The notes under the pieces were generated by a model. It had not been told where the DNA came from. It ran no database searches and was given only the letters and a program-made list of their open reading frames with translations. Source: Agaribacillus aureus (GTDB lineage: Bacteria > Bacteroidota > Bacteroidia > Cytophagales > Cyclobacteriaceae). From it: DNA of 64,000 nucleotides. Of the stretch, positions 1 through 64,000 are shown piece by piece (the stretch's first letter is position 1; every line of letters starts with the position of its first letter). Made by a program: the position numbers and the translations under genes. The DNA lies in contig JAUJEB010000001.1 of assembly GCA_030442055.1 (NCBI GenBank), positions 3,038,001 through 3,102,000 on the forward strand. Reading direction: 5' to 3'.

Positions 1-281
1 TTATTCTCCTTTGCCAATTTCTCTACTTCAACCATGAGGTCTTCTCGCAGTGTACAGCAGATACAACCGTTACTCATCTCCACCAGCTTTTCTTCCGTTC
101 TGGAGAGTGTGTTTTCGCTTTTTACCAGGTCTGCATCTACATTCACCTCGCTCATGTCATTTACAATCACGGCTACTTTCAGACCTTCTTTATTGTGCAG
201 TACGTGATTTAAAAGAGTGGTCTTTCCCGCCCCCAGGAATCCGCTAAGTACTGTTACAGGTAATTTTTCTGTCTTAAGCAT
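1..281 (-). CDS. CobW/COG0523-family GTP-binding protein, N-terminal part
   Basis: The gene runs off the left edge of the window, so only about the first 93 residues are visible. Translation of the reverse strand from the ATG at 281 gives a Walker A loop GFLGAGKTT near residues 12-20 and the GCICC metal-binding motif followed by TLREDL near residues 73-83. These are hallmarks of the COG0523 (CobW/YjiA/ZigA) P-loop GTPases, cytosolic proteins that act as metal chaperones or cofactor-insertion factors. The metal cannot be told from the sequence, and no Zur or cobalamin element is visible upstream. It is transcribed away from the genes to its right and lies about 100 bp past the end of hisI, possibly in the same transcript. 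Confidence 0.88.
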
Positions 282-378
282 ATTTTTGTTTTAAAGTTTT
301 ATTCTGGTACAATCAATTTTGGAAACGTCGCTAAAACCTATTTTGCATTTCCAATTCATCAGTGGACCTACGGCTTTA

Positions 379-801
379 TTATCGCATGCCTTTGATGAAC
401 CGAAGGCTGTTTTTTTCCAAATTTAGTTCCCGGTAAAAACAGGCCTTTCGGTGATTACCTTGCCGGTCAAAAGTGTGGCAAACCCCATTGCCTAGCAATG
501 TTACCTGATACACAAGTGCGTCCTGATCACAATCTATCAATATGTTATCTACCCTGAGAACATCTCCGGAAGTTTCTCCTTTTGTCCAAAGTTGATTGCG
601 GGATGTGCTCCAGAAGGTAGCCAGGCCAGTTTTTATGGTCTTATGCAGTGCTTCTTCATTTATGGAGGCCAGCATCAGAATTTGTCCGGTGTCTATTTCC
701 TGTACGGCCACTGGCAGGAGCCCTCCGCGTTTATCAAACTGAGGCGTAAACTGAAGTCCTTCTTCAAGTTCTATGGCTGCATAATTGTTCATCTCGTCCA
801 T
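379..801 (-). CDS. hisI: Phosphoribosyl-AMP cyclohydrolase
   Basis: This enzyme opens the purine ring of phosphoribosyl-AMP in the third step of histidine synthesis. The signature FWSTSRNQLWTKGETSG, the metal-site DCDQDA and the CHT and ACFYR segments are all present. The stretch between CHT and the next Cys is longer than in the usual CHTGxxSC form, with about ten residues in place of four. It is a stand-alone cyclohydrolase without a HisE domain, and no other his genes are in the window. I chose the ATG at 801 (about 140 aa). An ATG at 834 would add an eleven-residue Lys-rich stretch and lengthen the overlap. Even from 801 the start lies inside the upstream yidD gene, suggesting translational coupling. 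Confidence 0.9.
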   Translation of the reverse strand: MDEMNNYAAIELEEGLQFTPQFDKRGGLLPVAVQEIDTGQILMLASINEEALHKTIKTGLATFWSTSRNQLWTKGETSGDVLRVDNILIDCDQDALVYQVTLLGNGVCHTFDRQGNHRKACFYRELNLEKNSLRFIKGMR

Positions 802-1033
802 TTTTTTCTTTTTTTGGAACAGGGTCATATCCATGTGTGCCCCAAGGGTGGCACTTGCAAAGGCGCATCAAGCCCATATACACCCCTTTAGCTACACCCC
901 ATTCTTGAATAGCCTCCTCCATGTATGCAGAGCAAGTGGGCACATGCCTACATGAGGGTGGAAAGTATGGGGAAATACATAGCTTGTAGAAGCGTATGAC
1001 AACAAAAACCGTATATTCAAGTACTTTTTTCAA
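764..1033 (-). CDS. yidD: Membrane protein insertion efficiency factor YidD
   Basis: A small (89 aa) YidD-family protein. In other bacteria this family sits at the inner face of the cytoplasmic membrane and helps YidC-dependent insertion. The family pattern is clear: FYKLCISPYFPPSCRHVPTCS, then a short amphipathic region and the CHPWGTHGYDPVP tail. The only start codon placing the usual MKKxL N-terminus is a TTG at 1033. The 3' end overlaps hisI by at least 38 bp, so the two are probably cotranscribed. A good promoter lies about 45 bp upstream of the start. Confidence 0.88.
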   Translation of the reverse strand: MKKVLEYTVFVVIRFYKLCISPYFPPSCRHVPTCSAYMEEAIQEWGVAKGVYMGLMRLCKCHPWGTHGYDPVPKKEKNGRDEQLCSHRT

Positions 1034-1075
1034 AGTTTAATTGCGTGTTCTAATAGATTTTTTGCCACATTATTG

Positions 1076-1106
1076 CAAATATAACAGGAAATAATAAATG
1101 CAACAA
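1076..1106 (-). promoter_or_regulatory. Predicted Bacteroidota promoter for yidD-hisI
   Basis: Read on the minus strand, TTG at 1106-1104 is followed by a 20-bp spacer and TATATTTG at 1083-1076. This matches the group consensus TTTG-N19-21-TAnnTTTG. Transcription would start near 1069, about 35 nt before the yidD start. The -33 element lies inside the palindrome at 1098-1114. Confidence 0.55.
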
Positions 1107-1114
1107 TGTTGCGT
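1098..1114. promoter_or_regulatory. 17-bp palindrome, candidate operator, copy 1
   Basis: ATGCAACA-A-TGTTGCGT is a near-perfect palindrome with one mismatch in the outer arm. It overlaps the -33 element of the yidD promoter. The same palindrome, perfect in both arms, recurs at 11108-11124. The binding protein is unknown; palindromes of this size suit a dimeric winged-helix regulator. Confidence 0.5.
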
Positions 1115-1647
1115 TTAATAAAACTCGTAACCAAAAAGTTAAATTGTCTTAGCGCTCCTTTATTCATGTCCACTTTTGTTTGTGACGAACGCCGCAAAAC
1201 CTATTGCTTGGAAGAAACAACAGTGCCGACGGTAGTTCTAATGAGTTCTCGGTTGACCGGGTTAATTATATATTTTATGTGTAACAAGCAACATCAAGGT
1301 TCTTTCTGTTGGTTGTTTTTCCCATTCATTTCCTATCTTTTAAAGAAATAGGAAGCATCCCCCATCATTTTCTCATTGGGAATGGGAAAAAACTGAGAAA
1401 TCAACATGCTTGTGCCCGTATTTTGTCCACACAGGTTAGGGAGCTTTCAAAAACCAGCCTATATAGTCTCTAAACGAAGATTTTTAGCCAAACATACCTA
1501 TCGTGTGGAAAACATTGTTTTGTTGGCGTTGACAAAGTTGGAGGGAAATTCTAATTAAGTAGATGAATAATTACAGGAAGTATTTGCGCAAGTGAAAACT
1601 TGCGCTTATATTAGCAAGTAATTACTTGCGTATTAAACACAGATTTT
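1115..1647. other. Long intergenic region with a nested inverted repeat
   Basis: No convincing gene is seen here; an 81-codon frame at 1106-1351 looks like chance. The region holds a nested stem-loop. Outer arms at 1316-1327 (TTTTTCCCATTC) and 1380-1391 are perfectly complementary over 12 bp, and inner arms at 1330-1336 and 1348-1354 (TTCCTAT/ATAGGAA) form a second stem. The arsR operators lie at its right end. Nothing else is recognised. Confidence 0.4.
1586..1629. promoter_or_regulatory. Tandem palindromic operators upstream of the ArsR-type gene
   Basis: Two inverted repeats share the half-site GCAAGT/ACTTGC. The first is GCGCAAGT-GAAA-ACTTGCGC at 1586-1605. The second is the 16-bp palindrome GCAAGTAATTACTTGC at 1614-1629. 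The left half-sites are 26 bp apart and the second ends 18 bp before the arsR start codon. The position and symmetry fit autorepression by the adjacent dimeric regulator. Confidence 0.65.
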
Positions 1648-1974
1648 ATGAGAAGAGATGTATTTCAAGCCATTGCAGACCCCACACGCAGAGATATACT
1701 GGTGTCCCTGACTAAGGAGTCCCGAAATGTTAACACCCTGGCCGATCAGTTTGATATGACCAGGCAGGCGGTTTCGCTACATGTAAAATACCTTCAGGAG
1801 TGTGGTGTGATCGCGATTGAAAAACAAGGACGGGAACGCTACTGTAGCCTGGAGCTGAATAAGCTCAGTGAAGTTTCAGAGTGGTTAGAGCCATTCCGCC
1901 AACTGTGGGAGGGCCGCTTTAAGCAATTGGATATTCTTTTAAAAGACATCAAGTCAAAATCTAAAAACAAATAA
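1648..1974 (+). CDS. ArsR-family winged-helix transcriptional regulator
   Basis: A 108-residue winged-helix protein of the ArsR/SmtB fold. It opens with the family stretch FQAIADPTRRDIL, then a recognition-helix region MTRQAVSLHVKYLQ and a wing ending in GRERYCSLE. No metal-binding ELCVCDL-type motif is present, so it belongs with the non-metal ArsR regulators commonly found next to AHSA1/SRPBCC genes. It starts 6 bp before the first SRPBCC gene and probably controls it and the small genes that follow. The two palindromes directly upstream are its likely operators. The ligand is unknown. Confidence 0.9.
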   Translation: MRRDVFQAIADPTRRDILVSLTKESRNVNTLADQFDMTRQAVSLHVKYLQECGVIAIEKQGRERYCSLELNKLSEVSEWLEPFRQLWEGRFKQLDILLKDIKSKSKNK

Positions 1975-1980
1975 TAAACA

Positions 1981-2475
1981 ATGAACGGAACAAAATTTAA
2001 AGCAAAAGGTAGCGAACTTACTGTAACCCGAACATTTAATGCCCCTCTCGACCTTGTTTGGAAAGCATGGACAGAAGCTGAATTATTAGACCAATGGTGG
2101 GCACCAAAGCCGTGGAAGTCGGTTACAAAATCAATGGATTTTAAGGAAGGCGGGCAGCGGGTTTATGCGATGGTAGGACCAGAGGGAGAAGAGCATTGGT
2201 GCATTACAAAATATAAAACTATTTCTACACATATCAGCTTTTCCGGGGAAGATGCTTTTGGTGATAAAGAAGGAAATATCAATAAAGACTTTCCTATAGG
2301 TCAGTTCAATAACAGGTTTGAAGAAAACTCCAAAGTAACAACCGTACTCATTGTAACCAAATATGCCTCTGAGGAGCACCTGCAACAAATCATACAAATG
2401 GGCATGAAAGAAGGATTGAGCATGGCATTTGAAAATCTTGATGCTGTGTTGAAGAATTTGAATCAATCAAAATGA
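1981..2475 (+). CDS. SRPBCC (AHSA1-type) domain protein
   Basis: A single-domain protein of 164 aa with the START/Bet v1-like fold of the AHSA1 group. The N-terminal pattern FNAPLDLVWKAWTEAELLDQ followed by WWAPKPW is typical. These small soluble proteins have a hydrophobic cavity; most have no known ligand. It lies 6 bp after the ArsR regulator, an arrangement seen in many genomes, so the regulator-domain pair is probably one unit. The C-terminus reads EGLSMAFENLDAVL, also usual for the family. Function beyond ligand binding cannot be stated. Confidence 0.85.
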   Translation: MNGTKFKAKGSELTVTRTFNAPLDLVWKAWTEAELLDQWWAPKPWKSVTKSMDFKEGGQRVYAMVGPEGEEHWCITKYKTISTHISFSGEDAFGDKEGNINKDFPIGQFNNRFEENSKVTTVLIVTKYASEEHLQQIIQMGMKEGLSMAFENLDAVLKNLNQSK

Positions 2476-2527
2476 AACAAGTAAACCCTTAATCTAACAA
2501 ACAAAATACACGATAAAATAAAAAGTT

Positions 2528-2953
2528 ATGGCAAATTCAATACACCCTTGCTTGTGGTTTGATAATCAAGCCAGAGAAGCAGCTAATTTTTATACTTCAA
2601 TATTTCCAAATTCAAAAATCATAAACGACACGGGAATGGTCGTGAACTTTGAATTAAATGGTCAAAGGTTTATGGGACTCAACGGAAGAAATGACTTGAA
2701 ATTTAATGAGGCTGTTTCCATTGTTATTTCTTGTGAAAACCAGGATGAAATTGACCACTACTGGAATAAACTAACCTCAAACGGTGGTAGTGAAGGACAT
2801 TGCGGATGGTGTAAAGACAAATATGGCCTTTCCTGGGTGGTGACACCGAGCATATTAGAGGCATTAATGTCAGACCCGGAAAAAGGACAACGTGTTACCG
2901 AGGTTGCCATGAAAATGAACAGGTTCGATATTGAAGCCCTCAAAAATGCATAG
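2528..2953 (+). CDS. VOC-family protein, PhnB-like (3-demethylubiquinone methyltransferase-like domain)
   Basis: A 141-aa protein of the vicinal-oxygen-chelate superfamily, PhnB-like subgroup. It begins with IHPCLWFDNQAREAANFYTS and has GHCGWCKDKYGLSWVVTP in the second half, both diagnostic. Members are small homodimers, often annotated as glyoxalase-like or 3-demethylubiquinone-9 3-methyltransferase-like, but they are not methyltransferases and their substrates are mostly unknown. It lies 52 bp after the SRPBCC gene in the same direction, within a block of similarly small accessory genes. Confidence 0.85.
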   Translation: MANSIHPCLWFDNQAREAANFYTSIFPNSKIINDTGMVVNFELNGQRFMGLNGRNDLKFNEAVSIVISCENQDEIDHYWNKLTSNGGSEGHCGWCKDKYGLSWVVTPSILEALMSDPEKGQRVTEVAMKMNRFDIEALKNA

Positions 2954-2991
2954 TCTTAGAACTCAAAACAGAACGTTAAAGACTGACTGAT

Positions 2992-3399
2992 ATGAGAAAA
3001 CTGGCTGAGGGCTTTATACCCCATTGGGCAGGCGTAGCTGCCGACCCTCAAAATCCGGAAGTTGAGGCGGGAAGAAAGTACACTGAAACCGGTAAAATTG
3101 TATTCACGAAAACGCTTTCCGGATCAAAATGGACAAATACAACACTAGCTTCCGGAGACATAACATATGAAGTCAATAGCTTAAAGCGTAAAGAAGGGGG
3201 AGATATAATCGCATACGGTGGCGCCACATTTGCTTCCAGCTTGATAAAAAACAACCTAATTGATGAATACCATCTGTTCATTAATTCAGCTGCATTAGGC
3301 TCAGGGTTACCAATATTTAAACAACGTACGAACCTAAAACTAAAATCAAGTCAAACTTTCGATTGCAGAATTGTAGTTCTTGTATTCACACCTTTATAA
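2992..3399 (+). CDS. Dihydrofolate reductase-family (RibD C-terminal) protein, N-terminally truncated
   Basis: The 135-aa product matches the C-terminal three quarters of the YyaP/YwjB type DHFR-like family: GFIPHWAGVAADPQNPE, then VVFTKTL-like IVFTKTL, DIIAYGGATFASSL and LIDEYHLFINSAALGSG. Full-length members are near 175-180 aa and begin with a beta strand ending in SLDGF plus the cofactor-binding segment. Here that part, some 40 residues, is missing, and the ATG falls where the family has the GRK of LGRK. Only 38 bp separate it from the previous stop codon, so the missing part is not present in another frame. It is probably a remnant created by deletion. Confidence 0.65.
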   Translation: MRKLAEGFIPHWAGVAADPQNPEVEAGRKYTETGKIVFTKTLSGSKWTNTTLASGDITYEVNSLKRKEGGDIIAYGGATFASSLIKNNLIDEYHLFINSAALGSGLPIFKQRTNLKLKSSQTFDCRIVVLVFTPL

Positions 3400-3413
3400 A
3401 AACTATATCAAAA

Positions 3414-3845
3414 ATGCCAAACAACGATTTACACATAGAACAGATTTTTGATGCACCAATCCACTTGGTTTGGGAAGCTCTAACAAAAAAAGACTTAATG
3501 AAACAATGGTTTTTTGACCTGGAGGAATTCAAGCCAGAACCGGGATTTACTTTTCAATTTACGGGTCGTGGAACTTCCGGAAAAGAGTTTTTGCATTTAT
3601 GCGAAATCATAGAGGTGATTCCTGAAAAAAAATTATCCTATACATGGAAGTATGATGGCTATACAGGCAATTCTTTGGTCACTTTTGAATTGTTTGATGA
3701 AGCCGGGAAAACGAAATTGACACTCACCCATAGCGGTTTAGCTACTTTCCCAAAGGAGATTCCCGATTTCGTCATCAAAAACTTCGAGAATGGATGGAAT
3801 TATATTGTCACTACTGCTCTCAAGGATTTTTTGGAATCCAATTAA
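3414..3845 (+). CDS. SRPBCC domain protein
   Basis: A second AHSA1-like protein, 143 aa from the ATG at 3414. A longer frame beginning at 3363 overlaps the preceding gene and adds non-family residues, so it was not used. The pattern FDAPIHLVWEALTKKDLMKQW, the middle GFTFQFTGRGTSG and the helical end ENGWNYIVTTALKDFL fit the family well. It lies 14 bp after the truncated reductase and is read in the same direction as its neighbours. Ligand unknown. Confidence 0.85.
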   Translation: MPNNDLHIEQIFDAPIHLVWEALTKKDLMKQWFFDLEEFKPEPGFTFQFTGRGTSGKEFLHLCEIIEVIPEKKLSYTWKYDGYTGNSLVTFELFDEAGKTKLTLTHSGLATFPKEIPDFVIKNFENGWNYIVTTALKDFLESN

Positions 3846-3858
3846 ACAGAGCATCATT

Positions 3859-4023
3859 GTGAACAAAGAAATTGAAGGTGTTTTCAATACGCTCACCGGG
3901 CATATCCCTAATTGGAGGACAGCAGATTTCACAGGCTCCTCCGGCAGGTTACATGAAGAATTTACCGAAGAGATGGGAATCGTTTCTGGAAAGTCTGAGG
4001 TTGTTTCTGGAAACACCATATAA
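3859..4023 (+). pseudogene. Remnant of an SRPBCC/AHSA1 gene
   Basis: From a GTG at 3859 the frame encodes about 54 residues: VNKEIEGVFNTLTGHIPNW, then TADFTGSSGRLHEEFT. This resembles the first 40 residues of a START/AHSA1-like domain, with the substrate-facing strand, VF and W positions and the G-LHDEFT-like turn. The rest of a roughly 140-aa domain is missing and the frame ends in a short unrelated tail. It sits between two intact SRPBCC genes. The relation is by eye only. Confidence 0.5.
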
Positions 4024-4050
4024 CGTTACCAAAGGTTAAAAATCAAAAAA

Positions 4051-4509
4051 ATGGAAGACATCAGCAAAAGATCACTAAGCATGACCAGAATGTTTGACGC
4101 ACCCGTTGAACTACTCTGGAAAGTCCTCACAACTCCTGAATACATCAAAGAATGGTGGGGACCGGAAGGTTTTACCAACACCATTCATAAAATGGATGTT
4201 AGGGTCGGAGGAAAATGGCTATTCACCATGCACGGGCCAGATGGTACCGACTTTGAAAATGACCATACCTACAAAGAACTAATTACCAATGAACGAATGG
4301 TTATTGTAAACAACGGCGTACAAGCGTTTGAGATTATTATCAATTTGACTGACAAAGGAGAACAAACAGAGATAAAGTGGCAGGTAATTTTCGGTTCCGT
4401 ACCAACCATGGAAGAAGCAATCAACGCATTCAAGGCTGATATAGGCCTTAAACAAAACCTGGAAAGACTGGCTAATCACCTGGAGCACCACCAGCAAGAT
4501 CTTATTTAA
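4051..4509 (+). CDS. SRPBCC (AHSA1-type) domain protein
   Basis: The third intact AHSA1-like protein of the cluster, 152 aa. Diagnostic segments are FDAPVELLWKVLTTPEYIKE, then WWGPEGFTNTIHKMDVRVGG and W-F-TMHGPDGTDF. The C-terminal helix runs from about residue 113 to the end. It differs clearly from the two upstream copies, so it is an old paralogue and not a recent duplication. It is the last recognisable gene of the arsR block, which is followed by about 270 bp of unassigned sequence. Confidence 0.88.
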   Translation: MEDISKRSLSMTRMFDAPVELLWKVLTTPEYIKEWWGPEGFTNTIHKMDVRVGGKWLFTMHGPDGTDFENDHTYKELITNERMVIVNNGVQAFEIIINLTDKGEQTEIKWQVIFGSVPTMEEAINAFKADIGLKQNLERLANHLEHHQQDLI

Positions 4510-4623
4510 TGATAAAACCAGCCAGGTGTGCTGCATAATAAATTTAGATTAATAAAATGGAAAGTATTAGAGATGCCATTTCATGTCTAAGAACTCTTTC
4601 ATTTGTTGATGGAGAAAAGTTCT

Positions 4624-4758
4624 ATGGATCTGGCTAAAAGCATCAAAAATCTTTCTGAATCACGCAACAAGTACCAAGTAAAACACCTATTTGTAGATGG
4701 GGTAGCTACAAGTTTTTACGGTAATGTAAGACCATCAGCAAACTTACTCCAGGGCTGA
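4624..4758 (+). other. Short open frame, 44 codons, no recognised product
   Basis: An ATG at 4624 opens a frame of 44 codons ending in TGA at 4758. The predicted peptide contains KYQVKHLFVDGVATSFYG, which looks protein-like, but I recognise no family. It lies between the last SRPBCC gene and the convergent ADP-ribosylglycohydrolase gene. It may be the tail of a decayed gene or chance. Confidence 0.15.
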
Positions 4759-4780
4759 CATGGCCTTTTTGAAAATACGA

Positions 4781-6082
4781 TTAAGGTTGTTTGTTATCAG
4801 CCGCAGCAACCACCTCATTGGCCAGGGTCTCGAGGTCTATTCCCAATATCTCCTTATTCGTATGCATGACCGCCTCCTTGAGGGTATCAGGTAAGTTCTT
4901 GAATCCTAGTTGTGCCCCCAAGATCATGCCCGCTACGGCGGCTACGGTATCATTGTCACGACCATAATTCACCATAAACGCCATTGTTTTTTCAAAGTCT
5001 CCCTGCCCAAAAAGCAATGCGGTATACAGGATTTGAAAGATTTCCCCGGCATGGAAGGCTATGGCTCGTTGCTTCTTAGTCAACTCTCTATAAACGTAAT
5101 CCTGCTGTAACCATTCGTACTTACTGCCTGGATATCCTTGTAATAGTTTCACCACTTTCGTGGTATCCGCTGCGGGTATTTTCCAGGCCTCCTGGACTAT
5201 TCCGCGTGATTCGTCCACAATATTCTGCAACAATCGACCTACCAACCGACTGTCAGTATAGTCAAATGGGTCTATGAGCATGCCCTGTTGTAATACGAGG
5301 GCTATGCTGTCCTCCTGCAAGGCCAGGTGTGTAAAGGCAGATACCATTCCGGAAATGTCCTTGGCGTATCCGATATCAAATAAGGCATGGTCATAACCCA
5401 ATCTATAGGCTGAGTCCGCATGTGGGGCAATCAGTCCAAACATAGGGGTGTAAAGCATACCGGCACAACTCATTTCACCGCCATAGAAGCGGTTTTTTGC
5501 CCTTTCGAATTCAATTCCTCCCTTCTTGTACGCCAGGGCCACACGTGCCCATTCCTTCATCCAATCGATTCGTTGTATCCGGTTATCCAGTAGATCCGGT
5601 GAAGACGCTAATTGTGGGTCCGCCAGACCTCTCACCTCGGTTTGATAATAGTCGACTATCATTTGAGCAAAATGATCAACATCCAGGTTGCTGGAATGCT
5701 TCGCAAAATATTTACCCAGGAAATACTTCCACCGGGTATCATCGGTAGTAGCACCTGAGTCCAGCAAATTGCCCCAGGGACCTTCTGCTTGTCGTGAAAG
5801 GTTGACGGGTGTCAGATCTGTGATGTACCCATATTCTCTTTGAATATCGACCCGGTTCCACATTTCAGTAGATGCTCCCATGGCGTCACCGATGGCCGAA
5901 CCGACCAAAGCGCCTAGTACTTTGTCACGATAAGTACTTGCGTCCAAATCCAGGTTCTTATTGAATGGGGTACGTTTGGGAACGGGCAGCGTAATGGCAT
6001 TATCAGCTGTCTCCTGACCTGCCGGACCGGAGCAACCTTGTAATAAGGTAGTCAGCGCCAATATGCCCAATAATATTTTCAT
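4781..6082 (-). CDS. ADP-ribosylglycohydrolase-family lipoprotein
   Basis: A 433-aa protein of the ADP-ribosyl-[dinitrogenase reductase] hydrolase (ARH) fold. The N-terminus is a lipoprotein signal with the lipobox LLQGC, so the enzyme is predicted to be exported and lipid-anchored. The domain starts with VLGALVGSAIGDAMGASTEMW, where family members bind Mg2+ with acidic residues, continues with TTDDTRW, and ends with the metal-site region GRDNDTVAAVAGMILGAQLG. Some members act on ADP-ribosylated proteins or nucleosides; others may act on sugars. The upstream kinase-like gene ends 1 bp before this start, so they form a tight operon. Substrate unknown. Confidence 0.85.
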   Translation of the reverse strand: MKILLGILALTTLLQGCSGPAGQETADNAITLPVPKRTPFNKNLDLDASTYRDKVLGALVGSAIGDAMGASTEMWNRVDIQREYGYITDLTPVNLSRQAEGPWGNLLDSGATTDDTRWKYFLGKYFAKHSSNLDVDHFAQMIVDYYQTEVRGLADPQLASSPDLLDNRIQRIDWMKEWARVALAYKKGGIEFERAKNRFYGGEMSCAGMLYTPMFGLIAPHADSAYRLGYDHALFDIGYAKDISGMVSAFTHLALQEDSIALVLQQGMLIDPFDYTDSRLVGRLLQNIVDESRGIVQEAWKIPAADTTKVVKLLQGYPGSKYEWLQQDYVYRELTKKQRAIAFHAGEIFQILYTALLFGQGDFEKTMAFMVNYGRDNDTVAAVAGMILGAQLGFKNLPDTLKEAVMHTNKEILGIDLETLANEVVAAADNKQP

Positions 6083-6083
6083 A

Positions 6084-7049
6084 CTAAGAAAGTAACAGCT
6101 TCTTTGCCATATCTAATAGTTGGCTTTTCTCCTCAAGGGTACGGATAAGAGGAAGCTGAGCCAATCCAATTAACCGCCTGATTATTTCTGTTCCTGCCAC
6201 CTGTAAAACCCGCTGCTCCTCATACTCATGGGCATAGGCCTTCAGCACCCTGTCAAGATATGAGGTATCAGATGTAACCATGATCAGATGCCCGGCCATT
6301 ACCCCTAAGTCAAATTCGCAAAAGCCATAATGACTGAATTCCGCATCGATGATGTAGATCTGTTCATCGGTTTGCATCCAGCTGCCTGGATAGTAATCGC
6401 CGTGCAACAAGACGTTTCCTGGCTCCAGATAGTGTGCTCCTAACTCCTTTACTTTTTGCTTAAGAGCAGTGTCAGTTTTAAAGGGTTCTGCGAGCGATTG
6501 TAACCCAGGCTGGACGGTATCCAAAGCAAATCCATTCTCTTCTAAAAAAGGTAAATGGAAAATATGTTGATGATTGAGTTCTCTTAGCTCAATATTGGAG
6601 GGGTAATCCACAGGTGATGATCCGTGAAGAATATTCAGGCTTTCCATCAGGGAATTGAAAGAATCCAGGGGAACTTCCCGTCTTTCATATAGATAAGTCA
6701 TGTCCTTCGCATTGTGGACGTAATCCATCATCATCAGATAATCCTTTGCATCGAATTGTAGAATCGTCGGCATCTGGCCTACCAAAGAAGTACTTTTAAT
6801 CTCTTTAAAAAATCGATACTCGGTCAGTGTCCGGGCTTCCGGTGCGGCTACGTTCGGGTATTTAAAGACATACGGGCGGGATTGCTTCAGGATAAAACTC
6901 CGCCGGTCAGTATCTACCTTCATGACCATATTCATATTACTCTCTCCGGCTTTTTCAACCGCGACAATTTGCTCCTCGCCTATCCATCCTTTTGCTTCGA
7001 GAAGCTGCTGAAGCGTGGCAATAGGTGTGTTATAATCTATCCGGTTCAA
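6084..7049 (-). CDS. Phosphotransferase of the APH / methylthioribose-kinase-like fold
   Basis: About 320 aa. The N-lobe has a glycine-poor loop GESNMNMVMKV followed by FILKQSRPYVFKYP, closely resembling methylthioribose kinase. The C-lobe has the catalytic LLHGDYYPGSW (Brenner HGD motif) and the metal-binding IIDAEFSHYGFCEFDLG. It is a soluble small-molecule kinase, probably for a sugar or nucleoside. No other methionine-salvage gene is near, so mtnK identity is not claimed. No ATG is available: TTG at 7049 gives the expected N-terminus, while TTG at 7097 would extend it by 16 hydrophobic residues. It is cotranscribed with the downstream ADP-ribosylglycohydrolase-like gene. Confidence 0.78.
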   Translation of the reverse strand: MNRIDYNTPIATLQQLLEAKGWIGEEQIVAVEKAGESNMNMVMKVDTDRRSFILKQSRPYVFKYPNVAAPEARTLTEYRFFKEIKSTSLVGQMPTILQFDAKDYLMMMDYVHNAKDMTYLYERREVPLDSFNSLMESLNILHGSSPVDYPSNIELRELNHQHIFHLPFLEENGFALDTVQPGLQSLAEPFKTDTALKQKVKELGAHYLEPGNVLLHGDYYPGSWMQTDEQIYIIDAEFSHYGFCEFDLGVMAGHLIMVTSDTSYLDRVLKAYAHEYEEQRVLQVAGTEIIRRLIGLAQLPLIRTLEEKSQLLDMAKKLLLS

Positions 7050-7193
7050 TTTCTTTCTAACTACTAACCAAATGTAATCAATAAAATGGAAATACAAGAA
7101 ATTCGCTCCGTTGGTTCCCCAGGATATGTTATAGTTTACAGGATTTTATCACCACCACGCTATTCATCATGAATAGGCATCATGTAAAATTAT

Positions 7194-7240
7194 TACCTTA
7201 AATGTAGTAATTGAATTTTATTTGTACTACATTTAAGGTA
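7194..7240. promoter_or_regulatory. Perfect inverted repeat upstream of the PadR gene, candidate operator
   Basis: TACCTTAAATGTAGTA at 7194-7209 is repeated in exact inverse orientation at 7225-7240, with a 15-bp AT-rich spacer. The arms contain ATGT and ACAT, the half-sites typical of PadR operators. The spacer ends in TTTATTTG, one base from the TAnnTTTG promoter box. The right arm ends 13 bp before the PadR start codon, so binding would block the promoter. Confidence 0.65.
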
Positions 7241-7253
7241 GATAAAGAAAGCC

Positions 7254-7589
7254 ATGGGTAAATATCATCTGGGAGAATTCGAAGAAATAGTAATGCTAAC
7301 GGTCGGTATTTTGGAAGGAAAGGCATATGGATTTGCCATCATAGAGGAGATTGAAAACAGATTAAATCGACCGGTAAGTATTGGGGCACTTCAAACTGTT
7401 TTGAAAAGGCTTGAACAAAAGGGCTATCTGGATTCCAAATTCGGAGAAGCTACGGCCATACGTGGAGGAAGAAGAAGAAGGTATTATCATCTGACCTCAG
7501 CGGGTATTGCAATTCTCGAGGAGACTAAGGAACAACGAATGAGTCTGTGGAATGCCCTTCCAAATTTGAGGCTTAACAAAACACTGTGA
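7254..7589 (+). CDS. PadR-family transcriptional regulator
   Basis: A 111-aa winged-helix protein. The start LGEFEEIVMLTVGILEGKAYG followed by IIEEIENR, the recognition region SIGALQTVLKRLEQKGYL, and the wing with GGRRRRYYHLTSAG are characteristic of PadR. It lies 65 bp upstream of the large FtsX-type permease, a pairing widespread in Cytophagales where PadR genes sit next to permeases carrying an N-terminal prefix domain. It probably represses its own promoter through the inverted repeat upstream. The effector is unknown. Confidence 0.9.
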   Translation: MGKYHLGEFEEIVMLTVGILEGKAYGFAIIEEIENRLNRPVSIGALQTVLKRLEQKGYLDSKFGEATAIRGGRRRRYYHLTSAGIAILEETKEQRMSLWNALPNLRLNKTL

Positions 7590-7654
7590 TTAAGTATTCC
7601 AATCAATTCTCAAACTATTAAATCATTCCTCCGGAACCACTAGAATCACAATTG

Positions 7655-10228
7655 ATGAATAAAATTCCATTAAAGGGACCTCTAAAGCTTTTAAGATTAT
7701 TCTGCAATCAAGACTATTTGGAAGAAATAGAAGGCGATCTGTTGGAGCGGTTTGAAAAAAGAATTACTCAAAATAAACCAGCCAAATGGTTGCTTTGGCT
7801 TGATGTATTAAAACTTTTAAGACCAAAGATTATAAAACCGGTCTTTGGCAGACGAAAATTAAAGCAAAATAACATGCTAACGCACAATATTGTAGTTTCA
7901 TTTAGAAGTTTCAAACGTCATAAAATTTCATTCTTCATCAATTATTTAGGACTAGTTGGTGGGCTTGTCACAGTTCTCTTCATTTATTTGTGGGTAAACC
8001 ATGAATTAAGTGTCGACCGTTTTCACAACGATAGTGAACGCATTTACAGATTGGTTTCAGACAATGGAGGCAGCGCCACGTTGCTAAACACCTCCCCAAG
8101 GTTTGCCAGAGAGTTGGAGTCATCTATTCCTGAGATCGAATTTATTGTAAACAGTTCCTGGGGGACTCTTGAATCAAGTCTGATTGTAGAAGAAGAAGTG
8201 TATTCCACAGAAGGGGAATTTGCTACAGAAAGCTTCTTCGAATTATTCACCTACCCTCTTACACATGGTAATCCTGCTACCATATTCAATGAACCTAATG
8301 CGATAATACTCTCGGAAAAAACCGCTTTGAGACTCTTTAACAGTACAGATGTGGTTGGAAAAACATTGGAATGGCAATGGTATAGCCTCGAAGAGTCCGC
8401 AGTGGTAACCGGCGTATATAAAGATGTTCCCAACAACTCCTCAGCTCAATTTGATTATGTTTTGTCATTTAATGTTTTTGAAAGGCGATTTCGGGATCGA
8501 ATTGCCAGAGGAAATCGGGTCAGTCGCACTTTCATGAAATTAACAGATGGGGCCAGTGCTGAAACAGTAAATCAGAAAATTCACCAGCATACAAGAGCTA
8601 ATTATCCTGATTTTCATGGAGATCCGTATTTTGTTATCGAGTATGCCGATTACTATTTAAATAGTGAATATGAAAACGGTAAACCAATTGGAGGAAGAAT
8701 CGAGCTTATCAGGCTCTTTATCGTCATTGCTATTTTAATCCTGATTATCGCGTGCATCAATTTTATGAATTTATCCACCGCCAGGGCAGCCTTAAGAACA
8801 AAGGAAATAGGTGTAAGAAAAACAATGGGGGCATTGAGAAAGTCCCTCATATTCCAGTATCTCACAGAATCCTGTATGATAAGTTCTATAGCAGGTTTAA
8901 CGGCACTTGGCATTCTATTTTTAGTTTTTCCTCTGATTGAAAGACTTTTGGGACAGGCTATTCAACCAAGCCTGGACCATAAATCGATACTGGCTTTTCT
9001 AAGTATAATTTTCATAACAGGTTTGTTATCAGGCAGCTATCCGGCACTCTATCTTTCGAGATTCAACCCAATTCAGGTTCTGAAAGGTCCTTTTTTTGCT
9101 TCATCCGGAGATCAATGGCTAAGAAAAGGATTGGTTGTATTTCAGTTTGGTACTTCCTTGATATTAATTGTTGCTGTCTTAGTTATTTATCAACAAATGC
9201 AATTCATACAAACCAAGGACCTTGGCTACAAAAATGAATTTATCGTAAATTTTGAAACGAAGGGAATGAGTGGAGATAAACAGCAGGCATTTCTTTCGGA
9301 GGCCAGAAGAATACCCGGCGTTGTAAAGGCATCGGGAATCTCCCATGCCTTGTTCGGTGCACAAAAGTCGGGTGCAAATATCACCTGGGAGGGTAAAGAT
9401 CCGGAACAGGAAGTATGGTTTGAGTGGGGGAATATCGGGTATGACATGCTGGAATTGTTGGATATCGAGCTGCTGGAGGGCCGTTTCTTTTCAAAAGAAT
9501 TTGGTAATGAAACAACAAAAGTTGTTATCAACAAAGCAACCAAAAACCTGATTGGAATTGAAAGTCCCCTGGGAAGGAAGTTTTCCGTAGGTGAAAATGA
9601 CTACGAAATCATTGGGGTAACAGATGACTTCCATTTTCAATCGCTTCACGAACAGATTAAACCAACATTCTTTCTTTTAAATAATGGGTGGTCAATGAAA
9701 CTGGCCTTAAGAATTCAACCAAAACGAATAAATGAAACGTTACCTAAGATCCAAAACCTTTATTCCAAATTCAACCCGGGATTTCCCTTTGAATATACAT
9801 TTCACGATGATGATCAAAGTGAATTGTACACCACAGAAAAGAAAACTACGGTGCTTACCAAGTACGCGGCAGGTCTTGCCATTTTCATATCATGTCTTGG
9901 GCTTTTTGGTCTGGTAAGTTTCGTTACAGAAAGAAAGTCAAAGGAAATGGGAATAAGAAAGATACTTGGAGCATCTGGCGGTTCCATTGTCAGGGCTATT
10001 TCCAAAGACTTTGTAGTACCAATTTCTGTTGCGACCGTATTAGGGGTCGGAGCGTCTGCTTTGCTTATAAATAGGTGGCTGAACCAATTCGCTTACCGGG
10101 TTGATCTCAAGTGGTGGTTTTTTGCGAGTGCGATACTGCTTATGTTTTCAATTACAGCAATCACAACTGTTTCAAAAATAATCAAAGTGGTAATCGCGAA
10201 CCCAATAAACTCGCTTAGAGATGAGTAG
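7655..10228 (+). CDS. FtsX/MacB-type ABC transporter permease with N-terminal prefix domain
   Basis: About 857 aa from the ATG at 7655. Residues 1 to about 75 form a soluble prefix segment (LFCNQDYLEEIEGDLLERFE), the type found in permeases next to PadR genes. Then come TM1 (FFINYLGLVGGLVTVLFIYL), a MacB-type periplasmic domain, and a three-TM FtsX core whose signature is FMNLSTARAALRTKEIGVRK. The second half repeats the arrangement and ends with ERKSKEMGIRKILGASGGS and a final TM pair. No ATPase subunit is encoded nearby, so it would use one from elsewhere or work in signalling. Related proteins export peptides or lipoproteins, or drive envelope stress responses. Confidence 0.88.
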   Translation: MNKIPLKGPLKLLRLFCNQDYLEEIEGDLLERFEKRITQNKPAKWLLWLDVLKLLRPKIIKPVFGRRKLKQNNMLTHNIVVSFRSFKRHKISFFINYLGLVGGLVTVLFIYLWVNHELSVDRFHNDSERIYRLVSDNGGSATLLNTSPRFARELESSIPEIEFIVNSSWGTLESSLIVEEEVYSTEGEFATESFFELFTYPLTHGNPATIFNEPNAIILSEKTALRLFNSTDVVGKTLEWQWYSLEESAVVTGVYKDVPNNSSAQFDYVLSFNVFERRFRDRIARGNRVSRTFMKLTDGASAETVNQKIHQHTRANYPDFHGDPYFVIEYADYYLNSEYENGKPIGGRIELIRLFIVIAILILIIACINFMNLSTARAALRTKEIGVRKTMGALRKSLIFQYLTESCMISSIAGLTALGILFLVFPLIERLLGQAIQPSLDHKSILAFLSIIFITGLLSGSYPALYLSRFNPIQVLKGPFFASSGDQWLRKGLVVFQFGTSLILIVAVLVIYQQMQFIQTKDLGYKNEFIVNFETKGMSGDKQQAFLSEARRIPGVVKASGISHALFGAQKSGANITWEGKDPEQEVWFEWGNIGYDMLELLDIELLEGRFFSKEFGNETTKVVINKATKNLIGIESPLGRKFSVGENDYEIIGVTDDFHFQSLHEQIKPTFFLLNNGWSMKLALRIQPKRINETLPKIQNLYSKFNPGFPFEYTFHDDDQSELYTTEKKTTVLTKYAAGLAIFISCLGLFGLVSFVTERKSKEMGIRKILGASGGSIVRAISKDFVVPISVATVLGVGASALLINRWLNQFAYRVDLKWWFFASAILLMFSITAITTVSKIIKVVIANPINSLRDE

Positions 10229-10439
10229 TAATATGCTTTAAACGGCGTAATCCAAACAAGGACCAATATGAAAATTCAGGTCAATTTTGCTTTTAACATT
10301 GTCATCAAATTAACGTGAGAGTAGTGCAGAACGACCTATAATCTCAAAATTCCTTAAGATCGTCTTGAAAATTTTCGATAGAGGGAGTTTAAGACGACGA
10401 AACGGCCAATGTCTATATCTGCTAAATATGGACAAATTT

Positions 10440-10472
10440 GCTATAATTGTATGTATAACTAAGGATTATAGC
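10440..10472. promoter_or_regulatory. Inverted repeat in front of parD, candidate autoregulatory operator
   Basis: GCTATAAT at 10440-10447 and ATTATAGC at 10465-10472 are exact inverse repeats separated by 17 bp. The second arm ends one base before the parD start codon. ParD-type antitoxins bind such repeats over their own promoters. Only position and symmetry support this call. Confidence 0.4.
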
Positions 10473-10473
10473 C

Positions 10474-10701
10474 ATGAATATTAGTTTCACAGAAAAACAG
10501 GAAAAATATATAGCTTCTCAGGTTAAATCAGGTGATTTTCAAAATGCCAGTGAGGTTGTACGTGATGCTTTGAGGTTGCACGAAGTATACCGTAATAAAA
10601 TCATTGAAGAGCTACAGGCTGAAATTACAAAGGGCTGGGACGGGCCAACCAGCAAACGGCAAATCAAAGATATCATCAAAGACAAGCGCAAAGCCAGGTA
10701 A
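10474..10701 (+). CDS. parD: Antitoxin, ParD1/CopG-like (ribbon-helix-helix)
   Basis: A 75-aa type II antitoxin. The N-terminal strand-helix-helix MNISFTEKQEKYIASQVKSG followed by DFQNASEVVRDALRLHE is the ParD DNA-binding domain. The remaining charged tail would wrap the toxin. Its stop codon TAA directly abuts the ATG of the ParE-like gene, the usual coupling. The toxin gene is frameshifted, so this antitoxin may now be an orphan. Confidence 0.88.
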   Translation: MNISFTEKQEKYIASQVKSGDFQNASEVVRDALRLHEVYRNKIIEELQAEITKGWDGPTSKRQIKDIIKDKRKAR

Positions 10702-11020
10702 ATGCCCAAATTCAAAAGGTTCTATGAACTATCAGCCGAGGCCGACCAGGATATTGATGCAATATTTGACTATACAGAGATTGAATTTGGATTTGATCAG
10801 GCTGTAAAATACGTTTCGGAATTCGAGGATTTCTTTGAGCAACTACTACATAACGATGAACTTGGTAAGAAACGTGATGAGATCAAGGCCGGCCTGAGAA
10901 GTTTCCCAAAAAGCCGCACACATTATCTTTTATCGCATTCTGAGTGATCGAATAAGAATTGTAAGGGTTCTTCATGGCAGTCGTGATCTTCCTAAATTTC
11001 TGGATAAGTCTGACCAGTAA
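10702..11020 (+). pseudogene. parE: ParE-family toxin gene with a frameshift
   Basis: The first frame (10702-10947) gives ParE residues from YELSAEADQDIDAIFDYTE through KAGLRSFPKS, then runs into RTHYLLSHSE and a stop. In the next frame, from 10919 to the TAA at 11018, the conserved ParE end appears: HIIFYRILSDRIRIVRVLHG followed by SRDLPKFLDKSDQ. Removing one base between about 10908 and 10915 (an AAAAA run, then CC) joins the two frames into a full 105-residue protein. Either the toxin has been inactivated by a one-base insertion or the sequence has an error there. Members inhibit DNA gyrase or have other targets. Confidence 0.8.
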
Positions 11021-11313
11021 TTTAATTGGGTTAATTGATTTTCCTCTAAACCCGCTATCCGTTTTTACTATGTTTTTATAAGGCTTCAGGTGAAAGAAAA
11101 AGTATTAATGCAACATTGTTGCATATATTGATAATAGTTCCTATTGTTGCATAAATTCAAGGTGGTTTTCCATTTTAGTGAAAAGATACTTTTGAGTTAA
11201 GTGATTGGACCAGGCGCCTACAAAAGTTTTTTTGAAACGGTGGGCCTTTAAATCAAATAAGAGGACAATCCAATGATAGTAACGAGTTACCAACCGGTTA
11301 TGAGGGAATCACC
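11021..11313. other. Intergenic region holding a palindrome and a promoter-like element
   Basis: No gene is visible. It contains the 17-bp palindrome at 11108-11124 with an extra TGTTGCAT half-site at 11145-11152. A possible promoter has TTG at 11119-11121 and TATTGTTG at 11142-11149 with a 20-bp spacer (one mismatch to TAnnTTTG). From about 11280 onward the composition becomes richer in G and C, continuing into the DUF418 gene. Confidence 0.4.
11108..11124. promoter_or_regulatory. 17-bp palindrome, candidate operator, copy 2
   Basis: ATGCAACA-T-TGTTGCAT is a perfect palindrome with one central base. It is the same site as at 1098-1114. A third half-site (TGTTGCAT) follows at 11145-11152. 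As in copy 1, it overlaps a possible -33 element. Confidence 0.5.
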
Positions 11314-12531
11314 ATGTCAGGCATAAAGCCAACCGCTGGCTCAGAGCGACTGCAGGTGTTGGACGCGCTGCGGGGATTTGCGCTTTTTGGAATATTGCTT
11401 GCAAATCTTTACAGCTTCATGGGATACAACACCTATAGCCCTGAGGAGATCGTCGTGCTGCCGGTATTGGATCGCACGGTATTATTTTTCATTGACTGGT
11501 TTGTTGAAGGCAAGTTTTACGGGATCTTCTCCATCCTTTTTGGTGTCGGCTTTGCACTCCAGGCGGACCGCTTCCGTACCGCAGATTCGAATTTCTCTGC
11601 CTTTTGGTTCAGACGCATGATTGTACTTTGCTGCATCGGCTTGTTACACATGTATCTGGTCTGGAACGGAGACATCCTGACACTCTACAGCTTGCTGGGT
11701 ATGTTGTTGCCCTTGTTCCTGAATCTCTCTGACCGGACCCTGCTTCGCTGGATTGTAGTGTTGTTGCTGATCCCGTTACTCATTCATGGACTATTGTATT
11801 TGACACAAGAGGCTTCGTTCTGGGGATCAATGCGTCGCTTTTCGTCAGGCTTGAAAACGCAATGGGGATTTGCGGACCGATCGCTTCTGGAGATGCGAAC
11901 TTCTGATTCTGTGTTAGAGGTGTTCTCTGTTAACGTCTTGCAGGCGATACCACGACCGATGAGCTACTTGATGTCGGGTCGTTATTTCCAGGTACTGGGA
12001 CTGTTCCTCATTGGCTTGTTGCTCGCGCGGTACTGGTTGCCAAAAATCCGAAACAACGACATATCCGTACCAACCGGCGCCATTTGGATAGGCGTTATTG
12101 GTTTGATTGCTTCTCTTGGTTATGCTTTGATCAAAGGTGCGATTGGGACACCCTTCGCGTTGAGCGAGATAGGTCTCATTCAAGGTGTAATCTACCACGT
12201 TGGCTCCACGTGTTTGGCCCTGGGAATTTCCATGCTGTTGATTTATATCTGGGCATCTGGCCGGGCGAAGTTTATGTTCCGGAATCTCGCGCTTCTTGGA
12301 CGCATGGCATTGACGAACTACATATTTCAGAATGTGATGGCAGTGCTATTGTTTTTTGGCTACGGGTTTGCGTTGATGTGCGAAGTGCCTTTTGCATATA
12401 TTCCATTGATAGCGTTCGGAATTTTGGCAGCACAGTGGGCGTTTGGCCGTTTATGGCTCAGGCGATTCAAGCAAGGGCCGCTGGAATTTGTATGGCGCAA
12501 GCTGACCTATCGCCCTGCCAAACCGAAGTGA
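11314..12531 (+). CDS. DUF418 (YeiB-like) membrane protein, probably horizontally acquired
   Basis: A 405-aa polytopic membrane protein with the DUF418/YeiB start RLQVLDALRGFALFGILLAN and the segment FFIDWFVEGKFYGIFSILFG. Its DUF418 C-terminal region runs from LALLGRMALTNYIFQN to the end. About ten hydrophobic segments are visible. The family is related to acyltransferase-like membrane proteins, but no activity is established. Base composition is clearly richer in G and C than either flank, and codons such as CTG, GCG and CGC are common, unlike its neighbours. Together with the adjacent toxin-antitoxin remnant this suggests transfer from another lineage. Confidence 0.85.
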   Translation: MSGIKPTAGSERLQVLDALRGFALFGILLANLYSFMGYNTYSPEEIVVLPVLDRTVLFFIDWFVEGKFYGIFSILFGVGFALQADRFRTADSNFSAFWFRRMIVLCCIGLLHMYLVWNGDILTLYSLLGMLLPLFLNLSDRTLLRWIVVLLLIPLLIHGLLYLTQEASFWGSMRRFSSGLKTQWGFADRSLLEMRTSDSVLEVFSVNVLQAIPRPMSYLMSGRYFQVLGLFLIGLLLARYWLPKIRNNDISVPTGAIWIGVIGLIASLGYALIKGAIGTPFALSEIGLIQGVIYHVGSTCLALGISMLLIYIWASGRAKFMFRNLALLGRMALTNYIFQNVMAVLLFFGYGFALMCEVPFAYIPLIAFGILAAQWAFGRLWLRRFKQGPLEFVWRKLTYRPAKPK

Positions 12532-12659
12532 AATGCCTGCGCGTCGTATAACCAGCACATCAACACCAGGCGAAAGGCAGGCGGTGTGGACTCGAAAGTA
12601 GTTTATTCTTATTACTTCCGTTTTTTAAGACTATTCCGTCATTAAAATGAATTAAGTAT

Positions 12660-12690
12660 TCAGCCGCTCAACATCACATTAAGCGGCTGA
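12660..12690. terminator. Bidirectional hairpin terminator between convergent genes
   Basis: TCAGCCGCT at 12660-12668 pairs exactly with AGCGGCTGA at 12682-12690 around a 13-nt loop. A T-rich stretch (12697-12703) follows on the plus side. It lies between the convergent DUF418 and aldehyde dehydrogenase genes. Confidence 0.55.
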
Positions 12691-12711
12691 TACTACTATT
12701 TTTCATATTTC

Positions 12712-14106
12712 CTAGCTCAACTTTTTGATCAACTTCATTTGTCTGTCTGAATGACCATAATATTTGAGGTCCGACTCGAAGAAATTCGACTTGTCAAGTA
12801 TGGCCTTGAAATGTGAAAAGCATTCAAAACTATACTTCCCATGATAACGTCCCATTCCACTATTTCCGACACCACCAAATGGCAGGTTTGAGTTGTTGAT
12901 TTGCATCACCGCATCATTGATTCCCCCGCTGCCAAAAGGGATTTCGCTCAAAAATCTATCTTTAATTTTGTTGTTATTGGAAAATAGGTAAGCTGCCAGC
13001 GGCTTCTCAAAACTTTTGATGATTTCGAATGCTTCATCAATGGTCTCATATTCTACTACGGGAATGATCGGACCAAAAATCTCATCTCGCATTACATCAT
13101 CTTCGAGTGTCACGTTGTTGAGAACCGTGGGCTCAATAATTCGCTCTGATCGGTTTGCCTTTCCTCCGAAGTGAACCTTTTCCGGATCAATCAATGAAAC
13201 TACTCTATCAAAATTTCTCTCGTTAATGATTCTGACAAAGTTTTGATTTTCGACGGAATAGTTATGCTTTTTAATTTCATGCACTATTCTCTCAAGGACT
13301 TTGCTCTTTATGCTTTTATGAACCAAAACATAATCAGGAGCAAGACATAATTGACCTGAATTCAAGAATTTTGCCCAGATCATTCGCTTCACACCAACAT
13401 CAATTGAAGCATCTTTCGTAAATAAGGCAGGGTTTTTACCCCCCAGTTCCAATGTCACGTTGGTAAGGTTAGGAGCTGCTGCTTTGTTGACAATTTTACC
13501 CACTTGCGGACTTCCCGTGAAGAAAATCTTATCGAAGCGCTGCGCTAACAAAGCAGTGGTCTCAGGAATTCCTCCCTCTACCACATGCAGGTAGCTGGCA
13601 TCAAAATTCTCATTGATCAGCTTAGCCATTGCCCGGCTGGTTTCTGCCGCTAACTCACTTGGTTTTAGGATAGTGGTATTTCCTGCCACCATAGAGCCCA
13701 CCACCGGAACTAATGAAAGGTTGTATGGGAAGTTCCATGCACCTATCACCAAAGACACACCTAAAGGCTCAGGCACCAAATAGCTTTTGGCAGGCTGATT
13801 CATCAGGTTAGTTTTGACTTTACGATGTTTTACCCATCTTCTGGCATTTTTGATGGCGATATCCAATTCTTCATAAAGAGGAAAGATTTCCGTCAATTGG
13901 TTGTCGTATTTAGACTTCCCAAAGTCCTTGTAAATCGCTTCATGTAAGTCATCTTCATGTGTCTTGATCAGGTTCCTGAATTTCTTCAGTTGCTCAAGTC
14001 TAAACTCGACCGAGCGAGTGGTATTACTATTGAAATACTTTCTTTGATCTTCAACTAATTGCTGAACGTCCTGCTCAGAAGTTGTCTCCTTTATCAATGT
14101 ATTCAT
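12712..14106 (-). CDS. Aldehyde dehydrogenase, class 3-like
   Basis: A 464-aa NAD(P)+-dependent aldehyde dehydrogenase of the ALDH3 type, shorter than the 490-500 aa of ALDH1/2. Visible features are the Rossmann region VIGAWNFPYNL, the NAD-binding KPSELA, the FTGSPQVGK loop, the catalytic glutamate in LELGGKNPALF and the catalytic cysteine in NSGQLCLAPDYVLV. The C-terminal NLPFGGVGNSGMGRYHGKYSF motif is also present. It oxidises aldehydes to acids in the cytoplasm. It is the last gene of a minus-strand operon with a tautomerase and an SDR dehydrogenase, which suggests stepwise breakdown or detoxification of a small organic compound. Confidence 0.93.
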   Translation of the reverse strand: MNTLIKETTSEQDVQQLVEDQRKYFNSNTTRSVEFRLEQLKKFRNLIKTHEDDLHEAIYKDFGKSKYDNQLTEIFPLYEELDIAIKNARRWVKHRKVKTNLMNQPAKSYLVPEPLGVSLVIGAWNFPYNLSLVPVVGSMVAGNTTILKPSELAAETSRAMAKLINENFDASYLHVVEGGIPETTALLAQRFDKIFFTGSPQVGKIVNKAAAPNLTNVTLELGGKNPALFTKDASIDVGVKRMIWAKFLNSGQLCLAPDYVLVHKSIKSKVLERIVHEIKKHNYSVENQNFVRIINERNFDRVVSLIDPEKVHFGGKANRSERIIEPTVLNNVTLEDDVMRDEIFGPIIPVVEYETIDEAFEIIKSFEKPLAAYLFSNNNKIKDRFLSEIPFGSGGINDAVMQINNSNLPFGGVGNSGMGRYHGKYSFECFSHFKAILDKSNFFESDLKYYGHSDRQMKLIKKLS

Positions 14107-14136
14107 GATCTTTTGCTTTTAAGGTTTAAAGTGAGA

Positions 14137-14919
14137 TTAGTCTTTAATCTCTTGTTCTTTTCGGATTTTCCTGATGAGTTTTTTCTTAGGAATTAATGGA
14201 GCAAAAGAAAGTTCCAGTCTCTGTGAAAAAGGGATTCCGGAAATGATCTCCAACTCACCTTTCATCATAGCGTTATAACCGTCTATTGCAACATCTGCTG
14301 CGTTGGCTGGCTTTTTATAAATGGCTGTTTTCGCCATGCCTGAGTGTGCGCCGAATCCTGTCTGCGTTGCACCAGGCAACAAAGCAGTTACGGTAACATT
14401 CGATTTATCAAGTTCACCGGAAAGCGCATTACTGAAAGAGGTAACGAATGCTTTTGTGGCAAAATATACTGCTTGTAATGGTCCGGGGACCAGGCTAACA
14501 GTTGACGAAACGTTTAGGATTTTACCAGCATTTCGTTCAACAAAGTCAGGCAAGAAGTGACGGGTTAAGGCCGTTAGTGCAATAATATTTACCTGGATCA
14601 TCGCCAGATCCTGAGACCATTCCCTTTCGTGAAATTTTCCAACGCCTCCAAAACCAGCGTTATTGATCAAATAGTCAATTTCGATGTCATGACTCTTTAC
14701 CTCGTCATAGATCTCTTGCGTAGAAGACGCTTGAGCGAGGTTTTTGACGATAGTATAGACTTCAACGTCATACTTATCTTCCAATTCTTGCTTCAGGGTT
14801 TTCAGGCCTTCTGCATTTAAATCGACAGCGACAATGTCGCCTCCTGTTTGAGCGTGAACATTGGCAAACTCCCTACCAATTCCACCTGCGGCTCCTGTGA
14901 TTAAAGCTGTGTTTTTCAT
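14137..14919 (-). CDS. Short-chain dehydrogenase/reductase
   Basis: A 260-aa classical SDR. It has the cofactor motif TGAAGGIG at residues 8-15, the NNAGFGG motif, and the catalytic serine and YFATK (Tyr-Lys) pair. The Asp after the second strand (VAVDLN) suggests a preference for NAD(H). The C-terminal part with LLPGATQTGF and a basic end resembles DltE/YdfG-like SDRs. It lies 30 bp upstream of the aldehyde dehydrogenase in the same direction, so both probably act on the same substrate series: alcohol to aldehyde, then aldehyde to acid. Substrate unknown. Confidence 0.9.
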   Translation of the reverse strand: MKNTALITGAAGGIGREFANVHAQTGGDIVAVDLNAEGLKTLKQELEDKYDVEVYTIVKNLAQASSTQEIYDEVKSHDIEIDYLINNAGFGGVGKFHEREWSQDLAMIQVNIIALTALTRHFLPDFVERNAGKILNVSSTVSLVPGPLQAVYFATKAFVTSFSNALSGELDKSNVTVTALLPGATQTGFGAHSGMAKTAIYKKPANAADVAIDGYNAMMKGELEIISGIPFSQRLELSFAPLIPKKKLIRKIRKEQEIKD

Positions 14920-14956
14920 TTTTTATGTTTGTTAGAATAATTGATGATTTTATTTT

Positions 14957-15370
14957 TTACTTGTTATATACTTTTACATTATTTAGTTGATCCATAAAGA
15001 GAGGTGCTGTTCTCTCCTCTCCCGGCGGTGGCAGGATTTCTCCTCCTTGCCATACCGAGCTAGAATGGACGCCTAAGAATTGCAGCCCTATTTTCGTAGC
15101 TGGTTTATGCAATGTGTTAGCCACGGCCATGATGAGACCATGTTCCAGTCGGTCTATGATTTCCTGTGTTCGGTTGCCACCGGTTCTGATATTCCCCAAA
15201 AGCATTGCTTTTTTCCCTTGTTTCAGGTAATAGCCGGATAAGAACAAAATGGTGACAAAATTCGAAGGGGCACCTGTGATAGCGCAGTGCGTATCGGTTA
15301 ACGCCTTCACCAGTTTTTCTTTTTCTTCCTTTGCGTGTTTTGCTTTAGATAATATGAAATAAACAGGCAT
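14957..15370 (-). CDS. Tautomerase-superfamily protein resembling cis-3-chloroacrylic acid dehalogenase
   Basis: A 137-aa protein beginning MPVYFILS, so Pro-1 becomes the catalytic base after removal of Met. The spacing KALTDTHCAITGAPSNFV and the segment LLGNIRTGGNRTQEI recall the cis-CaaD group, where two nearby arginines bind the carboxylate. The C-terminal LGVHSSSVWQGGEILPPPGE segment also fits that group. It is nearly twice as long as 4-oxalocrotonate tautomerase, as expected for the fused type. Whether it dehalogenates, hydrates or isomerises is unknown. It lies between an unrecognised gene and the SDR/ALDH genes, with 37 bp to the next. Confidence 0.75.
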   Translation of the reverse strand: MPVYFILSKAKHAKEEKEKLVKALTDTHCAITGAPSNFVTILFLSGYYLKQGKKAMLLGNIRTGGNRTQEIIDRLEHGLIMAVANTLHKPATKIGLQFLGVHSSSVWQGGEILPPPGEERTAPLFMDQLNNVKVYNK

Positions 15371-15382
15371 GAGTCATTGATT

Positions 15383-15835
15383 TTAAAATGATGAATTGAA
15401 AGTGTAATACCCCTTTAGGGTTCGTGAGGAGAGCAGGTCAGCGCCCAACCGTAGAAAGTATTTTACTTTTCCCGGCATGGTTAAGTGTTTGCTATTCCTT
15501 TGGAGTAGCGCATTAAAAACCGGCGTATCCAACAAACTGATGATAAGCTGGTCTATCCTTTGTCCGGTTATTTGCAGCCAGTCTCTTGTACAGGCGGCAA
15601 ACATTTCCACCCTTTGATGTTGCTCAACATGCTCGTTGGATTCTATCGCCAGCATAGAAGGCTGCCCATTCTTATAGTCATGGAAGATGTTTTCTGCCGG
15701 AACCTGATTCCAAATGATCAAAAGGGAATCTGCACCTATATGCGTCCTGTAGTTTTGCCTGATCAAAGACTCCAGGCTCTTTATTTGCCTTTTGGAGAAT
15801 TGCCTTTCGCTAACGGTAATTAATATTTTTTTCAT
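15383..15835 (-). CDS. Hypothetical protein, possible tautomerase-fold relative
   Basis: A 150-aa soluble protein with no signal peptide or membrane segment. I do not recognise a family. The stretch VEMFAACTRDWLQITGQRID followed by QLIISLLD has the helix-strand rhythm of tautomerase-fold proteins (helix, TG, then a beta strand), and the gene lies 12 bp upstream of a true tautomerase. The N-terminal strand is KKILITVSER and lacks a Pro-1, so tautomerase chemistry is not expected. It may be a partner subunit. This relation is a guess from pattern and position. Confidence 0.6.
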   Translation of the reverse strand: MKKILITVSERQFSKRQIKSLESLIRQNYRTHIGADSLLIIWNQVPAENIFHDYKNGQPSMLAIESNEHVEQHQRVEMFAACTRDWLQITGQRIDQLIISLLDTPVFNALLQRNSKHLTMPGKVKYFLRLGADLLSSRTLKGYYTFNSSF

Positions 15836-15929
15836 GTTTCTTTGTTCTCTTTTGCAGCGATTGCTGCCTTGTTGAGAACAAAGTTGGGAAGGTTTGAAGA
15901 GGAAAAATTTACCCTATGGTAAAAAACGA

Positions 15930-16496
15930 TTAATGCACTAATTTTTTTCTGATCCTGCTCAGGCTTTGCTGTGTAATACCCAGGTAAGAGGAGATATGGG
16001 TAAGTTTTGCTTTTTGAAAAATAAGCGGGTGCTGTTCGAGAAGTTTCAGATAGCGGTATTCGGCAGATTCGGTATGAATACTCATGATTCTCCTGCTTAA
16101 TCTCATAGCAAATTCTGCAAATAAACTGTGAAAGGCTTTGTTAGCCTGGTCTATTTGGTCACTCAGCAGGTTTAATTGATCTTTGGTGATAAGGATAAGC
16201 TCGGTAGCCTCCAGCGCCTGAAAATTCAAAATATTCGTCTCCTCTTTAAAAAAGCTAAAAGGAGAGGTTATCATCATGTTCTCAGCCGAAAACCAATGGG
16301 TCATCTCCTGCCCATCAAGATCCAGGTAGTAGAGCCTGATAAAACCTTTCGAAACATAATAGAAATAGTGACACCGCTGTTTATGCTTCAAAAATATCTC
16401 ACCTTTTTTTGCACTTTGAGTCTTGAACTCAATGCCTAACTCCCCACTCCATTTTTGCAAATGCTCTTTAGATATGAATTGATCTGACTGGAACAT
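15930..16496 (-). CDS. Crp/Fnr-family transcriptional regulator
   Basis: A 188-aa protein with an N-terminal cyclic-nucleotide-binding-like barrel (about residues 20-115, KKGEIFLKHKQRCHYFYYVS), a dimer helix, and a C-terminal helix-turn-helix HISSYLGITQQSLSRIRKKL. The phosphate-binding cassette residues for cAMP are not evident and no FNR-type cysteine cluster is seen, as is common for the many Crp-like proteins of this phylum. It lies 94 bp upstream of the tautomerase-SDR-ALDH genes on the same strand and may control them. Confidence 0.9.
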   Translation of the reverse strand: MFQSDQFISKEHLQKWSGELGIEFKTQSAKKGEIFLKHKQRCHYFYYVSKGFIRLYYLDLDGQEMTHWFSAENMMITSPFSFFKEETNILNFQALEATELILITKDQLNLLSDQIDQANKAFHSLFAEFAMRLSRRIMSIHTESAEYRYLKLLEQHPLIFQKAKLTHISSYLGITQQSLSRIRKKLVH

Positions 16497-16779
16497 ACAA
16501 AATTAAGATAGGCAATCTCTTGAGAAATTCCTTAATATAATGCCGTTAATGTGCTGCAATTCATTTTTTCTTAATTCAGCAGCTGATTTTCTATCATTTC
16601 ATCATTTTCTGCCTCCTCATAGTGTAAAAAGTGTGGTTTTGTTAGCATAGATAAACTAAAACTATCTAATCGACTGGATTTGCGTTTACATAGGAAGTTT
16701 GAAACATGAAATGTTAAGCGTATTTGGTCAAAATGGCAATAGCCCGTAAATTAGATAGGTTAATCATATAATACAAAGA

Positions 16780-17610
16780 ATGTTTTTCAGGCAAATTCCT
16801 GTTAGAAATGAGTTGAGAACCATGATCCGGTCAATTATCCAAATTGAATTGGATACCCCTGGCATGACGTTCAGGAACTTCCCATCTTCCAACCTCAATC
16901 TGGTGTTTAGCTATAAAGATGATGCCATTGAGAAAACCCATGATGGGGAGTCAATAGCCTTCAGGTTTTCTATTGAAGGATTCAGGAATTCACCTGTTGA
17001 GTATATTCCATTGGGGAAAATCGGACTTGTTATCGTTACGCTTAACCCATCCTCCAAATCGCTTATTAAAGAATTGGGTGGCGCGTTTACCTTAAATAAT
17101 AATTGGGACCTCAGAGATATTTATTATTCCCTGACCAGGAATATCAATGAGAAACTCATCAACGCAAATGATGCGGATGAGGCGATAAAATTTGTCGAAT
17201 ATTTTTTAATGAAAATCTTACTGGATGCTTCACCAAATGTCTATGTGGAAGCAGCCATAAATTATATCCAACATAACAATGGGCAAATAAGGGTCAGAGA
17301 AATATCGAATAAAATTGGCTACAGTAAAAAACAGCTGGAAAGAATGTTTATAAGACATGTTGGCCTTACACCTAAGAAATATGCCCAAATTATTCAATTT
17401 CAGCATTGTTTATACTTGCTCCAAAAACCGTTTGTAACAATGACAGGCGTAGCGTTCGAAGCGGGCTTCTTTGATCAGGCACATTTTATTCATACTTTCA
17501 GGCAATTTTGCGGTCAATCTCCACTTTCCTTCCTCAACTTCATCTCCGAACTAAAAAGGAAAAGCAATACTTCCAAAAAGACCTATGGCAGTCATTACCT
17601 TATTGAATAA
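16780..17610 (+). CDS. AraC-family transcriptional regulator
   Basis: A 276-aa regulator with an N-terminal sensing domain (residues 1 to about 150) and a C-terminal double helix-turn-helix. The second half carries VREISNKIGYSKKQLERMF (first HTH) and VAFEAGFFDQAHFIHTFRQF followed by GQSPLSFL (second HTH and AraC signature). The N-terminus resembles the DUF6597-type domain often seen in Bacteroidota AraC proteins. It is followed 76 bp later by a cytochrome c and an oxidoreductase in the same direction, likely its targets. Inducer unknown. Confidence 0.92.
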   Translation: MFFRQIPVRNELRTMIRSIIQIELDTPGMTFRNFPSSNLNLVFSYKDDAIEKTHDGESIAFRFSIEGFRNSPVEYIPLGKIGLVIVTLNPSSKSLIKELGGAFTLNNNWDLRDIYYSLTRNINEKLINANDADEAIKFVEYFLMKILLDASPNVYVEAAINYIQHNNGQIRVREISNKIGYSKKQLERMFIRHVGLTPKKYAQIIQFQHCLYLLQKPFVTMTGVAFEAGFFDQAHFIHTFRQFCGQSPLSFLNFISELKRKSNTSKKTYGSHYLIE

Positions 17611-17686
17611 GGACTGTTCCCCGCAATGTCTCTTTTTTACAATACGCTGAAGTATGCTGTATTTACTTTTGTAAAAAAATACGGCT

Positions 17687-18028
17687 ATGCTTTTTATAGT
17701 AAAAAAATTCAATGGCGCACACATATATTTTGTGCTGGTACTTACCGTAGTCGCACATTCGACTTTGAAGGCGCAAGACACCCCTCCGCCAGTTAATAAA
17801 AACGCAGCTAAAACTTTATTTCTAAAGCATTGCGCTCGCTGTCATGGCAGGAAAGGCCAATTATCATTTGGTAAAATTCCCAAACTCAAGCGAAGTGCTC
17901 TGAACGGTATGGAGATAGGTAAAAAAATAAAATCGGGAGGAAACTCCATGCCCCAATTTGAAAAAAACCTGGGACCGGAAGAAATCCGATTAATCGCAAA
18001 TTATGTTCTTAAACTGAGAGAAAAATGA
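17687..18028 (+). CDS. Small c-type cytochrome, exported
   Basis: A 113-aa monohaem cytochrome c. A Sec signal peptide covers about residues 1-30, ending in LKAQ. The haem-binding CARCH lies at residues 49-53 and a candidate axial Met is in GGNSMPQF at residue 88, as in class I cytochromes. A good TAnnTTTG box (TACTTTTG, 17664-17671) lies close before the start but lacks a well-placed -33 element. It would transfer electrons in the periplasm. Its stop codon overlaps the next start by 4 bp (ATGA), so it is coupled to the MDR oxidoreductase, an unusual partner for a periplasmic protein. Confidence 0.88.
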   Translation: MLFIVKKFNGAHIYFVLVLTVVAHSTLKAQDTPPPVNKNAAKTLFLKHCARCHGRKGQLSFGKIPKLKRSALNGMEIGKKIKSGGNSMPQFEKNLGPEEIRLIANYVLKLREK

Positions 18029-19083
18029 GTATGAAAGCCATAGGAATAAACGAAAATGTATCCATCGGAAATTTGGTTGATAAGCTGCAGGAATTTAACT
18101 GTGAGCGCCCTCAACCTAAAAAAGGTGAGGTACTTATCCAGGTAAACTATTCGACTATAAATATCGATGACATTCATGCCATGGAAGGAAGCATGATGGG
18201 AGGATTTCGGTTTAAACCCAAGGCTTCGAAGAGCAGCATTGTCATCCCGGGTTCAGATGTTGCAGGTGTTGTAAAAGAACTTGGTCAGGGGGTAACGAAA
18301 TTTGAAATAGGCCAAAGAGTTTATGGCATATGCCCGATGAATCAACAATATGGCCCCTGGGCAGAATTTTGTATATCCAAGGTAGAATACCTGAGTGCAA
18401 CACCGCATCATGTTTCAGACAAAGAAATGGTAGCTTTGCCAATAGCGGGGACTATGGCAGCGCGAAGCATTTTAGCCGTAAAAACTATCGAGAATAAATC
18501 CTGCCTGGTAATTGGAGCTGCCGGCGGGATCGGGGCGCTCTGCACACAAGTTTTGGCAGCCAAAAAAGCGACAGTTTATGGAATTTGCAGCACAAAAAAT
18601 AAGAACCTGGTAAGCGAATTGGGAGCCCATGAGGTTCTTACTTACGATTCACCGGATTTTCACGCTTCTTTGGAGAGCCTGGGCGGGAAAATAAATGTTG
18701 TTTTTGATTTTGTGGGAGGAAAAGCCAGAGAAAGGATGGGGCGCAAGGTTCTCATCAAAAACGGTATTTATATTACGGTAGTCGGGCCCAATGAGTGGAT
18801 AGGTCAAAAGAAGCTAAATGTATTTCAAATGACAGGGATGTTTTTGCACATCCTCCGCCGCATGGCATTTTCAAAGCTTTTGACAGGCCGAAGCTATAAG
18901 TTCGTTACATTCAAGGCTCCTCTATTTAGTCATTTGGAAAAAGATTTTGCGACAGGCAGCATACTTTCCCTGAATCAGGAGGTCTCTTTCACATCAATTG
19001 AAATCAAAAAAGCCATAGAACGAGTATTAAAACACAACACTGTTGGCAGAGTAATAATTAAAGTTGCCGATGAAATTTTGTAG
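18025..19083 (+). CDS. MDR-family NAD(P)-dependent alcohol dehydrogenase / quinone oxidoreductase-like
   Basis: A 352-aa medium-chain dehydrogenase/reductase. The N-terminal GroES-like domain holds PGSDVAGVVKELGQGVTKFE followed by GQRVYG. The Rossmann domain has the dinucleotide motif VIGAAGGIGALCTQV. The zinc ligands of classical alcohol dehydrogenases (GHE and the four-Cys structural site) are absent, so it belongs with zinc-independent NADPH:quinone reductase-like enzymes. The product is cytoplasmic. It overlaps the cytochrome c gene by 4 bp and follows the AraC regulator. Substrate unknown. Confidence 0.88.
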   Translation: MSMKAIGINENVSIGNLVDKLQEFNCERPQPKKGEVLIQVNYSTINIDDIHAMEGSMMGGFRFKPKASKSSIVIPGSDVAGVVKELGQGVTKFEIGQRVYGICPMNQQYGPWAEFCISKVEYLSATPHHVSDKEMVALPIAGTMAARSILAVKTIENKSCLVIGAAGGIGALCTQVLAAKKATVYGICSTKNKNLVSELGAHEVLTYDSPDFHASLESLGGKINVVFDFVGGKARERMGRKVLIKNGIYITVVGPNEWIGQKKLNVFQMTGMFLHILRRMAFSKLLTGRSYKFVTFKAPLFSHLEKDFATGSILSLNQEVSFTSIEIKKAIERVLKHNTVGRVIIKVADEIL

Positions 19084-19426
19084 TCAAATTAATCTTGCGC
19101 TTTTAAGGCCGACACACTCCCATTATTCATTGTCATAACAATTCAAAAATTAAATATTAGAATGACGATTAGTAAAAATGAAGATGTCTAAAACATATTC
19201 TTTTTCCCATTTTCTATCCTTTCTAAAAACCGCGAAACTGACGTGCTTTTGTTCATTCTTTGCGCAAAGTAAAACCAGGTTGGAAAAAACTACTTCTAAT
19301 AACTAAAAGAGAAGTTTTTGAATGAGACAAACATTTCATGTGGAATACTTAATTATACTGACTCTCACGCCTAATAATTAGCAAGATCTGCCTAAATTTG
19401 CTACGTGTTTATCAAAGCAAGTATCT
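19084..19426. other. AT-rich intergenic region with a promoter-like box
   Basis: No gene is seen. A perfect TAnnTTTG box (TAAATTTG) lies at 19393-19400, 26 bp before the next start codon, but no TTG is placed 19-21 bp upstream of it. It may be a weak or activated promoter for the gene at 19427. Confidence 0.3.
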
Positions 19427-19795
19427 ATGTTCAATGATCCGGAGTTAAATGGGAAATACCTGGGAACTATCTCCAAAGATTTTGCCGTAGTATCGGAGAC
19501 TTTGAAAGAAGCGGCCTATCAGATTCGTAAGCGTGGCTTTTCCGACTATCCGATTTTTCCTATTTCCAAGGTTGAAATTCCCGTAGGGCAATTGTTAATT
19601 GACAAAAGGGATGCGGCATTAGAATGGAATTATTACACTACCTATTTAGATGAATTCGTGCAAAGGAAACTGATTGCCGAGGAATTGGTTGAGGAATTCA
19701 TGGCCAGTTATAAAAACCCCGATGAGTTTTGTTGCCTTTTTGTAGTTGATAAGGATTTTACCAACTTTGTTTATATACCTTATCCCGAGGATTAA
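19427..19795 (+). CDS. Conserved hypothetical protein
   Basis: A 122-aa soluble acidic protein without signal peptide. I recognise no catalytic motif. It has mixed alpha/beta character with a repeated hydrophobic rhythm, for example YPIFPISKVEIPVGQLLIDK and EFCCLFVVDKDFTNFVYIPY. It reads like an intact, constrained protein, since codon use and composition match the neighbours. It ends 25 bp before the end of the convergent thiL gene and seems to be a single-gene unit. Confidence 0.7.
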   Translation: MFNDPELNGKYLGTISKDFAVVSETLKEAAYQIRKRGFSDYPIFPISKVEIPVGQLLIDKRDAALEWNYYTTYLDEFVQRKLIAEELVEEFMASYKNPDEFCCLFVVDKDFTNFVYIPYPED

Positions 19796-19820
19796 GCCAT
19801 AACTAATACCTGGCAGAAGC

Positions 19821-20855
19821 CTAAAAATGCTGCCAGCCCTGGGCCTTTAAAGGAATAGCATCGCCGGTATTTGTGACAAGCCTGGCATCTCCCCCCTTAG
19901 CTGTTATGTAGCCGATCAACGTGATATCAGGTAAGTATTTAATCTTTTCATAATCATTTTGATCCACCGTAAAAAGTAACTCATAATCCTCTCCGCCATT
20001 CAAAGCGCAGGTGGTAGGATCCAGGTTTAATTCTTCAGCTGTTTTAAATGACAAATCATCTATCGGCAGCTTATCACTATGTATATTGAGCCCATGACCG
20101 GATTCCTTAGCGATATGTAACAACTCGGAAGCCAGCCCATCTGAAATATCAATCATGGCCGTAGGCTTTATCCCGGCCTCTTTTAACTCGTGAATGATGT
20201 CTGTCCTGGCCTCGGGTTTAAGATGCCTTTTCACCAGGTAATCAAAATCACTTAATTCCGGTTGCATATCCGGGTTGGCCAGGTAAACAGCTTTCTCACG
20301 TTTCAGCACCTGAAGTCCCAGGTAAGAAGCGCCCAGGTCGCCGGTCACACAAATAATATCATTTTCTTTAGCCCCACTTCTGTAAGTTACCTCCTCTTGT
20401 GTCACCTCACCCATTGCCGTAATGGAGATAATCAATCCGGAGGTGGATGATGATGTATCGCCGCCAACCAAATCAACCTTGTAATTTTCACAGGCGGAGG
20501 AAATTCCCTTGTAAAATTCATCAATGGCTTCGACAGAAAAGCGATTGCTCAAAGCCAGGTTGACTGTCAACTGCCTGGGAATGGCATTCATGGCTGCGAT
20601 ATCGGAGATATTAACCACCGCTGATTTATAGCCCAGGTGTTTTAAAGGCATAAAAGACAGATCAAAATGGATTTCCTCTACCAATATGTCGCTGGAAACC
20701 ACCATTAAATTACTACCAGTATCTATCACCGCGGCATCATCTCCAATGCCCTTTTTAGTTCCGGGATTTCTGGTCACCGTGCTATCCTTTATTCTTTCAA
20801 TAAGGCCAAACTCGCCCAGATTTCCTATATCCGTCTTTTTTACCTCTTTTTCCAT
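19821..20855 (-). CDS. thiL: Thiamine-monophosphate kinase
   Basis: A 344-aa ThiL enzyme, which phosphorylates thiamine monophosphate to the active cofactor thiamine diphosphate using ATP. The N-terminal GEFGLIERI and GIGDDAAVID motifs, the VNISDIAAM strand, the VGGDTSSS loop, and ALNGGEDYELLFTV near residue 275 are all standard for ThiL and the AIR-synthase-like fold. The length is usual. No thi biosynthesis genes or TPP riboswitch accompany it. A TACATTTG box (plus-strand 20902-20909 read in reverse) lies about 45 bp upstream, with a TTG 23 bp further, a little too far for the consensus. Confidence 0.95.
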   Translation of the reverse strand: MEKEVKKTDIGNLGEFGLIERIKDSTVTRNPGTKKGIGDDAAVIDTGSNLMVVSSDILVEEIHFDLSFMPLKHLGYKSAVVNISDIAAMNAIPRQLTVNLALSNRFSVEAIDEFYKGISSACENYKVDLVGGDTSSSTSGLIISITAMGEVTQEEVTYRSGAKENDIICVTGDLGASYLGLQVLKREKAVYLANPDMQPELSDFDYLVKRHLKPEARTDIIHELKEAGIKPTAMIDISDGLASELLHIAKESGHGLNIHSDKLPIDDLSFKTAEELNLDPTTCALNGGEDYELLFTVDQNDYEKIKYLPDITLIGYITAKGGDARLVTNTGDAIPLKAQGWQHF

Positions 20856-21009
20856 TGACTTATGTAGTTATATGTATTTATCCAAGATCACCAGGAAAAT
20901 ACAAATGTAATGTGAAGTTAAATATTTTACAGCAATTAAGAGCTATGTGCGTTATCTTGGAGCCTGACTATAACTTTTTTGAGATTTAATCAGCCAAATC
21001 AACTTAATC

Positions 21010-21201
21010 ATGAAAAAGATCCTAGCTAAATATATCAGGTTTGGTATTTTTATTCTAATGACGGCTTTCCTTTTCTCTTCCTGCGTAAAATCCCAGTATC
21101 AAACCGCGGAAGGCAAAAGGAAGTATAAAAAGTACAATTCCGTTCAATACCCAAAGCAGCCCGGAACCACCAAAAACAAACGAAATTCTACCAAATTCTA
21201 A
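21010..21201 (+). CDS. Small lipoprotein of unknown function
   Basis: A 63-aa peptide with a basic N-terminus, a hydrophobic segment (FGIFILMTAFLF) and the lipobox FSSC at residues 22-25. The mature part of about 39 residues is strongly basic and rich in Lys, Tyr, Gln and Asn. It may contact the outer membrane or cell wall. Its stop codon overlaps the stop of the convergent mce gene by two bases. No family is recognised. Confidence 0.65.
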   Translation: MKKILAKYIRFGIFILMTAFLFSSCVKSQYQTAEGKRKYKKYNSVQYPKQPGTTKNKRNSTKF

Positions 21202-21602
21202 TCCTTTATCTCCTGACATAGCTCCACCAGCACGCCATTGGTACTTTTGGGGTGTAAAAAGCAAACGAGCTTGTTATCTGCTCCTTTTTTTGGTGTTTCA
21301 TTTAAAATTTGGAAACCTAAATCTTTGAGCCGGGACATTTCCGATGTAATGTCGGCCACCTCAAAGGCGATGTGATGGATCCCTTCTCCTCTTCTATCGA
21401 TAAATTTTGCAATGGGACTATCCTCCCTGGTAGCCTCAAGAAGCTCAATTTTGGTGTCCTGAAACTCAAAAAACGAGGTGTTTACACCCTCAGATAAAAC
21501 CTCTTCAATTTTGTAATGCGCTTTACCGAAAAGTTTGTAAAACAATTCATTGCTATTTTTGAGAGATTTCACGGCAATACCAATATGTTCGATTTTCAAC
21601 AT
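21198..21602 (-). CDS. mce: Methylmalonyl-CoA epimerase
   Basis: A 134-aa VOC-fold enzyme that interconverts the (R) and (S) forms of methylmalonyl-CoA, connecting propionyl-CoA metabolism with succinyl-CoA. The metal-binding pattern is visible: IEHIGIAVKS with His6, GIHHIAFEV in the second half, and GVLVELCQ with the C-terminal Glu. The family length is right. Neither the mutase nor the carboxylase genes are in the window; sucD, for succinyl-CoA, is 9 kb away. The tail overlaps the convergent small lipoprotein gene by 4 bp. Confidence 0.93.
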   Translation of the reverse strand: MLKIEHIGIAVKSLKNSNELFYKLFGKAHYKIEEVLSEGVNTSFFEFQDTKIELLEATREDSPIAKFIDRRGEGIHHIAFEVADITSEMSRLKDLGFQILNETPKKGADNKLVCFLHPKSTNGVLVELCQEIKD

Positions 21603-21829
21603 ATTTTGATTAAATTTGTATTAATATTTAACTAATTTTGTAAAGATCCCGAAACTTTTTAATTGTCACCAAGGTTTAATCATATAATTTAGTTCTGGTG
21701 GCAAAAAGAGCTTCCATCTTTATAATTTCGCACCAAACAGGTGTGTGTTGGATGAATTGACATACCTTACTGAAGCCAATATAAGCTTCAACTGGCATGC
21801 AATCATCCGGAGATTTAACTGATAAAATT

Positions 21830-22156
21830 ATGATAAGCGTTACTGACAAAGCGAAGGACCGGATAGTAAATTTGAGAAAACAAGAGGGGCACTCACAAAA
21901 TCACCACATCAGAGTTTCTGTACAGGGTGGTGGTTGTTCAGGCCTGATGTACGATTTATCTTTTGACAGTGAAACCAAAGATAACGACGAAATATTCGAG
22001 GATAAGGGGATAAAAATAATGGTGGATAAAAAAAGCCTGCTTTATTTGTTGGGTACCACGCTTGACTTTTCAGATGGACTGAACGGTAAGGGTTTTCAAT
22101 TCATCAATCCCAATGCTTCGAGAACCTGCGGCTGTGGTGAAAGCTTTGCCGTCTAA
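21830..22156 (+). CDS. HesB/IscA-family iron-sulfur assembly protein
   Basis: A 108-aa A-type carrier that receives Fe-S clusters and passes them to apo-proteins. The three conserved cysteines are present at C36 (VQGGGCSGLMYDL), C100 and C102 (RTCGCGESF). I chose the ATG at 21830, which gives the family start MISVTDKA; a frame from 21797 adds eleven unlike residues. No isc or suf genes are adjacent. A strong intrinsic terminator follows 15 bp after the stop. IscA, ErpA and SufA types cannot be separated here, so no symbol is given. Confidence 0.92.
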   Translation: MISVTDKAKDRIVNLRKQEGHSQNHHIRVSVQGGGCSGLMYDLSFDSETKDNDEIFEDKGIKIMVDKKSLLYLLGTTLDFSDGLNGKGFQFINPNASRTCGCGESFAV

Positions 22157-22171
22157 AAATAAAATATAAGG

Positions 22172-22196
22172 GCGGGTTATCTTTACCCGCTTTTTT
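22172..22196 (+). terminator. Intrinsic terminator of the IscA-type gene
   Basis: GCGGGT (22172-22177) pairs with ACCCGC (22185-22190) around a 7-nt loop, followed by six T residues at 22191-22196. It lies just after the IscA-like gene and before the convergent purF end. Confidence 0.85.
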
Positions 22197-22210
22197 CAAC
22201 CCTTCAGCTT

Positions 22211-24094
22211 TCAATAAGCTCTTATCAGCTTTCCCTCCATATAATTCATAAATGCCTTATTAACCACCTTGTTACCGCCTTCGGTTGGGAAATCGCCGGT
22301 AAAATACCAGTCTCCCAAATGATTGGGGCAGGCCTTATGTAAATTATCAACAGTCTGATAGATTATCTTTACCTCCGATTTGATCCCTTCCGGCGTTAGA
22401 ATCTCTGCAATTTTATCTGATACCTGGTCATAGGTGAATGGCTCGTAGAGTTCCTTCACATAGTTTGTCACCCTGATATCTCCTTGAGAGGCCACACATT
22501 TATGGTAAACTTCATCCAGCAAATCCTCCATGTTGTTTTCTTTCAACAACTCAATGGCCGCTCTGAAAGCCACAAAATCCTTCATCCGAGACATATCGAT
22601 ACCATAGCAATCGGGAAACCGGATTTGCGGAGCTGAGGAAACTATTATAATGCGCCTGGGCTCAACACGATCCAGCATTTTCAAAATACTTTTTTCCAGT
22701 GTAGTGCCTCGAACAATCGAATCGTCAATAACTACGAGGTTGTCTTTACCCTTGTTAATAACGCCATAGGTGGTGTCATATACGTGAGCCACCAAATCAT
22801 CACGGAGATTATCGTCGGTGATAAAGGTTCGGAGCTTGGCATCTTTGATCACAATTTTCTCCACCCTTGGTTTGAACGATAATATTTCCTCCAAAGAATC
22901 GGGATGTGGCTTCTGATCCAAGATGATATCTTTTCTTTTGTTGACAAGGTAATCTTCCAGGCCTTCAATCATGCCAAGGAAAGCTGTTTCAGCCGTATTC
23001 GGGATATAACTAAATACCGTATTTTTCAGGTCAAAATTAATACTTCTTAATATATTGGGGATCAGCAGCTTGCCAAGCTTTTTTCTTTCGTAATAAATAT
23101 CGGGATCAGTGCCACGGGAAAAATAGATGCGCTCAAAGCTACAGGATTTTTTCTCCAGTTTTTCAATGAACTGATGCTGACCAAAACTTCCATCCTTATT
23201 GATTATTAAAGCATGGCCCGGTTCAATCTCTTTTATTTCATTGTATTCGACATTAAATGCCGTTTTTATAGCCGGTTTTTCCGAGGTCACGACAATGACC
23301 TCGTCATCGGCATAGTAATAAGCGGGACGGATGCCGGCTGGATCTCTTGCGACAAATGCCGCTCCGTGTCCAACCAAACCGGCCATAGCATAACCACCGT
23401 CGAAATCCTTACAGGACCTCCTGAGAATTGTTTGCAGGTCCAGTTCGTTTTCAATGATGTCGGTTATTTCCTGGTTGCTTTTTGCCCCTTTGTATTTATT
23501 GAAAATTAATTGATTTTCTTCATCTAGGAAATGGCCGATTTTCTCCATTACCGTTACCGTATCAATTTTTTCCTTTGGATGCTGACCGAGACTGATCAAT
23601 TTCTTAATCAACTCATCCACATTCGTCATGTTAAAATTACCGGCCACCACCAAATTCCTGCTGCGCCAATTATTTTGTCGCAATATCGGATGACAATTTT
23701 CAACGGAGTTTTTGCCATGTGTTCCATACCTGAGATGTCCCAACCAAAGCTCACCGGAAAAAGCACAATTTTTTTTCATCCAATCCGCCTTGTAAAAATT
23801 GTCTCCTCCCTCCTTTTTGGCTTTTTTATACTTCTTGCTAATCTTATCAAAGATATCGGATATTGGCTTTTGATCTACAGACCTGTACCGGCTGATATAC
23901 CTGTTCCCTGGCTTCAAGCCAATTTTTATATTAGCAACGCCGGCACCATCTTGTCCCCGGTTATGTTGCTTTTCCATTAAGAGATATAGCTTGTTGACAG
24001 CGAAGGAAGGTCCGTACTTGTCAAAGTAGAAGGAAAGTGGTTTGCGTAGCCTCAGTAATGCAATACCACATTCGTGTTTAATAAAATCACTCAT
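22211..24094 (-). CDS. purF: Amidophosphoribosyltransferase (PurF), long form
   Basis: A 627-aa enzyme joining an N-terminal class II glutamine amidotransferase to a C-terminal phosphoribosyltransferase; PurF makes phosphoribosylamine, the first step of purine synthesis. The nucleophile is C9 in HECGIALL, so a short leader of eight residues would have to be removed. Other glutaminase motifs are HNRGQDGAGV and GHLRYGTHG. The PRPP loop reads VVIDDSIVRGTTLEKSIL, followed by APQIRFPDCYGIDM. It is longer than the 470-500 aa of E. coli PurF, with insertions in the glutaminase half and about 100 extra C-terminal residues. A second, standard PurF could exist elsewhere. Confidence 0.85.
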   Translation of the reverse strand: MSDFIKHECGIALLRLRKPLSFYFDKYGPSFAVNKLYLLMEKQHNRGQDGAGVANIKIGLKPGNRYISRYRSVDQKPISDIFDKISKKYKKAKKEGGDNFYKADWMKKNCAFSGELWLGHLRYGTHGKNSVENCHPILRQNNWRSRNLVVAGNFNMTNVDELIKKLISLGQHPKEKIDTVTVMEKIGHFLDEENQLIFNKYKGAKSNQEITDIIENELDLQTILRRSCKDFDGGYAMAGLVGHGAAFVARDPAGIRPAYYYADDEVIVVTSEKPAIKTAFNVEYNEIKEIEPGHALIINKDGSFGQHQFIEKLEKKSCSFERIYFSRGTDPDIYYERKKLGKLLIPNILRSINFDLKNTVFSYIPNTAETAFLGMIEGLEDYLVNKRKDIILDQKPHPDSLEEILSFKPRVEKIVIKDAKLRTFITDDNLRDDLVAHVYDTTYGVINKGKDNLVVIDDSIVRGTTLEKSILKMLDRVEPRRIIIVSSAPQIRFPDCYGIDMSRMKDFVAFRAAIELLKENNMEDLLDEVYHKCVASQGDIRVTNYVKELYEPFTYDQVSDKIAEILTPEGIKSEVKIIYQTVDNLHKACPNHLGDWYFTGDFPTEGGNKVVNKAFMNYMEGKLIRAY

Positions 24095-24523
24095 CAGTCT
24101 GCGTTAATATGCAAAATTAACGATAATTCTTCATAAAAGATACAACAAAACCAACGTATTATTTTCTCAATCAGTGTTGTCATTTCAAAAAATTATCGAG
24201 CCCCTTGCTAATATGTGTAAAATAGGGCTGCTCAAAATAACAGCCCCATGCAAGTAAAGATTAAGGATTTTTTTTAATGTTGTATGAACAATTTTAATCA
24301 ATTTTGGAAAATATTAAAAATATGTTCCTGGATTTCTGTTAGGAAAATAGTTGGTTTTTTAGCAGATATGACAGTAAAACTTGAAATTTATCTTGCCATT
24401 TACAATTAAGATTAAGAAATTAATATAATTAATTACCTGAGAAATAATTATTAAAGATTTTTTTGGCAACAAAGCAAGTAATGGTGCCACGAGGCTTGTT
24501 GTTTGCTATTTTAAGTTTAATGG
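24095..24523. other. AT-rich intergenic region
   Basis: No gene is seen. A small hairpin with arms GGGCTG (24225-24230) and CAGCCC (24241-24246) is present but lacks a T tail. A TAnnTTTG-like box (TAATTTTG on the minus strand, plus positions 24112-24119) lies just upstream of purF, with a TTG 23 bp beyond it, slightly longer than consensus. Confidence 0.35.
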
Positions 24524-24763
24524 ATGAAAAGAATAAAAGTAGGAGACGCTGTTCATGCAATTATGAACAAAAAGGTAATGATTGTATCCGGTATTATGGG
24601 GCAAAAAACAGTTGAATGTGCGTGGCTGGATGAAAATGAAAAATTATGTCGCCGAACATTCAAATCCCAATCTTTGTATTTAATTGATGACTATCGATTG
24701 AAAGAAAAGGTACAGCAATTAAAATCGATTTTGATAAAGCAAAAACTGCTCAAAATTTATTGA
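24524..24763 (+). CDS. Small DUF2158/YodC-like protein
   Basis: A 79-aa basic protein whose layout, a KVGDAVHAIM strand, MIVSGIMGQ, VECAWLDENEKL and TFKSQSLYLI, fits the small DUF2158 (YodC-like) beta-barrel proteins. A C-terminal helix of about 25 basic residues (RLKEKVQQLKSILIKQKLLK) is added. The function is unknown. A second, shorter member lies at 49760-49939. It stands alone between long non-coding stretches. The assignment is by pattern only. Confidence 0.6.
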   Translation: MKRIKVGDAVHAIMNKKVMIVSGIMGQKTVECAWLDENEKLCRRTFKSQSLYLIDDYRLKEKVQQLKSILIKQKLLKIY

Positions 24764-24812
24764 TTGGCATCAGTACTTAAAATGCCGATTTTTTAAAAAT
24801 TAATTCCTCCCG

Positions 24813-25367
24813 CTATTTCCATTTAATATTGCAACCCATGCTGGGAAACTGTTCTGTGCCCACCAATTCACCTCGTGTCATATGATCCAAAGCAGCCCTC
24901 AGGTCTTTACCCGTTAAAGGTTTATCGTTGCCAGGAGTCGAATCATCCAGCCGCCCCCGATAAACCAGCTTGCGATCCTTGTCAAAAGCATAAAAATCAG
25001 GGGTGCAGGCAGCATCGTACGCCCTGGCTACGGCCTGCGATTCATCATATAGATACGGAAATGTAAATCCCAACTTTTCTGCCAGCAATTTCATTTTTCC
25101 CGGAGAATCCTGGGGATAATTTTCAATGTCGTTGGCACTAATGGCTGCAAATTTCACCCCTTTTGGTTGGTAATCCTTAACCACTCTTAACAGTTCTTCC
25201 TGAACATGAATGACATAAGGACAGTGATTACAAATAAACATAATTACCGTTGCTACCTCGGAATCCAGTTCAGATAAGGAAACATTTGCACCGGATACAA
25301 CGTCCGGCAACGAAAAATCCGGGGCTTCGGTGCCAAGCGGCAGCATATTTGAAGGTGTTAGGGCCAT
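24813..25367 (-). CDS. Thioredoxin-fold (AhpC/redoxin-type) protein
   Basis: A 184-aa thioredoxin-fold protein, ATG at 25367. It starts with LGTEAPDFSLPDV, the usual redoxin opening, and has the active-site-like CNHCPYV in the position of the thioredoxin CxxC. Further features are KFAAISAND and a C-terminal PSMGCNIKWK cysteine. No signal peptide is present, so it is probably cytoplasmic. Relatives are annotated as thioredoxin-family or alkyl hydroperoxide reductase-like proteins. No redox partner is encoded next to it. Confidence 0.88.
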   Translation of the reverse strand: MALTPSNMLPLGTEAPDFSLPDVVSGANVSLSELDSEVATVIMFICNHCPYVIHVQEELLRVVKDYQPKGVKFAAISANDIENYPQDSPGKMKLLAEKLGFTFPYLYDESQAVARAYDAACTPDFYAFDKDRKLVYRGRLDDSTPGNDKPLTGKDLRAALDHMTRGELVGTEQFPSMGCNIKWK

Positions 25368-25446
25368 TTTTCTCAATTTAAATTTCTCTACAAATATAAA
25401 GAATATAACCAGAGATTAATGGCGAACTTTTGTGGAATGATTCCGG

Positions 25447-26298
25447 CTAATCAGACATCTTGCGGTCTACCTGCTCCTTTAGAGAAACCGTCCAGTTATA
25501 TAACCAATAAAAAATAGCATAGGCCCCTACCAGTTTCCAAAGGTAAAAGTGATGTTGGGTGATAGGAATTTTTTGAAAATTTATCGCCAGCAATATCCAG
25601 CAAGTCCCTAAAAGGCATAAATGAAATATCGTAGCAGCTGACCTGAGCTGCTTTCTGAAAACTATCAGCCAGGTTATACCTAAAAAAATCAACAACCAAA
25701 TGATAAAGTCAAACCTGGTCACGGGGTTTACTAAGGTTTGCAGGCTACATGCAAATGAGAACATAAGAATATTATGCAAAGATGGCGCATAAATGGCGGT
25801 TTTTCCCTTGATGGAAGGATTCTGCCTGAAGAGCCCGGGCCTGTAATAAATGACAAGTGGCAGCGCTATGAATGCCAGCAATATGGCCCAGTGAACAACG
25901 GTGTTTATCAGTTCAACATTCAGGAAGCCGCTAAGGTCTACAACGCCTTTGAGATTCCCGGCCTGTTCGGCATTTTGTTTACTGGTCAGCAGTTGACCCC
26001 ATCTTATTTCCTGCATGGCCAGAAAATAAAAACATATCGCAATAAACGATATAAAATGCCTTCTCGCCCTGGTAAATATCTTGTCACTTTGATTGTTGAA
26101 AGAAGTCATCATGGCGAATGTGGAGATCATCAATAATATGAAAAAAACACCTATCTCAAATACACCATTTTCACCGGTGATTCTTTCAATAAATTTTTCC
26201 ACCCGCCCGGATTTTACGGATAGCAGCAATGATCCACTAATAAAAAGAACCATCAAAATGTGGAAAACAAGAAAAACACCGTTAGTTCTCCTTAACAT
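25447..26298 (-). CDS. Integral membrane protein of unknown function
   Basis: A 283-aa protein with about eight hydrophobic segments, including FLVFHILMVLFISGSLLL, a long pair near residues 45-65 and 85-100, and several in the C-terminal half. The third loop carries MQEIRWGQLL, a short charged motif likely to matter for function. I recognise no named family. It is a monocistronic unit with a loose distance to both neighbours. Confidence 0.65.
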   Translation of the reverse strand: MLRRTNGVFLVFHILMVLFISGSLLLSVKSGRVEKFIERITGENGVFEIGVFFILLMISTFAMMTSFNNQSDKIFTRARRHFISFIAICFYFLAMQEIRWGQLLTSKQNAEQAGNLKGVVDLSGFLNVELINTVVHWAILLAFIALPLVIYYRPGLFRQNPSIKGKTAIYAPSLHNILMFSFACSLQTLVNPVTRFDFIIWLLIFLGITWLIVFRKQLRSAATIFHLCLLGTCWILLAINFQKIPITQHHFYLWKLVGAYAIFYWLYNWTVSLKEQVDRKMSD

Positions 26299-26473
26299 AA
26301 TTATGCACAGCTTAATTAAGCTTTGGTGTTATCCCTGAAAAAGCAGATAACATGGCATAACAATATTAAATCGTCGATGATAGCTTTTGGCTGGTTTTTC
26401 CGTTCAGTTAGTTGATGCTAACTTTTAGCGGCATTAAATAAAGTATATTATCCCGTTAAAACCTAATACAAAT

Positions 26474-27661
26474 TTACTCTTTTGTCTTATCAGAAGGAAC
26501 ATCAGGATGAGGCTTAGGATTTTGTCCATTTTTTAGCCGCGAGATTTCCTCTCCTTTCCAATGATCAATTTGCTCATTGGCCACCTCGGCCTGGGCTTTT
26601 AGAATCTTTTCTCTCAGCTCATTTTTGACTGATACCTCCTCATCAATATTATTTTCGCTTTGGTTGTTGAAAAGATTGACATTTTCTTTAAGTTGCTGGT
26701 TGAGGTTGTTAATTCTTTCTTTATTATGCACGTGATAGGTATGCTCATGTGACTCCAGCCGGTCATCATAAGGGCCTCTGTCAGAAATTAGCTTGACAAA
26801 AATGGGAGCGGTCTCAATCGCTATGAACAAAAAAATTATAAATAAATTGGCCCAATAAATGGCTTCACTTTTCTTGGTAAGATTACTCAAGGCGTCTATC
26901 CTGGCTGCCATGCCACTTAATCGTTGACGGCCCATAGCGTCTATTTCCGTACCAATGGTGGCATCTATCTCCGTTTTTTCCCGATAGTATTGATCAATCA
27001 ATGCCTGATTTTTTTTGACCAGCTCATTTAATTCCTCATTTGCCCTGTCGGCATCTGCCTTTTTGGCCCGATAAATTGGTCCTAGATTACGACGCATGGA
27101 GCCACCTGTGCCATCAGCTTCCTGCTGCGCAATGGCTGCCAATGCATCTCGCTGTTTGGTTTTTTCAATAATTTCCTGCTTTAATCGATCAATCTGCTGA
27201 TCTAGCTGGACTTTCCCCGATTCAAATCGATTGGCCAATAAATCTTCCTGCTCTTTGAAAACCTTTTGTTCCATCAGGACCAGTTCGGCCGCTATTTCGG
27301 ACTCGAAGATTTTAAGTTCAAGGGGTTTTGAGATAACGACAGCAATTAATATAGCCAATATCAACCGGGGAACAGCCATTAAAAATTCCTTCCAGCGATT
27401 ATCATTTTTTTTCATGCTGGATACAATATACCGGTCAAGATTAAAAATAGTAGCTCCCCACAGCAGGCCAAAGAGTATTGACACCGCCAAGTTATTGAAG
27501 ACCGTATTCAAGGCGTAGGCTGCGGAAACAGCCGCCAGTAATCCGGTGAAAAATATGGTAGCACCTATGCCAATGTATTTATTGGCATCCGAAGGACATC
27601 TTTTCAGGATTTCAATGCTGGAACCGGAACAAACCCAAAAAAAGCGTTGTAAGCCATTCAT
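26474..27661 (-). CDS. DUF4407 membrane protein
   Basis: A 395-aa protein matching DUF4407. The N-terminus FFWVCSGSSIEILKRCPSDA is followed by two close transmembrane helices (about residues 30-75) and a third near 100. A long coiled-coil region, residues 125-235, is rich in Lys, Glu and Gln. A fourth membrane helix (ANLFIIFLFIAIETAPIFVK) lies near 270-290, and the hydrophilic tail has another coiled coil. It is widespread in Bacteroidota with unknown function. The organisation suggests a membrane-anchored scaffold. Confidence 0.85.
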   Translation of the reverse strand: MNGLQRFFWVCSGSSIEILKRCPSDANKYIGIGATIFFTGLLAAVSAAYALNTVFNNLAVSILFGLLWGATIFNLDRYIVSSMKKNDNRWKEFLMAVPRLILAILIAVVISKPLELKIFESEIAAELVLMEQKVFKEQEDLLANRFESGKVQLDQQIDRLKQEIIEKTKQRDALAAIAQQEADGTGGSMRRNLGPIYRAKKADADRANEELNELVKKNQALIDQYYREKTEIDATIGTEIDAMGRQRLSGMAARIDALSNLTKKSEAIYWANLFIIFLFIAIETAPIFVKLISDRGPYDDRLESHEHTYHVHNKERINNLNQQLKENVNLFNNQSENNIDEEVSVKNELREKILKAQAEVANEQIDHWKGEEISRLKNGQNPKPHPDVPSDKTKE

Positions 27662-27742
27662 ATCTGCTATTTTAAGTTTAGAACGATGTCTCGCGCTATA
27701 ACCGTATAAATCAAAATTGTAATTTACCGGACTGATATAAAA

Positions 27743-27765
27743 AAGGCTCCATTTGATGGAGCCTT
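27743..27765 (-). terminator. Intrinsic terminator, minus strand
   Basis: AAGGCTCCA (27743-27751) and TGGAGCCTT (27757-27765) form a perfect 9-bp stem with a 5-nt loop. On the minus strand a run of T residues follows (plus 27737-27744). It terminates the minus-strand gene at 27788-28222. Confidence 0.85.
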
Positions 27766-27787
27766 ACACTTACCCAAAATTTGAAAA

Positions 27788-28222
27788 TTACGTTAGCTTC
27801 TTTTGTAATTTTCGAGCTTTGTCAATCCTACTTTGTAATTGTGAAGTATCAAAATTAAAGTCTTTTTTCTTCCCTACATCAATAGCCTTCAGGTACTGCT
27901 CCATCGCCTTAATAGGCAGCTTGTTTTTCAAATAATAATCCCCCTTTACCTGTAGGTTGTAAGTTGTCTGCTTAACAGACAAGGAGTGGTCCAACCATTT
28001 TGACGCTTCCTTCATATTGATGTTTCTTGCAATACAAATTTCAGCAGATTTTGCATAGGTTTCCCAATCGTCAAGGCTAGCTTTTTCTACAGCGGCCCTG
28101 GCCTTGGAAATGACTTTTTCATTATTGGCATCTGCTGTTGCAGCAGTGGCAACCAAAACACAGACCGCCATTAATAGTGTGAAAATTGATTTGTTGTTGT
28201 GTGATTTTTGTAGCAATTTCAT
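27788..28222 (-). CDS. Exported hypothetical protein, possibly TPR-like
   Basis: A 144-aa protein with an N-terminal signal peptide (about residues 1-32, IFTLLMAVCVLVATAATADA). The mature part is all-helical, with a pattern like tetratricopeptide repeats: WETYAKSAEICIARN, EASKWLDHSLSVKQTTYN and KAMEQYLKAIDVGKKKDF. It would act in the periplasm, perhaps as an interaction module. It forms its own unit, closed by a strong terminator. No partner is suggested by the neighbours. Confidence 0.7.
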   Translation of the reverse strand: MKLLQKSHNNKSIFTLLMAVCVLVATAATADANNEKVISKARAAVEKASLDDWETYAKSAEICIARNINMKEASKWLDHSLSVKQTTYNLQVKGDYYLKNKLPIKAMEQYLKAIDVGKKKDFNFDTSQLQSRIDKARKLQKKLT

Positions 28223-28486
28223 AACCTATTGTTTTGATTTGAAAAATAAATTATACTCAAATCGAAATCCAATGGTATGCCAAAAAAATTATCTTTCTGA
28301 AAATCAGCCACTTAAGGCAATGGCTTGCCAGTCGCTTCCTAAAAAATCGTCCGGTATCATGACAACATTCGGACAGTTACGAACACATTTCAAAAAACAT
28401 AACGAATGACAGCCTTGCTCCGCACCACCTGGCCGCCGGAATTTGTCACGAGAACCAGGTTACTAAAATGAATTTTTAATATCCGG

Positions 28487-29602
28487 TTAATTAATGGCTC
28501 TAAAAATCTTGTGCCAGCGGATTTTGTCGGCAACATTAATCCAGCTTTCATTTTTATCTACAGACCACCAGGTAAAAACAGCCTTTCCAATAATATGGTC
28601 TGAAGGCACAAATCCCCAATACCTGGAATCCAATGAATTATGACGATTGTCGCCCATCATAAAGTAATAGTCCAGCTTAAAGGTATACTCTGTTACTTCC
28701 TGCCCGTCTATATATAATTTTCCATCTGTGATTTCAGCGTCCTCATTGCCTTCATAACTTAGGATCACATCATCATAGATAGGTAGGGTTTCTTCATTGA
28801 TGGTTATTTTATCGCCCCGTCCTGGTATGGCCACTGAACCGAAGAAATCCCTGTTCCAGGGATACCGTGATGATTCCGGAAAAACCTCGGGCTCACTTTG
28901 ACCGGCATTATATTTTTCCTCGGTAACCTTGGTGATAAAACTCATGGATTTTAGTTTTTCTGCAGTTTCATAGTCCGTTTGTACCAGGTATCCATTACGC
29001 GTTTTGTAAAAATCGGTAATATCATGACTGAAAAACACACGATCTTTGACCGGCCCTTTGGTTTCAATCAAAAAACTTGTTTGCATATCGGGCGGCACCG
29101 GGAAGGGTTTGTTGTTTATATAAATTACCTTACCATCAATTTTCAAGCTGTCGCCGGGAATTCCAATGCATCTTTTGATATAAGGTGTTCGTTGATCGGA
29201 GGGAAACTGTAACTCGCCGGGATAATGAAATACGACCACATCATTATTTTTAACCTCTGAAAAGCCCGGTAACCGGAAAACCGGTAGCTGGATCCAGGTC
29301 AGGTAAGATGGGATTTTGGTGCCCCAGATGTAGTTGCTGGTGAGAGGCATTTGCAATGGGGTTTTCGGCGTTTTGGGGCCATAGTGTAATTTGCTGACTA
29401 TTAAGAAATCACCTACCAGCAGCGATTTTTCCATGGAGGAGGTAGGAATTGTATACGGAGTGAATATCAGCCAACGAACAAAAGAAGCAGCAATAACAGC
29501 AAATACTAATGCATCAAGCCATTCCCTGGCAACACTTTTCTTTTTTTTAGGTGTGTCTTCGCTGGCTTCTTTCTCTTTTTTCTTAAGTTTATCCAGAATC
29601 AT
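28487..29602 (-). CDS. lepB: Signal peptidase I
   Basis: A 371-aa type I signal peptidase that cleaves Sec and Tat signal peptides at the outer face of the membrane. The single N-terminal membrane helix lies at about residues 30-48. The catalytic Ser is in PTSSMEKS (residue 56) and the catalytic Lys in TPYIKRCIGIPGD (residue 143). The last conserved box is MMGDNRHNSLDSRYWGFVP. It is longer than E. coli LepB because of an inserted domain between the Lys box and the last box, common in this phylum. A second small unit (M23-like and PadR genes) lies directly upstream. Confidence 0.95.
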   Translation of the reverse strand: MILDKLKKKEKEASEDTPKKKKSVAREWLDALVFAVIAASFVRWLIFTPYTIPTSSMEKSLLVGDFLIVSKLHYGPKTPKTPLQMPLTSNYIWGTKIPSYLTWIQLPVFRLPGFSEVKNNDVVVFHYPGELQFPSDQRTPYIKRCIGIPGDSLKIDGKVIYINNKPFPVPPDMQTSFLIETKGPVKDRVFFSHDITDFYKTRNGYLVQTDYETAEKLKSMSFITKVTEEKYNAGQSEPEVFPESSRYPWNRDFFGSVAIPGRGDKITINEETLPIYDDVILSYEGNEDAEITDGKLYIDGQEVTEYTFKLDYYFMMGDNRHNSLDSRYWGFVPSDHIIGKAVFTWWSVDKNESWINVADKIRWHKIFRAIN

Positions 29603-29618
29603 AATTTAAAAATAATAA

Positions 29619-30302
29619 TTACCAATAATAGCTGCGGGGATCAACCGGAATACCTGAATTCAATATCTTGTAAACAAAGAATACCCGATGCCCTTCTTCC
29701 TCGGAATAAATCTCTCCTAATCTTTCTGCTTTTTCAACATATTGCCCCTTGCTAACATTTACAATTTGCAGATTGGCATAAATTGTTTTATAACCATTTT
29801 TATGCTTAAGAATAATCGTATATTTCGTTTCGCCTGTCTTTGAAGCGGGAATAATTTTCTCCACTTTTCCATTTGCAGTTGCATAAATATCTAATTTACC
29901 GGTAACATCATACAAAAATCCGCTGATATTCTCGCTAAATGATTCGTTAACACCCACCAGGTTTGCCTGATAGGGGCGTTTATTCGGGCGTCCGTTGGCA
30001 TTAACTACCAGCGCTATCAACATCAGTGTGACCACCAACGGCGCGGAAACCCATAGCTGTTTTTTCCTTTTGGCTTTTATTAAGCTGTTGTTTTCCTGCT
30101 GAATGAAGCCTATGCCATTTTCACCAAATCCTTCCACCACCTCGTCCAGGGAAGCCTGGAAATCCAAACCTTCCAACAACTTCTGTTCGACGGCACAGGA
30201 TACGTGGTCCACAATCTCGGCAAGCACATCTTTATTACTTATACCCTTTCTTTGGAGAACGGTCTCTATTAATTCGATTTGTTTTTCTTCCAGCGATCTC
30301 AT
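29619..30302 (-). CDS. Single-pass membrane protein with a degenerate M23/LytM-like domain
   Basis: A 227-aa protein. Residues 1-75 form a helical cytoplasmic module (EIVDHVSCAVEQKLLEGLDF), of the kind seen next to PadR regulators. A transmembrane helix lies at about residues 84-100 and residues 125-227 form a LytM-like domain ending in GIPVDPRSYYW. The catalytic residues are missing: the metal ligands of the HxxxD box are gone, YAHL is YANL, and the HxH site reads GHRVFFVY. It is therefore likely a binding or regulatory protein and not a peptidase. It overlaps the PadR gene by 4 bp. Confidence 0.72.
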   Translation of the reverse strand: MRSLEEKQIELIETVLQRKGISNKDVLAEIVDHVSCAVEQKLLEGLDFQASLDEVVEGFGENGIGFIQQENNSLIKAKRKKQLWVSAPLVVTLMLIALVVNANGRPNKRPYQANLVGVNESFSENISGFLYDVTGKLDIYATANGKVEKIIPASKTGETKYTIILKHKNGYKTIYANLQIVNVSKGQYVEKAERLGEIYSEEEGHRVFFVYKILNSGIPVDPRSYYW

Positions 30303-30640
30303 GACTTAGCCGACAGTTTAGGGGTAATAATTTGTTTCATGGTTTTAAAAAAATCAACCAGCTCATTTACTTTCAACTCGGCACTTGAGCTACCTTTTGT
30401 AGTCAGTGAATAGTATTTGCGCACCCGTTTTCCGATCTTAACTTTTTCAGTTATCAAAAATCCTTCCGCCTCCAGCTTGTGCAGGCTGGGATACAGCGCT
30501 CCTTCGGTCAAAATTATTTTGCCTTCAGTAATTTCCCTGACGTGTTGTGTGATTTCATAACCATACATTTTCTCCTTTTCTGAAAGCAACTTCAATATAA
30601 TGGTTTGTAAAGTACCTTTTATTAATTCTTTATTATACAT
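30299..30640 (-). CDS. PadR-family transcriptional regulator
   Basis: A 113-aa PadR regulator from the ATG at 30640 (a TTG at 30646 is less likely). The HTH region LKLLSEKEKMYGYEITQHV and the loop ILTEGALYPSLHKLEAEGFL match the family, with the wing GKRVRKYYSLTTKG. It overlaps the next gene, a membrane protein with a LytM-like domain, by 4 bp. This gives a regulator-plus-membrane-partner operon similar in logic to the PadR/permease pair at 7.2 kb. The ligand is unknown. Confidence 0.9.
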   Translation of the reverse strand: MYNKELIKGTLQTIILKLLSEKEKMYGYEITQHVREITEGKIILTEGALYPSLHKLEAEGFLITEKVKIGKRVRKYYSLTTKGSSSAELKVNELVDFFKTMKQIITPKLSAKS

Positions 30641-30790
30641 GGACAAATATACCTAAGAAACTTATGTATTAAAATATTATTTAGAAATAAACGAAATGAT
30701 TCAAGAAATGTTTTATCCTCGCCCAAATACAATGGCAAAACCTTCTTCTTTGAATTATTATCTGGTTAGGCAACCTTCTTTGTCATCAGG

Positions 30791-30822
30791 TTTTGCTAAT
30801 GCCATCAAATATCCTATTTTTG
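30791..30822 (+). promoter_or_regulatory. Consensus Bacteroidota promoter of sucD
   Basis: TTTTG (30791-30795), a spacer of 19 bp, then TATTTTTG (30815-30822) match the group consensus exactly. Transcription would start near 30828, leaving a 5' leader of about 17 nt before the ATG at 30845. Confidence 0.75.
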
Positions 30823-30844
30823 TCCAAATTTTAATTTGTCCAAA

Positions 30845-31732
30845 ATGAGTGTTCTAGTAAATAAAGATTCGAAAATAATTGTACAAGGGTTTACCGGCTC
30901 AGAAGGCACTTTTCATGCTGAGCAAATGATAGCATATGGCACCAACGTAGTAGGCGGCGTTACCCCTGGAAAGGGCGGACAAACCCATCTTGGATTACCA
31001 GTATTCAACACTGTTCGCCAGGCTGTGACAGAGGCCAAGGCAGATGTTTCAGTTATTTTCGTGCCTCCGGCATTTGCAGCTGATGCCATCATGGAAGCGG
31101 CTGATGCCGGCATCAAAGTCATTATTACCATCACCGAAGGAATTCCTACCAAAGATATGATCATGGTCAAGGAATACCTCAGCAATAAGGATGTGAGGAT
31201 GGTCGGACCTAACTGTCCAGGTGTAATTACGCCTGATGAAGCCAAGGTTGGTATTATGCCTGGATTTATCCACAGAAAGGGCACCATTGGCATAGTATCC
31301 AGATCAGGCACCTTAACGTACGAGGCAGTAGATCAGATAACCAAAGTTGGCCTGGGACAATCAACCTGTATAGGAATTGGGGGCGATCCGATCATCGGAA
31401 CGACTACCAAGGACGCTGTACAATTACTCATGGAGGACCCGGAAACCGAGGGTATCATTATGATAGGAGAAATTGGAGGCAGCATGGAATCAGAGGCAGC
31501 CCAATGGGTAAAGGAAAATGCCACAAAACCCGTTGTTGGATTTATTGCCGGACAAACAGCCCCTCCGGGACGTAGGATGGGACATGCAGGCGCTATTATT
31601 GGTGGTGCGGATGATACGGCGGAAGCCAAAATGAGAATTATGAAAGAATGTGGTGTTCACGTTGTCGAATCTCCAGCTGACATCGGCGAAACCATGGCAA
31701 GGGTATTAGGCAAAGAGGTAGTAGGTAGCTGA
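30845..31732 (+). CDS. sucD: Succinyl-CoA synthetase (ADP-forming), alpha subunit
   Basis: A 295-aa TCA-cycle enzyme subunit that converts succinyl-CoA to succinate with substrate-level phosphorylation. Conserved features are the CoA-binding [15 protein letters not shown] and [12 protein letters not shown], the VGPNCPGVI loop, and the phosphohistidine in [13 protein letters not shown] used the ATG at 30845; an upstream TTG at 30836 would add three residues. The beta subunit gene sucC is not beside it, a split arrangement common in this phylum. It has its own consensus promoter. Confidence 0.96.
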
Positions 31733-31737
31733 TGGTG

Positions 31738-31809
31738 GACAATTGATAATTGAAAATGGTTAGCAGATAAGTTTAGTGCTTGGTTATCCATTATCAACTA
31801 TCAATTGTC
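31738..31809. repeat. Imperfect inverted repeat built of heptad units
   Basis: The arms at 31738-31759 and 31788-31809 are each 22 bp and match at 20 positions. Each arm is built of roughly seven-base units of the type GACAATT/GATAATT and their complements. The element occupies nearly all of the space between sucD and the convergent rny gene. It lacks a terminator T tail on the sucD side but could fold into a long hairpin. Confidence 0.6.
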
Positions 31810-31819
31810 AATTAAAAAA

Positions 31820-33385
31820 CTATTTGGCGAAATTAACAGCTCTCATTTCCCTGATTACCGTAATCTTAATCTGCCCGGGGTATTGCATGTCTTTTTCGAT
31901 CTTTTGCGATATATCAAATGACAACATGCCCGCCTGTTCATCTGAAACATTTTCTGCATCTACCAGCACCCTTAATTCCCTTCCGGCCTGAATGGCATAA
32001 CACTTGTTAACACCATCAAAGCCAAGGGCCAGATTTTCCAACTCCTTCAACCGTTTGATATAAGAATCCATCACCTCTCTTCTCGCTCCTGGTCTTGAAC
32101 CGGATATAGCATCACAGGCCTGTACAATTGGCGAGATCAAGTTGGTCATTTCGATTTCATCGTGGTGAGCGCCTACGGCGTTACATACGTCTCCGTGCTC
32201 TTTGTATTTTTTAGCCAATTCCATTCCCAAAATAGCATGTGGCAGTTCCTGCTCCTCGGGCCACACTTTGCCGATATCATGCAACAGTCCCGCTCTTTTG
32301 GCAAGCTTGGCATTCAATCCCAATTCAGCGGCCATGGCCGAACATAATTTAGCTACTTCTTTGGAATGGTGTAGCAAATTTTGGCCATAAGACGACCTGA
32401 ATCGCATCCTCCCTACCAGCTTAATCAGCTCCGGGTGTAATCCATGAATCCCCAGATCAATGACCGTTCTTTCTCCTAACTCAACAATTTCCTCCTCAAT
32501 ATTTTTAGTGGTTTTGGCTACGACTTCTTCTATTCTGGCAGGATGAATCCTGCCATCTGTTACCAGCCGATGCAAAGCCAGCCTGGCAACTTCTCTTCTC
32601 ACCGGATCAAAACCAGATATGATAATTGCTTCCGGTGTATCGTCTACAATAATCTCAACACCGGTAGCAGATTCCAGAGCGCGAATGTTTCGCCCTTCCC
32701 TGCCAATTATTTTTCCTTTGATATCGTCGCTTTCTATGTTAAAAACGGAAACACAGTTTTCTATGGCATGTTCTGTAGCAGTGCGTTGAATGGTTTGGAT
32801 CACGATTTTCTTAGCTTCCTTGGTGGCAGACAATCGCGCCTCTTCCATAATTTCCTTTATGTGAGAAGAAGCTTTTGTTTGCGCCTCCTCCTTCAGTGTT
32901 TCTACGAGTTGGTCTCTGGCTTCGTCCGCGGTAAGGTTGGAAATCTTCTCAAGCATACTGATTTGCTGCTTTTTCACCTTTTCCATTTCCTCCTTTCGCT
33001 TGTTGATGATTTCTATCTGGGCATTCAGGTTTTCTGTGGAACTTTCGAATTCCGCCTCCTTGCGTCTGAGGCCTTCCATTTGCTTGGAAAAGTTCTGCTC
33101 GCGCTGTTTGAGCTTGTTCTCGTTACTAATGATCTGATTTTTTTTCCGGTTGGCTTCTTCTTCAAACTCGGCCTTCAATTTTAAGAATTTCTCTTTGGCC
33201 TCCAGAATTTTATTCTTCTTAATATTTTCAGCGGAAATCTTGGCTTCTTTCATCAATAATTCGGCCTTTTCCGCCACTTTCTTTTCTTCCTGGTTAAAAG
33301 CTTTTTTTAGCAATATGCGTCCAATAACAATTCCAACCAATAATGCTACTACCCCTACGGTCAGGTAAATGATTGTCTCATCCAT
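31820..33385 (-). CDS. rny: Ribonuclease Y
   Basis: A 521-aa membrane-anchored endoribonuclease that begins the decay of many mRNAs. An N-terminal transmembrane helix (about residues 3-25) is followed by a long coiled coil to about residue 200, a KH domain ([19 protein letters not shown]), and an HD domain with [12 protein letters not shown]. Start by ATG at 33385; a TTG at 33394 would add three residues. It is the last gene of a minus-strand unit with zapA, the coiled-coil gene and pheT, a synteny common in this phylum. Confidence 0.96.
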
Positions 33386-33478
33386 GCGTATCAATTTAAG
33401 TTTACACTAATAAACCAGCCGGCAGGATGAGTTAGACTAAGTATTGCAAAGTGGATTTAGGGGGAAGGAGTGAAATGT

Positions 33479-33763
33479 TTATAAAGTTCTGGAAATCAAG
33501 TCATTAAGGCTTTTAATCTTATTTACCACGTTCTCGTCTACACTATTATTATTTTCCTCTATCTGTAATTTTTCTATTAGACAATCAAAAGCTACCATTG
33601 CTAACAGATCTTGTTTATCATCTATTCCAAATTGATCTCTATAAGTTTTAATTTTCTCGTTGATGACTTTACCAGCCATTCTTATCCTCGCCTCGTCACT
33701 TGGGTGTACCTTCATGGGATACTCCCTATCCCCAATTTTAATTCTAATTGAAAGCTCCGTCAT
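33479..33763 (-). CDS. zapA: Cell division protein ZapA
   Basis: A 94-aa ZapA-like protein, which binds FtsZ and promotes bundling at the division site. The segment LSIRIKIGDREYPMKVHPSD and the C-terminal helix DLLAMVAFDCLIEKLQIEE are typical. I used the ATG at 33763 because the protein then starts MTELSIRI, as is usual; an ATG at 33781 adds six residues and overlaps the preceding gene by 8 bp. The upstream coiled-coil gene is likely its functional partner. Confidence 0.88.
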   Translation of the reverse strand: MTELSIRIKIGDREYPMKVHPSDEARIRMAGKVINEKIKTYRDQFGIDDKQDLLAMVAFDCLIEKLQIEENNNSVDENVVNKIKSLNDLISRTL

Positions 33764-33773
33764 AGGAGAACAT

Positions 33774-34070
33774 CTATTCACTCAAATGAGCGATGCATTT
33801 ATCAATTTCTTTAATATAGTTATTTATCATTTGCTTCAACTCAGCAGTATCCTCATTCTCAACTGCCATGCTTCCTACAAGTTTACTAATTTTAATCTTA
33901 TTTTGAAAATTATTTAAATGATCGTCCTTAGACCTTACAGAAACCTTGAGTTGATTGTTTTCATCCTTAAGAAATTGAATTTCATCTTTGAGCGCCTTGT
34001 GTTCGCTTAACAAAAGTTTTACTCTTCTTTCCAGTGCCTGGAATTCTGAATTTAATATTTCGCGGTTCAT
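33774..34070 (-). CDS. Short coiled-coil protein, ZapB-like partner of ZapA
   Basis: A 98-aa protein that is almost wholly coiled coil, with heptads in LERRVKLLLSEHKALKDEI and FLKDENNQLKVSVRSKDD. It has no enzymatic motif. It starts immediately after the pheT stop codon and ends 10 bp before the zapA start used here. The position between pheT and zapA, and the structure, suggest a division-ring protein of ZapB type. Sequence similarity to ZapB itself is not claimed. Confidence 0.75.
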   Translation of the reverse strand: MNREILNSEFQALERRVKLLLSEHKALKDEIQFLKDENNQLKVSVRSKDDHLNNFQNKIKISKLVGSMAVENEDTAELKQMINNYIKEIDKCIAHLSE

Positions 34071-36485
34071 TTATTTTCTAATAATTGCTCCTAGTTCTTT
34101 TTCAAAGGATTTCATCAACCGGTCCATGGTCTTGTCAATGGTTTTATCGGTCAATGTTTTGTATTGATCCTGCAAGATAAACTTAATCGCATAAGCCTTT
34201 TTATCCTTACCAACACTATCTCCTTCATACACATCAAATACACTGATATCCCTCAATAATTTATTTTCACTTTTTTCGGCTATCCTTCTGATTTCATCAA
34301 ACTCAATTTTCTTATCTAAAACCAGTGACAAATCTCTTCTCACCTCGGGGAATTTAGATATCTCGTGAAATCCAATGCCTTTTACACTTTGCTTCAACAG
34401 ATATTCCCAATCAAATATCGCATGCCAGACCTCTTCCTCGATGCCCACCTGGCTGGTCGTTTCTGTTGAAAGCTTTCCAAAAGCTACTATTTCCTTCCCA
34501 TTTAAAGAAATTTGTTGACCAAAAACAAATAATCCACCAGATATCGGCGTATTTGTTATATTCGTAATGCTAAATTTATTTAAAATTTTTGCAACCACTG
34601 ACGAAAGATCATAAAATTCTAACTGGCGTGCTTTATTAATCCAATTTTCATCCTCCAGGCTACCCGTCATTAAAATACTTAAGCCGACTTTCTCCCCGTA
34701 CCCATTTTCCTTCTTGAAATAACGTTTGCCAAATTCGAAAAATTTCAGATTCCTTTGTCTTCTGTTGATATTATGAGCAACGGATTCCAAACCGGTAAAA
34801 ACCATATCCTGCCTAAGAACACCGAGGTCTTCGCTTAGCTTGTTTAAGATCGCCACATCTTTAGTGTCGTCAATAAATGCTGATTCGCGGGCATAGTTGG
34901 GTTTAGTCAGGGAATTAGTGATAATTTCGTTGAAGCCCATGGCCGCAAGCAGCTCCGAAGTTCTGAATTGGGTCTGTTCTCTGTCAATAAGCGGAAAATC
35001 AGATAAATAATCAGTGCTGATATGATCAGGGAGCGCTACGTTATTGAATCCATAGATGCGCAATATTTCCTCAATAATATCAGCTTCCCTTTTAACATCC
35101 ACCCGGTAAGGAGGCACCATGGCCACAAAACCCTGCTCGTCTTCATTTTCTATACCTATTTCCAGGTTTCGCAGGATACCTGTAATGGTGGATCTTTCCA
35201 GGACTTTACCTATTAACCTGTCTACATGACTATATTTGACATTTATGGCTGTATCTTCCACCGGGTCTGGATAAATGTCTACCATTTCAGAAGATATTTC
35301 TCCGCCACAAATTTCTTTGATGAGCAATGCCGCCCTTTTTATGGCATACACAGTGATTCGAGGATCCGTCCCTCGCTCAAACCGGAATGACGCATCAGTT
35401 TTTAAAGCATGCCTCATGGAGGTCTTTCTGACATAGTCAGGTGAAAAACATGCCGCCTCGATAAAAATGCTGTTGGTGTTATTGGTGACACCCGATTTAA
35501 TACCGCCAAATACGCCTGCTATGCACATGCCTTCTTCCTCGTTGCAGATCATCAGATCTTCGGCGCCGAGCTTTCTTTCTTTTTCGTCGAGTGTTGTAAA
35601 TTTTGTGCCCTCCGGAAGCATTTTGACAATTACCTTCTCTCCTTTTATTTGATTGGCATCAAAAGCATGGAGTGGTTGCCCTATTTCATGACATACAAAG
35701 TTGGTGACATCAACCACTGCATTGATAGGTGCAAGCCCGATCGCTTTCAGTCTGTTTTGCAGCCAGTCCGGAGAAGGTTTCACCTTGATATTCGAAAGGG
35801 TAATTCCGGAATACCGGGGACAGGCTTCTGTATTTTCAACTTCCACAGCAATTGGAAGTTCATGGTTATCCACCTTAAAATGATCTACCGAAGGCCATTT
35901 CACCGCTTTTTCAAAAACGGCCTTAAGATCTCTGGCTACGCCAATATGCGAGATGGCATCTCCACGGTTAGGTGTCAATCCTATTTCTATGATATGGTCC
36001 GGTGCCAGATCAAAATATTGGCTGGCTGGGGTACCGGGTTTCAAATCCGTTTCTAAAACCATGATCCCCTCGTGCGAATCGCCCAATCCGATTTCATCTT
36101 CCGCACAGATCATCCCAAGCGACAATTCACCGCGGATTTTTGTTTTTTTGATTTTAAAAGGATCGCCACCATTCGGATACAAGGTCGCTCCCACCTTTGC
36201 CACAACCACAACCTGCCCTGCGGCCACATTAGGGGCTCCGCAGACAATTTGTGAGGGCTCGGATTCGCCGATATCTACCGTAGTGACTTTTAGCTTATCG
36301 GCATTGGCATGTTTCTCACAGGTTAATACACGCCCGATCACAACTCCTTCAAGACCGCCTTCCACCAGGTCAAATTTCTCTATTCCCTCAACTTCCAATC
36401 CTGTTTGTGTCAGTATTTCGGCCAATGCTTCGGGCGTATCCTGAATATCAATATATTCTTTAAGCCAATTTAAAGAGATTTTCAT
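34071..36485 (-). CDS. pheT: Phenylalanine-tRNA ligase, beta subunit
   Basis: An 804-aa subunit of the tetrameric PheRS that charges tRNA(Phe). It starts MKISLNWLKEYIDI and shows a tRNA-binding EMAP-like domain (residues 40-150), B3/4 editing region (FVCHEIGQPLHAFDA, RFERGTD), the B5 domain, and a C-terminal ferredoxin-like anticodon-binding domain near SKFPEVRRDLSLVLD. Length is usual. The alpha subunit gene pheS is not in the window. The stop codon abuts the start of the coiled-coil gene, so pheT, the coiled-coil gene, zapA and rny probably form one operon. Confidence 0.97.
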   Translation of the reverse strand: MKISLNWLKEYIDIQDTPEALAEILTQTGLEVEGIEKFDLVEGGLEGVVIGRVLTCEKHANADKLKVTTVDIGESEPSQIVCGAPNVAAGQVVVVAKVGATLYPNGGDPFKIKKTKIRGELSLGMICAEDEIGLGDSHEGIMVLETDLKPGTPASQYFDLAPDHIIEIGLTPNRGDAISHIGVARDLKAVFEKAVKWPSVDHFKVDNHELPIAVEVENTEACPRYSGITLSNIKVKPSPDWLQNRLKAIGLAPINAVVDVTNFVCHEIGQPLHAFDANQIKGEKVIVKMLPEGTKFTTLDEKERKLGAEDLMICNEEEGMCIAGVFGGIKSGVTNNTNSIFIEAACFSPDYVRKTSMRHALKTDASFRFERGTDPRITVYAIKRAALLIKEICGGEISSEMVDIYPDPVEDTAINVKYSHVDRLIGKVLERSTITGILRNLEIGIENEDEQGFVAMVPPYRVDVKREADIIEEILRIYGFNNVALPDHISTDYLSDFPLIDREQTQFRTSELLAAMGFNEIITNSLTKPNYARESAFIDDTKDVAILNKLSEDLGVLRQDMVFTGLESVAHNINRRQRNLKFFEFGKRYFKKENGYGEKVGLSILMTGSLEDENWINKARQLEFYDLSSVVAKILNKFSITNITNTPISGGLFVFGQQISLNGKEIVAFGKLSTETTSQVGIEEEVWHAIFDWEYLLKQSVKGIGFHEISKFPEVRRDLSLVLDKKIEFDEIRRIAEKSENKLLRDISVFDVYEGDSVGKDKKAYAIKFILQDQYKTLTDKTIDKTMDRLMKSFEKELGAIIRK

Positions 36486-36688
36486 ACGTTTTAATTTATT
36501 TGTCAGCGGTTATGTAACCACAGTACCCTCTTTATCAATCGCCAATATCACGTAATAAAGTATCTGCTCATCTCCTGCCAACATGGGTTTTTAAACCCTT
36601 ATTTTTTTAACAAAATGTTCAACAGACCAGCCTGGTCATGAAATAAAAAGTAAAATTAAAAATTTAAGTGACTTGATCAGCAGGCTGA

Positions 36689-37306
36689 TTAATTTTTCAA
36701 ATAGTTTTTTTCGCCGGCCTCTATCGCTATTGACATGAAGTTTTCTCTCGGAGGCAATGGACAACTATACTTGTCACTGTAAGCACAATAGGGATTATAG
36801 GCCAAATTAAAATCTATGATCAGTTCGTCGCCATCGGGCACTTCAAAGTCCAAATACCTTCCGGCACCATAGGTTTCCAAGGCGCTGGTGCCATCGGCAA
36901 AAGGGAGAAATAAGAGATTATCCAGTTTTTGTAACGGTTCGTACACTACCAGCTGCAGCATCTTACCTTTCAGCTCAAAACGGGCGTTGGCAAATTTTCT
37001 ATACCGCTTTTCTTTTCCGTCGGAAGTTGGCATCGTTACTATTTCTCTGGCTGGAATAAGCTCCAGGCTGGCCTTAACTTTAAATAGTTCGTTAACCGGA
37101 TAATAGCTTAAACCCTGAAAATTCCGTTTGTCTTCTTCACTTAAAGGAGACTCCTTCGAGGTAAGCAGGTACGTGTCCTTGTCCGCTCTTTCTTTTTGAA
37201 TTCGCTCTGCGTATGGAATGACGTTATTGTCGCCGGAAAAGGTATAAATAATACTCCCAACTACGACCAGACCAGCGGTTATTGACAGAATTCGGGTATT
37301 TTTCAT
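36689..37306 (-). CDS. DUF1684 domain protein with N-terminal anchor
   Basis: A 205-aa protein with an N-terminal hydrophobic segment (about residues 7-24), probably an anchor or signal. The DUF1684 domain is recognised by LLFLPFADGTSALETYGAGR followed by YLDFEVPDGDELIIDFNLAYNPYC in two parts, and by the ending YSCPLPPRENFMSIAIEAGE. The family has a conserved Cys pair and may bind a flavin-like or other ligand; biochemical function is not known. It is a single-gene unit before radC. Confidence 0.85.
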   Translation of the reverse strand: MKNTRILSITAGLVVVGSIIYTFSGDNNVIPYAERIQKERADKDTYLLTSKESPLSEEDKRNFQGLSYYPVNELFKVKASLELIPAREIVTMPTSDGKEKRYRKFANARFELKGKMLQLVVYEPLQKLDNLLFLPFADGTSALETYGAGRYLDFEVPDGDELIIDFNLAYNPYCAYSDKYSCPLPPRENFMSIAIEAGEKNYLKN

Positions 37307-37376
37307 TCGTATTGATTTTATCCTTCATGCAAAAATAAAGGAAAATGCCAGCAAAACGCAGCAATCGGATATCGTT

Positions 37377-38087
37377 TTATAATATGCCCTCGTCTGTAAA
37401 ACTAAAATAACTTTCGTCTGTAAAAATCAAATGATCCAGCACTGGTATTTCCAGCATTTTTCCCGATGACTTTAGTTGCCGGGTCAACCGAATATCTGCC
37501 TCACTTGGTTTTAAAGTACCAGACGGATGATTATGTACCAGAATAATGCCACTGGCAAGATTGTCCAGTGCATACTTAAATATGACTTTCGGATCGGCTA
37601 TGGTACCGGAAACACCACCCATACTGACTGGTAATTTCTTGATAACTTTGTTGGCCCGGTTTAACAGGATAACCCAAAAGTATTCAGTGGGCTGATCCAA
37701 TAAGACCGGCCTCATCAACTTATAAACGTCTGAGGAGGAAGTGATTTTAAATTTACGGTCAGGTACAATTTCATTTCTCCGTCGCCCCAATTCAAATGCG
37801 GTAACGATGGCGATTGCCTTGGCTTTGCCGATACCTCTGATCCTTTCCAGTTCTTTGGCATCAAGCGTGGCCAGTACATTCAAATCTTGATTAAATTCTT
37901 TCAAGACGCGCTTCGCCAAATCTACGGCATTCAGTGATTTAGTGCCTGTACGAATTATAATTCCCAGAAGCTCAGCGTCGGTCAACGTAGATTTTCCTTT
38001 ATTAAGCAGCTTCTCGCGGGGCCGGTCTTCTTCCGCCCAATTGCGAATATGGAATTGATCGTGGGTTTGGTAGGAGGTATTTTTCAT
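37377..38087 (-). CDS. radC: RadC family JAMM/MPN+ domain protein
   Basis: About 236 aa from the ATG at 38087. The N-terminal helix-hairpin-helix part (about residues 55-100) contains ELERIRGIGKAKAIAIVTAF; the C-terminal JAMM domain has the zinc-binding HNHPSGTLKPSEAD with the conserved Ser and Asp. The RadC name is historical, since a direct repair role in E. coli was not confirmed; JAMM domains are usually isopeptidases. An ATG at 38126 would add 13 residues that do not match the family. It lies downstream of rpsT behind a terminator. Confidence 0.9.
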   Translation of the reverse strand: MKNTSYQTHDQFHIRNWAEEDRPREKLLNKGKSTLTDAELLGIIIRTGTKSLNAVDLAKRVLKEFNQDLNVLATLDAKELERIRGIGKAKAIAIVTAFELGRRRNEIVPDRKFKITSSSDVYKLMRPVLLDQPTEYFWVILLNRANKVIKKLPVSMGGVSGTIADPKVIFKYALDNLASGIILVHNHPSGTLKPSEADIRLTRQLKSSGKMLEIPVLDHLIFTDESYFSFTDEGIL

Positions 38088-38153
38088 AATTAGTTTAAAA
38101 AATAAATTGCTCCGCTCGGGAGACATAAAAAAATGTTTACCCTAAAATAAAAA

Positions 38154-38182
38154 ATGCCTTATGTTTTTTCAACATAAGGCAT
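38154..38182 (-). terminator. Intrinsic terminator of rpsT
   Basis: ATGCCTTATGTT (38154-38165) and AACATAAGGCAT (38171-38182) form a perfect 12-bp stem with a 5-nt loop. A run of T residues follows on the minus strand (complement of 38149-38153). It lies 22 bp after the rpsT stop. Confidence 0.9.
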
Positions 38183-38204
38183 GAAATTTCTTGATGTATA
38201 TTTC

Positions 38205-38456
38205 TTACAGACTATTGACGTAGCTCGCTAGTTTTGACTTGTTGTTGGCGGCTTTGTTTTTGTGAATGATATTTCTTTTCGCCAATTTATCCAACATACC
38301 GGAAACTTTTTTAAACAACTCCTGCGCTTCTACCTTGTCAGTAGTCCCCCTTAATTTTTTGATAAAAGTTCTGGTAGTCTTGTGTTGATATCTATTTCTT
38401 AATCGCTTGGCATTGTTAGCCCGGATTCTTTTTAATGCAGATTTATGGTTCGCCAT
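38205..38456 (-). CDS. rpsT: 30S ribosomal protein S20
   Basis: An 83-aa basic protein, part of the small ribosomal subunit. The start [20 protein letters not shown] is unmistakable, and the ending [19 protein letters not shown] is also typical of bS20. It is transcribed alone: a consensus promoter lies 27 bp before it and a strong terminator 22 bp after it. Confidence 0.97.
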
Positions 38457-38482
38457 ATTATACCCTTCTTTTTTTGAGAACG

Positions 38483-38514
38483 CAAATTTAATACTAATTA
38501 TATAAATTACAAAA
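38483..38514 (-). promoter_or_regulatory. Consensus Bacteroidota promoter of rpsT
   Basis: On the minus strand TTTTG (plus 38514-38510), a spacer of 19 bp, and TAAATTTG (plus 38490-38483) match the consensus exactly. Start of transcription near 38476 would give a leader of about 20 nt. Confidence 0.78.
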
Positions 38515-38613
38515 GCTCCTTTTGATTTTTAAAATTTATTTCATTCAACCTCTTTTCTTAGTTATATTAATAGCTCCCCTCTCATTTTTCAAAACCAAAA
38601 CACCAACACATCC

Positions 38614-39618
38614 ATGAACAAATCAACTTTGCCTTTGCTATTGTTACTCCCCCTTTTTACGCTTTCTCCGGAATTATTTTCAAATTATAGATCTCCTAAC
38701 AAATCACTATGGGGATTTTATGCGCACAAATTGATCAACCGCCACGCCGTATTTAGTCTTCCCCCGGAAATGATCATTTTTTATAAACCAAACATCAATT
38801 TTTTGGTAGATCACGCTGTGGACCCCGACAAAAGAAGGTACATGGTCAAAGGAGAGGCACCAAAGCATTATATCGATCTGGACCATTACCCTGCCGATAC
38901 TTTGGACCAAATAGCTTTCTACTGGAAAACGGCTGTTGAAAAATTTACCATAGATACATTACTAAGCCGGGGCATTGTTCCGTGGCAGATTGTGCGCACC
39001 AAGTACCAGCTCACAAAGGCATTTGCAGAAAAAGATTTCCGGAAGATCTTAAAACTCTCTGCCGATTTGGGGCACTACATCGGTGACGCCAACGTACCGT
39101 TACATACAACCAGCAATTACAATGGACAATTGACGAACCAACACGGCATTCACGGTTTTTGGGAATCAAGGATTCCTGAACTTTCAGCCAACGGCTATGA
39201 TTTTTTAGTCGGTAAGGCAATCTATCTACCTAATCCTCAAAAAACTGCCTGGGCAGCGGTAAAGAATGCCCATAAGGCTGTCGACTCGGTGCTTCTTTTT
39301 GAAAAGCTACTTAATGAATCGATCCCCGGTGATAAAAAGTATAGTTTTGAAGAAAGAAACGGAAAAACTATAAAAGTATATTCTCAGGCATTTAGCTATG
39401 CCTATGAGAAAAAATTAAACGGGATGGTGGAGCGCCAGCTAAAGGCTTCTATTAAAATGGTAGCAGATTTTTGGTATACGGCATGGATCGATGCCGGTCA
39501 ACCTTTATTGATAGATCTAAATAACCAATCCGATTTGAATTTATTGGAAAACTTATTGCAGGAAGAAAGTCTCTTGTGGCAAAAAAAAGATGTCTTGTCC
39601 AGGCCACATGAAAACTGA
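38614..39618 (+). CDS. Exported zinc-dependent phospholipase C / S1-P1 nuclease-fold protein
   Basis: A 334-aa protein with a signal peptide (about residues 1-24). After cleavage the sequence holds WGFYAHKLINRHAVF and the metal cluster LGHYIGDANVPLHTTSNYNG and HGIHGFWESRIPE. His, Asp and Glu residues arranged like this bind three zinc ions in the phospholipase C/P1 nuclease fold. It would act outside the inner membrane on phospholipids or nucleic acids. It is a single gene next to the pirin gene; the substrate class cannot be decided from sequence. Confidence 0.82.
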   Translation: MNKSTLPLLLLLPLFTLSPELFSNYRSPNKSLWGFYAHKLINRHAVFSLPPEMIIFYKPNINFLVDHAVDPDKRRYMVKGEAPKHYIDLDHYPADTLDQIAFYWKTAVEKFTIDTLLSRGIVPWQIVRTKYQLTKAFAEKDFRKILKLSADLGHYIGDANVPLHTTSNYNGQLTNQHGIHGFWESRIPELSANGYDFLVGKAIYLPNPQKTAWAAVKNAHKAVDSVLLFEKLLNESIPGDKKYSFEERNGKTIKVYSQAFSYAYEKKLNGMVERQLKASIKMVADFWYTAWIDAGQPLLIDLNNQSDLNLLENLLQEESLLWQKKDVLSRPHEN

Positions 39619-39762
39619 AGTATTCAACTTCTTTATTTAAAGCTCCCAAGAAGGCTTTTGGTGAAAGCCAAAGATTGACATTGACCGCAAACATGCCTGA
39701 CAACAGTGGGAGACCCAAAATATATGTTGCAACATTTAAATTTAGGTTGCGTTAAGCTAAGC

Positions 39763-40527
39763 ATGGCACTTACTATATATACCAAAAACGAGCAGGCCAC
39801 CGGTGAATTTGCAGCCGGTGCTATTAAAGAGAACAAGCCCCTCGGCTTCCCGCAGGAAGGCGGTAGCTTGCGCCCTTTTTCCTCTTTATTTTATTGGGCT
39901 CACGCCTGGTCAGATAAGGGAGGGTTGATTGGGGAACATCCACACCAGGGTTTTGAAATTATGTCTTTTGTGCTCGAAGGAGAAATCGAACATTATGATT
40001 CCCAGTTACGTGGTTGGAAAAGGCTTAGTAAGGGTGATGTTCAGATCATCAGATCAGGTAAGGGTATCACACATGCCGAAAGATTTTTACCCGGTGCTCA
40101 TATATTCCAAATTTGGGTAGATCCAGATCTGAAGAAAACGCTGCAAAAGCCGGCCAGCTATAATGACTATGGGTCCGGCAGCTTCCCGGAGACTGATCAT
40201 GGCGGTTATACCACCCGCCTGTTAAAAGGGGACGGCGCTCCTTTAACCATGGACGCGCAGGTGGACAGTATCAAAGAAATTAATTTTAATACAGGCCTTC
40301 ATTCACTTGAGTTGAATAGCGAAAATGTTCAGGGGTTGTACGTTATTGAAGGGGCATTAAAAATAAACGGGAATGACATGGGGCAGGATGATTTTGTTTT
40401 GATAAATGGAGAAACGCAAATTTCCATTGATGTTGAAAATACAACCAGGGTGTTTATCATTGATTTACCTGTCCATCCAGGGTACGAAACTTATGCCGAA
40501 ATGCAGGGTATTTCTACCCTTATTTAA
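39763..40527 (+). CDS. Pirin-family bicupin protein
   Basis: About 254 aa from the ATG at 39763 (a frame from 39706 adds 19 unlike residues). The N-terminal cupin carries the metal-binding pattern HPHQGFEIMSFVLEGEIEHY, and the segment VQIIRSGKGITHAE matches pirin. Bacterial pirins bind iron or zinc; some are quercetinases, others act on pyruvate metabolism or stress. It is a cytoplasmic protein. The next gene block begins with a strong promoter 40 bp downstream, so it is transcribed separately. Confidence 0.87.
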   Translation: MALTIYTKNEQATGEFAAGAIKENKPLGFPQEGGSLRPFSSLFYWAHAWSDKGGLIGEHPHQGFEIMSFVLEGEIEHYDSQLRGWKRLSKGDVQIIRSGKGITHAERFLPGAHIFQIWVDPDLKKTLQKPASYNDYGSGSFPETDHGGYTTRLLKGDGAPLTMDAQVDSIKEINFNTGLHSLELNSENVQGLYVIEGALKINGNDMGQDDFVLINGETQISIDVENTTRVFIIDLPVHPGYETYAEMQGISTLI

Positions 40528-40568
40528 CTATTTTTTAAAAAAACTAAACTTAAGTAATTTGAAATCCG

Positions 40569-40600
40569 TTTGGAAACATAATAATAACCTATTACCTTTG
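40569..40600 (+). promoter_or_regulatory. Consensus promoter of the sulfur-assimilation operon
   Basis: TTTG (40569-40572), a 20-bp spacer and TACCTTTG (40593-40600) match the Bacteroidota consensus exactly. Transcription would start near 40606, about 25 nt before the SAM-I riboswitch. Confidence 0.78.
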
Positions 40601-40630
40601 AACTTTCAAGTCAATTATATCTGTAATTGA

Positions 40631-40743
40631 TTTATAAAGAAGCGCGGAGAGACAGGCTCTGTGAAGCGCTAGCAACCATATCAGAAAATATTGAAATGAT
40701 AGAAGGTGCTAATTCCTGATCCCGACAGGCGGGAGAATATAAA
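40631..40743 (+). ncRNA. SAM-I (S-box) riboswitch
   Basis: The aptamer has P1 arms TTTATA (40631-40636) and TATAAA (40738-40743), and P2 arms AGCGC (40641-40645) and GCGCT (40666-40670). It also has the S-box core TGTGAAGCGCTAGCAACC and the invariant GGTGCTAATTCC segment of J3/4. P4 is TCCCG-ACAGG-CGGGA. Binding S-adenosylmethionine stabilises P1. It precedes ferredoxin and metZ, fitting control of methionine synthesis. No T-run terminator directly follows, and a leader ORF begins 11 nt after P1, so the expression platform is probably translational or acts through the leader. Confidence 0.9.
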
Positions 40744-40754
40744 TTAATGAAAAT

Positions 40755-40871
40755 ATGAAAAATAGTGCAAATCTTCTAACAACCGAAAGAACCTCATTTT
40801 TGAGCACCTCAACTATTTCCAACTTGGCAAATAAATACATGTTTGAGTGCTGTTGTTGCTGTTGTTGTTAA
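40755..40871 (+). CDS. Leader peptide ending in seven consecutive cysteines
   Basis: A 38-codon ORF between the SAM-I riboswitch and the ferredoxin gene. The peptide starts MKNSANLLTTERTSFLSTS and ends FE followed by seven Cys (TGC TGT TGT TGC TGT TGT TGT) and TAA at 40869. Its position in a sulfur operon suggests a cysteine-sensing leader at which ribosomes stall when Cys-tRNA is short. Ten nucleotides after the stop a hairpin (ATTTATCTT to AAGATAAAT, 40882-40904) is followed by CCTAAG/CTTAGG (40906-40911 and 40922-40927). No T-run follows either, so the mechanism differs from the second leader. Strength of translation initiation is uncertain. Confidence 0.68.
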   Translation: MKNSANLLTTERTSFLSTSTISNLANKYMFECCCCCCC

Positions 40872-40881
40872 GCCATCTCCA

Positions 40882-40927
40882 ATTTATCTTTCAGGAAGAT
40901 AAATACCTAAGTTAAACCGATCTTAGG
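40882..40927 (+). promoter_or_regulatory. Two hairpins after the poly-Cys leader
   Basis: The first hairpin is a 10-bp stem with a 3-nt loop at 40882-40904 (including one G-T pair). The second has a 6-bp stem at 40906-40911 and 40922-40927. They lie 10 nt after the leader stop codon and would be affected by ribosome position. Neither has a terminator U tail; a translational or Rho-linked role is possible. Confidence 0.4.
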
Positions 40928-41015
40928 GAGGCCAAATTCTATTTAAAATCAAATTATTTTCAGAATAACAAGGAAACGGAGTCAAATCCGGAGCCACTTA
41001 AAAATAAAAAAACAT

Positions 41016-41363
41016 ATGGCATTAATGATAACAGATGAATGTATTAACTGCGGAGCTTGCGAACCGGAGTGCCCAAATACAGCCATCTACGAAGGTGGTG
41101 TGAATTGGAAATGGGGAGAAGGAAACGGGTTGACAGAAATTGAGGATGGCCAGGGAAACATTGTTGATGCCCAGGAGGACCAGGAACCCGTATCTGAGGA
41201 TTTCTATTTTATTGTGAGCGGGAAATGTACAGAATGCACCGGCTTTCATGAAGAGCCCCAATGTGCAGCCGTTTGCCCGGTTGACTGCTGTGTAGAAGAC
41301 CCGGATCATCCGGAAAACGAGGAAGAGCTGTTGGCAAAAAAAGAGAGCTTACACCTTATCTAA
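41016..41363 (+). CDS. 4Fe-4S dicluster ferredoxin
   Basis: A 115-aa ferredoxin. The first cluster motif is [12 protein letters not shown] near residue 9; the second is [20 protein letters not shown] near residue 70, with a longer loop between the second and third cysteines, as in YfhL/Alvin-type ferredoxins. It is soluble and cytoplasmic. It could supply electrons to the sulfite reductase and APS reductase genes further downstream. It begins 145 bp after the Cys leader and is 31 bp upstream of metZ. Confidence 0.92.
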
Positions 41364-41394
41364 ATAAAACAAAGACAAGCCGATAGCGCAAAAT

Positions 41395-42573
41395 ATGAGT
41401 GAATTCAAACATATAGAGACCCAAGCCATTAGAACACAAAACGGCAAAGCATCATACAGGGAGCACTCTGCCCCGATCTATATGACTTCGAGTTTTACTT
41501 TTGAAGATGCCGAGCAGGCCAGGGCACTGTTTGCCGATGAGATTGACGGTAACATTTATACCCGGTTTTCAAATCCCAATAACTCGGAATTTATTGAAAA
41601 ACTTTGCTTGCTGGAGGAAACAGCGGATGGTGTTCCCACCGCCTCTGGTATGGCAGCTATGTTTTCGAGCATGGCGGCATTGCTGGAATCGGGAGACCAC
41701 GTGTTGTCCTCGCGATCGATTTTTGGTTCTACACACCAGATTTTCACACAGATATTTCCAAAGTGGGGCATCGAGCATACTTATGCAGATATCAATAATC
41801 CATCTGATTGGGAGGCTAAAATCAAACCTAATACAAAGATGATTTTTGCTGAGACCCCTTCCAATCCAGGACTGGATTTGATAGATCTCGAGTGGTTAGG
41901 GCAACTGGCAGAAAAACACGGCCTTATTTTAAACATTGATAACTGCTTTGCCACACCAATCCTGCAACAGCCATCAAAATTTGGCGCACACCTGATTACT
42001 CATTCGGCCACCAAGTTTATTGATGGCCAGGGCAGAACCATTGGCGGTGCCATTCTAGGCAGACAGGATCTGATCGACAAGGTAAGGTTCTTTATTCGTC
42101 ACACAGGCCCCTCCTTGTCGCCCTTCAACGGCTGGCTGCTTTCGAAAAGCCTGGAAACATTGCCGCTGAGGATGTCAAAACACTGCGAGAATGCTAAGAA
42201 AATCGCAGAATACCTGGAGGGACATGAAGAGCTGGAATCGGTTAAATATCCATTTCTCAAATCACACCCACAATATGAGCTGGCTAAAAAGCAAATGAAA
42301 TATGGTGGTGGATTAATCACATTTATCGTAAAAGGTGGATTGGAAAGAGGAAAAAGATTTTTGAACAGTTTAAATATGTTATCATTTACTGCCAATCTGG
42401 GAGATTCCAGGACGATAGCCACGCATCCTACTTCGACCACACACTCGAAACTTTCGGAGGAGGACAGACAGGCTGTTGGCATTTCACCCGGGCTGATCCG
42501 CATTTCAGTGGGCCTGGAAAATGTAAATGATATATTGGAAGACATTGTAAATGCACTAAATGCATCAAAGTAA
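41395..42573 (+). CDS. metZ: O-succinylhomoserine sulfhydrylase (Cys/Met metabolism PLP enzyme)
   Basis: A 392-aa PLP-dependent enzyme of the gamma family that forms homocysteine from an activated homoserine and sulfide. Key segments: TQAIRTQNGKASYREHSAPI, NIYTRFSNPN, the cofactor region ASGMAAMFSSMAALL, and the PLP lysine in HSATKFIDGQGRTIGG. It ends with SPGLIRISVGLEN. Related cystathionine gamma-synthases are hard to exclude, but NPN and DGQGR patterns favour MetZ. It is followed by a Cys-rich leader and terminator 27 bp after its stop, so expression past this point can be limited. Confidence 0.85.
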   Translation: MSEFKHIETQAIRTQNGKASYREHSAPIYMTSSFTFEDAEQARALFADEIDGNIYTRFSNPNNSEFIEKLCLLEETADGVPTASGMAAMFSSMAALLESGDHVLSSRSIFGSTHQIFTQIFPKWGIEHTYADINNPSDWEAKIKPNTKMIFAETPSNPGLDLIDLEWLGQLAEKHGLILNIDNCFATPILQQPSKFGAHLITHSATKFIDGQGRTIGGAILGRQDLIDKVRFFIRHTGPSLSPFNGWLLSKSLETLPLRMSKHCENAKKIAEYLEGHEELESVKYPFLKSHPQYELAKKQMKYGGGLITFIVKGGLERGKRFLNSLNMLSFTANLGDSRTIATHPTSTTHSKLSEEDRQAVGISPGLIRISVGLENVNDILEDIVNALNASK

Positions 42574-42600
42574 ATCGTGAAAACAAAAAGATATAATATA

Positions 42601-42681
42601 ATGCCCCTTTGTATGATCAACATTTGTATGATGGTCTGTTTTTGTTGTTGTCGAAACTGTATCAGCAGGGGGTTTCTGTAG
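42601..42681 (+). CDS. Cysteine-rich leader peptide of an attenuator
   Basis: A 26-codon ORF, MPLCMINICMMVCFCCCRNC followed by ISRGFL, with seven Cys codons at positions 4, 9, 13, 15, 16, 17 and 20, all TGT. It precedes a terminator in the 205-bp gap between metZ and the sulfite reductase gene. A pause hairpin (GAAAC at 42653-42657 with GTTTC at 42672-42676) overlaps its last codons. The segment TCAGCAGG at 42662-42669, directly downstream of the Cys run, can pair with the terminator region. The arrangement matches amino-acid attenuators such as trp, with cysteine as the sensed amino acid. Confidence 0.8.
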   Translation: MPLCMINICMMVCFCCCRNCISRGFL

Positions 42682-42741
42682 TTTTATGTAAGCTCAATCA
42701 GAAATAAAAAGCCTTCCTGCTGACGCCGGAGGGCTTTTTTT
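42662..42741 (+). terminator. Attenuator: antiterminator and intrinsic terminator before the sulfite reductase gene
   Basis: The terminator stem AGCCTTCC (42710-42717) pairs with GGAGGGCT (42728-42735) with one G-U pair, followed by T's at 42735-42741 and preceded by A's that extend the stem. The competing antiterminator pairs TCAGCAGG (42662-42669) with CCTGCTGA (42716-42723), eight perfect pairs that use two bases of the terminator's left arm and its loop. Ribosomes stalled on Cys codons leave TCAGCAGG free and prevent termination; ribosomes reaching the stop codon cover it and allow termination. Confidence 0.82.
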
Positions 42742-42777
42742 ATGAATGGTAATTAAAATATTAAATAGTCAATAAAA

Positions 42778-44937
42778 ATGGAATCAAAATTAAGCAACAA
42801 AATTTCAACCGAAGCTAAAGAAGATATTCGGGAATTAGTGGAAAAGATCGGCCGTTTTCATAACGGTGAGATCGATGAAGATAAGTTCAAGGCCTACAGG
42901 CTCACCAGGGGCGTTTACGGGCAGAGACAAGTGGGCGTACAAATGTTTCGTACCAAAATACCTTATGGCAGGCTGACCAGCGACCAACTCATTCGCATTG
43001 CCGATGTATCGGAAAAATATACCAATGGCAACTTGCATACCACCACTCGCCAGAATATTCAGTTGCACTATGTAAAGCTTGACGACAGCCCAGCCATTTG
43101 GACTGAACTGGAAGAAGTTGGCGTAACCGCCAGGGAAGCTTGTGGTAATACCGTACGAAACGTAACCGGCTCTGCCCTGGCAGGCATTGATCCCGACGAG
43201 CCATTTGACATTACGGCTTATGCCGAGGCCACTTTCAGGTATTTCCTGAGAAATCCAATATGCCAGGACATGGGAAGAAAAATAAAAATAGCCTTTTCCT
43301 CCAGCAGCAAAGACTCCGCCTTCGCCTACTTTCATGACTTTGGATTTATCCCGGTAGTCAAAACAGAAAATGGCAAGGAAGTAAGAGGTTTTAAAACACT
43401 GATAGGTGGTGGCCTGGGTGCCCAGTCGATTGTAGCAAAAACAGCTTTTGAGTTTTTGCCTGAGGATCAAATTATTCCATTCACCGAAGCAGCGATCAGG
43501 GTTTTTGATCGGTATGGAGAACGGGAAAAAAGGTTTAAGGCCAGGATGAAATTCTTGATCGATGAAAAACGTGGATTGGGATTTGAAAAATTCATGGAGC
43601 TTGTGGAAAAAGAGCGTAAATCCATTCCACACCAGTCCTATCCTATCGACAGAACGCTGGTACCGGAACTTGTATTACCACCAAAACAAGATTATCCGGA
43701 AGTAGCCATAGCGGATGAAGAGAAATATCAGGACTGGCTCACTTCCAATGTGTTTGAGCAAAAGCAAAAAGGATTTCACGGCGTACAGATTAAACTGTCT
43801 AATGGTAATATCGATGCTGAAAGGGCCCGTAAATTGTCGGCGATTATAAAAAAGTATGCCGGTGATGATTTACGGATCACGGTTAATCAAGGCTTCCTGC
43901 TTAAATACGTTGAAACAAAGGCACTGCCTGTGGTATTTAATGAACTGAATGCGCTTGGGCTGGCCGAGTATGGCTTCGGTACCATTGCCGATATAACTGC
44001 ATGCCCTGGTACAGATACCTGTAACCTTGGTGTAAGTAACAGTACAGGTGTAGCTGAGGTGCTTGAAGGGATCATCAAAGAAGAATATAAAGACCTAATC
44101 TTTGATGCAGACATACAGATTAAAATCAGTGGTTGTATGAACTCTTGCGGTCAGCATATGGCCGCCAATATTGGATTTCATGGAAGCTCCATAAAAAACG
44201 GGAAGCTGGTAGTTCCCGCACTGGTCGTATTGCTTGGCGGAGGTGTTGATCCGGAGGGACAGGGATCTGTGGGAGACAAGGTTGCTAAATTGCCTTCAAA
44301 AAAGGCACCGGAAGCGCTGAGAATTATCTTAGACGATTACAAGGAAAATGCATTACCCGGGGAATACTTCAATAGCTACTATAGACGATATGGAAAAATA
44401 TATTTCTTTGACTTGCTAAAGCATCTAATTGACCCCAACCAGTTTATCCAGTCCGATTACATCGACTGGGGAGCGACAGATAACTTTGTGCCCGCTATCG
44501 GTGTTGGCGAATGTGCCGGAGTAAGTTACGATGTTATTGGAACCATTATCGATGACGCCAGTGAAAAACTGTCCATTGCCAAGAAAGAGTTGACCCGTAA
44601 TGAGTTTGCCCGCGTTATATACAATGCCTACAATACCCTGGTAATTGGTGCCAAAGGATTATTGTTGAGTGAAGATGTGAGCTGTAACACACATATAGGT
44701 ATTCTCAGGGATTTTGACAAACATTTTGTAAGTACCAATAAGTTTCCCCTGGAAGGAAATTTTGAAACACTGGTATTACAAATTAATGAAAATGAACCGG
44801 GAAGTGATTTTGCGATAGCATATCTGGAACAAGCTGAACAATTCTTACAGGATGTTAAAGCATATCGCGCCAGACAGGTGGCAGAGGATACCTCTCAAAA
44901 AGGAAAATTAGTAGTTGATAACTTTTACAAAGCATAG
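42778..44937 (+). CDS. Ferredoxin-type siroheme nitrite/sulfite reductase with C-terminal extension
   Basis: A 719-aa reductase. The two halves each carry an NIR/SIR ferredoxin-like half-domain and a siroheme domain. Cofactor ligands are C409 and C415 (TACPGTDTCNLGVSNS) and C453 and C457 (KISGCMNSCGQH), which bind the 4Fe-4S cluster coupled to siroheme. The substrate-side NGNLHTTTRQNIQLHYV is in the first half. The operon with metZ, cobA and cysH points to sulfite, not nitrite. The protein is some 150 residues longer than usual; the extra C-terminal part (about residue 565 on) is helical and of unknown function. It is downstream of the Cys attenuator. Confidence 0.9.
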   Translation: MESKLSNKISTEAKEDIRELVEKIGRFHNGEIDEDKFKAYRLTRGVYGQRQVGVQMFRTKIPYGRLTSDQLIRIADVSEKYTNGNLHTTTRQNIQLHYVKLDDSPAIWTELEEVGVTAREACGNTVRNVTGSALAGIDPDEPFDITAYAEATFRYFLRNPICQDMGRKIKIAFSSSSKDSAFAYFHDFGFIPVVKTENGKEVRGFKTLIGGGLGAQSIVAKTAFEFLPEDQIIPFTEAAIRVFDRYGEREKRFKARMKFLIDEKRGLGFEKFMELVEKERKSIPHQSYPIDRTLVPELVLPPKQDYPEVAIADEEKYQDWLTSNVFEQKQKGFHGVQIKLSNGNIDAERARKLSAIIKKYAGDDLRITVNQGFLLKYVETKALPVVFNELNALGLAEYGFGTIADITACPGTDTCNLGVSNSTGVAEVLEGIIKEEYKDLIFDADIQIKISGCMNSCGQHMAANIGFHGSSIKNGKLVVPALVVLLGGGVDPEGQGSVGDKVAKLPSKKAPEALRIILDDYKENALPGEYFNSYYRRYGKIYFFDLLKHLIDPNQFIQSDYIDWGATDNFVPAIGVGECAGVSYDVIGTIIDDASEKLSIAKKELTRNEFARVIYNAYNTLVIGAKGLLLSEDVSCNTHIGILRDFDKHFVSTNKFPLEGNFETLVLQINENEPGSDFAIAYLEQAEQFLQDVKAYRARQVAEDTSQKGKLVVDNFYKA

Positions 44938-44939
44938 TG

Positions 44940-45707
44940 ATGAAAGGTAAATTAACGTTAGTAGGCGCCGGTCCCGGAGATCCTGAATTAATCAGTATCA
45001 AGGGCATGAAGGCTATCAAAAATGCGGATGTCATTTTATATGATGCCCTGGCTCACCCGGATTTACTGGAATACGCCAGACCGGGTGCCGAAAAAATATA
45101 TGTTGGGAAAAGAGCTGGGAAACACGCTTTTAATCAGGAGGAAATTAATGAACTAATTGTCGCATATGCGCTACGCGGAAATCATGTAGTAAGGCTCAAA
45201 GGTGGAGATCCTTTCGTATTTGCTCATGGTAAAGAGGAGTTGGAATACGCGGAGACGTTTGGCATCGAATGTACAAGCGTCCTCGGAATCTCCAGTGTCA
45301 ATTTACCTGGCTTATACGGCATCCCTTTGACGCGAAGAGATGTCAATGAGAGTTTTTGGGTGGTCACCGCCACCACAAAAAATGGCACGCTTTCGAAGGA
45401 TGTATTCCTGGCAGCGCAATCTAATGCCACCGCTGTATTCCTCATGGGTTTGAATAAGCTGGAACAAATCACCGCTGTTTATAAAAAATTGGGCAGGGGC
45501 AATCTTCCCGCAGCATTGATTTCAAAGGGGTCTCTCGAAGATGGCAATGTCATATTTGGTACTGCGGCGACTTTGTTAGCCAAGCAACGATTACATCGGT
45601 TACCCACACCTGCGTTGGTCGTTGTTGGCGAAGCGGTTGGTACTCATGAGTATTTTTATGAAAAGGTGAAAGCATTGGAGCCATTTAACAACAACGCGAA
45701 ATATTAA
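44940..45707 (+). CDS. cobA: Uroporphyrinogen-III C-methyltransferase (siroheme synthesis)
   Basis: A 255-aa SAM-dependent enzyme that methylates uroporphyrinogen III twice to precorrin-2, the first step toward siroheme. It begins with KLTLVGAGPGDPELISIKG, has VVRLKGGDPFVFAHGKEELE, and ends with PALVVVGEAVG. The gene encodes only this activity, with no CysG-like dehydrogenase/ferrochelatase domain. The siroheme it leads to is needed by the adjacent reductase. The ATG at 44940 lies 2 bp after the preceding stop (TAGTGATG), so translation is coupled. Confidence 0.93.
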   Translation: MKGKLTLVGAGPGDPELISIKGMKAIKNADVILYDALAHPDLLEYARPGAEKIYVGKRAGKHAFNQEEINELIVAYALRGNHVVRLKGGDPFVFAHGKEELEYAETFGIECTSVLGISSVNLPGLYGIPLTRRDVNESFWVVTATTKNGTLSKDVFLAAQSNATAVFLMGLNKLEQITAVYKKLGRGNLPAALISKGSLEDGNVIFGTAATLLAKQRLHRLPTPALVVVGEAVGTHEYFYEKVKALEPFNNNAKY

Positions 45708-45711
45708 TATC

Positions 45712-46365
45712 ATGAATAAGCTATTGCAAAAAGATAATTATAGCGCATTGACTTCCAGGCAACGGCTGGAAAAGCTGTTTGATGAGCATGATAACGCTAA
45801 AATTCTGGTGACTTCCTCATTTGGAAGTACATCAGTAGTGTTATTGCATATGATAAGTCAGGTTAAACCAGATCACCCGATACATTTTATAGATACCGGC
45901 TTTCTTTTTCGGGAAACCCACGACTATAAAAAACAGTTGATTGAAAAGCTCGAACTTAATGTCGTAGATACAGTGGCCCGTGAAAACCGGCAGAAGTTTA
46001 CCAGAGAAAATCAAAGCTGGCGGTTTAACCACGATTTATGCTGCTTTATTAACAAAGTAGATCCAATCAACGATTTAAAGCCCGGTTTTGATATCTGGGT
46101 ATCCGGGCTTTTGGCTTATCAAAATGCCAACAGACGCCATATGCCTATTGTTGATTTTAAGGAAGACATCATCAAGTTTCATCCAATCATTGATATGACT
46201 GCAGCGGAGGTAAGCTTGTATATGACTATTTATGAACTCCCGGCACACCCGCTGGTTGCCCACGGCTATGACTCTATTGGATGTACTCATTGTACGCAAA
46301 AAGGGAAGGGAAGAGAAGGCCGATGGTTTGACAATGCAAAAACGGAATGTGGGTTGCACGCATGA
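45712..46365 (+). CDS. cysH: Adenylylsulfate (APS) reductase, thioredoxin-dependent
   Basis: A 217-aa enzyme that reduces activated sulfate to sulfite. The catalytic cysteine is C213 in the C-terminal ECGLH box. Four further cysteines, the pair C110-C111 (HDLCCFIN) and C191/C194 (GCTHC), form the 4Fe-4S site that marks the APS-using type, as in plants and many bacteria; PAPS-type enzymes lack it. The N-terminal loop TSSFGSTSVVLL is the nucleotide-binding loop of the family. It is the last gene of the sulfur operon, 4 bp after cobA. No ATP sulfurylase gene lies in the window. Confidence 0.92.
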   Translation: MNKLLQKDNYSALTSRQRLEKLFDEHDNAKILVTSSFGSTSVVLLHMISQVKPDHPIHFIDTGFLFRETHDYKKQLIEKLELNVVDTVARENRQKFTRENQSWRFNHDLCCFINKVDPINDLKPGFDIWVSGLLAYQNANRRHMPIVDFKEDIIKFHPIIDMTAAEVSLYMTIYELPAHPLVAHGYDSIGCTHCTQKGKGREGRWFDNAKTECGLHA

Positions 46366-46459
46366 CGTTTTTTAGAAACGAGTATTTATTTTAAGTTATA
46401 GAACTTTAACGGATATTAATTCAATCCGGTAAACCGTCACTTGATCCGTGAAATTCATC

Positions 46460-46993
46460 TCATTTTAATTGGGTTTTTGCATAAAAATCCCAGATCATTA
46501 CGCCAATGCTGACCGAAACGTTCAAGGAATGCTTGGTCCCGAACTGCGGAATTTCGAGGCAAATATCTGAAAGGTTCACCACCTCATCTCCTACCCCAAA
46601 GACCTCATTTCCGAAGACAAAAGCATATTTTTTATTAACATCCGGCTGAAACTGTTGTAACATCAAGCCACCTTCTACCTGTTCCACCGATGCGATCGTA
46701 TAGCCTTGTGATTTTAATTGTTCGACCAGGGCTGGCGCATCCTCTGCATATTCCCAATCGACGGAATCCGTAGCCCCCAGGGCTGTTTTATTAATTTCCC
46801 GATGAGGGGGTCTCGCCGTAATGCCACACAGGAATATTTTTTCCACACAAAAAGCATCCGCGGTACGAAATGCCGAGCCAACATTGTTCATACTTCTGAC
46901 ATTATCAAGTACAACAACTAAAGGAATTTTTTTCTTATTTTTGAATGCTCCAACAGAAATTCTGTTAAGCTCTTCGTTCTTCAGTTTTCTCAT
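46460..46993 (-). CDS. SpoU/TrmH-family RNA 2'-O-methyltransferase
   Basis: A 177-aa SPOUT methyltransferase from the ATG at 46993 (an upstream TTG-type start would add eight residues). Motif 1 is VVVLDNVRSMNNVGSAFRTAD, motif 2 is AFVFGNEVFGVGD, and motif 3 is QFGTKHSLNVSVSIGVMIWD; these make the SAM-binding trefoil knot. It is shorter than TrmH and lacks an N-terminal substrate domain. It methylates tRNA or rRNA ribose, but the target is not evident. It is divergent from mutS and has its own promoter. Confidence 0.9.
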   Translation of the reverse strand: MRKLKNEELNRISVGAFKNKKKIPLVVVLDNVRSMNNVGSAFRTADAFCVEKIFLCGITARPPHREINKTALGATDSVDWEYAEDAPALVEQLKSQGYTIASVEQVEGGLMLQQFQPDVNKKYAFVFGNEVFGVGDEVVNLSDICLEIPQFGTKHSLNVSVSIGVMIWDFYAKTQLK

Positions 46994-47014
46994 ATTAACA
47001 ATATGGGCCGGGGG

Positions 47015-47046
47015 CAAAGATAATTTACAATATGCTGAACTGACAA
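47015..47046 (-). promoter_or_regulatory. Consensus promoter of the RNA methyltransferase gene
   Basis: On the minus strand TTG (plus 47046-47044), a spacer of 21 bp and TATCTTTG (plus 47022-47015) agree with the Bacteroidota consensus. Transcription would start near 47008, 15 nt before the ATG at 46993. It lies within the divergent gap to mutS. Confidence 0.65.
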
Positions 47047-47073
47047 ATTAATCTTAAATCATTAACACATTCA

Positions 47074-49689
47074 ATGGCAGATACCAAAACCAAATCTGTA
47101 AAAGAAACCCCCTTAATGAAACAATACAATGTCATCAAGGCCAAGCATCCGGGTGCATTGCTGTTGTTTAGGGTAGGCGATTTTTATGAAACTTTTGGTG
47201 AAGATGCGGTGAAGGCAAGCAAGGTACTGGAGATCGTTTTAACCAAACGCGCCAATGGCGCGGCTTCGCATATCGAATTGGCCGGTTTTCCACACCATGC
47301 TTTAGATACTTATCTGCCCAAACTGGTGCGAGCAGGCAATCGGGTGGCCATTTGTGACCAACTGGAAGATCCAAAAGCGACCAAAGGTATTGTGAAAAGA
47401 GGTGTCACGGAATTGGTGACACCGGGCCTGTCATTAAATGATAATGTGCTGGAAAAAAATCATAATAACTACCTGGCATCGATTTTTTTCAACAAGGATG
47501 TGTATGGCATTGCTTTCCTCGACCTGTCAACCGGAGAATTTTTAACAGCCAGGGGCAATCAGAAATATGTAGATAATCTGCTCCAAAGTTTTAAGCCCAA
47601 CGAAATTATCTTCAGCAAAGCCAATCGGCACGAGTTCAATACGCTTTTTCAGGATAAATTCAATACCTATTGCCTCGACGAGTGGGTTTATAGCTACGAC
47701 TACACTTATGAAAAACTAACCGATCATTTCTCAACACCTTCCCTCAAAGGATTTGGAATAGAAAACCTCACCGAAGGCATTATAGCGGCCGGTGCAATTA
47801 TTCACTACCTGAATGAAACCGAACACAAGGAGACCAAGCATATTTCTTCAATTTCCAGGATCGAAGAGGAAATCTACGTTTGGCTGGATAAGTTTACCAT
47901 CAGAAACCTTGAGTTGGTTTACCCGCAACAGGAGGGTGGGATCCCCCTTATCAATATAATGGACCAAACCCAGACACCTATGGGATCCAGGTTGTTGAAA
48001 AAGTGGATGATACTTCCTTTAAAGGAAAAAGTAGCCATAGAAGAGCGGCATCAGGCAGTGGCAGCTATTGTAAAAAACCAGCACCTGCAGTCGGAAATAT
48101 CACAGATTTTCAAAAACATTGGCGATCTGGAGAGACTTGTATCCAAATTGGCCACCAGGAGGATCAATCCAAGAGAAATGGTTCAATTAAAAAAGGCTTT
48201 ATCCTATATTGATCCTATCAAAAAATTATTGTCCACTTCGGGTGTCGAACCATTGCTAAAGCTGGCTGACCAGCTGAACCCCTGTGATTTTTTGCTGCAA
48301 AAAATCGAAGCCGAATTAAAAGACGATCCTCCGCTTTTAATCAACCAGGGCAATCTAATCAAGGAAGGCATTGACGAGGAATTGGATCAATTACGGGAAA
48401 TTGCTTTTTCTGGAAAGGATTACCTAATACAAATTCAACAAAGGGAAAGTAAAGCCACCGGCATCCCGTCGCTTAAGATTGCCTATAACAAGGTTTTTGG
48501 CTATTATCTTGAAGTTACCAATGCCCACAAAGATAAAGTACCTGAAAACTGGATCCGGAAACAAACATTGGTTAACGCTGAAAGATATATCACTGAGGAA
48601 TTAAAGGAATATGAAGAAAAAATATTAAATGCCGAGGATAAGCTAGGAGCGATTGAACAAAGAATTTACCACCAGTTGGTTGTCCACGCCAATGATTTTA
48701 TCGGTCAGATCCAGCAAAATGCAAAAATTATTGCCAAAACCGATTGCTTGACCTCCTTTGCCAGTGTGGCTTTAAAACACAAATATTGCCAGCCTGAAAT
48801 CAACGACTCCAAGGTACTCAACATCAAAGAGGGCAGGCACCCTGTTATTGAAAGACAGCTACCCGTCGGCGAATCCTATATTCCCAATGACGTATTTCTC
48901 GACCATGAAACACAGCAAATAATGATCATTACCGGGCCAAATATGGCCGGTAAATCCGCGCTATTGAGACAAACCGCCCTGATTGTTTTAATGGCTCAAA
49001 TGGGTTCCTTTGTCCCGGCCAAGAGCGCTTCGATCGGAATTGTGGATAAAGTTTTTACCCGGGTCGGGGCTTCTGACAACCTTTCCAAGGGAGAGTCAAC
49101 TTTTATGGTAGAGATGACGGAAACGGCCAGCATTCTGAACAACCTGAGTGAAAACAGCCTGGTTCTCATGGATGAAATAGGTCGTGGTACCAGCACTTAT
49201 GATGGGGTGTCAATTGCCTGGTCAATTGTTGAGTATCTTCACAATCATCAAAAATTTAAGGTAAAGACCTTATTTGCCACACATTATCACGAATTAAATC
49301 AACTGACAAATGACCTCGACCGGGTCAAAAACTACAATGTTTCCGTCAAGGAAGTAGGGGATAAAGTTATCTTCATGAGAAAGCTTAAGAAAGGTGGTAG
49401 TGAGCATAGTTTTGGTATTCACGTAGCTCAAATGGCTGGAATGCCCAACCCAGTCGTAATCAGGGCCAGCGAAATAATGCATCATCTTGAAAAAGATAAA
49501 ATAAGCACGCGTCAAAAGAAAAAATTGGAAGAATTGCCTAAGAATAACTTTCAGCTAAACCTATTTGAAGCTGATCCGAAGTTTAAGGAAGTGCAAAAAT
49601 TGATGAACCTGTTGGATATAAATACCATATCTCCGGTAGAAGCCCTGTTAAAACTCAACGAAATAAAAAATGTCCTCGGCAACGTCTGA
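47074..49689 (+). CDS. mutS: DNA mismatch repair protein MutS
   Basis: An 871-aa mismatch-recognition ATPase. The N-terminal mismatch-binding residues are in FYETFGEDA. Domains II-IV with clamp and lever follow, then the Walker A loop [15 protein letters not shown], Walker [17 protein letters not shown], and the signature FATHYHEL. The C-terminal part with [10 protein letters not shown] has the usual length. It is a single-gene unit; mutL is not near. The start ATG at 47074 gives a standard lead of about 15 residues before [14 protein letters not shown]. Confidence 0.97.
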
Positions 49690-49759
49690 CACGGTATTGA
49701 TCTTATTATGCTTGCTAATTGTGGTTGCGACCATTGCAAAATTTAACTTCGTGACACTG

Positions 49760-49939
49760 TTAATGACACAAAACCAAAGACTCAGGCCGGAAATAATATT
49801 TTTTTAGTTGACCGTTTTTATTGTTGGTTTCGCATTCCACCAATCCCCGGCCATATATAGAGCTTATTTTCATTTTTTTGCTACCAATAATCAATTTTAC
49901 TAAATCGCCCTTTTTTAATTTTTCCATCGTCGTAATCAT
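49760..49939 (-). CDS. Small DUF2158/YodC-like protein
   Basis: About 59 aa from the ATG at 49939; an ATG at 49927 gives a 55-aa form. The segments LKKGDLVKLIIGSKKMKI, IYGRGLVECET and KKYYFRPESLVL follow the same scheme as the protein at 24524-24763 but without its basic C-terminal helix. A lone small gene between mutS and the DUF1028 gene. Function unknown; relation to DUF2158 is by pattern. Confidence 0.55.
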   Translation of the reverse strand: MITTMEKLKKGDLVKLIIGSKKMKISSIYGRGLVECETNNKNGQLKKYYFRPESLVLCH

Positions 49940-50131
49940 TTTTTTTAGTGTTAAGACCAAAAGCGTGCCAAAATTTAACGGGTGTCAATTATTTTCACTT
50001 TGTCTTAATTATTTTTAGAATAAAAAGTAACCTTAAGTATAGTTTATGCAATAAAAAATATTTAATCTATTTTTAATGATTATACAATCGATGGCCGGAA
50101 AAACCCTACCGATAATCTAACGCTAAATTTC

Positions 50132-51136
50132 ATGATCATGTATACACGACTCACATTATTTGGAATTTTTGTCATTTTCATATCTTCGGAATTGACTCAT
50201 GCTCAATCATTTAAACAAGAAAACCCGCTAGCTCATACTTATTCCATTGTAGCCAGGGATCCTGTTACCGGCGACATGGCGGTGGGTGTTCAAAGTCATT
50301 GGTTCTCAGTGGGTACTGTGGTTTCATGGGGCGAGGCCGGCCTGGGTGTCATTGCCACACAGTCTTTTGTAAATAAATCTTTTGGAATTAGAGGATTAGC
50401 ACTGTTAAAAGAAGGTAAAACACCTCAGGAGGCACTGGAGATACTTTTGAGTACCGATGCCGGAAAAGCAGTAAGACAAGTTTCAATATTGGACAAGCAT
50501 GGTCAAATCGCTACGCATACCGGTGATTTGTGCATTAAGTTTGCAGGTCATATCATTGGCAAGGATTTCTCTGTTCAGGCCAATATGATGCTAAACGATC
50601 AGGTTTGGCCAAAGATGGCACAGGCATATGAAGCTGCAGACTCCCTTCCCCTTGCCGAAAGGGTACTACAAGCCATGAAAGGTGCCCAGGCAGCCGGAGG
50701 GGATATCAGAGGGCAGCAATCAGCATCCATTTTAGTGATAAAAGGCGTTAGCGAAAATAAGCCGTGGGATGAAAGGCTCATTGACCTGAGGGTCGACGAT
50801 AGCAAGGACCCACTCGCAGAATTAGAACGGCTATTAAAGGTTTACCGGGCCTATGAACATATGAATAACGGAGATCTGGCTGTTGAAAAAAATGATATGC
50901 CATTGGCATCCCTGGAATATCAAAAGGCGGAAGAAATGTTTCCCGACAATCTAGAAATGAAATACTGGCATGCTATTACACTGTTAAACAATGGAGATAT
51001 TCAAACCGCCAGCGACATGCTTTTGGCTGTGTTTAAGAAAGATGAAAACTGGAGAAAGTTGACAGCAAGACTTCCGGCTTCCGGTATACTACAACTTAGT
51101 GAGAAAGACTTAAACTACATTCTGAATCTGAAGTAA
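50132..51136 (+). CDS. Exported DUF1028 protein with a helical-repeat tail
   Basis: A 334-aa protein with a signal peptide (about residues 1-24, ending THAQ). The DUF1028 domain starts AHTYSIVARDPVTGDMAVGV and includes SWGEAGLGVIATQSFVNKS and AGGDIRGQQSASILVI. This domain has the Ntn-hydrolase fold with an SIVA start. The C-terminal third, from about residue 240, has a TPR-like pattern (ASLEYQKAEEMFPDNLEMKY). Predicted to act outside the inner membrane; substrate unknown. A second ATG two codons later is also possible. Confidence 0.85.
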   Translation: MIMYTRLTLFGIFVIFISSELTHAQSFKQENPLAHTYSIVARDPVTGDMAVGVQSHWFSVGTVVSWGEAGLGVIATQSFVNKSFGIRGLALLKEGKTPQEALEILLSTDAGKAVRQVSILDKHGQIATHTGDLCIKFAGHIIGKDFSVQANMMLNDQVWPKMAQAYEAADSLPLAERVLQAMKGAQAAGGDIRGQQSASILVIKGVSENKPWDERLIDLRVDDSKDPLAELERLLKVYRAYEHMNNGDLAVEKNDMPLASLEYQKAEEMFPDNLEMKYWHAITLLNNGDIQTASDMLLAVFKKDENWRKLTARLPASGILQLSEKDLNYILNLK

Positions 51137-51143
51137 CATACTT

Positions 51144-51692
51144 TTACTCCTCAAGCAGTTCTTCTATTTCGTCTAATTTATTTTCACTATATGATCCCGA
51201 AGTAGCGAAAACGATCTTGCCTTTTTTATCAAGAACAAAGAAATAGGGGACATCCTTCTTTTCAAAATCCAGGGCCTCCTTGTATTTCTTTAGCTCGCCC
51301 TTGTAAAACATAATATGGGGCACCAGCTTAGGATCTGTCTTACTTTTCATCTTTTTCATCACCTTCCCGTATGCCGCCTTTTTTACCCCTGTAAACATGG
51401 GTACAAAATATACGTTTACATCATATTCCGTATAAAACAGTCCGGGATTTTTAGGTTTATAAATAAATTTCTGATAGATGGGGTTGAACCAAGTCTTGAG
51501 GTCTTCCTCTGACTTTTTGGAGTATGCCATCCCAAGCAATGTATATTTTTCCCTGGTGTCAGCAGGAATGAACACCTGCTTATTTAGCAACGTTTCTCCC
51601 TCTAAATCAGGGAACTGACTACCTACCTGGGCATAGGCACCAGTGCATAAAAAGATTAAAAAATATATCAGACAATAACATGTAGTTCTCAT
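51144..51692 (-). CDS. Exported hypothetical protein, thioredoxin-like
   Basis: About 182 aa from the ATG at 51692; upstream ATGs would only lengthen the signal region. A signal peptide covers about the first 22 residues (ending GAYAQ). The mature protein starts VGSQFPDLEGETLLNKQV, a redoxin-like opening, and ends with VPYFFVLDKKGKIVFATSG, the last strands of a thioredoxin fold. No CxxC motif is present, so it is not a redox thioredoxin. It ends 8 bp past the end of the convergent DUF1028 gene. Confidence 0.7.
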   Translation of the reverse strand: MRTTCYCLIYFLIFLCTGAYAQVGSQFPDLEGETLLNKQVFIPADTREKYTLLGMAYSKKSEEDLKTWFNPIYQKFIYKPKNPGLFYTEYDVNVYFVPMFTGVKKAAYGKVMKKMKSKTDPKLVPHIMFYKGELKKYKEALDFEKKDVPYFFVLDKKGKIVFATSGSYSENKLDEIEELLEE

Positions 51693-51819
51693 AGCAGTAA
51701 TTTTAATCATGTTGAAAACGATCCGCTCAAACAAATGTTATTGAAAGGATATAAATAATTCTTTATCTAGATATATCCTCTCCACCCAAACCTAAGTAAG
51801 TAGTTAAATTAATTTGACC

Positions 51820-52347
51820 TTATCCCTTAAAGGCCATGCCTTTAAGACTCTGTGCCATTTTCAAATTCCTGTTGGATAATTCCTGATCATTTATTTGAAA
51901 TCTTAGTTTGCTGTCATCACCAACATAGAAACTAATGCACGCACCTTTTTCATACAACCCTTTTTTCTCAGCAACCACCATAATGGGTTTTCCAGTAGTG
52001 GTTTCCATGATCGAGGAAATTTCACCGCTTTTCCCCAGCGAGATAAACAACAAATCGGACTCACCAATATCTCCGACACTCATGGCTTTTGATACCACAA
52101 TGTTTCGCCCGTTTATTTTTTTGGAAGTACTGATCTTTTGCAGTTCCTGATATACTTTGGAATTCCCAAAGACGGTTATTTTAAAGTCTCCGGAACTATT
52201 ATCAGGCCACTGTGAGTACTTGGCAAAATTGTAAAGAAAAAGCGAATATGCACTATTGATATCCGTTTGAGCTTGTGTCCTTTGATTGCTCAAAGCAAAC
52301 ACGCATAAAAAAACCACAACAATTTTAAAAAATCTAAAACCTTTCAT
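51820..52347 (-). CDS. YfiR-family (DUF4154) periplasmic protein
   Basis: About 175 aa from the ATG at 52347. The signal peptide is at residues 1-27 (FFKIVVVFLCVFALSNQRTQA). The DUF4154 pattern is clear: AYSLFLYNFAKYSQWPD, FKITVFGNSKVY, then KPIMVVAEKKGL and ISFYVGDDSKLRFQIN near the end. In Pseudomonas, YfiR is a periplasmic repressor of the diguanylate cyclase YfiN. A shortened paralogue lies directly upstream and a third copy lies at 57.2 kb beside a HAMP-domain protein. The role here is inferred only by family. Confidence 0.87.
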   Translation of the reverse strand: MKGFRFFKIVVVFLCVFALSNQRTQAQTDINSAYSLFLYNFAKYSQWPDNSSGDFKITVFGNSKVYQELQKISTSKKINGRNIVVSKAMSVGDIGESDLLFISLGKSGEISSIMETTTGKPIMVVAEKKGLYEKGACISFYVGDDSKLRFQINDQELSNRNLKMAQSLKGMAFKG

Positions 52348-52395
52348 GATAAACATTGCTATATATATAATTTATAATACTATCCTTTTTTTGCA

Positions 52396-52830
52396 TTATA
52401 TCGTCTCACAGTTAACACATTGATCAAAATTTGACTTGTAAGACTTCTCAGTAATCACTATCACCGATTTATCTTTAGTCATTTCAAATATTTTTGGGAG
52501 GTTATCGTCTTCAGAAGATGATACAAATACTATTTGTGGCGTTCCGATCTCGTCTAAGGCGTCATATTCCTGCACGAGGATAGTTTTACCTTTAATTTTT
52601 TTGCTTTGACCAATCCGTCTCAGATTATTGGCTACGGCTTCGTTTCCCACGATGACAAAAGTAAATTGATCCCTTTCAACGGCAACTTCGGAATAACGGG
52701 CAAAATTGTAGAGAAAAAAAGCATAATCATCAGCACCCCCAGTTTGCGCTGAAACATTAGTTCCCGAAGTGGCGAAGAGCACCAAAACCAGGAATATGGG
52801 CTTAAAAAACTTCTCTAACCTTCCAAACAT
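52396..52830 (-). CDS. YfiR-family (DUF4154) protein, C-terminally shortened
   Basis: About 144 aa from the ATG at 52830, with a signal peptide (FLVLVLFATSGTNVSAQ). The core DYAFFLYNFARYSEVAV, TFVIVGNEAVANNL and VIVITEKSY are all DUF4154. The last 35 or so residues present in the paralogues (the ISFYVxDxxKLRFxIN strand and the final helix) are missing. The frame ends in an unlike tail NFDQCVNCETI with two cysteines. The downstream 48 bp contain no continuation in another frame. It may be a decayed copy or a variant. Confidence 0.7.
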   Translation of the reverse strand: MFGRLEKFFKPIFLVLVLFATSGTNVSAQTGGADDYAFFLYNFARYSEVAVERDQFTFVIVGNEAVANNLRRIGQSKKIKGKTILVQEYDALDEIGTPQIVFVSSSEDDNLPKIFEMTKDKSVIVITEKSYKSNFDQCVNCETI

Positions 52831-53102
52831 TGATTCCCAAATCAAATTTTATACGTTGAACAAGGTCAAAAATACCAGGATTAATAGTAATTGCCTTCCT
52901 CAAATCATAGGCAACCTTACCTTTGTAAAGGATAATCAAATAATTATTTAATCGCTTCTTTTATTTAAATTGTACAATTTTATTTTGGTATAATCAAATT
53001 TGGCCGTTAAATAAAGATTTTTGGCACTTTTGACCATATCTGCCGGATATTAAATATTTAGTTTTAAATTTTACATTACATTATCTTCGCCCAAAAGCCA
53101 TC

Positions 53103-53861
53103 ATGCAAATTGATTTAACAGGCAAAATAATTTTAGTAACCGGTGCCTCCAGGGGCATAGGTGGCGCTATTACGAGGTTTTTAGGCGACGCAGGCGCCAC
53201 GGTAGCCATTCATTATAATCAGCAAATGCAACCGGCAGAAGAGCTTGCCGCCGCAATTGGTAATGGTGCCAGGACATTCCAGGCGGATCTGGCAGTTGAA
53301 AAAGAGGCCATTCAATTATTTGAAAAAGTGCTCGATTGTTACAAAAGCCTGGATGGGTTGATAAACAATGCAGGCATCGCAATGCCCTCTGCCATTGACA
53401 AAACCGACCACCTTTGGTTAAAGGCGTGGCATACCACCCTTACCGTTAATCTGAGCGCAGCTGCCTTGCTTTGCAAAAAAGCGGTAGAACATTTTCTTAC
53501 AAAAGGGGAGGGAAGAATCGTGAACATTACCTCCAGGGCTGCCTTCCGGGGAGATACTCCTGAATTCCTGGCCTATGCAGCCTCAAAGGGCGGCCTGGTT
53601 TCCGTAACCCGGTCTATTGCCCGCGCCTACGGCTCGTTCGGAATCAAAGCATTTAACATTGCTCCCGGATTCACCGAAACCGACATGGCCCGGAAATTCA
53701 CGGATTTATACGGAGAGGAAATTGCATTAAATGATATTGTCTTAAATAAGCTGACAGCACCAAATGATATTGCACCCATGGTCACTTTATTAATGAGTGG
53801 CCTGGCTGATCATGCCACCGGGTGTACTATTGATATCAATGGAGGCAGTTATGTACATTAA
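53103..53861 (+). CDS. Short-chain dehydrogenase/reductase
   Basis: A 252-aa classical SDR resembling FabG-like 3-oxoacyl reductases. The cofactor motif is TGASRGIGG, NNAGIAMPS is the structural motif, and the catalytic residues are in NITSRAAF and YAASKGG. It ends GCTIDINGGSYVH, typical for FabG-like enzymes. The substrate is unknown. It is followed 17 bp later by the tag gene in the same direction. A weak TAnnTTTG-like box (TATCTTCG) lies just before the start. Confidence 0.9.
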   Translation: MQIDLTGKIILVTGASRGIGGAITRFLGDAGATVAIHYNQQMQPAEELAAAIGNGARTFQADLAVEKEAIQLFEKVLDCYKSLDGLINNAGIAMPSAIDKTDHLWLKAWHTTLTVNLSAAALLCKKAVEHFLTKGEGRIVNITSRAAFRGDTPEFLAYAASKGGLVSVTRSIARAYGSFGIKAFNIAPGFTETDMARKFTDLYGEEIALNDIVLNKLTAPNDIAPMVTLLMSGLADHATGCTIDINGGSYVH

Positions 53862-53878
53862 ACCATAAAATACCTAAA

Positions 53879-54442
53879 ATGAAAAGATGCGCCTGGGTTG
53901 ATCCCAAAAATGAACTGTATGTTAAGTATCACGATAATGAATGGGGAGTTCCCGTTCACGACGACAGAGTGCTTTTTGAATTTTTAATTCTGGAAGGGGC
54001 CCAGGCCGGATTAAGCTGGATTACGGTTTTACAAAAAAGGGAGGGATATCACAAAGCCTTTCATAATTTTGACGTTCAAAAAGTAGCAGAATTAACTGAA
54101 ACCGACATTTTAAAACTAAAGGGGGATACTTCCATCATAAGGAATGAGTTAAAAATCAGGGCGGCTGTTACCAATGCAAAAGCCTTTATAAAGATCCAGG
54201 AAGAGTTTGGCTCTTTTGATAGCTTCCTTTGGTCTTTCGTCGACGGAACGCCCATCATCAATCGCTGGAAAAGTGTCAATGATGTTCCAGCTACTACCAA
54301 AGAATCAGATTTAATAAGCAAAGAATTAAAAAAGCGCGGTTTTAAATTTGTAGGCAGCACTATTATTTATGCCTATATGCAGGCTATCGGTATGGTTAAC
54401 GACCACACCGTCGATTGTTTCAGGTATGCATCTTCAAAATGA
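53879..54442 (+). CDS. tag: DNA-3-methyladenine glycosylase I
   Basis: A 187-aa base-excision repair enzyme removing 3-methyladenine. The start MKRCAWVDPKNELYVKYHDN is followed by EWGVP. The zinc-binding ligands are C4, H18, H175 and C179 (VNDHTVDCFRY). ILEGAQAGLSWITVLQKREG is the substrate-binding region. It lies 17 bp after the SDR gene, an apparently chance pairing. No alkylation-response gene is near. Confidence 0.95.
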   Translation: MKRCAWVDPKNELYVKYHDNEWGVPVHDDRVLFEFLILEGAQAGLSWITVLQKREGYHKAFHNFDVQKVAELTETDILKLKGDTSIIRNELKIRAAVTNAKAFIKIQEEFGSFDSFLWSFVDGTPIINRWKSVNDVPATTKESDLISKELKKRGFKFVGSTIIYAYMQAIGMVNDHTVDCFRYASSK

Positions 54443-54451
54443 CAGTTTGAT

Positions 54452-55081
54452 CTACAGCGATTTAATAATATCCTTTTTTGATAGCTTAATACTCCAGATA
54501 CCGCAAAAACCGACCTGCTGACCACTTAGCTTATCAGGATCATCTGACGATATATTTTTAGCTAAGATCAAGGAGCAAATGTTCATTTCGGAAGTAATCG
54601 CCCTGGTAAACAGAAGATAGCCTGTTCCTGATTTTTGTATATTATCTTCCAATGGAATGTCATGCTCCACATTATATTGATATGCATCCAACAATTGTTT
54701 TTCAATCACCGAGGTATCGGGATGAATCTTTTCCAGGCCTAAACCGATCAGACTTATCCGGTGACCTGCTTCATGATTTAAGGAATCTATTAGTGCTGCT
54801 ATCAATTTCTCATAATCCTGATGACCAACCTGATCGACAACAGAATCCAATTGATTGTTCTCGGAGAAATTCTTAAGTTTCTCTAACAAAACACCTTCAG
54901 CCGCAGACACCAATTTTTCTCCGGTTTGAAAAGCTGCTTCCATAAGAGCCGGTTCAGAAACCCTTTTAATCTGTCTGTCACTCATTTCCTGTTTGATTTT
55001 TTCCCTATCCACCGCCTTATTTCCTTCCGTATTACACCCTGTTAAACCAAATAGCAGTAAAAACATTAAAATTTTATTCAT
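54452..55081 (-). CDS. Lipoprotein of unknown function
   Basis: A 209-aa protein with a lipoprotein signal: MNKILMFLLLFGLTGCN, lipobox LTGC. The mature part is mainly helical to about residue 120 (AFQTGEKLVSAAEGVLLEKL), then holds mixed strands ending FCGIWSIKLSKKDII. The general layout recalls ligand-sensing periplasmic domains such as Tll0287/DUF3365 types, but the haem-binding CxxCH is absent, so I do not assign it. It is convergent with tag with a 9-bp gap. Confidence 0.7.
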   Translation of the reverse strand: MNKILMFLLLFGLTGCNTEGNKAVDREKIKQEMSDRQIKRVSEPALMEAAFQTGEKLVSAAEGVLLEKLKNFSENNQLDSVVDQVGHQDYEKLIAALIDSLNHEAGHRISLIGLGLEKIHPDTSVIEKQLLDAYQYNVEHDIPLEDNIQKSGTGYLLFTRAITSEMNICSLILAKNISSDDPDKLSGQQVGFCGIWSIKLSKKDIIKSL

Positions 55082-55233
55082 AAAACGCCGATTAGGTTAA
55101 GCCTGACATTACATTAATTCTGAGGTACGCGACCTCAAAAACAAGCGACTGATTGTTTGCCGCTTATTAAATCAAAACACTAATGCATAGTTACGGCTAA
55201 ATTTATATTTGCACCAAAATATTCAAAAAAAAA

Positions 55234-55256
55234 GCCCTGACTTAAACAGTCAGAGC
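55234..55256 (-). terminator. Intrinsic terminator of the YfiR-sensor operon
   Basis: GCCCTGAC (55234-55241) pairs with GTCAGAGC (55249-55256), with one mismatch in eight, and a 7-nt loop. On the minus strand it is followed by a run of T residues (complement of 55225-55233). It lies after the sensor gene. Confidence 0.8.
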
Positions 55257-55282
55257 CGTGTTTTAAAACTAATTTATTATGT

Positions 55283-57214
55283 CTATTTTTTGTAATCAGA
55301 AAGGTCGAAGGATAAGGCCAACACCTTGGTAACTTCCCCGGTTGAATTTTTCACAGGAGAATAGTTACTCCTAATCCAAATACTGGAACCATCCCTTTTC
55401 ACCCGCTCAAATTCACCGGACTTAACCTGTCCTTGCGTCAGGGCTTCCCAAAACTCTCCGGTCTCTGCCGCTTTTCTTTCGTCGGGAGGAAGTAATACTG
55501 AGTGGTTTTTACCTCTGATTTCTTCCAGCGTAAACCCAAATATACTCAGAAACTGCTGGTTGGCATCAACGATTTCTCCATTGGGCTTGAATTCTACGGA
55601 GGCTAACGAGCTATTGATGGCATTTAATATTCCCTGGCTTTCCGACTGGCTGCGTTGCATTTCTTCCTGCGTAGCCTGGAGTTCTTCCATATTTTGCCTC
55701 ATTTCTTCCTCTTGTGATCTCATTTGTTCCGTCATCTCGGTAGACTCTTCCAGCAAGCGCTGGGTCTTCTCATTAATTTTAACAGAAGACACGGTGGAGG
55801 CTATACTCTCAGCTATTTTTTCTACGAATTCTATCTCATAAGACTCAAATTCATTGAAAGAGGCGATTTCCATTACACCAAATACCTCATCATTTATTTT
55901 TAAAGGTACAATCAGAATACTGGTGGGGTTGGCTTCTCCCAATCCTGAAGTGATGGTAATGTAGTCATCCGGCACTTCAGTTAAGTAGACGGTATCCTTT
56001 TCCAGCCAGCACTGACCTGTTAAACCTTCCCCGATAAGTACCCTTTGCTCCAGGTACTTTTTCTTATCCCAGGCGTAGCAAGCCTTTAGCTCCAGACAAG
56101 GTTCTTCCTCATTCTCCTGGTTTATAATGTATAACCCTCCCTGGTTGCAATTCAAGTATTTTACCAGATTGGTGATAATGTCATCGGACAGCTTTTCAAT
56201 ATTATCATTATTCTTCCGCAAAATTTCACCAAATGTAGCCAAACCGCTGGTAGACCAGTTTCTTCGTTTGTCTTCCTCTGCCACTGACTTCAGGTTATCA
56301 CGCATTTCAATTAGTGAATTACCCAACACATCTTTTTCACTTAATGGTGCAAATTCTGCATCGTAGTTACCTTTTCCGATATTTTCGGCAAAGCTGGAAG
56401 TGGACTTAAGGCCATTCACCAAATTCTCCACAGCCTCCGCCATTTCTCCAATTTCATCGTTATTAAACTTCCTGGACTGATCATCCGGCAAGTCACCTTC
56501 TCCCAGCTTAACTATGATATCTTTGATATAATTAATGGGCTTGGTAATAGATCTGGCCAATAAGAATCCGCCAACCAAACCAACAATAATAACTATCACC
56601 GCAGATATTACGGCCATTTTGGTCAGGTTATCGGATTCGGCCCTGATAGTCAATTGTTGCTCCTGATCTGTTTGAACAATAATGTCGTTAATTTTGCCTA
56701 AACTTTTCATGATCGAGGCGGATCGGGGCAATACCTCGCTTTCGATGGTCTCCGCGGCGGTCAATTTGATAAAGGGGTCTTCGTAATGATCAAATGTCAC
56801 CAATTGACTCATGACATTATCCTGTTCGGTCTTGAGCAAAGCTTCGAACTCAATAAAGATCGAGTCCATTTCCTGCTGTAAGGTATCTATTTCCCAGTCC
56901 AGTTTTAATCCGCTCAATTTTTCCTTAAGATTCGGATATCCAACATTGTGCAGATCTTTTAAAGCTTTTTTATCCGTGTCATTACTTTGTAAATACACCC
57001 AGTTGGTTACTAACATTTTAGATTGTGTAACCAGGTGTTTAAATTCCTGCAAGGCACTTACCGAAGGCCTGATGTTAGTGGAAGATTGCTCAATAAGTTG
57101 GTTGTTTTTACTATTGGTAATCACCACAATGGTTGCTATTACTGTGAAAATAATTATCAGGGAGAAAAACCCCAATATTATTTTGTTTCCAATGCTAAAC
57201 CTCTTTTTTTTCAT
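55283..57214 (-). CDS. HAMP-GAF-PAS sensor protein without an output domain
   Basis: A 643-aa membrane sensor. TM1 is at about residues 13-35, a periplasmic four-helix ligand-binding region at 36-205, TM2 (VISAVIVIIVGLVGGFLLAR) at 206-228, and a HAMP domain at about 229-285. A GAF domain follows at about 330-490, a coiled coil rich in Glu and Gln (EEEMRQNMEELQATQEEMQR) at 490-545, and a PAS domain to the end (GFTLEEIRGKNHSVLLPPDE). No histidine kinase, GGDEF or methyl-accepting signalling domain is present. It may act through a partner. It begins 27 bp after a YfiR-like gene. Confidence 0.85.
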   Translation of the reverse strand: MKKKRFSIGNKIILGFFSLIIIFTVIATIVVITNSKNNQLIEQSSTNIRPSVSALQEFKHLVTQSKMLVTNWVYLQSNDTDKKALKDLHNVGYPNLKEKLSGLKLDWEIDTLQQEMDSIFIEFEALLKTEQDNVMSQLVTFDHYEDPFIKLTAAETIESEVLPRSASIMKSLGKINDIIVQTDQEQQLTIRAESDNLTKMAVISAVIVIIVGLVGGFLLARSITKPINYIKDIIVKLGEGDLPDDQSRKFNNDEIGEMAEAVENLVNGLKSTSSFAENIGKGNYDAEFAPLSEKDVLGNSLIEMRDNLKSVAEEDKRRNWSTSGLATFGEILRKNNDNIEKLSDDIITNLVKYLNCNQGGLYIINQENEEEPCLELKACYAWDKKKYLEQRVLIGEGLTGQCWLEKDTVYLTEVPDDYITITSGLGEANPTSILIVPLKINDEVFGVMEIASFNEFESYEIEFVEKIAESIASTVSSVKINEKTQRLLEESTEMTEQMRSQEEEMRQNMEELQATQEEMQRSQSESQGILNAINSSLASVEFKPNGEIVDANQQFLSIFGFTLEEIRGKNHSVLLPPDERKAAETGEFWEALTQGQVKSGEFERVKRDGSSIWIRSNYSPVKNSTGEVTKVLALSFDLSDYKK

Positions 57215-57241
57215 AATTACAATTACACCTTAGACAAAAAA

Positions 57242-57751
57242 TTATATCATAATGGCAAGTTTTGCCAGCTCAGTTGACACTTTCAGTCTTCTTTCTTCGG
57301 CTGCTGATCTATTTAATTCAAATTTTGGCTTACCGTTTACTATAAGAAAGTTGATACCACTACCATCTTTACCCAGACCAGGTTTATCGGTGATGATAAG
57401 TGTCGAATTTCCCCCTAAGCTGGTCTTACATTCTTCTAACCATTTACTATATGCTGTAGGAATATAAAGGATATGACATTTGCCGATATCACCGGGGGTG
57501 TTGTAATTAATAATTGAAAAACTTTGATTGCCCACCTTTTTACTGACCGCCATGGTCTTTAAATGCTGGGTCACCGGAGAGTCCCCTAAAACTCCAATAA
57601 CAAAGTCCCCCTTTTTGTATTCTGTCGGCCATTGAATAAATTTGCTAAAGTTGTAAATGAAAATAGAATGAAATTTGTGTATGTCCTGCCCTTTCGCCTG
57701 CACTGCAATGGTCAACAAAAACATCAATTGCCACAAAACTTTTCCTCGCAT
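57242..57751 (-). CDS. YfiR-family (DUF4154) periplasmic protein
   Basis: A 169-aa exported protein, signal peptide at residues 1-20 (LMFLLTIAVQAKG). The family pattern is intact: FHSIFIYNFSKFIQWPTEY, FVIGVLGDSPVTQHL, then LIITDKPGLGKDGSGINFLI and the final helix. It lies immediately upstream of the HAMP-GAF-PAS sensor in the same operon. By analogy with the YfiR/YfiN pair, it may be a periplasmic modulator of that sensor. A promoter-like TACATTTG box (plus 57810-57817 read in reverse) lies 59 bp before the start. Confidence 0.88.
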   Translation of the reverse strand: MRGKVLWQLMFLLTIAVQAKGQDIHKFHSIFIYNFSKFIQWPTEYKKGDFVIGVLGDSPVTQHLKTMAVSKKVGNQSFSIINYNTPGDIGKCHILYIPTAYSKWLEECKTSLGGNSTLIITDKPGLGKDGSGINFLIVNGKPKFELNRSAAEERRLKVSTELAKLAIMI

Positions 57752-58123
57752 ATGTCTTAAAAATATTTAATGGTTACGGTTATTACGATTTATTACACCA
57801 TATCATCGACAAATGTAATACTTAGGTAAATCCAAAATCATTCAATATTTAAAGAAATACTACACTAATGCTTTACAAGAAAATACTTTAAGAAATTGTT
57901 AATTTATAACCTTATTACCCCCTAAAAGCTAGTAACTTGAGAAGGTGCAGCAGATTTTCAGGTTTCAAGGTTATCCTTAAAATAATTATAATCACTTTTT
58001 CTCTTTTATCTTTCTGTACACGGCATGGCCCGTGGACAGGGGGCAACATTGCCTAAAGTAGCTTGTAAAACCTAGATAATTAAATACTCATTCATTAACT
58101 TTGGAAGGCTAATACCATATTAT
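57752..58123. other. Divergent intergenic region with two promoter boxes
   Basis: No gene is visible. TACATTTG (minus strand, plus 57810-57817) serves the YfiR gene, and TAACTTTG (plus, 58096-58103) lies 20 bp before prfA. Neither has a perfectly spaced TTG. A few short repeats are seen, nothing else recognised. Confidence 0.4.
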
Positions 58124-59191
58124 ATGACTGACAGATTAGAAGAAATCAAAGGACGATTTGAAGAAGTAGGGCAGCTTTTGGTGCAACCTGAAACCATGGC
58201 TGACATGAAAGTATATTCTAAATTAAACAAGGAATACAAGGATCTTCAGAAAATTGTCGTTAAGTATGATGACTATAGAAACGTTTTAGCCAATATTGAA
58301 AGCTCCAGAGAATTGCTGAACACGGAAAAAGACCCCGAATTTAAAGAATTAGCAAAGACCGAGCTGGACGAGCTATCCTTAAAGAAGGAGCAACTGGAGG
58401 AGGAGTTAAAGCAACTATTGATACCAAAAGACCCCAATGATGGCAAAAATGCTATTTTAGAGATCAGAGCCGGAGCCGGTGGAGATGAGGCAGCCATATT
58501 TGCGGGGGACTTATTTCGCATGTACCAGCGTTTTGCCGAAAAACAGGGATGGCGCATGGCGGTGAGCGATTTGACTGAGGGTACGGCCGGCGGTTATAAT
58601 AAAATCGTTAGTACCGTAAGCGGAGAGGATGTTTATGGTCTGCTTAAATTTGAATCCGGTGTGCATCGTGTGCAACGTGTACCCGCTACTGAAACCCAGG
58701 GAAGAGTGCATACCTCCGCAGCCAGTGTAGCCGTATTACCGGAAATGGATGACGTAGAAGTAGAAATTGATATGAACGACGTCAGAAAAGATACCTATTG
58801 CTCCTCGGGACCGGGAGGGCAATCTGTCAATACAACTTATTCGGCGGTGAGGTTAACCCACGCTCCGACAGGTATTGTGGTGCAGTGCCAGGATCAAAAA
58901 TCTCAAATCAAAAATTTTGAAAAAGCTTTGAGAGAACTAAAATCCAGGATCTACAACATTGAACTTCAAAAACATAATGAAGAAGTCGGAGCACAAAGAA
59001 GATCAATGGTAGGAAGCGGCGACCGTTCGGATAAAATACGTACTTATAATTACCCACAGGGAAGAGTCACAGATCATAGAATTGCCTACTCAGTACATAA
59101 TTTACCGGCGATCATGGACGGCGATGTCGGCGACTTTATTGAAAAGTTAAGAATTGCCGACAATGCCGAAAAAATGAAAGAAGGCCATTAA
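58124..59191 (+). CDS. prfA: Peptide chain release factor 1
   Basis: A 355-aa factor that ends translation at UAA and UAG. The codon-recognition PAT tripeptide is in RVPATETQGRVHTSAASVA, and the catalytic GGQ is in SSGPGGQSVNTTYSAVRLTH. The N-terminal coiled region and the tail (PAIMDGDVGDFIEKLRIAD) are standard. Length matches RF1, not RF2, and no programmed frameshift site is present. It is followed 13 bp later by a lipoprotein gene. The start is ATG at 58124. Confidence 0.97.
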   Translation: MTDRLEEIKGRFEEVGQLLVQPETMADMKVYSKLNKEYKDLQKIVVKYDDYRNVLANIESSRELLNTEKDPEFKELAKTELDELSLKKEQLEEELKQLLIPKDPNDGKNAILEIRAGAGGDEAAIFAGDLFRMYQRFAEKQGWRMAVSDLTEGTAGGYNKIVSTVSGEDVYGLLKFESGVHRVQRVPATETQGRVHTSAASVAVLPEMDDVEVEIDMNDVRKDTYCSSGPGGQSVNTTYSAVRLTHAPTGIVVQCQDQKSQIKNFEKALRELKSRIYNIELQKHNEEVGAQRRSMVGSGDRSDKIRTYNYPQGRVTDHRIAYSVHNLPAIMDGDVGDFIEKLRIADNAEKMKEGH

Positions 59192-59204
59192 TTATTGATT
59201 TCTT

Positions 59205-60578
59205 TTGAAAAATATTGTTCAAGGCTTACTGGTAGCATTTGTTGTTTTTATCTCCTGCACGCCGGAAGATGAAAAAATTGATTCGGGTAATATACAGCCG
59301 CTCACATTTTCTACTGATACGGTTGTTTTCGATACTATTTTTACGGCAGTAGGTAGTGTTACCAAGCGGCTGGTGGTAGGGAATCCGAACAAAAATGCTG
59401 TCAGGATCAGCACGATCAACCTGGCCACAGGCAGTAGCTCTCCTTATACAATCTTTGTAGACGGCGTCCCGAATGATCAATTTCAGGACGAGATTTTATT
59501 AGGGAATGACAGTCTGCTGGTTTTAATCCAGGTAATGATCGACCCGCAGGAAGAGGATTTACCTTTTTTGGTGAAAGACTCGATTGTCTTTAATACCAAC
59601 AATATTTCACAGCATGTAAAGCTGATCAGCTATGGGCAGGATGCAAATTTTTTGAATGACTCCATTCTTGCCTGTAATGAAGTCTGGGATTCTAATAAAC
59701 CCTATGTCATCAGCAACTCAGTCCTGATAGATACCCTTTGTACATTGACAGTAAAAAAGGGAGTGAGCGTATTCTCGGATAACAATTCATTTGTTTTCGT
59801 TAAAGGCCGCCTCATTGTTGAAGGCGAGGCCGACAGCCCTGTATTATTCAGCAATTCCAGGCTTGATGAGGATTTTATCAATGCACCAGGGCAATGGGGT
59901 GGGATTATATTTCTTCCCGGTAGCAAAGGTAATGATATTAATTTTGCTTCGATCCGGAATGCGGCGGTAGGCCTCAATCTGGACACGTTTGACAATGATA
60001 CGGTGCCTGAGATCATTGTTAACAATACAATTATCGAAAATATGTCTGCCAGTGGCATCCTGACCATTGGGGCAGATGTATATGCCACAAATGTGTTAAT
60101 CGATAACTGTGCAGAGTTTATGACCGGAAATTTTGGTGGGGGTTATCATACCTATATTCATTGTACTTTCGCTAACAGCGAAACGGATTTCTTTCGCCAA
60201 AACCCATCCTTTGCCTTTACCGATAATTTTAGCCAGAATAACCGTACATTGGTAAGTGATTTATATGTTAACCTTGACAATTCCATCGTTTGGGGGAACC
60301 TGGAGGAAGAATTGATCTTTGATCTGACCGGGGAGACCAACAGCGTCTTAATCATCACCAATTCAATTCTCAAAACCAATTTAGAGCTGGATATTAACAA
60401 TAACCTTCTGAATGAAAACCCCAAATTCCTTGATCCGGCCAACTTTAATTATCGCCTTGATACCCTTTCCCCGGCAAAAGACGCCGGTGGGCCTAGCAGC
60501 TTGTTGCTTGACTTAGATGGTAATCCACGAGATGCCGATCCGGACTTGGGGGCTTACGAAAGAATCGAAAACGATTAA
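59205..60578 (+). CDS. Lipoprotein with a right-handed beta-helix (choice-of-anchor) fold
   Basis: A 457-aa exported protein. The only start placing a signal peptide is a TTG at 59205, giving MKNIVQGLLVAFVVFISC, with the lipobox FISC. After an N-terminal region with Ig-like strands (QPLTFSTDTVVFDTIFTAVG), a parallel beta-helix starts near residue 170 with repeats such as VFVKGRLIVEGEADSPVLFS, PGQWGGIIFLPGSKGNDINF and AVGLNLDTF, ending in LDLDGNPRDADPDLGAYE. It likely sits at the outer membrane surface. It is cotranscribed with prfA by position only. Confidence 0.8.
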   Translation: MKNIVQGLLVAFVVFISCTPEDEKIDSGNIQPLTFSTDTVVFDTIFTAVGSVTKRLVVGNPNKNAVRISTINLATGSSSPYTIFVDGVPNDQFQDEILLGNDSLLVLIQVMIDPQEEDLPFLVKDSIVFNTNNISQHVKLISYGQDANFLNDSILACNEVWDSNKPYVISNSVLIDTLCTLTVKKGVSVFSDNNSFVFVKGRLIVEGEADSPVLFSNSRLDEDFINAPGQWGGIIFLPGSKGNDINFASIRNAAVGLNLDTFDNDTVPEIIVNNTIIENMSASGILTIGADVYATNVLIDNCAEFMTGNFGGGYHTYIHCTFANSETDFFRQNPSFAFTDNFSQNNRTLVSDLYVNLDNSIVWGNLEEELIFDLTGETNSVLIITNSILKTNLELDINNNLLNENPKFLDPANFNYRLDTLSPAKDAGGPSSLLLDLDGNPRDADPDLGAYERIEND

Positions 60579-60581
60579 ACC

Positions 60582-61010
60582 ATGGAATACTTTCAAAAAG
60601 AGATTAAACTTCCTCCCTATCAACGTGGCTTTCATTTGATTACCCATCTTATCGAACAGGACTTTAAACCTTTGCAAACACTTGAAACGGGCATGCTGAA
60701 CGTCTTTATCAAGCATACCTCAGCCAGCCTTGCCATTAATGAAAACGCAGATCCAACGGTCAGGGTGGATTTTGAGAGTCACTTCAATAAAATGGTACCG
60801 GAAAACGCGCCTTACTATCAACACACTTTTGAAGGTCCGGATGACATGCCTGCCCATATAAAAGCCGCATTGCTGGGCAGTTCCTTAAATGTCCCGATAA
60901 GCCGGGGCAAAATGAACCTGGGTACCTGGCAAGGTATTTATCTATGTGAGCACAGGGATTTTGGAGGTGCAAGAACAATTGTTGTAACCGCCCACGGAAA
61001 ATCAATGTAA
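60582..61010 (+). CDS. YjbQ-family (UPF0047) secondary thiamine-phosphate synthase
   Basis: A 142-aa small enzyme-like protein. The pattern FIKHTSASLAINENADPTV, HIKAALLGSSLNVPISRGK and GTWQGIYLCEHRD is diagnostic for YjbQ/UPF0047. Some members have weak thiamine-phosphate synthase activity, which gave the family its name; the physiological role is not known. It lies 3 bp after the beta-helix lipoprotein, so both share an mRNA. The length fits. Confidence 0.92.
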   Translation: MEYFQKEIKLPPYQRGFHLITHLIEQDFKPLQTLETGMLNVFIKHTSASLAINENADPTVRVDFESHFNKMVPENAPYYQHTFEGPDDMPAHIKAALLGSSLNVPISRGKMNLGTWQGIYLCEHRDFGGARTIVVTAHGKSM

Positions 61011-61222
61011 GTACTCATTACTCCCGAGTTTGGCATCCAACGCTTTTCATTGCATGCTAACTTCCATGCCTTATTTAAGTTTAAAAACATTTTTTTACTT
61101 ACATCACGCCGGTTTTTTTTGTTAAATCCGCTTACCAATTATTACTTTCAAGTATACATTACTACCAACTAGCCCTTCCCAACATCTAATTTATTTTAAA
61201 ACCAATTAACAACAGAAGCATT

Positions 61223-61690
61223 ATGTTCAGTAATAAGAAGGAAGTTAAACAAACACAGGAAAGGCACCAGGAAAGTAGTTTATTTGGCAAGGGAAGCACC
61301 TTTACAGGTACCATTGACTCATCAGAGAACATTCGGGTCGACGGTAAGATAATTGGTACCATTAACGCCAAGGCTAAAGTTGTAGCCGGACCGGAATCCC
61401 TTATTGAAGGAAATATTCATGCCGAGAGAGCCGAAATCAGTGGCGAAATAAAAGGGGATATAGAAGTTACTGACATTTTAATTCTAAGAGCCAGCGCTAA
61501 AATTCACGGTGATATCACTACTGACAAGCTGATCATGGATGAAGGCGCCTCCTTTAACGGTAAATGCAACGTAGGCGAAAAAGTGAAGGCATTGAAGTTG
61601 GGCAACGGACCCGAAACGCATAACAACGGCAAGAAACTTAACGGAAATCACAACGGCACCAAGACAGACTATATTTCGGTAGCCGGATAG
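61223..61690 (+). CDS. Bactofilin (polymer-forming cytoskeletal protein)
   Basis: A 155-aa bactofilin. The short unstructured N-terminus is followed by GSTFTGTIDSSENIRVDGKI and five more repeats of a glycine-spaced beta-helix (GPESLIEGNIHAERAEISGE, then IKGDIEVTDILILRASAKIH), and a short tail rich in Asn and Gly. Bactofilins polymerise without a nucleotide, often at the membrane, and shape the cell or locate wall enzymes. No partner M23 peptidase gene is adjacent, unlike some other genomes. A strong terminator follows. Confidence 0.93.
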   Translation: MFSNKKEVKQTQERHQESSLFGKGSTFTGTIDSSENIRVDGKIIGTINAKAKVVAGPESLIEGNIHAERAEISGEIKGDIEVTDILILRASAKIHGDITTDKLIMDEGASFNGKCNVGEKVKALKLGNGPETHNNGKKLNGNHNGTKTDYISVAG

Positions 61691-61736
61691 TTGCTATCGC
61701 GATTTAAGTTTATAAATAAGAATTTCGATTTTCAAC

Positions 61737-61757
61737 AGGAGCTCAGGCTCCTTTTTT
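61737..61757 (+). terminator. Intrinsic terminator of the bactofilin gene
   Basis: AGGAGC (61737-61742) and GCTCCT (61747-61752) form a 6-bp stem with a TCAG loop. The following T residues run to about 61758. It lies 47 bp after the stop codon. Confidence 0.85.
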
Positions 61758-61951
61758 TATTTCTGCATTTTATGGTTAAAATGGAAGATTGCCATTCGTT
61801 TAGGTAAATTTCACGCCTTGTATACCTATTGCTTACCAAATAGCCGGTTTTGTCTACTCCTGGTATCCTTAATTATACATCCATGACACTTCCTGCATCC
61901 GTTAAAGAAGGAAAACCAGGGGTTGATATTCTTATCACCCACTAATCAGAA

Positions 61952-62245
61952 ATGAATAATACAGTTATGCAAAAAGAAAGTTCAAAAGTAACTGTGGGAG
62001 GCATCATTTTTTATATGGAAGCTGCCGGTATTGACTTGTTAACAAGGTATATGGCATATCCAGAAGTCATGGCTGAAAAAAGCGCCCACGAAAATCATTT
62101 GGCAGAAGCATTTCTAAGAATGTTGGAGAAAAACAGGGAGATAATCACTTCCCGGGATTTGATCAAAATCCTCAATAATTGTCGTAAAAGACTTCAGCAC
62201 ATTCATCGGAAAAGGGAAATTGCCTGTGATTTAGGAGTAATCTAA
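61952..62245 (+). CDS. Small hypothetical protein
   Basis: A 97-aa soluble, mainly helical protein with segments VGGIIFYMEAAGIDLLTRYM and FLRMLEKNREIITSRDLIKI. No family is recognised. A basic cluster near the end (NCRKRLQHIHRKREIA) could bind nucleic acid. It forms a single-gene unit. Confidence 0.6.
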   Translation: MNNTVMQKESSKVTVGGIIFYMEAAGIDLLTRYMAYPEVMAEKSAHENHLAEAFLRMLEKNREIITSRDLIKILNNCRKRLQHIHRKREIACDLGVI

Positions 62246-62288
62246 ACAATGCGCTCCAATCGGTTTTTTTAATTTGTCAGCTCCCGTG

Positions 62289-62831
62289 TCACAATAATTC
62301 TACCAGGTTATAAAAATCAAACATGGTGATCCTAAAAGCTTCTTTAGCTTCTTTGGAGGCTAAAAGGGGTCTTTTTTTGCCATTTTCAAGATAGTAAATA
62401 TCGTACCCCTTCAAGATATACCCATAAATAGTGCTGGCCAGGGTAAATTGTGAATTTTTATCCTTCAGGTCAAATGCGACACTGCCTTCGGCCCCTTCCT
62501 TTTCATCCTCCCAAACCAGGGTAACCGCCTGTTCACCAGCCAGCAGCTTACCGGGTTCGATTAAAACATAGGCCTGGTCAAGGCGCCAGTTTAAAATTAT
62601 GGCTACATTTAAAGCCGTGGAGTCGGCAATTGTCGCATTGCTTTTGATCCTGAATATTTCCAGCTTGGCAGCTTGATTTTCCTCCCTATCATAGTACAAT
62701 GCTCTCACATTTTTAAAAAATAGCTCAGAGGGGTCGGTCGTGTCAAATTGCGGTTTGCGTGGATCAATTATTTTTTTGTTGTCAACGGCGCATTGAACCA
62801 ATAACAGGCAATTCACCATTAACCACATCAT
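62289..62831 (-). CDS. Lipoprotein of unknown function
   Basis: About 180 aa from the ATG at 62831, which gives a short lipoprotein signal MMWLMVNCLLLVQC (lipobox LVQC). An ATG at 62870 would add 13 hydrophilic residues before the signal, which makes it less likely. The mature part contains FFKNVRALYYDREEN, ALNVAIILNWRLDQAYVLIE and VAFDLKDKNSQFTLASTIYG, suggesting a beta-rich domain. I recognise no family. It is followed downstream by no related gene. Confidence 0.65.
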   Translation of the reverse strand: MMWLMVNCLLLVQCAVDNKKIIDPRKPQFDTTDPSELFFKNVRALYYDREENQAAKLEIFRIKSNATIADSTALNVAIILNWRLDQAYVLIEPGKLLAGEQAVTLVWEDEKEGAEGSVAFDLKDKNSQFTLASTIYGYILKGYDIYYLENGKKRPLLASKEAKEAFRITMFDFYNLVELL

Positions 62832-62952
62832 TTTAGAAAATTGAACAGTAATTTTCGTAATGTTATCCATCGGTGAAATATAAATAAAAATTGGATGATA
62901 TATTTAATTCCCGGCTGCCAGGTCGGGAATTAAATACTGTTAAACTGCAAAC

Positions 62953-63831
62953 TCAGGTTTGGGCCAGAGCAGGAAATTTAAAGGTTAGCTCCTTCAGCGG
63001 GAAATCCCCCCTGACAAATAGTGGGGATTCCATCTCACATGCCAAAATCTGAAAATCCATATCCAGCAGATCGGGTGTAAAATGGCAGACCATCCGGTCA
63101 GTACCCTGAGGCAAAATATTTGGCAATACCGTTTTGAAAGAAAACGAATCAGTGCTTAGAATATCAAACAAATGCCAGGTATTTCCATCGGCTTCTGCAA
63201 TAAATATCAGGTCGTTTTCTTCCAGATACCAAATACATTCCCCAAAATAATAAATTAAATGCCACAGCAGTATATGATCGTAATTGTGAGCTCCAAAAAC
63301 TTTGGTCAGTGGCAATCTGTTTCCGGTCATTCTTCTCAGGAGTTCAAAATCCTTTTTATCGTTTAAATCCAATTGCCGGGCACAAGGTGACGATTCAATA
63401 CCCAAAATATCCGTCTGGAATAAGCACTCCCGGACAGCCTTAAACCCAAATTTTGGATAAAAATCCAACACAGACTCATTAGCAAACAGAAACACCAATT
63501 CCGCTTCCGCATCGCACACTTCCAATACAGTTTCCATCAGTTGCCTGCTGAGACCCCGGTTTCGATATTCCGGCAGAGTACCAACCGTAGCCAGCTGTAT
63601 TCCTTTGACCGGATTACCTTCTAAATATAATTCCATGGTAGAAAAGGAAACATTAGCGACAAGTTGCCGACCATCGCCAAAAGAGTAGGGTTTATAATAA
63701 TTACTCCATGCCCCCTTCAGATACCATTGTTTAAAATCGGCGCCATATAAGGCTTTAGGGGTAAATTCAAAAAACTGGTCTCTAAGTTTTTGGTCGTTTT
63801 TATAGTCTTTATAAAATTTTAATGATGACAT
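62953..63831 (-). CDS. GNAT-family N-acetyltransferase
   Basis: A 292-aa protein with an N-terminal GNAT domain. The acetyl-CoA loop is in LPEYRNRGLSRQLMETVLE (the Q/RxxGxG/A-like RNRGLS), preceded by strand IQLATVGT and followed by FLFANESVLDFYPKFGFKAV. The C-terminal half (residues 150-292) is a second domain without recognised motif, as in the larger Eis-like or two-domain GNATs. The acetylated substrate is unknown. A single-gene unit near the right edge. Confidence 0.87.
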   Translation of the reverse strand: MSSLKFYKDYKNDQKLRDQFFEFTPKALYGADFKQWYLKGAWSNYYKPYSFGDGRQLVANVSFSTMELYLEGNPVKGIQLATVGTLPEYRNRGLSRQLMETVLEVCDAEAELVFLFANESVLDFYPKFGFKAVRECLFQTDILGIESSPCARQLDLNDKKDFELLRRMTGNRLPLTKVFGAHNYDHILLWHLIYYFGECIWYLEENDLIFIAEADGNTWHLFDILSTDSFSFKTVLPNILPQGTDRMVCHFTPDLLDMDFQILACEMESPLFVRGDFPLKELTFKFPALAQT

Positions 63832-64000
63832 ATTTATTCGAATTTTAATTTAATAATAATGATCACTGGCTGGACAGGGTTATTTTGGCCAGCAGCTTCT
63901 TAATTATCATTTTGTTGAATGATGAGTACCCCCGATAAGAATCACCATGTAGCCAGATCAGGTCGATCCGACTAAAGGAAATTATCTGTTGATCACAGAG

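What the first reader, a model, noticed from the sequence alone, without database searches (positions are those of the whole stretch)
42601..42741. Complete cysteine attenuator (leader peptide, antiterminator, terminator) before the sulfite reductase gene
In the gap between metZ and the siroheme reductase there is a 26-codon leader with seven TGT codons, three of them in a row. It is followed by three competing RNA folds: a pause hairpin GAAAC/GTTTC (42653-42676), an eight-pair antiterminator (42662-42669 with 42716-42723), and a U-tailed terminator (42710-42741). The antiterminator arm starts right after the Cys codons, exactly where a stalled ribosome would leave it free. This is the trp attenuator logic applied to cysteine. 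The parts are seen in the sequence; the mechanism is inferred.
Basis: partly seen in the sequence, partly recalled or inferred. Interest (0 to 1): 0.92.

Follow-up and report, generated by a model that had tools for sequence, protein, structure and literature searches.

The report
Cysteine attenuator before sulfite reductase
A short cysteine-rich reading frame and two competing RNA folds in front of the sulfite reductase gene form a switch that should turn sulfur assimilation on when cysteine runs short, and the same kind of switch recurs in many related bacteria, sometimes doubled and sometimes joined to a second RNA sensor for SAM (S-adenosylmethionine).

Summary
The attenuator is real and conserved. 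The pause hairpin is no better than chance and is lost in the sister species; the start is more likely GTG 42577 than ATG 42601. Of 165 distinct sulfite reductase (sir) upstream regions from Bacteroidota, 98 hold a Cys-rich leader ORF (99 less one false positive) and 87 have leader plus terminator. The segment after the last clustered Cys codon pairs with the terminator's 5' arm (median -14.1 kcal/mol; -5.1 for the pre-Cys control; 85 modules). The pairing arm starts 9-17 nt after that codon in 70% of 102 modules (24% in shuffles), where a stalled ribosome would leave RNA free. Thirty cysS loci show no such leader, thirty cysD loci one weak candidate. The switch lies inside an operon, behind metZ. 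Fifteen relatives carry two complete modules in series. The mechanism is inferred; no expression data were available.

The parts
40569..40600 (+). Bacteroidetes-type promoter-like site (TTTG ... TAnnTTTG), the only one found in the two stretches scanned for it (40520-40640 and 42380-42640)
   Evidence: Script pattern match; the consensus is recalled, not from a call; no expression data
40629..40745 (+). SAM-I riboswitch aptamer (RF00162) at the operon head
   Evidence: Rfam cmscan 76.8 bits, gathering 44.4; also found in 13 of 15 relatives scanned, not in L042 and L109
40755..40871 (+). Second poly-Cys leader ORF, MKNSANLLTTERTSFLSTSTISNLANKYMFECCCCCCC*, opening 9 nt after the aptamer, Cys run against the stop codon, no intrinsic terminator found in the 320 nt after the aptamer
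   Evidence: TGY x4 occurs only here in the window; 12 of 13 SAM-bearing relatives have the like, L035 does not
41016..41363 (+). YfhL-like 4Fe-4S ferredoxin gene (fdx)
   Evidence: NCBIfam NF033683 above cut-off
41395..42573 (+). metZ-like sulfhydrylase gene (below the curated cut-off for O-succinylhomoserine sulfhydrylase)
   Evidence: Pfam Cys_Met_Meta_PP; NF006003 500 bits, cut-off 522
42577..42681 (+). Cys leader ORF; start GTG 42577 more likely than ATG 42601; Cys codons at 42610, 42625, 42637, 42643, 42646, 42649, 42658
   Evidence: start inferred from the alignment with L032
42643..42651 (+). Three successive TGT codons, the inferred control codons
   Evidence: the pairing arm starts about 10 nt downstream
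42662..42672 (+). Antiterminator 5' arm, inside the leader ORF
   Evidence: 42662-42669 unchanged in L032, one change within 42670-42672
42713..42723 (+). Antiterminator 3' arm (5' side and loop of the terminator)
   Evidence: unchanged in L032
42706..42741 (+). Intrinsic terminator: stem 42706-42717/42728-42739 with U tract
42778..44937 (+). sir: siroheme nitrite/sulfite reductase-type gene
   Evidence: Pfam NIR_SIR and NIR_SIR_ferr; NirA-family and sulfite reductase models hit below their cut-offs
44937..45707 (+). uroporphyrinogen-III C-methyltransferase (siroheme synthesis)
   Evidence: TIGR01469 and NF004790 above cut-off
45712..46365 (+). phosphoadenylyl-sulfate reductase-like gene (cysH)
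   Evidence: NF002537 above cut-off

Best explanation
It is a ribosome-mediated transcription attenuator for cysteine, placed inside an operon. The RNA polymerase that has transcribed metZ goes on into the leader. If charged Cys-tRNA is scarce, the ribosome stalls on the Cys triplet (42643-42651); its front edge leaves 42662-42672 free, which pairs with 42713-42723, so the terminator cannot form and sir, the siroheme methyltransferase and cysH are transcribed. If cysteine is plentiful, the ribosome runs to the stop codon (42679-42681) and covers the 5' arm; the terminator forms and transcription ends near 42741. Shown: leader ORF, mutually exclusive pairings, spacing, conservation, gene context. 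Inferred: translation of the leader, stalling, the polarity of the response, and readthrough from the upstream promoter.
For: Cys leaders recur upstream of sir: 80 of 97 by the window test (78 outside ferredoxin genes), 98 of 165 by the module test, with TGT and TGC mixed in 113 of 122 modules. Terminator after the leader in 102 of 122 (shuffles 6 of 610). The post-Cys segment pairs with the terminator 5' arm: z below -1.64 in 63 of 85, pre-Cys control 5 of 85. The arm starts 9-17 nt after the last clustered Cys codon in 70% of 102 (shuffles 24%). Stalled-state folds give at least 6 antiterminator pairs in 97 of 102; shuffled-spacer folds 48% of 1020. Cognate arms beat swapped arms. Control genes: no such window in up to 1500 nt before 30 cysS loci; three in 30 cysD loci (L121 at -1434, L135 at -963, L137 at -339), only the last within 500 nt. 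Downstream genes fit sulfite reduction.
Against: No transcript, ribosome-profiling or reporter data. In the full leader the terminator is more stable than the antiterminator, so the switch needs co-transcriptional timing. Pairing reached p below 0.05 in 56 of 85 modules, not all, and a few fold poorly (L035, L095, L198). 67 of 165 sir regions lack a leader, among them 11 loci with cysD 2.3-2.7 kb upstream and 25 of 28 distinct phylum-level loci. The last Cys codon (42658) would put a stalled ribosome on the arm, so only the earlier ones fit. The loci are related, so counts are not independent trials.
Confidence: 0.88

Rival explanations
1. The leader encodes a functional Cys-rich small protein (for instance metal or redox binding) and the hairpin is just a terminator of metZ.
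For: The ORF is Cys-rich and recurs upstream of sir.
Against: In most loci little but the Cys run is shared: lengths, ends and other residues differ. The post-Cys DNA is complementary to the terminator arm, which a protein would not need. Leaders also occur where no metZ was found just before sir: 57 loci with a leader and without metZ against 31 with both, among loci with at least 1400 nt upstream.
Confidence: 0.04
2. The UGY repeat is an RNA-level motif (protein binding or repeat expansion), not a set of codons.
For: The run is repetitive DNA and TGT dominates (544 TGT, 216 TGC in leaders).
Against: 113 of 122 modules mix TGT and TGC; interrupted runs (such as CCMCCVCCC, CKMCCCKCC) keep one frame with a start and a stop; such windows are rare on the reverse strand (1 of 97; 10 of 165) and in shuffles (about 2.6%).
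Confidence: 0.03
3. The leader peptide arrests the ribosome by its own sequence (with free cysteine or another sulfur compound as ligand) instead of by lack of charged tRNA.
For: In one clade the leader peptide itself is conserved: N.K..[AS]..R[CR]ACW[FYH]WCC, in 21 of 245 family genomes, all 21 before sir. In the 19 rows tabulated, N, K, A and the last C, which my motif did not demand, are also invariant, and Arg uses 5 codons and Ala 4.
Against: The window's leader and most others show no such conservation outside the Cys codons; the window's genome has no match at E 0.1.
Confidence: 0.05

Closest known systems
Leader-peptide transcription attenuators of the trp/his/leu type (recalled; actinobacterial trp cases seen in passages of PMC1262725)
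   Same: Leader ORF with regulatory codons, antiterminator and terminator that exclude each other, genes that make the sensed amino acid
   Different: Senses cysteine; lies inside an operon behind metZ, with the leader start a median 10 nt from the metZ stop and overlapping it as ATGA in 8 of 31 loci; no supported protector or pause hairpin in the window; some relatives carry two in series
uORFC-8-2 motif before cysS in Rhodobacterales (PMC8632094, passages seen)
   Same: Cys codons in a uORF followed by an intrinsic terminator, proposed as ribosome-mediated attenuation
   Different: Other phylum and gene; two conserved Cys codons there, longer runs here; no such leader before the 30 cysS loci read in this family
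Poly-cysteine leaders of cys operons in Mycobacterium, P. acnes and B. longum cbs (PMC1262725, passages seen; Canestrari 2020 seen only as a citation in PMC13236596, text not held)
   Same: Runs of Cys codons in a short ORF before cysteine genes
   Different: There the run is near the stop and no terminator was found, and PMC13236596 speaks of translation attenuation; here the sir-type leader has a terminator and a median 10 codons between run and stop. The SAM-linked leaders resemble the mycobacterial layout more
SAM-II riboswitch before S. meliloti metA acting on an AUG at a distance (PMC9373788, abstract and outline read)
   Same: A SAM riboswitch whose output is translation initiation
   Different: Other riboswitch class; its abstract mentions no Cys-rich leader

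Membership tests
Ribosome-mediated leader-peptide transcription attenuator | Short leader ORF with codons for the regulated amino acid | tested here: met
   7 Cys of 26 codons; recurs in 98 of 165 sir loci
Ribosome-mediated leader-peptide transcription attenuator | Intrinsic terminator between leader and gene | tested here: met
   102 of 122 modules, shuffles 6 of 610
Ribosome-mediated leader-peptide transcription attenuator | Antiterminator that excludes the terminator and whose 5' arm lies ahead of a ribosome stalled on the control codons | tested here: met
   Sequence and predicted folds only:
Ribosome-mediated leader-peptide transcription attenuator | Protector/pause (1:2) hairpin | tested here: not met
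   z -0.27; 3' arm changed in L032. I count this as accessory: a ribosome at the stop codon would mask the arm
Ribosome-mediated leader-peptide transcription attenuator | Downstream genes make the sensed amino acid | tested here: met
   sir, siroheme methyltransferase, cysH by Pfam/NCBIfam
Ribosome-mediated leader-peptide transcription attenuator | Leader translated; readthrough follows charged tRNA | not testable with these tools
   No expression or ribosome-profiling data
Mycobacterial poly-cysteine uORF | Cys run near the stop codon, no terminator | tested here: not met
   For the sir-type leader: terminator present, median 10 codons from run to stop. The SAM-linked leader 40755-40871 does show both points
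SAM-I riboswitch (RF00162), element 40629-40745 | Covariance model score above the gathering threshold | tested here: met
   76.8 bits against 44.4
Arrest peptide (TnaC/SecM kind, recalled), clade with CACW[FYH]WCC | Conserved nascent-peptide residues upstream of the stall site | tested here: met
   Peptide conserved with synonymous codon change; the stall site itself is a guess
Arrest peptide (TnaC/SecM kind, recalled), clade with CACW[FYH]WCC | Ribosome arrest dependent on peptide sequence or a ligand | not testable with these tools
   Needs toeprinting

The most novel reading that the evidence does not exclude
The operon is governed by a two-input, two-stage RNA circuit. At its head a SAM-I riboswitch controls whether a poly-Cys leader can be translated (its start lies 9 nt after the aptamer), and a ribosome stalled on the Cys run against the stop codon then decides, by shielding a G-poor, C-richer stretch from Rho, whether transcription goes on into the ferredoxin and metZ genes. 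Further down, a second Cys leader with its own terminator decides whether sir and its partners are made. The composite SAM-plus-Cys element would be a riboswitch that gates a leader peptide.
Probability: 0.45. Interest if true: 0.85.

Novelty: new variant of a known kind. Interest (0 to 1): 0.72.

Why it matters
The searches made here (open-access library only, listings and passages) turned up no paper on leader-peptide control of sulfur assimilation in Bacteroidota. The sample shows a cysteine switch in records named Cytophagales, Saprospiraceae and Chitinophagales among others, built inside operons, doubled in series in 15 loci, and in one clade tied to a conserved peptide that looks like an arrest peptide. 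The link of a SAM riboswitch to a poly-Cys leader would let one mRNA weigh methionine against cysteine supply, and gives a directly testable case of a riboswitch that gates a leader peptide.

Tried and rejected
Pause hairpin: rejected. Pairing of the SAM-linked Cys run with the downstream gene start (mycobacterial-like translational masking): no support, mean z -0.09, 3 of 44 below -1.64 (45 loci, one with too short a gap dropped). Cys leaders before cysS: none in 30 loci; before cysD: three windows in 30 loci, at -1434, -963 and -339. Other TGY x3 places in the window (9169, 11702, 11759, 28133, 28192, 47159): I saw no leader there. Rho idea for the SAM-linked leaders: C exceeds G between leader and gene in 43 of 44, but controls lean the same way (24 of 35, 42 of 59, 51 of 72), so it is suggestive only. 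The first upstream scans read 11 minus-strand loci in the wrong orientation; corrected. Later counts are used, except the shuffle rate (about 2.6%), which came from the uncorrected set.

Rows dropped and limits: of 110 sir loci, L089 (3 nt upstream) and 12 duplicates were dropped to give 97; L229 was dropped as a duplicate. L040 is a false module (its hits lie in a ferredoxin gene) but sits inside the counts 99 and 122; L040, L053 and L227 are ferredoxin hits inside the window-test counts 80 and 94 (78 and 91 without them). The module definition was widened, after I had seen the CACWFW clade, to admit it. Of the family genomes with sir (76 of 98), five rows were never fetched; of 47 phylum-level matches 17 rows were not read. 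cysD: 30 loci read, 56 genomes had a match; cysS: 30 loci read, 36 genomes had a match. SAM riboswitches: 90 loci read of a longer, cut list; some fetched rows were chosen because they lie near sir, so 34 of 90 is not a random estimate. Three SAM loci with a sulfhydrylase match (L293, L352, L358) fell outside the 43-member cluster because another ORF came first; none has a Cys tail. The terminator-like calls after the SAM aptamer in L044 and L054 overlap the Cys run and I set them aside. In one search my motif itself demanded R, C, W and C at four places, so those are invariant by construction; L260 and L261 (H in place of F/Y) were left out of that table and read.

Full report
Setting. The window lies in a 9.39 Mb genome (G000); the best genome contigs matches to its sir are a Cytophagales MAG (83% identity) and Splendidivirga corallicola (68%). 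The local operon reads: promoter-like site 40569-40600, SAM-I riboswitch 40629-40745, ferredoxin 41016-41363, metZ-like 41395-42573, leader, sir 42778-44937, siroheme methyltransferase 44937-45707, cysH 45712-46365.

The observation. Leader, terminator and antiterminator are as described. The 96-nt stretch from 42650 folds at -29.9 kcal/mol, z -2.9, with the terminator; the transcript cut at 42730, before the terminator is complete, folds into the antiterminator at -21.9. The pause hairpin is not supported. Alignment with the same-genus locus L032 shows that ATG 42601 is not shared, whereas GTG 42577 lines up in frame with the L032 start.

Conservation of the Cys codons. I gathered 110 sir loci; after removing one short and 12 duplicate rows 97 were left. 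80 have at least 4 Cys codons in an open 10-codon window within 400 nt (78 outside ferredoxin genes), against 1 of 97 on the reverse strand. With 68 further loci the same test gives 94 of 165 (91 outside ferredoxin genes; reverse strand 10 of 165), and the module test 99 of 165, 98 without L040. The leaders differ in length and in most residues other than Cys. In 31 loci with metZ before the leader, the first leader start called by the script is a median 10 nt from the metZ stop and overlaps it as ATGA in 8: the attenuator is inside the operon and probably coupled to metZ translation. Leaders also occur without metZ (57 loci).

Conservation of the folds. Terminators follow 102 of 122 modules (shuffles 6 of 610). 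In 85 modules the segment after the last clustered Cys codon pairs with the terminator's 5' arm and loop at a median -14.1 kcal/mol, mean z -2.45; an equal stretch before the Cys run gives -5.1 and +0.07; 56 of 85 reach p below 0.05. In 102 modules the pairing arm starts 9-17 nt past that codon in 70% (24% in shuffles). Each arm fits its own terminator better than others (median -13.95, off-diagonal mean -9.0; own terminator in the best tenth for 64 of 102, best of all for 16). I read this as covariation without an alignment. The bound on the arm's end relative to the stop codon was built into my definition and is not evidence.

Specificity. No such window was seen in up to 1500 nt before 30 cysS loci; three were seen in 30 cysD loci, one of them within 500 nt (L137, -339). 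Eleven loci with cysD 2.3-2.7 kb before sir have no leader, and only 3 of 28 distinct phylum-level loci have one.

Tandem switches. Fifteen loci have two complete modules in series, 10 of them in records named Saprospiraceae. In 14 of 15 the summed cognate pairings beat the swapped ones; L038 is the exception (my sums).

A second leader in the window. Behind the SAM aptamer, ORF 40755-40871 ends in seven Cys codons against the stop. Of 13 relatives with a SAM aptamer, 12 have such an ORF starting 8-11 nt after it; L035 does not. Of 90 SAM riboswitch loci read in the family (not a random set), 34 have an ORF with at least 3 Cys in its last 14 residues (control ORFs 6 of 487): 25 of 43 before sulfhydrylase-like genes, 4 of 4 before fdx-metZ, 3 of 4 before sir, 2 before other genes, 0 of 29 before metH-like genes (Fisher 7.6e-8 for 25/43 against 0/29). 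No intrinsic terminator was called within about 220 nt after the aptamer in these 34, and the Cys run abuts the stop (0-1 residues after the last Cys in 27 of 34), unlike the sir type. So the two leader types differ in layout and probably in mechanism. The window's genome has a second such composite (L348, ending CCC) before a sulfhydrylase-like gene and a plain SAM riboswitch before a metH-like gene (L355).

A peptide-conserved clade. In 21 of 245 family genomes (E 5.1e-14 or better; next best 1.3e-3) the sir leader carries N.K..[AS]..R[CR]ACW[FYH]WCC; all 21 lie before sir. Among the 19 rows tabulated Arg uses 5 codons and Ala 4, so the constraint is on the peptide. The class-level search of 295 genomes gave nothing better than 6.4e-4.

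Against what is known. Passages seen: PMC1262725, PMC8632094, PMC2965389, PMC13236596, PMC9723704, PMC4833913, PMC7366714; abstract and outline: PMC9373788. PMC9723704 reports clues for leader-peptide attenuation before amino-acid operons in Flavobacterium psychrophilum; its supplementary list was not read and could include a cysteine case. Nothing in the listings or in the passages seen describes a cysteine attenuator in Bacteroidota or a SAM riboswitch leading into a poly-Cys leader. Rfam gave only the SAM riboswitch at gathering threshold in the window and in 15 relatives.

Verdict. The finding is right in substance: a new variant of a known kind, strongly supported by comparison and untested by experiment.

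Noticed in passing
window 40755-40871: Second poly-Cys leader ORF (seven Cys codons against the stop) opening 9 nt after the SAM-I riboswitch; the arrangement recurs before sulfhydrylase-like and sir genes in the family.
   Followed up: partly
L241-L261 (sir upstream regions of 21 genomes): Leader peptide with conserved N.K..[AS]..R[CR]ACW[FYH]WCC, constrained at peptide level; resembles an arrest peptide.
   Followed up: partly
L038, L045, L048, L049, L056, L059, L060, L064, L067, L072, L074, L075, L077, L079, L110: Two complete Cys leader-terminator modules in series before sir.
   Followed up: yes
L063, L098, L173, L176 (upstream of fdx or metZ): Cys-ended ORFs also before fdx or metZ at the operon head, in L173 and L098 together with a Cys-rich ORF before sir.
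   Followed up: partly
L371 (G027): SAM riboswitch with a leader ending in seven Cys codons before a RimK-like ATP-grasp gene (Pfam), outside the usual sulfhydrylase or sir setting.
   Followed up: no
L187, L194, L197, L201-L205, L207, L209, L210: sir loci with cysD 2.3-2.7 kb upstream and no Cys leader; how sir is controlled there is unknown.
   Followed up: no
G000:C1:3035487-3036941 and G000:C34:216381-217844: The window's genome has two cysS genes over the family cut-off, one about 1 kb outside the window's left edge.
   Followed up: no
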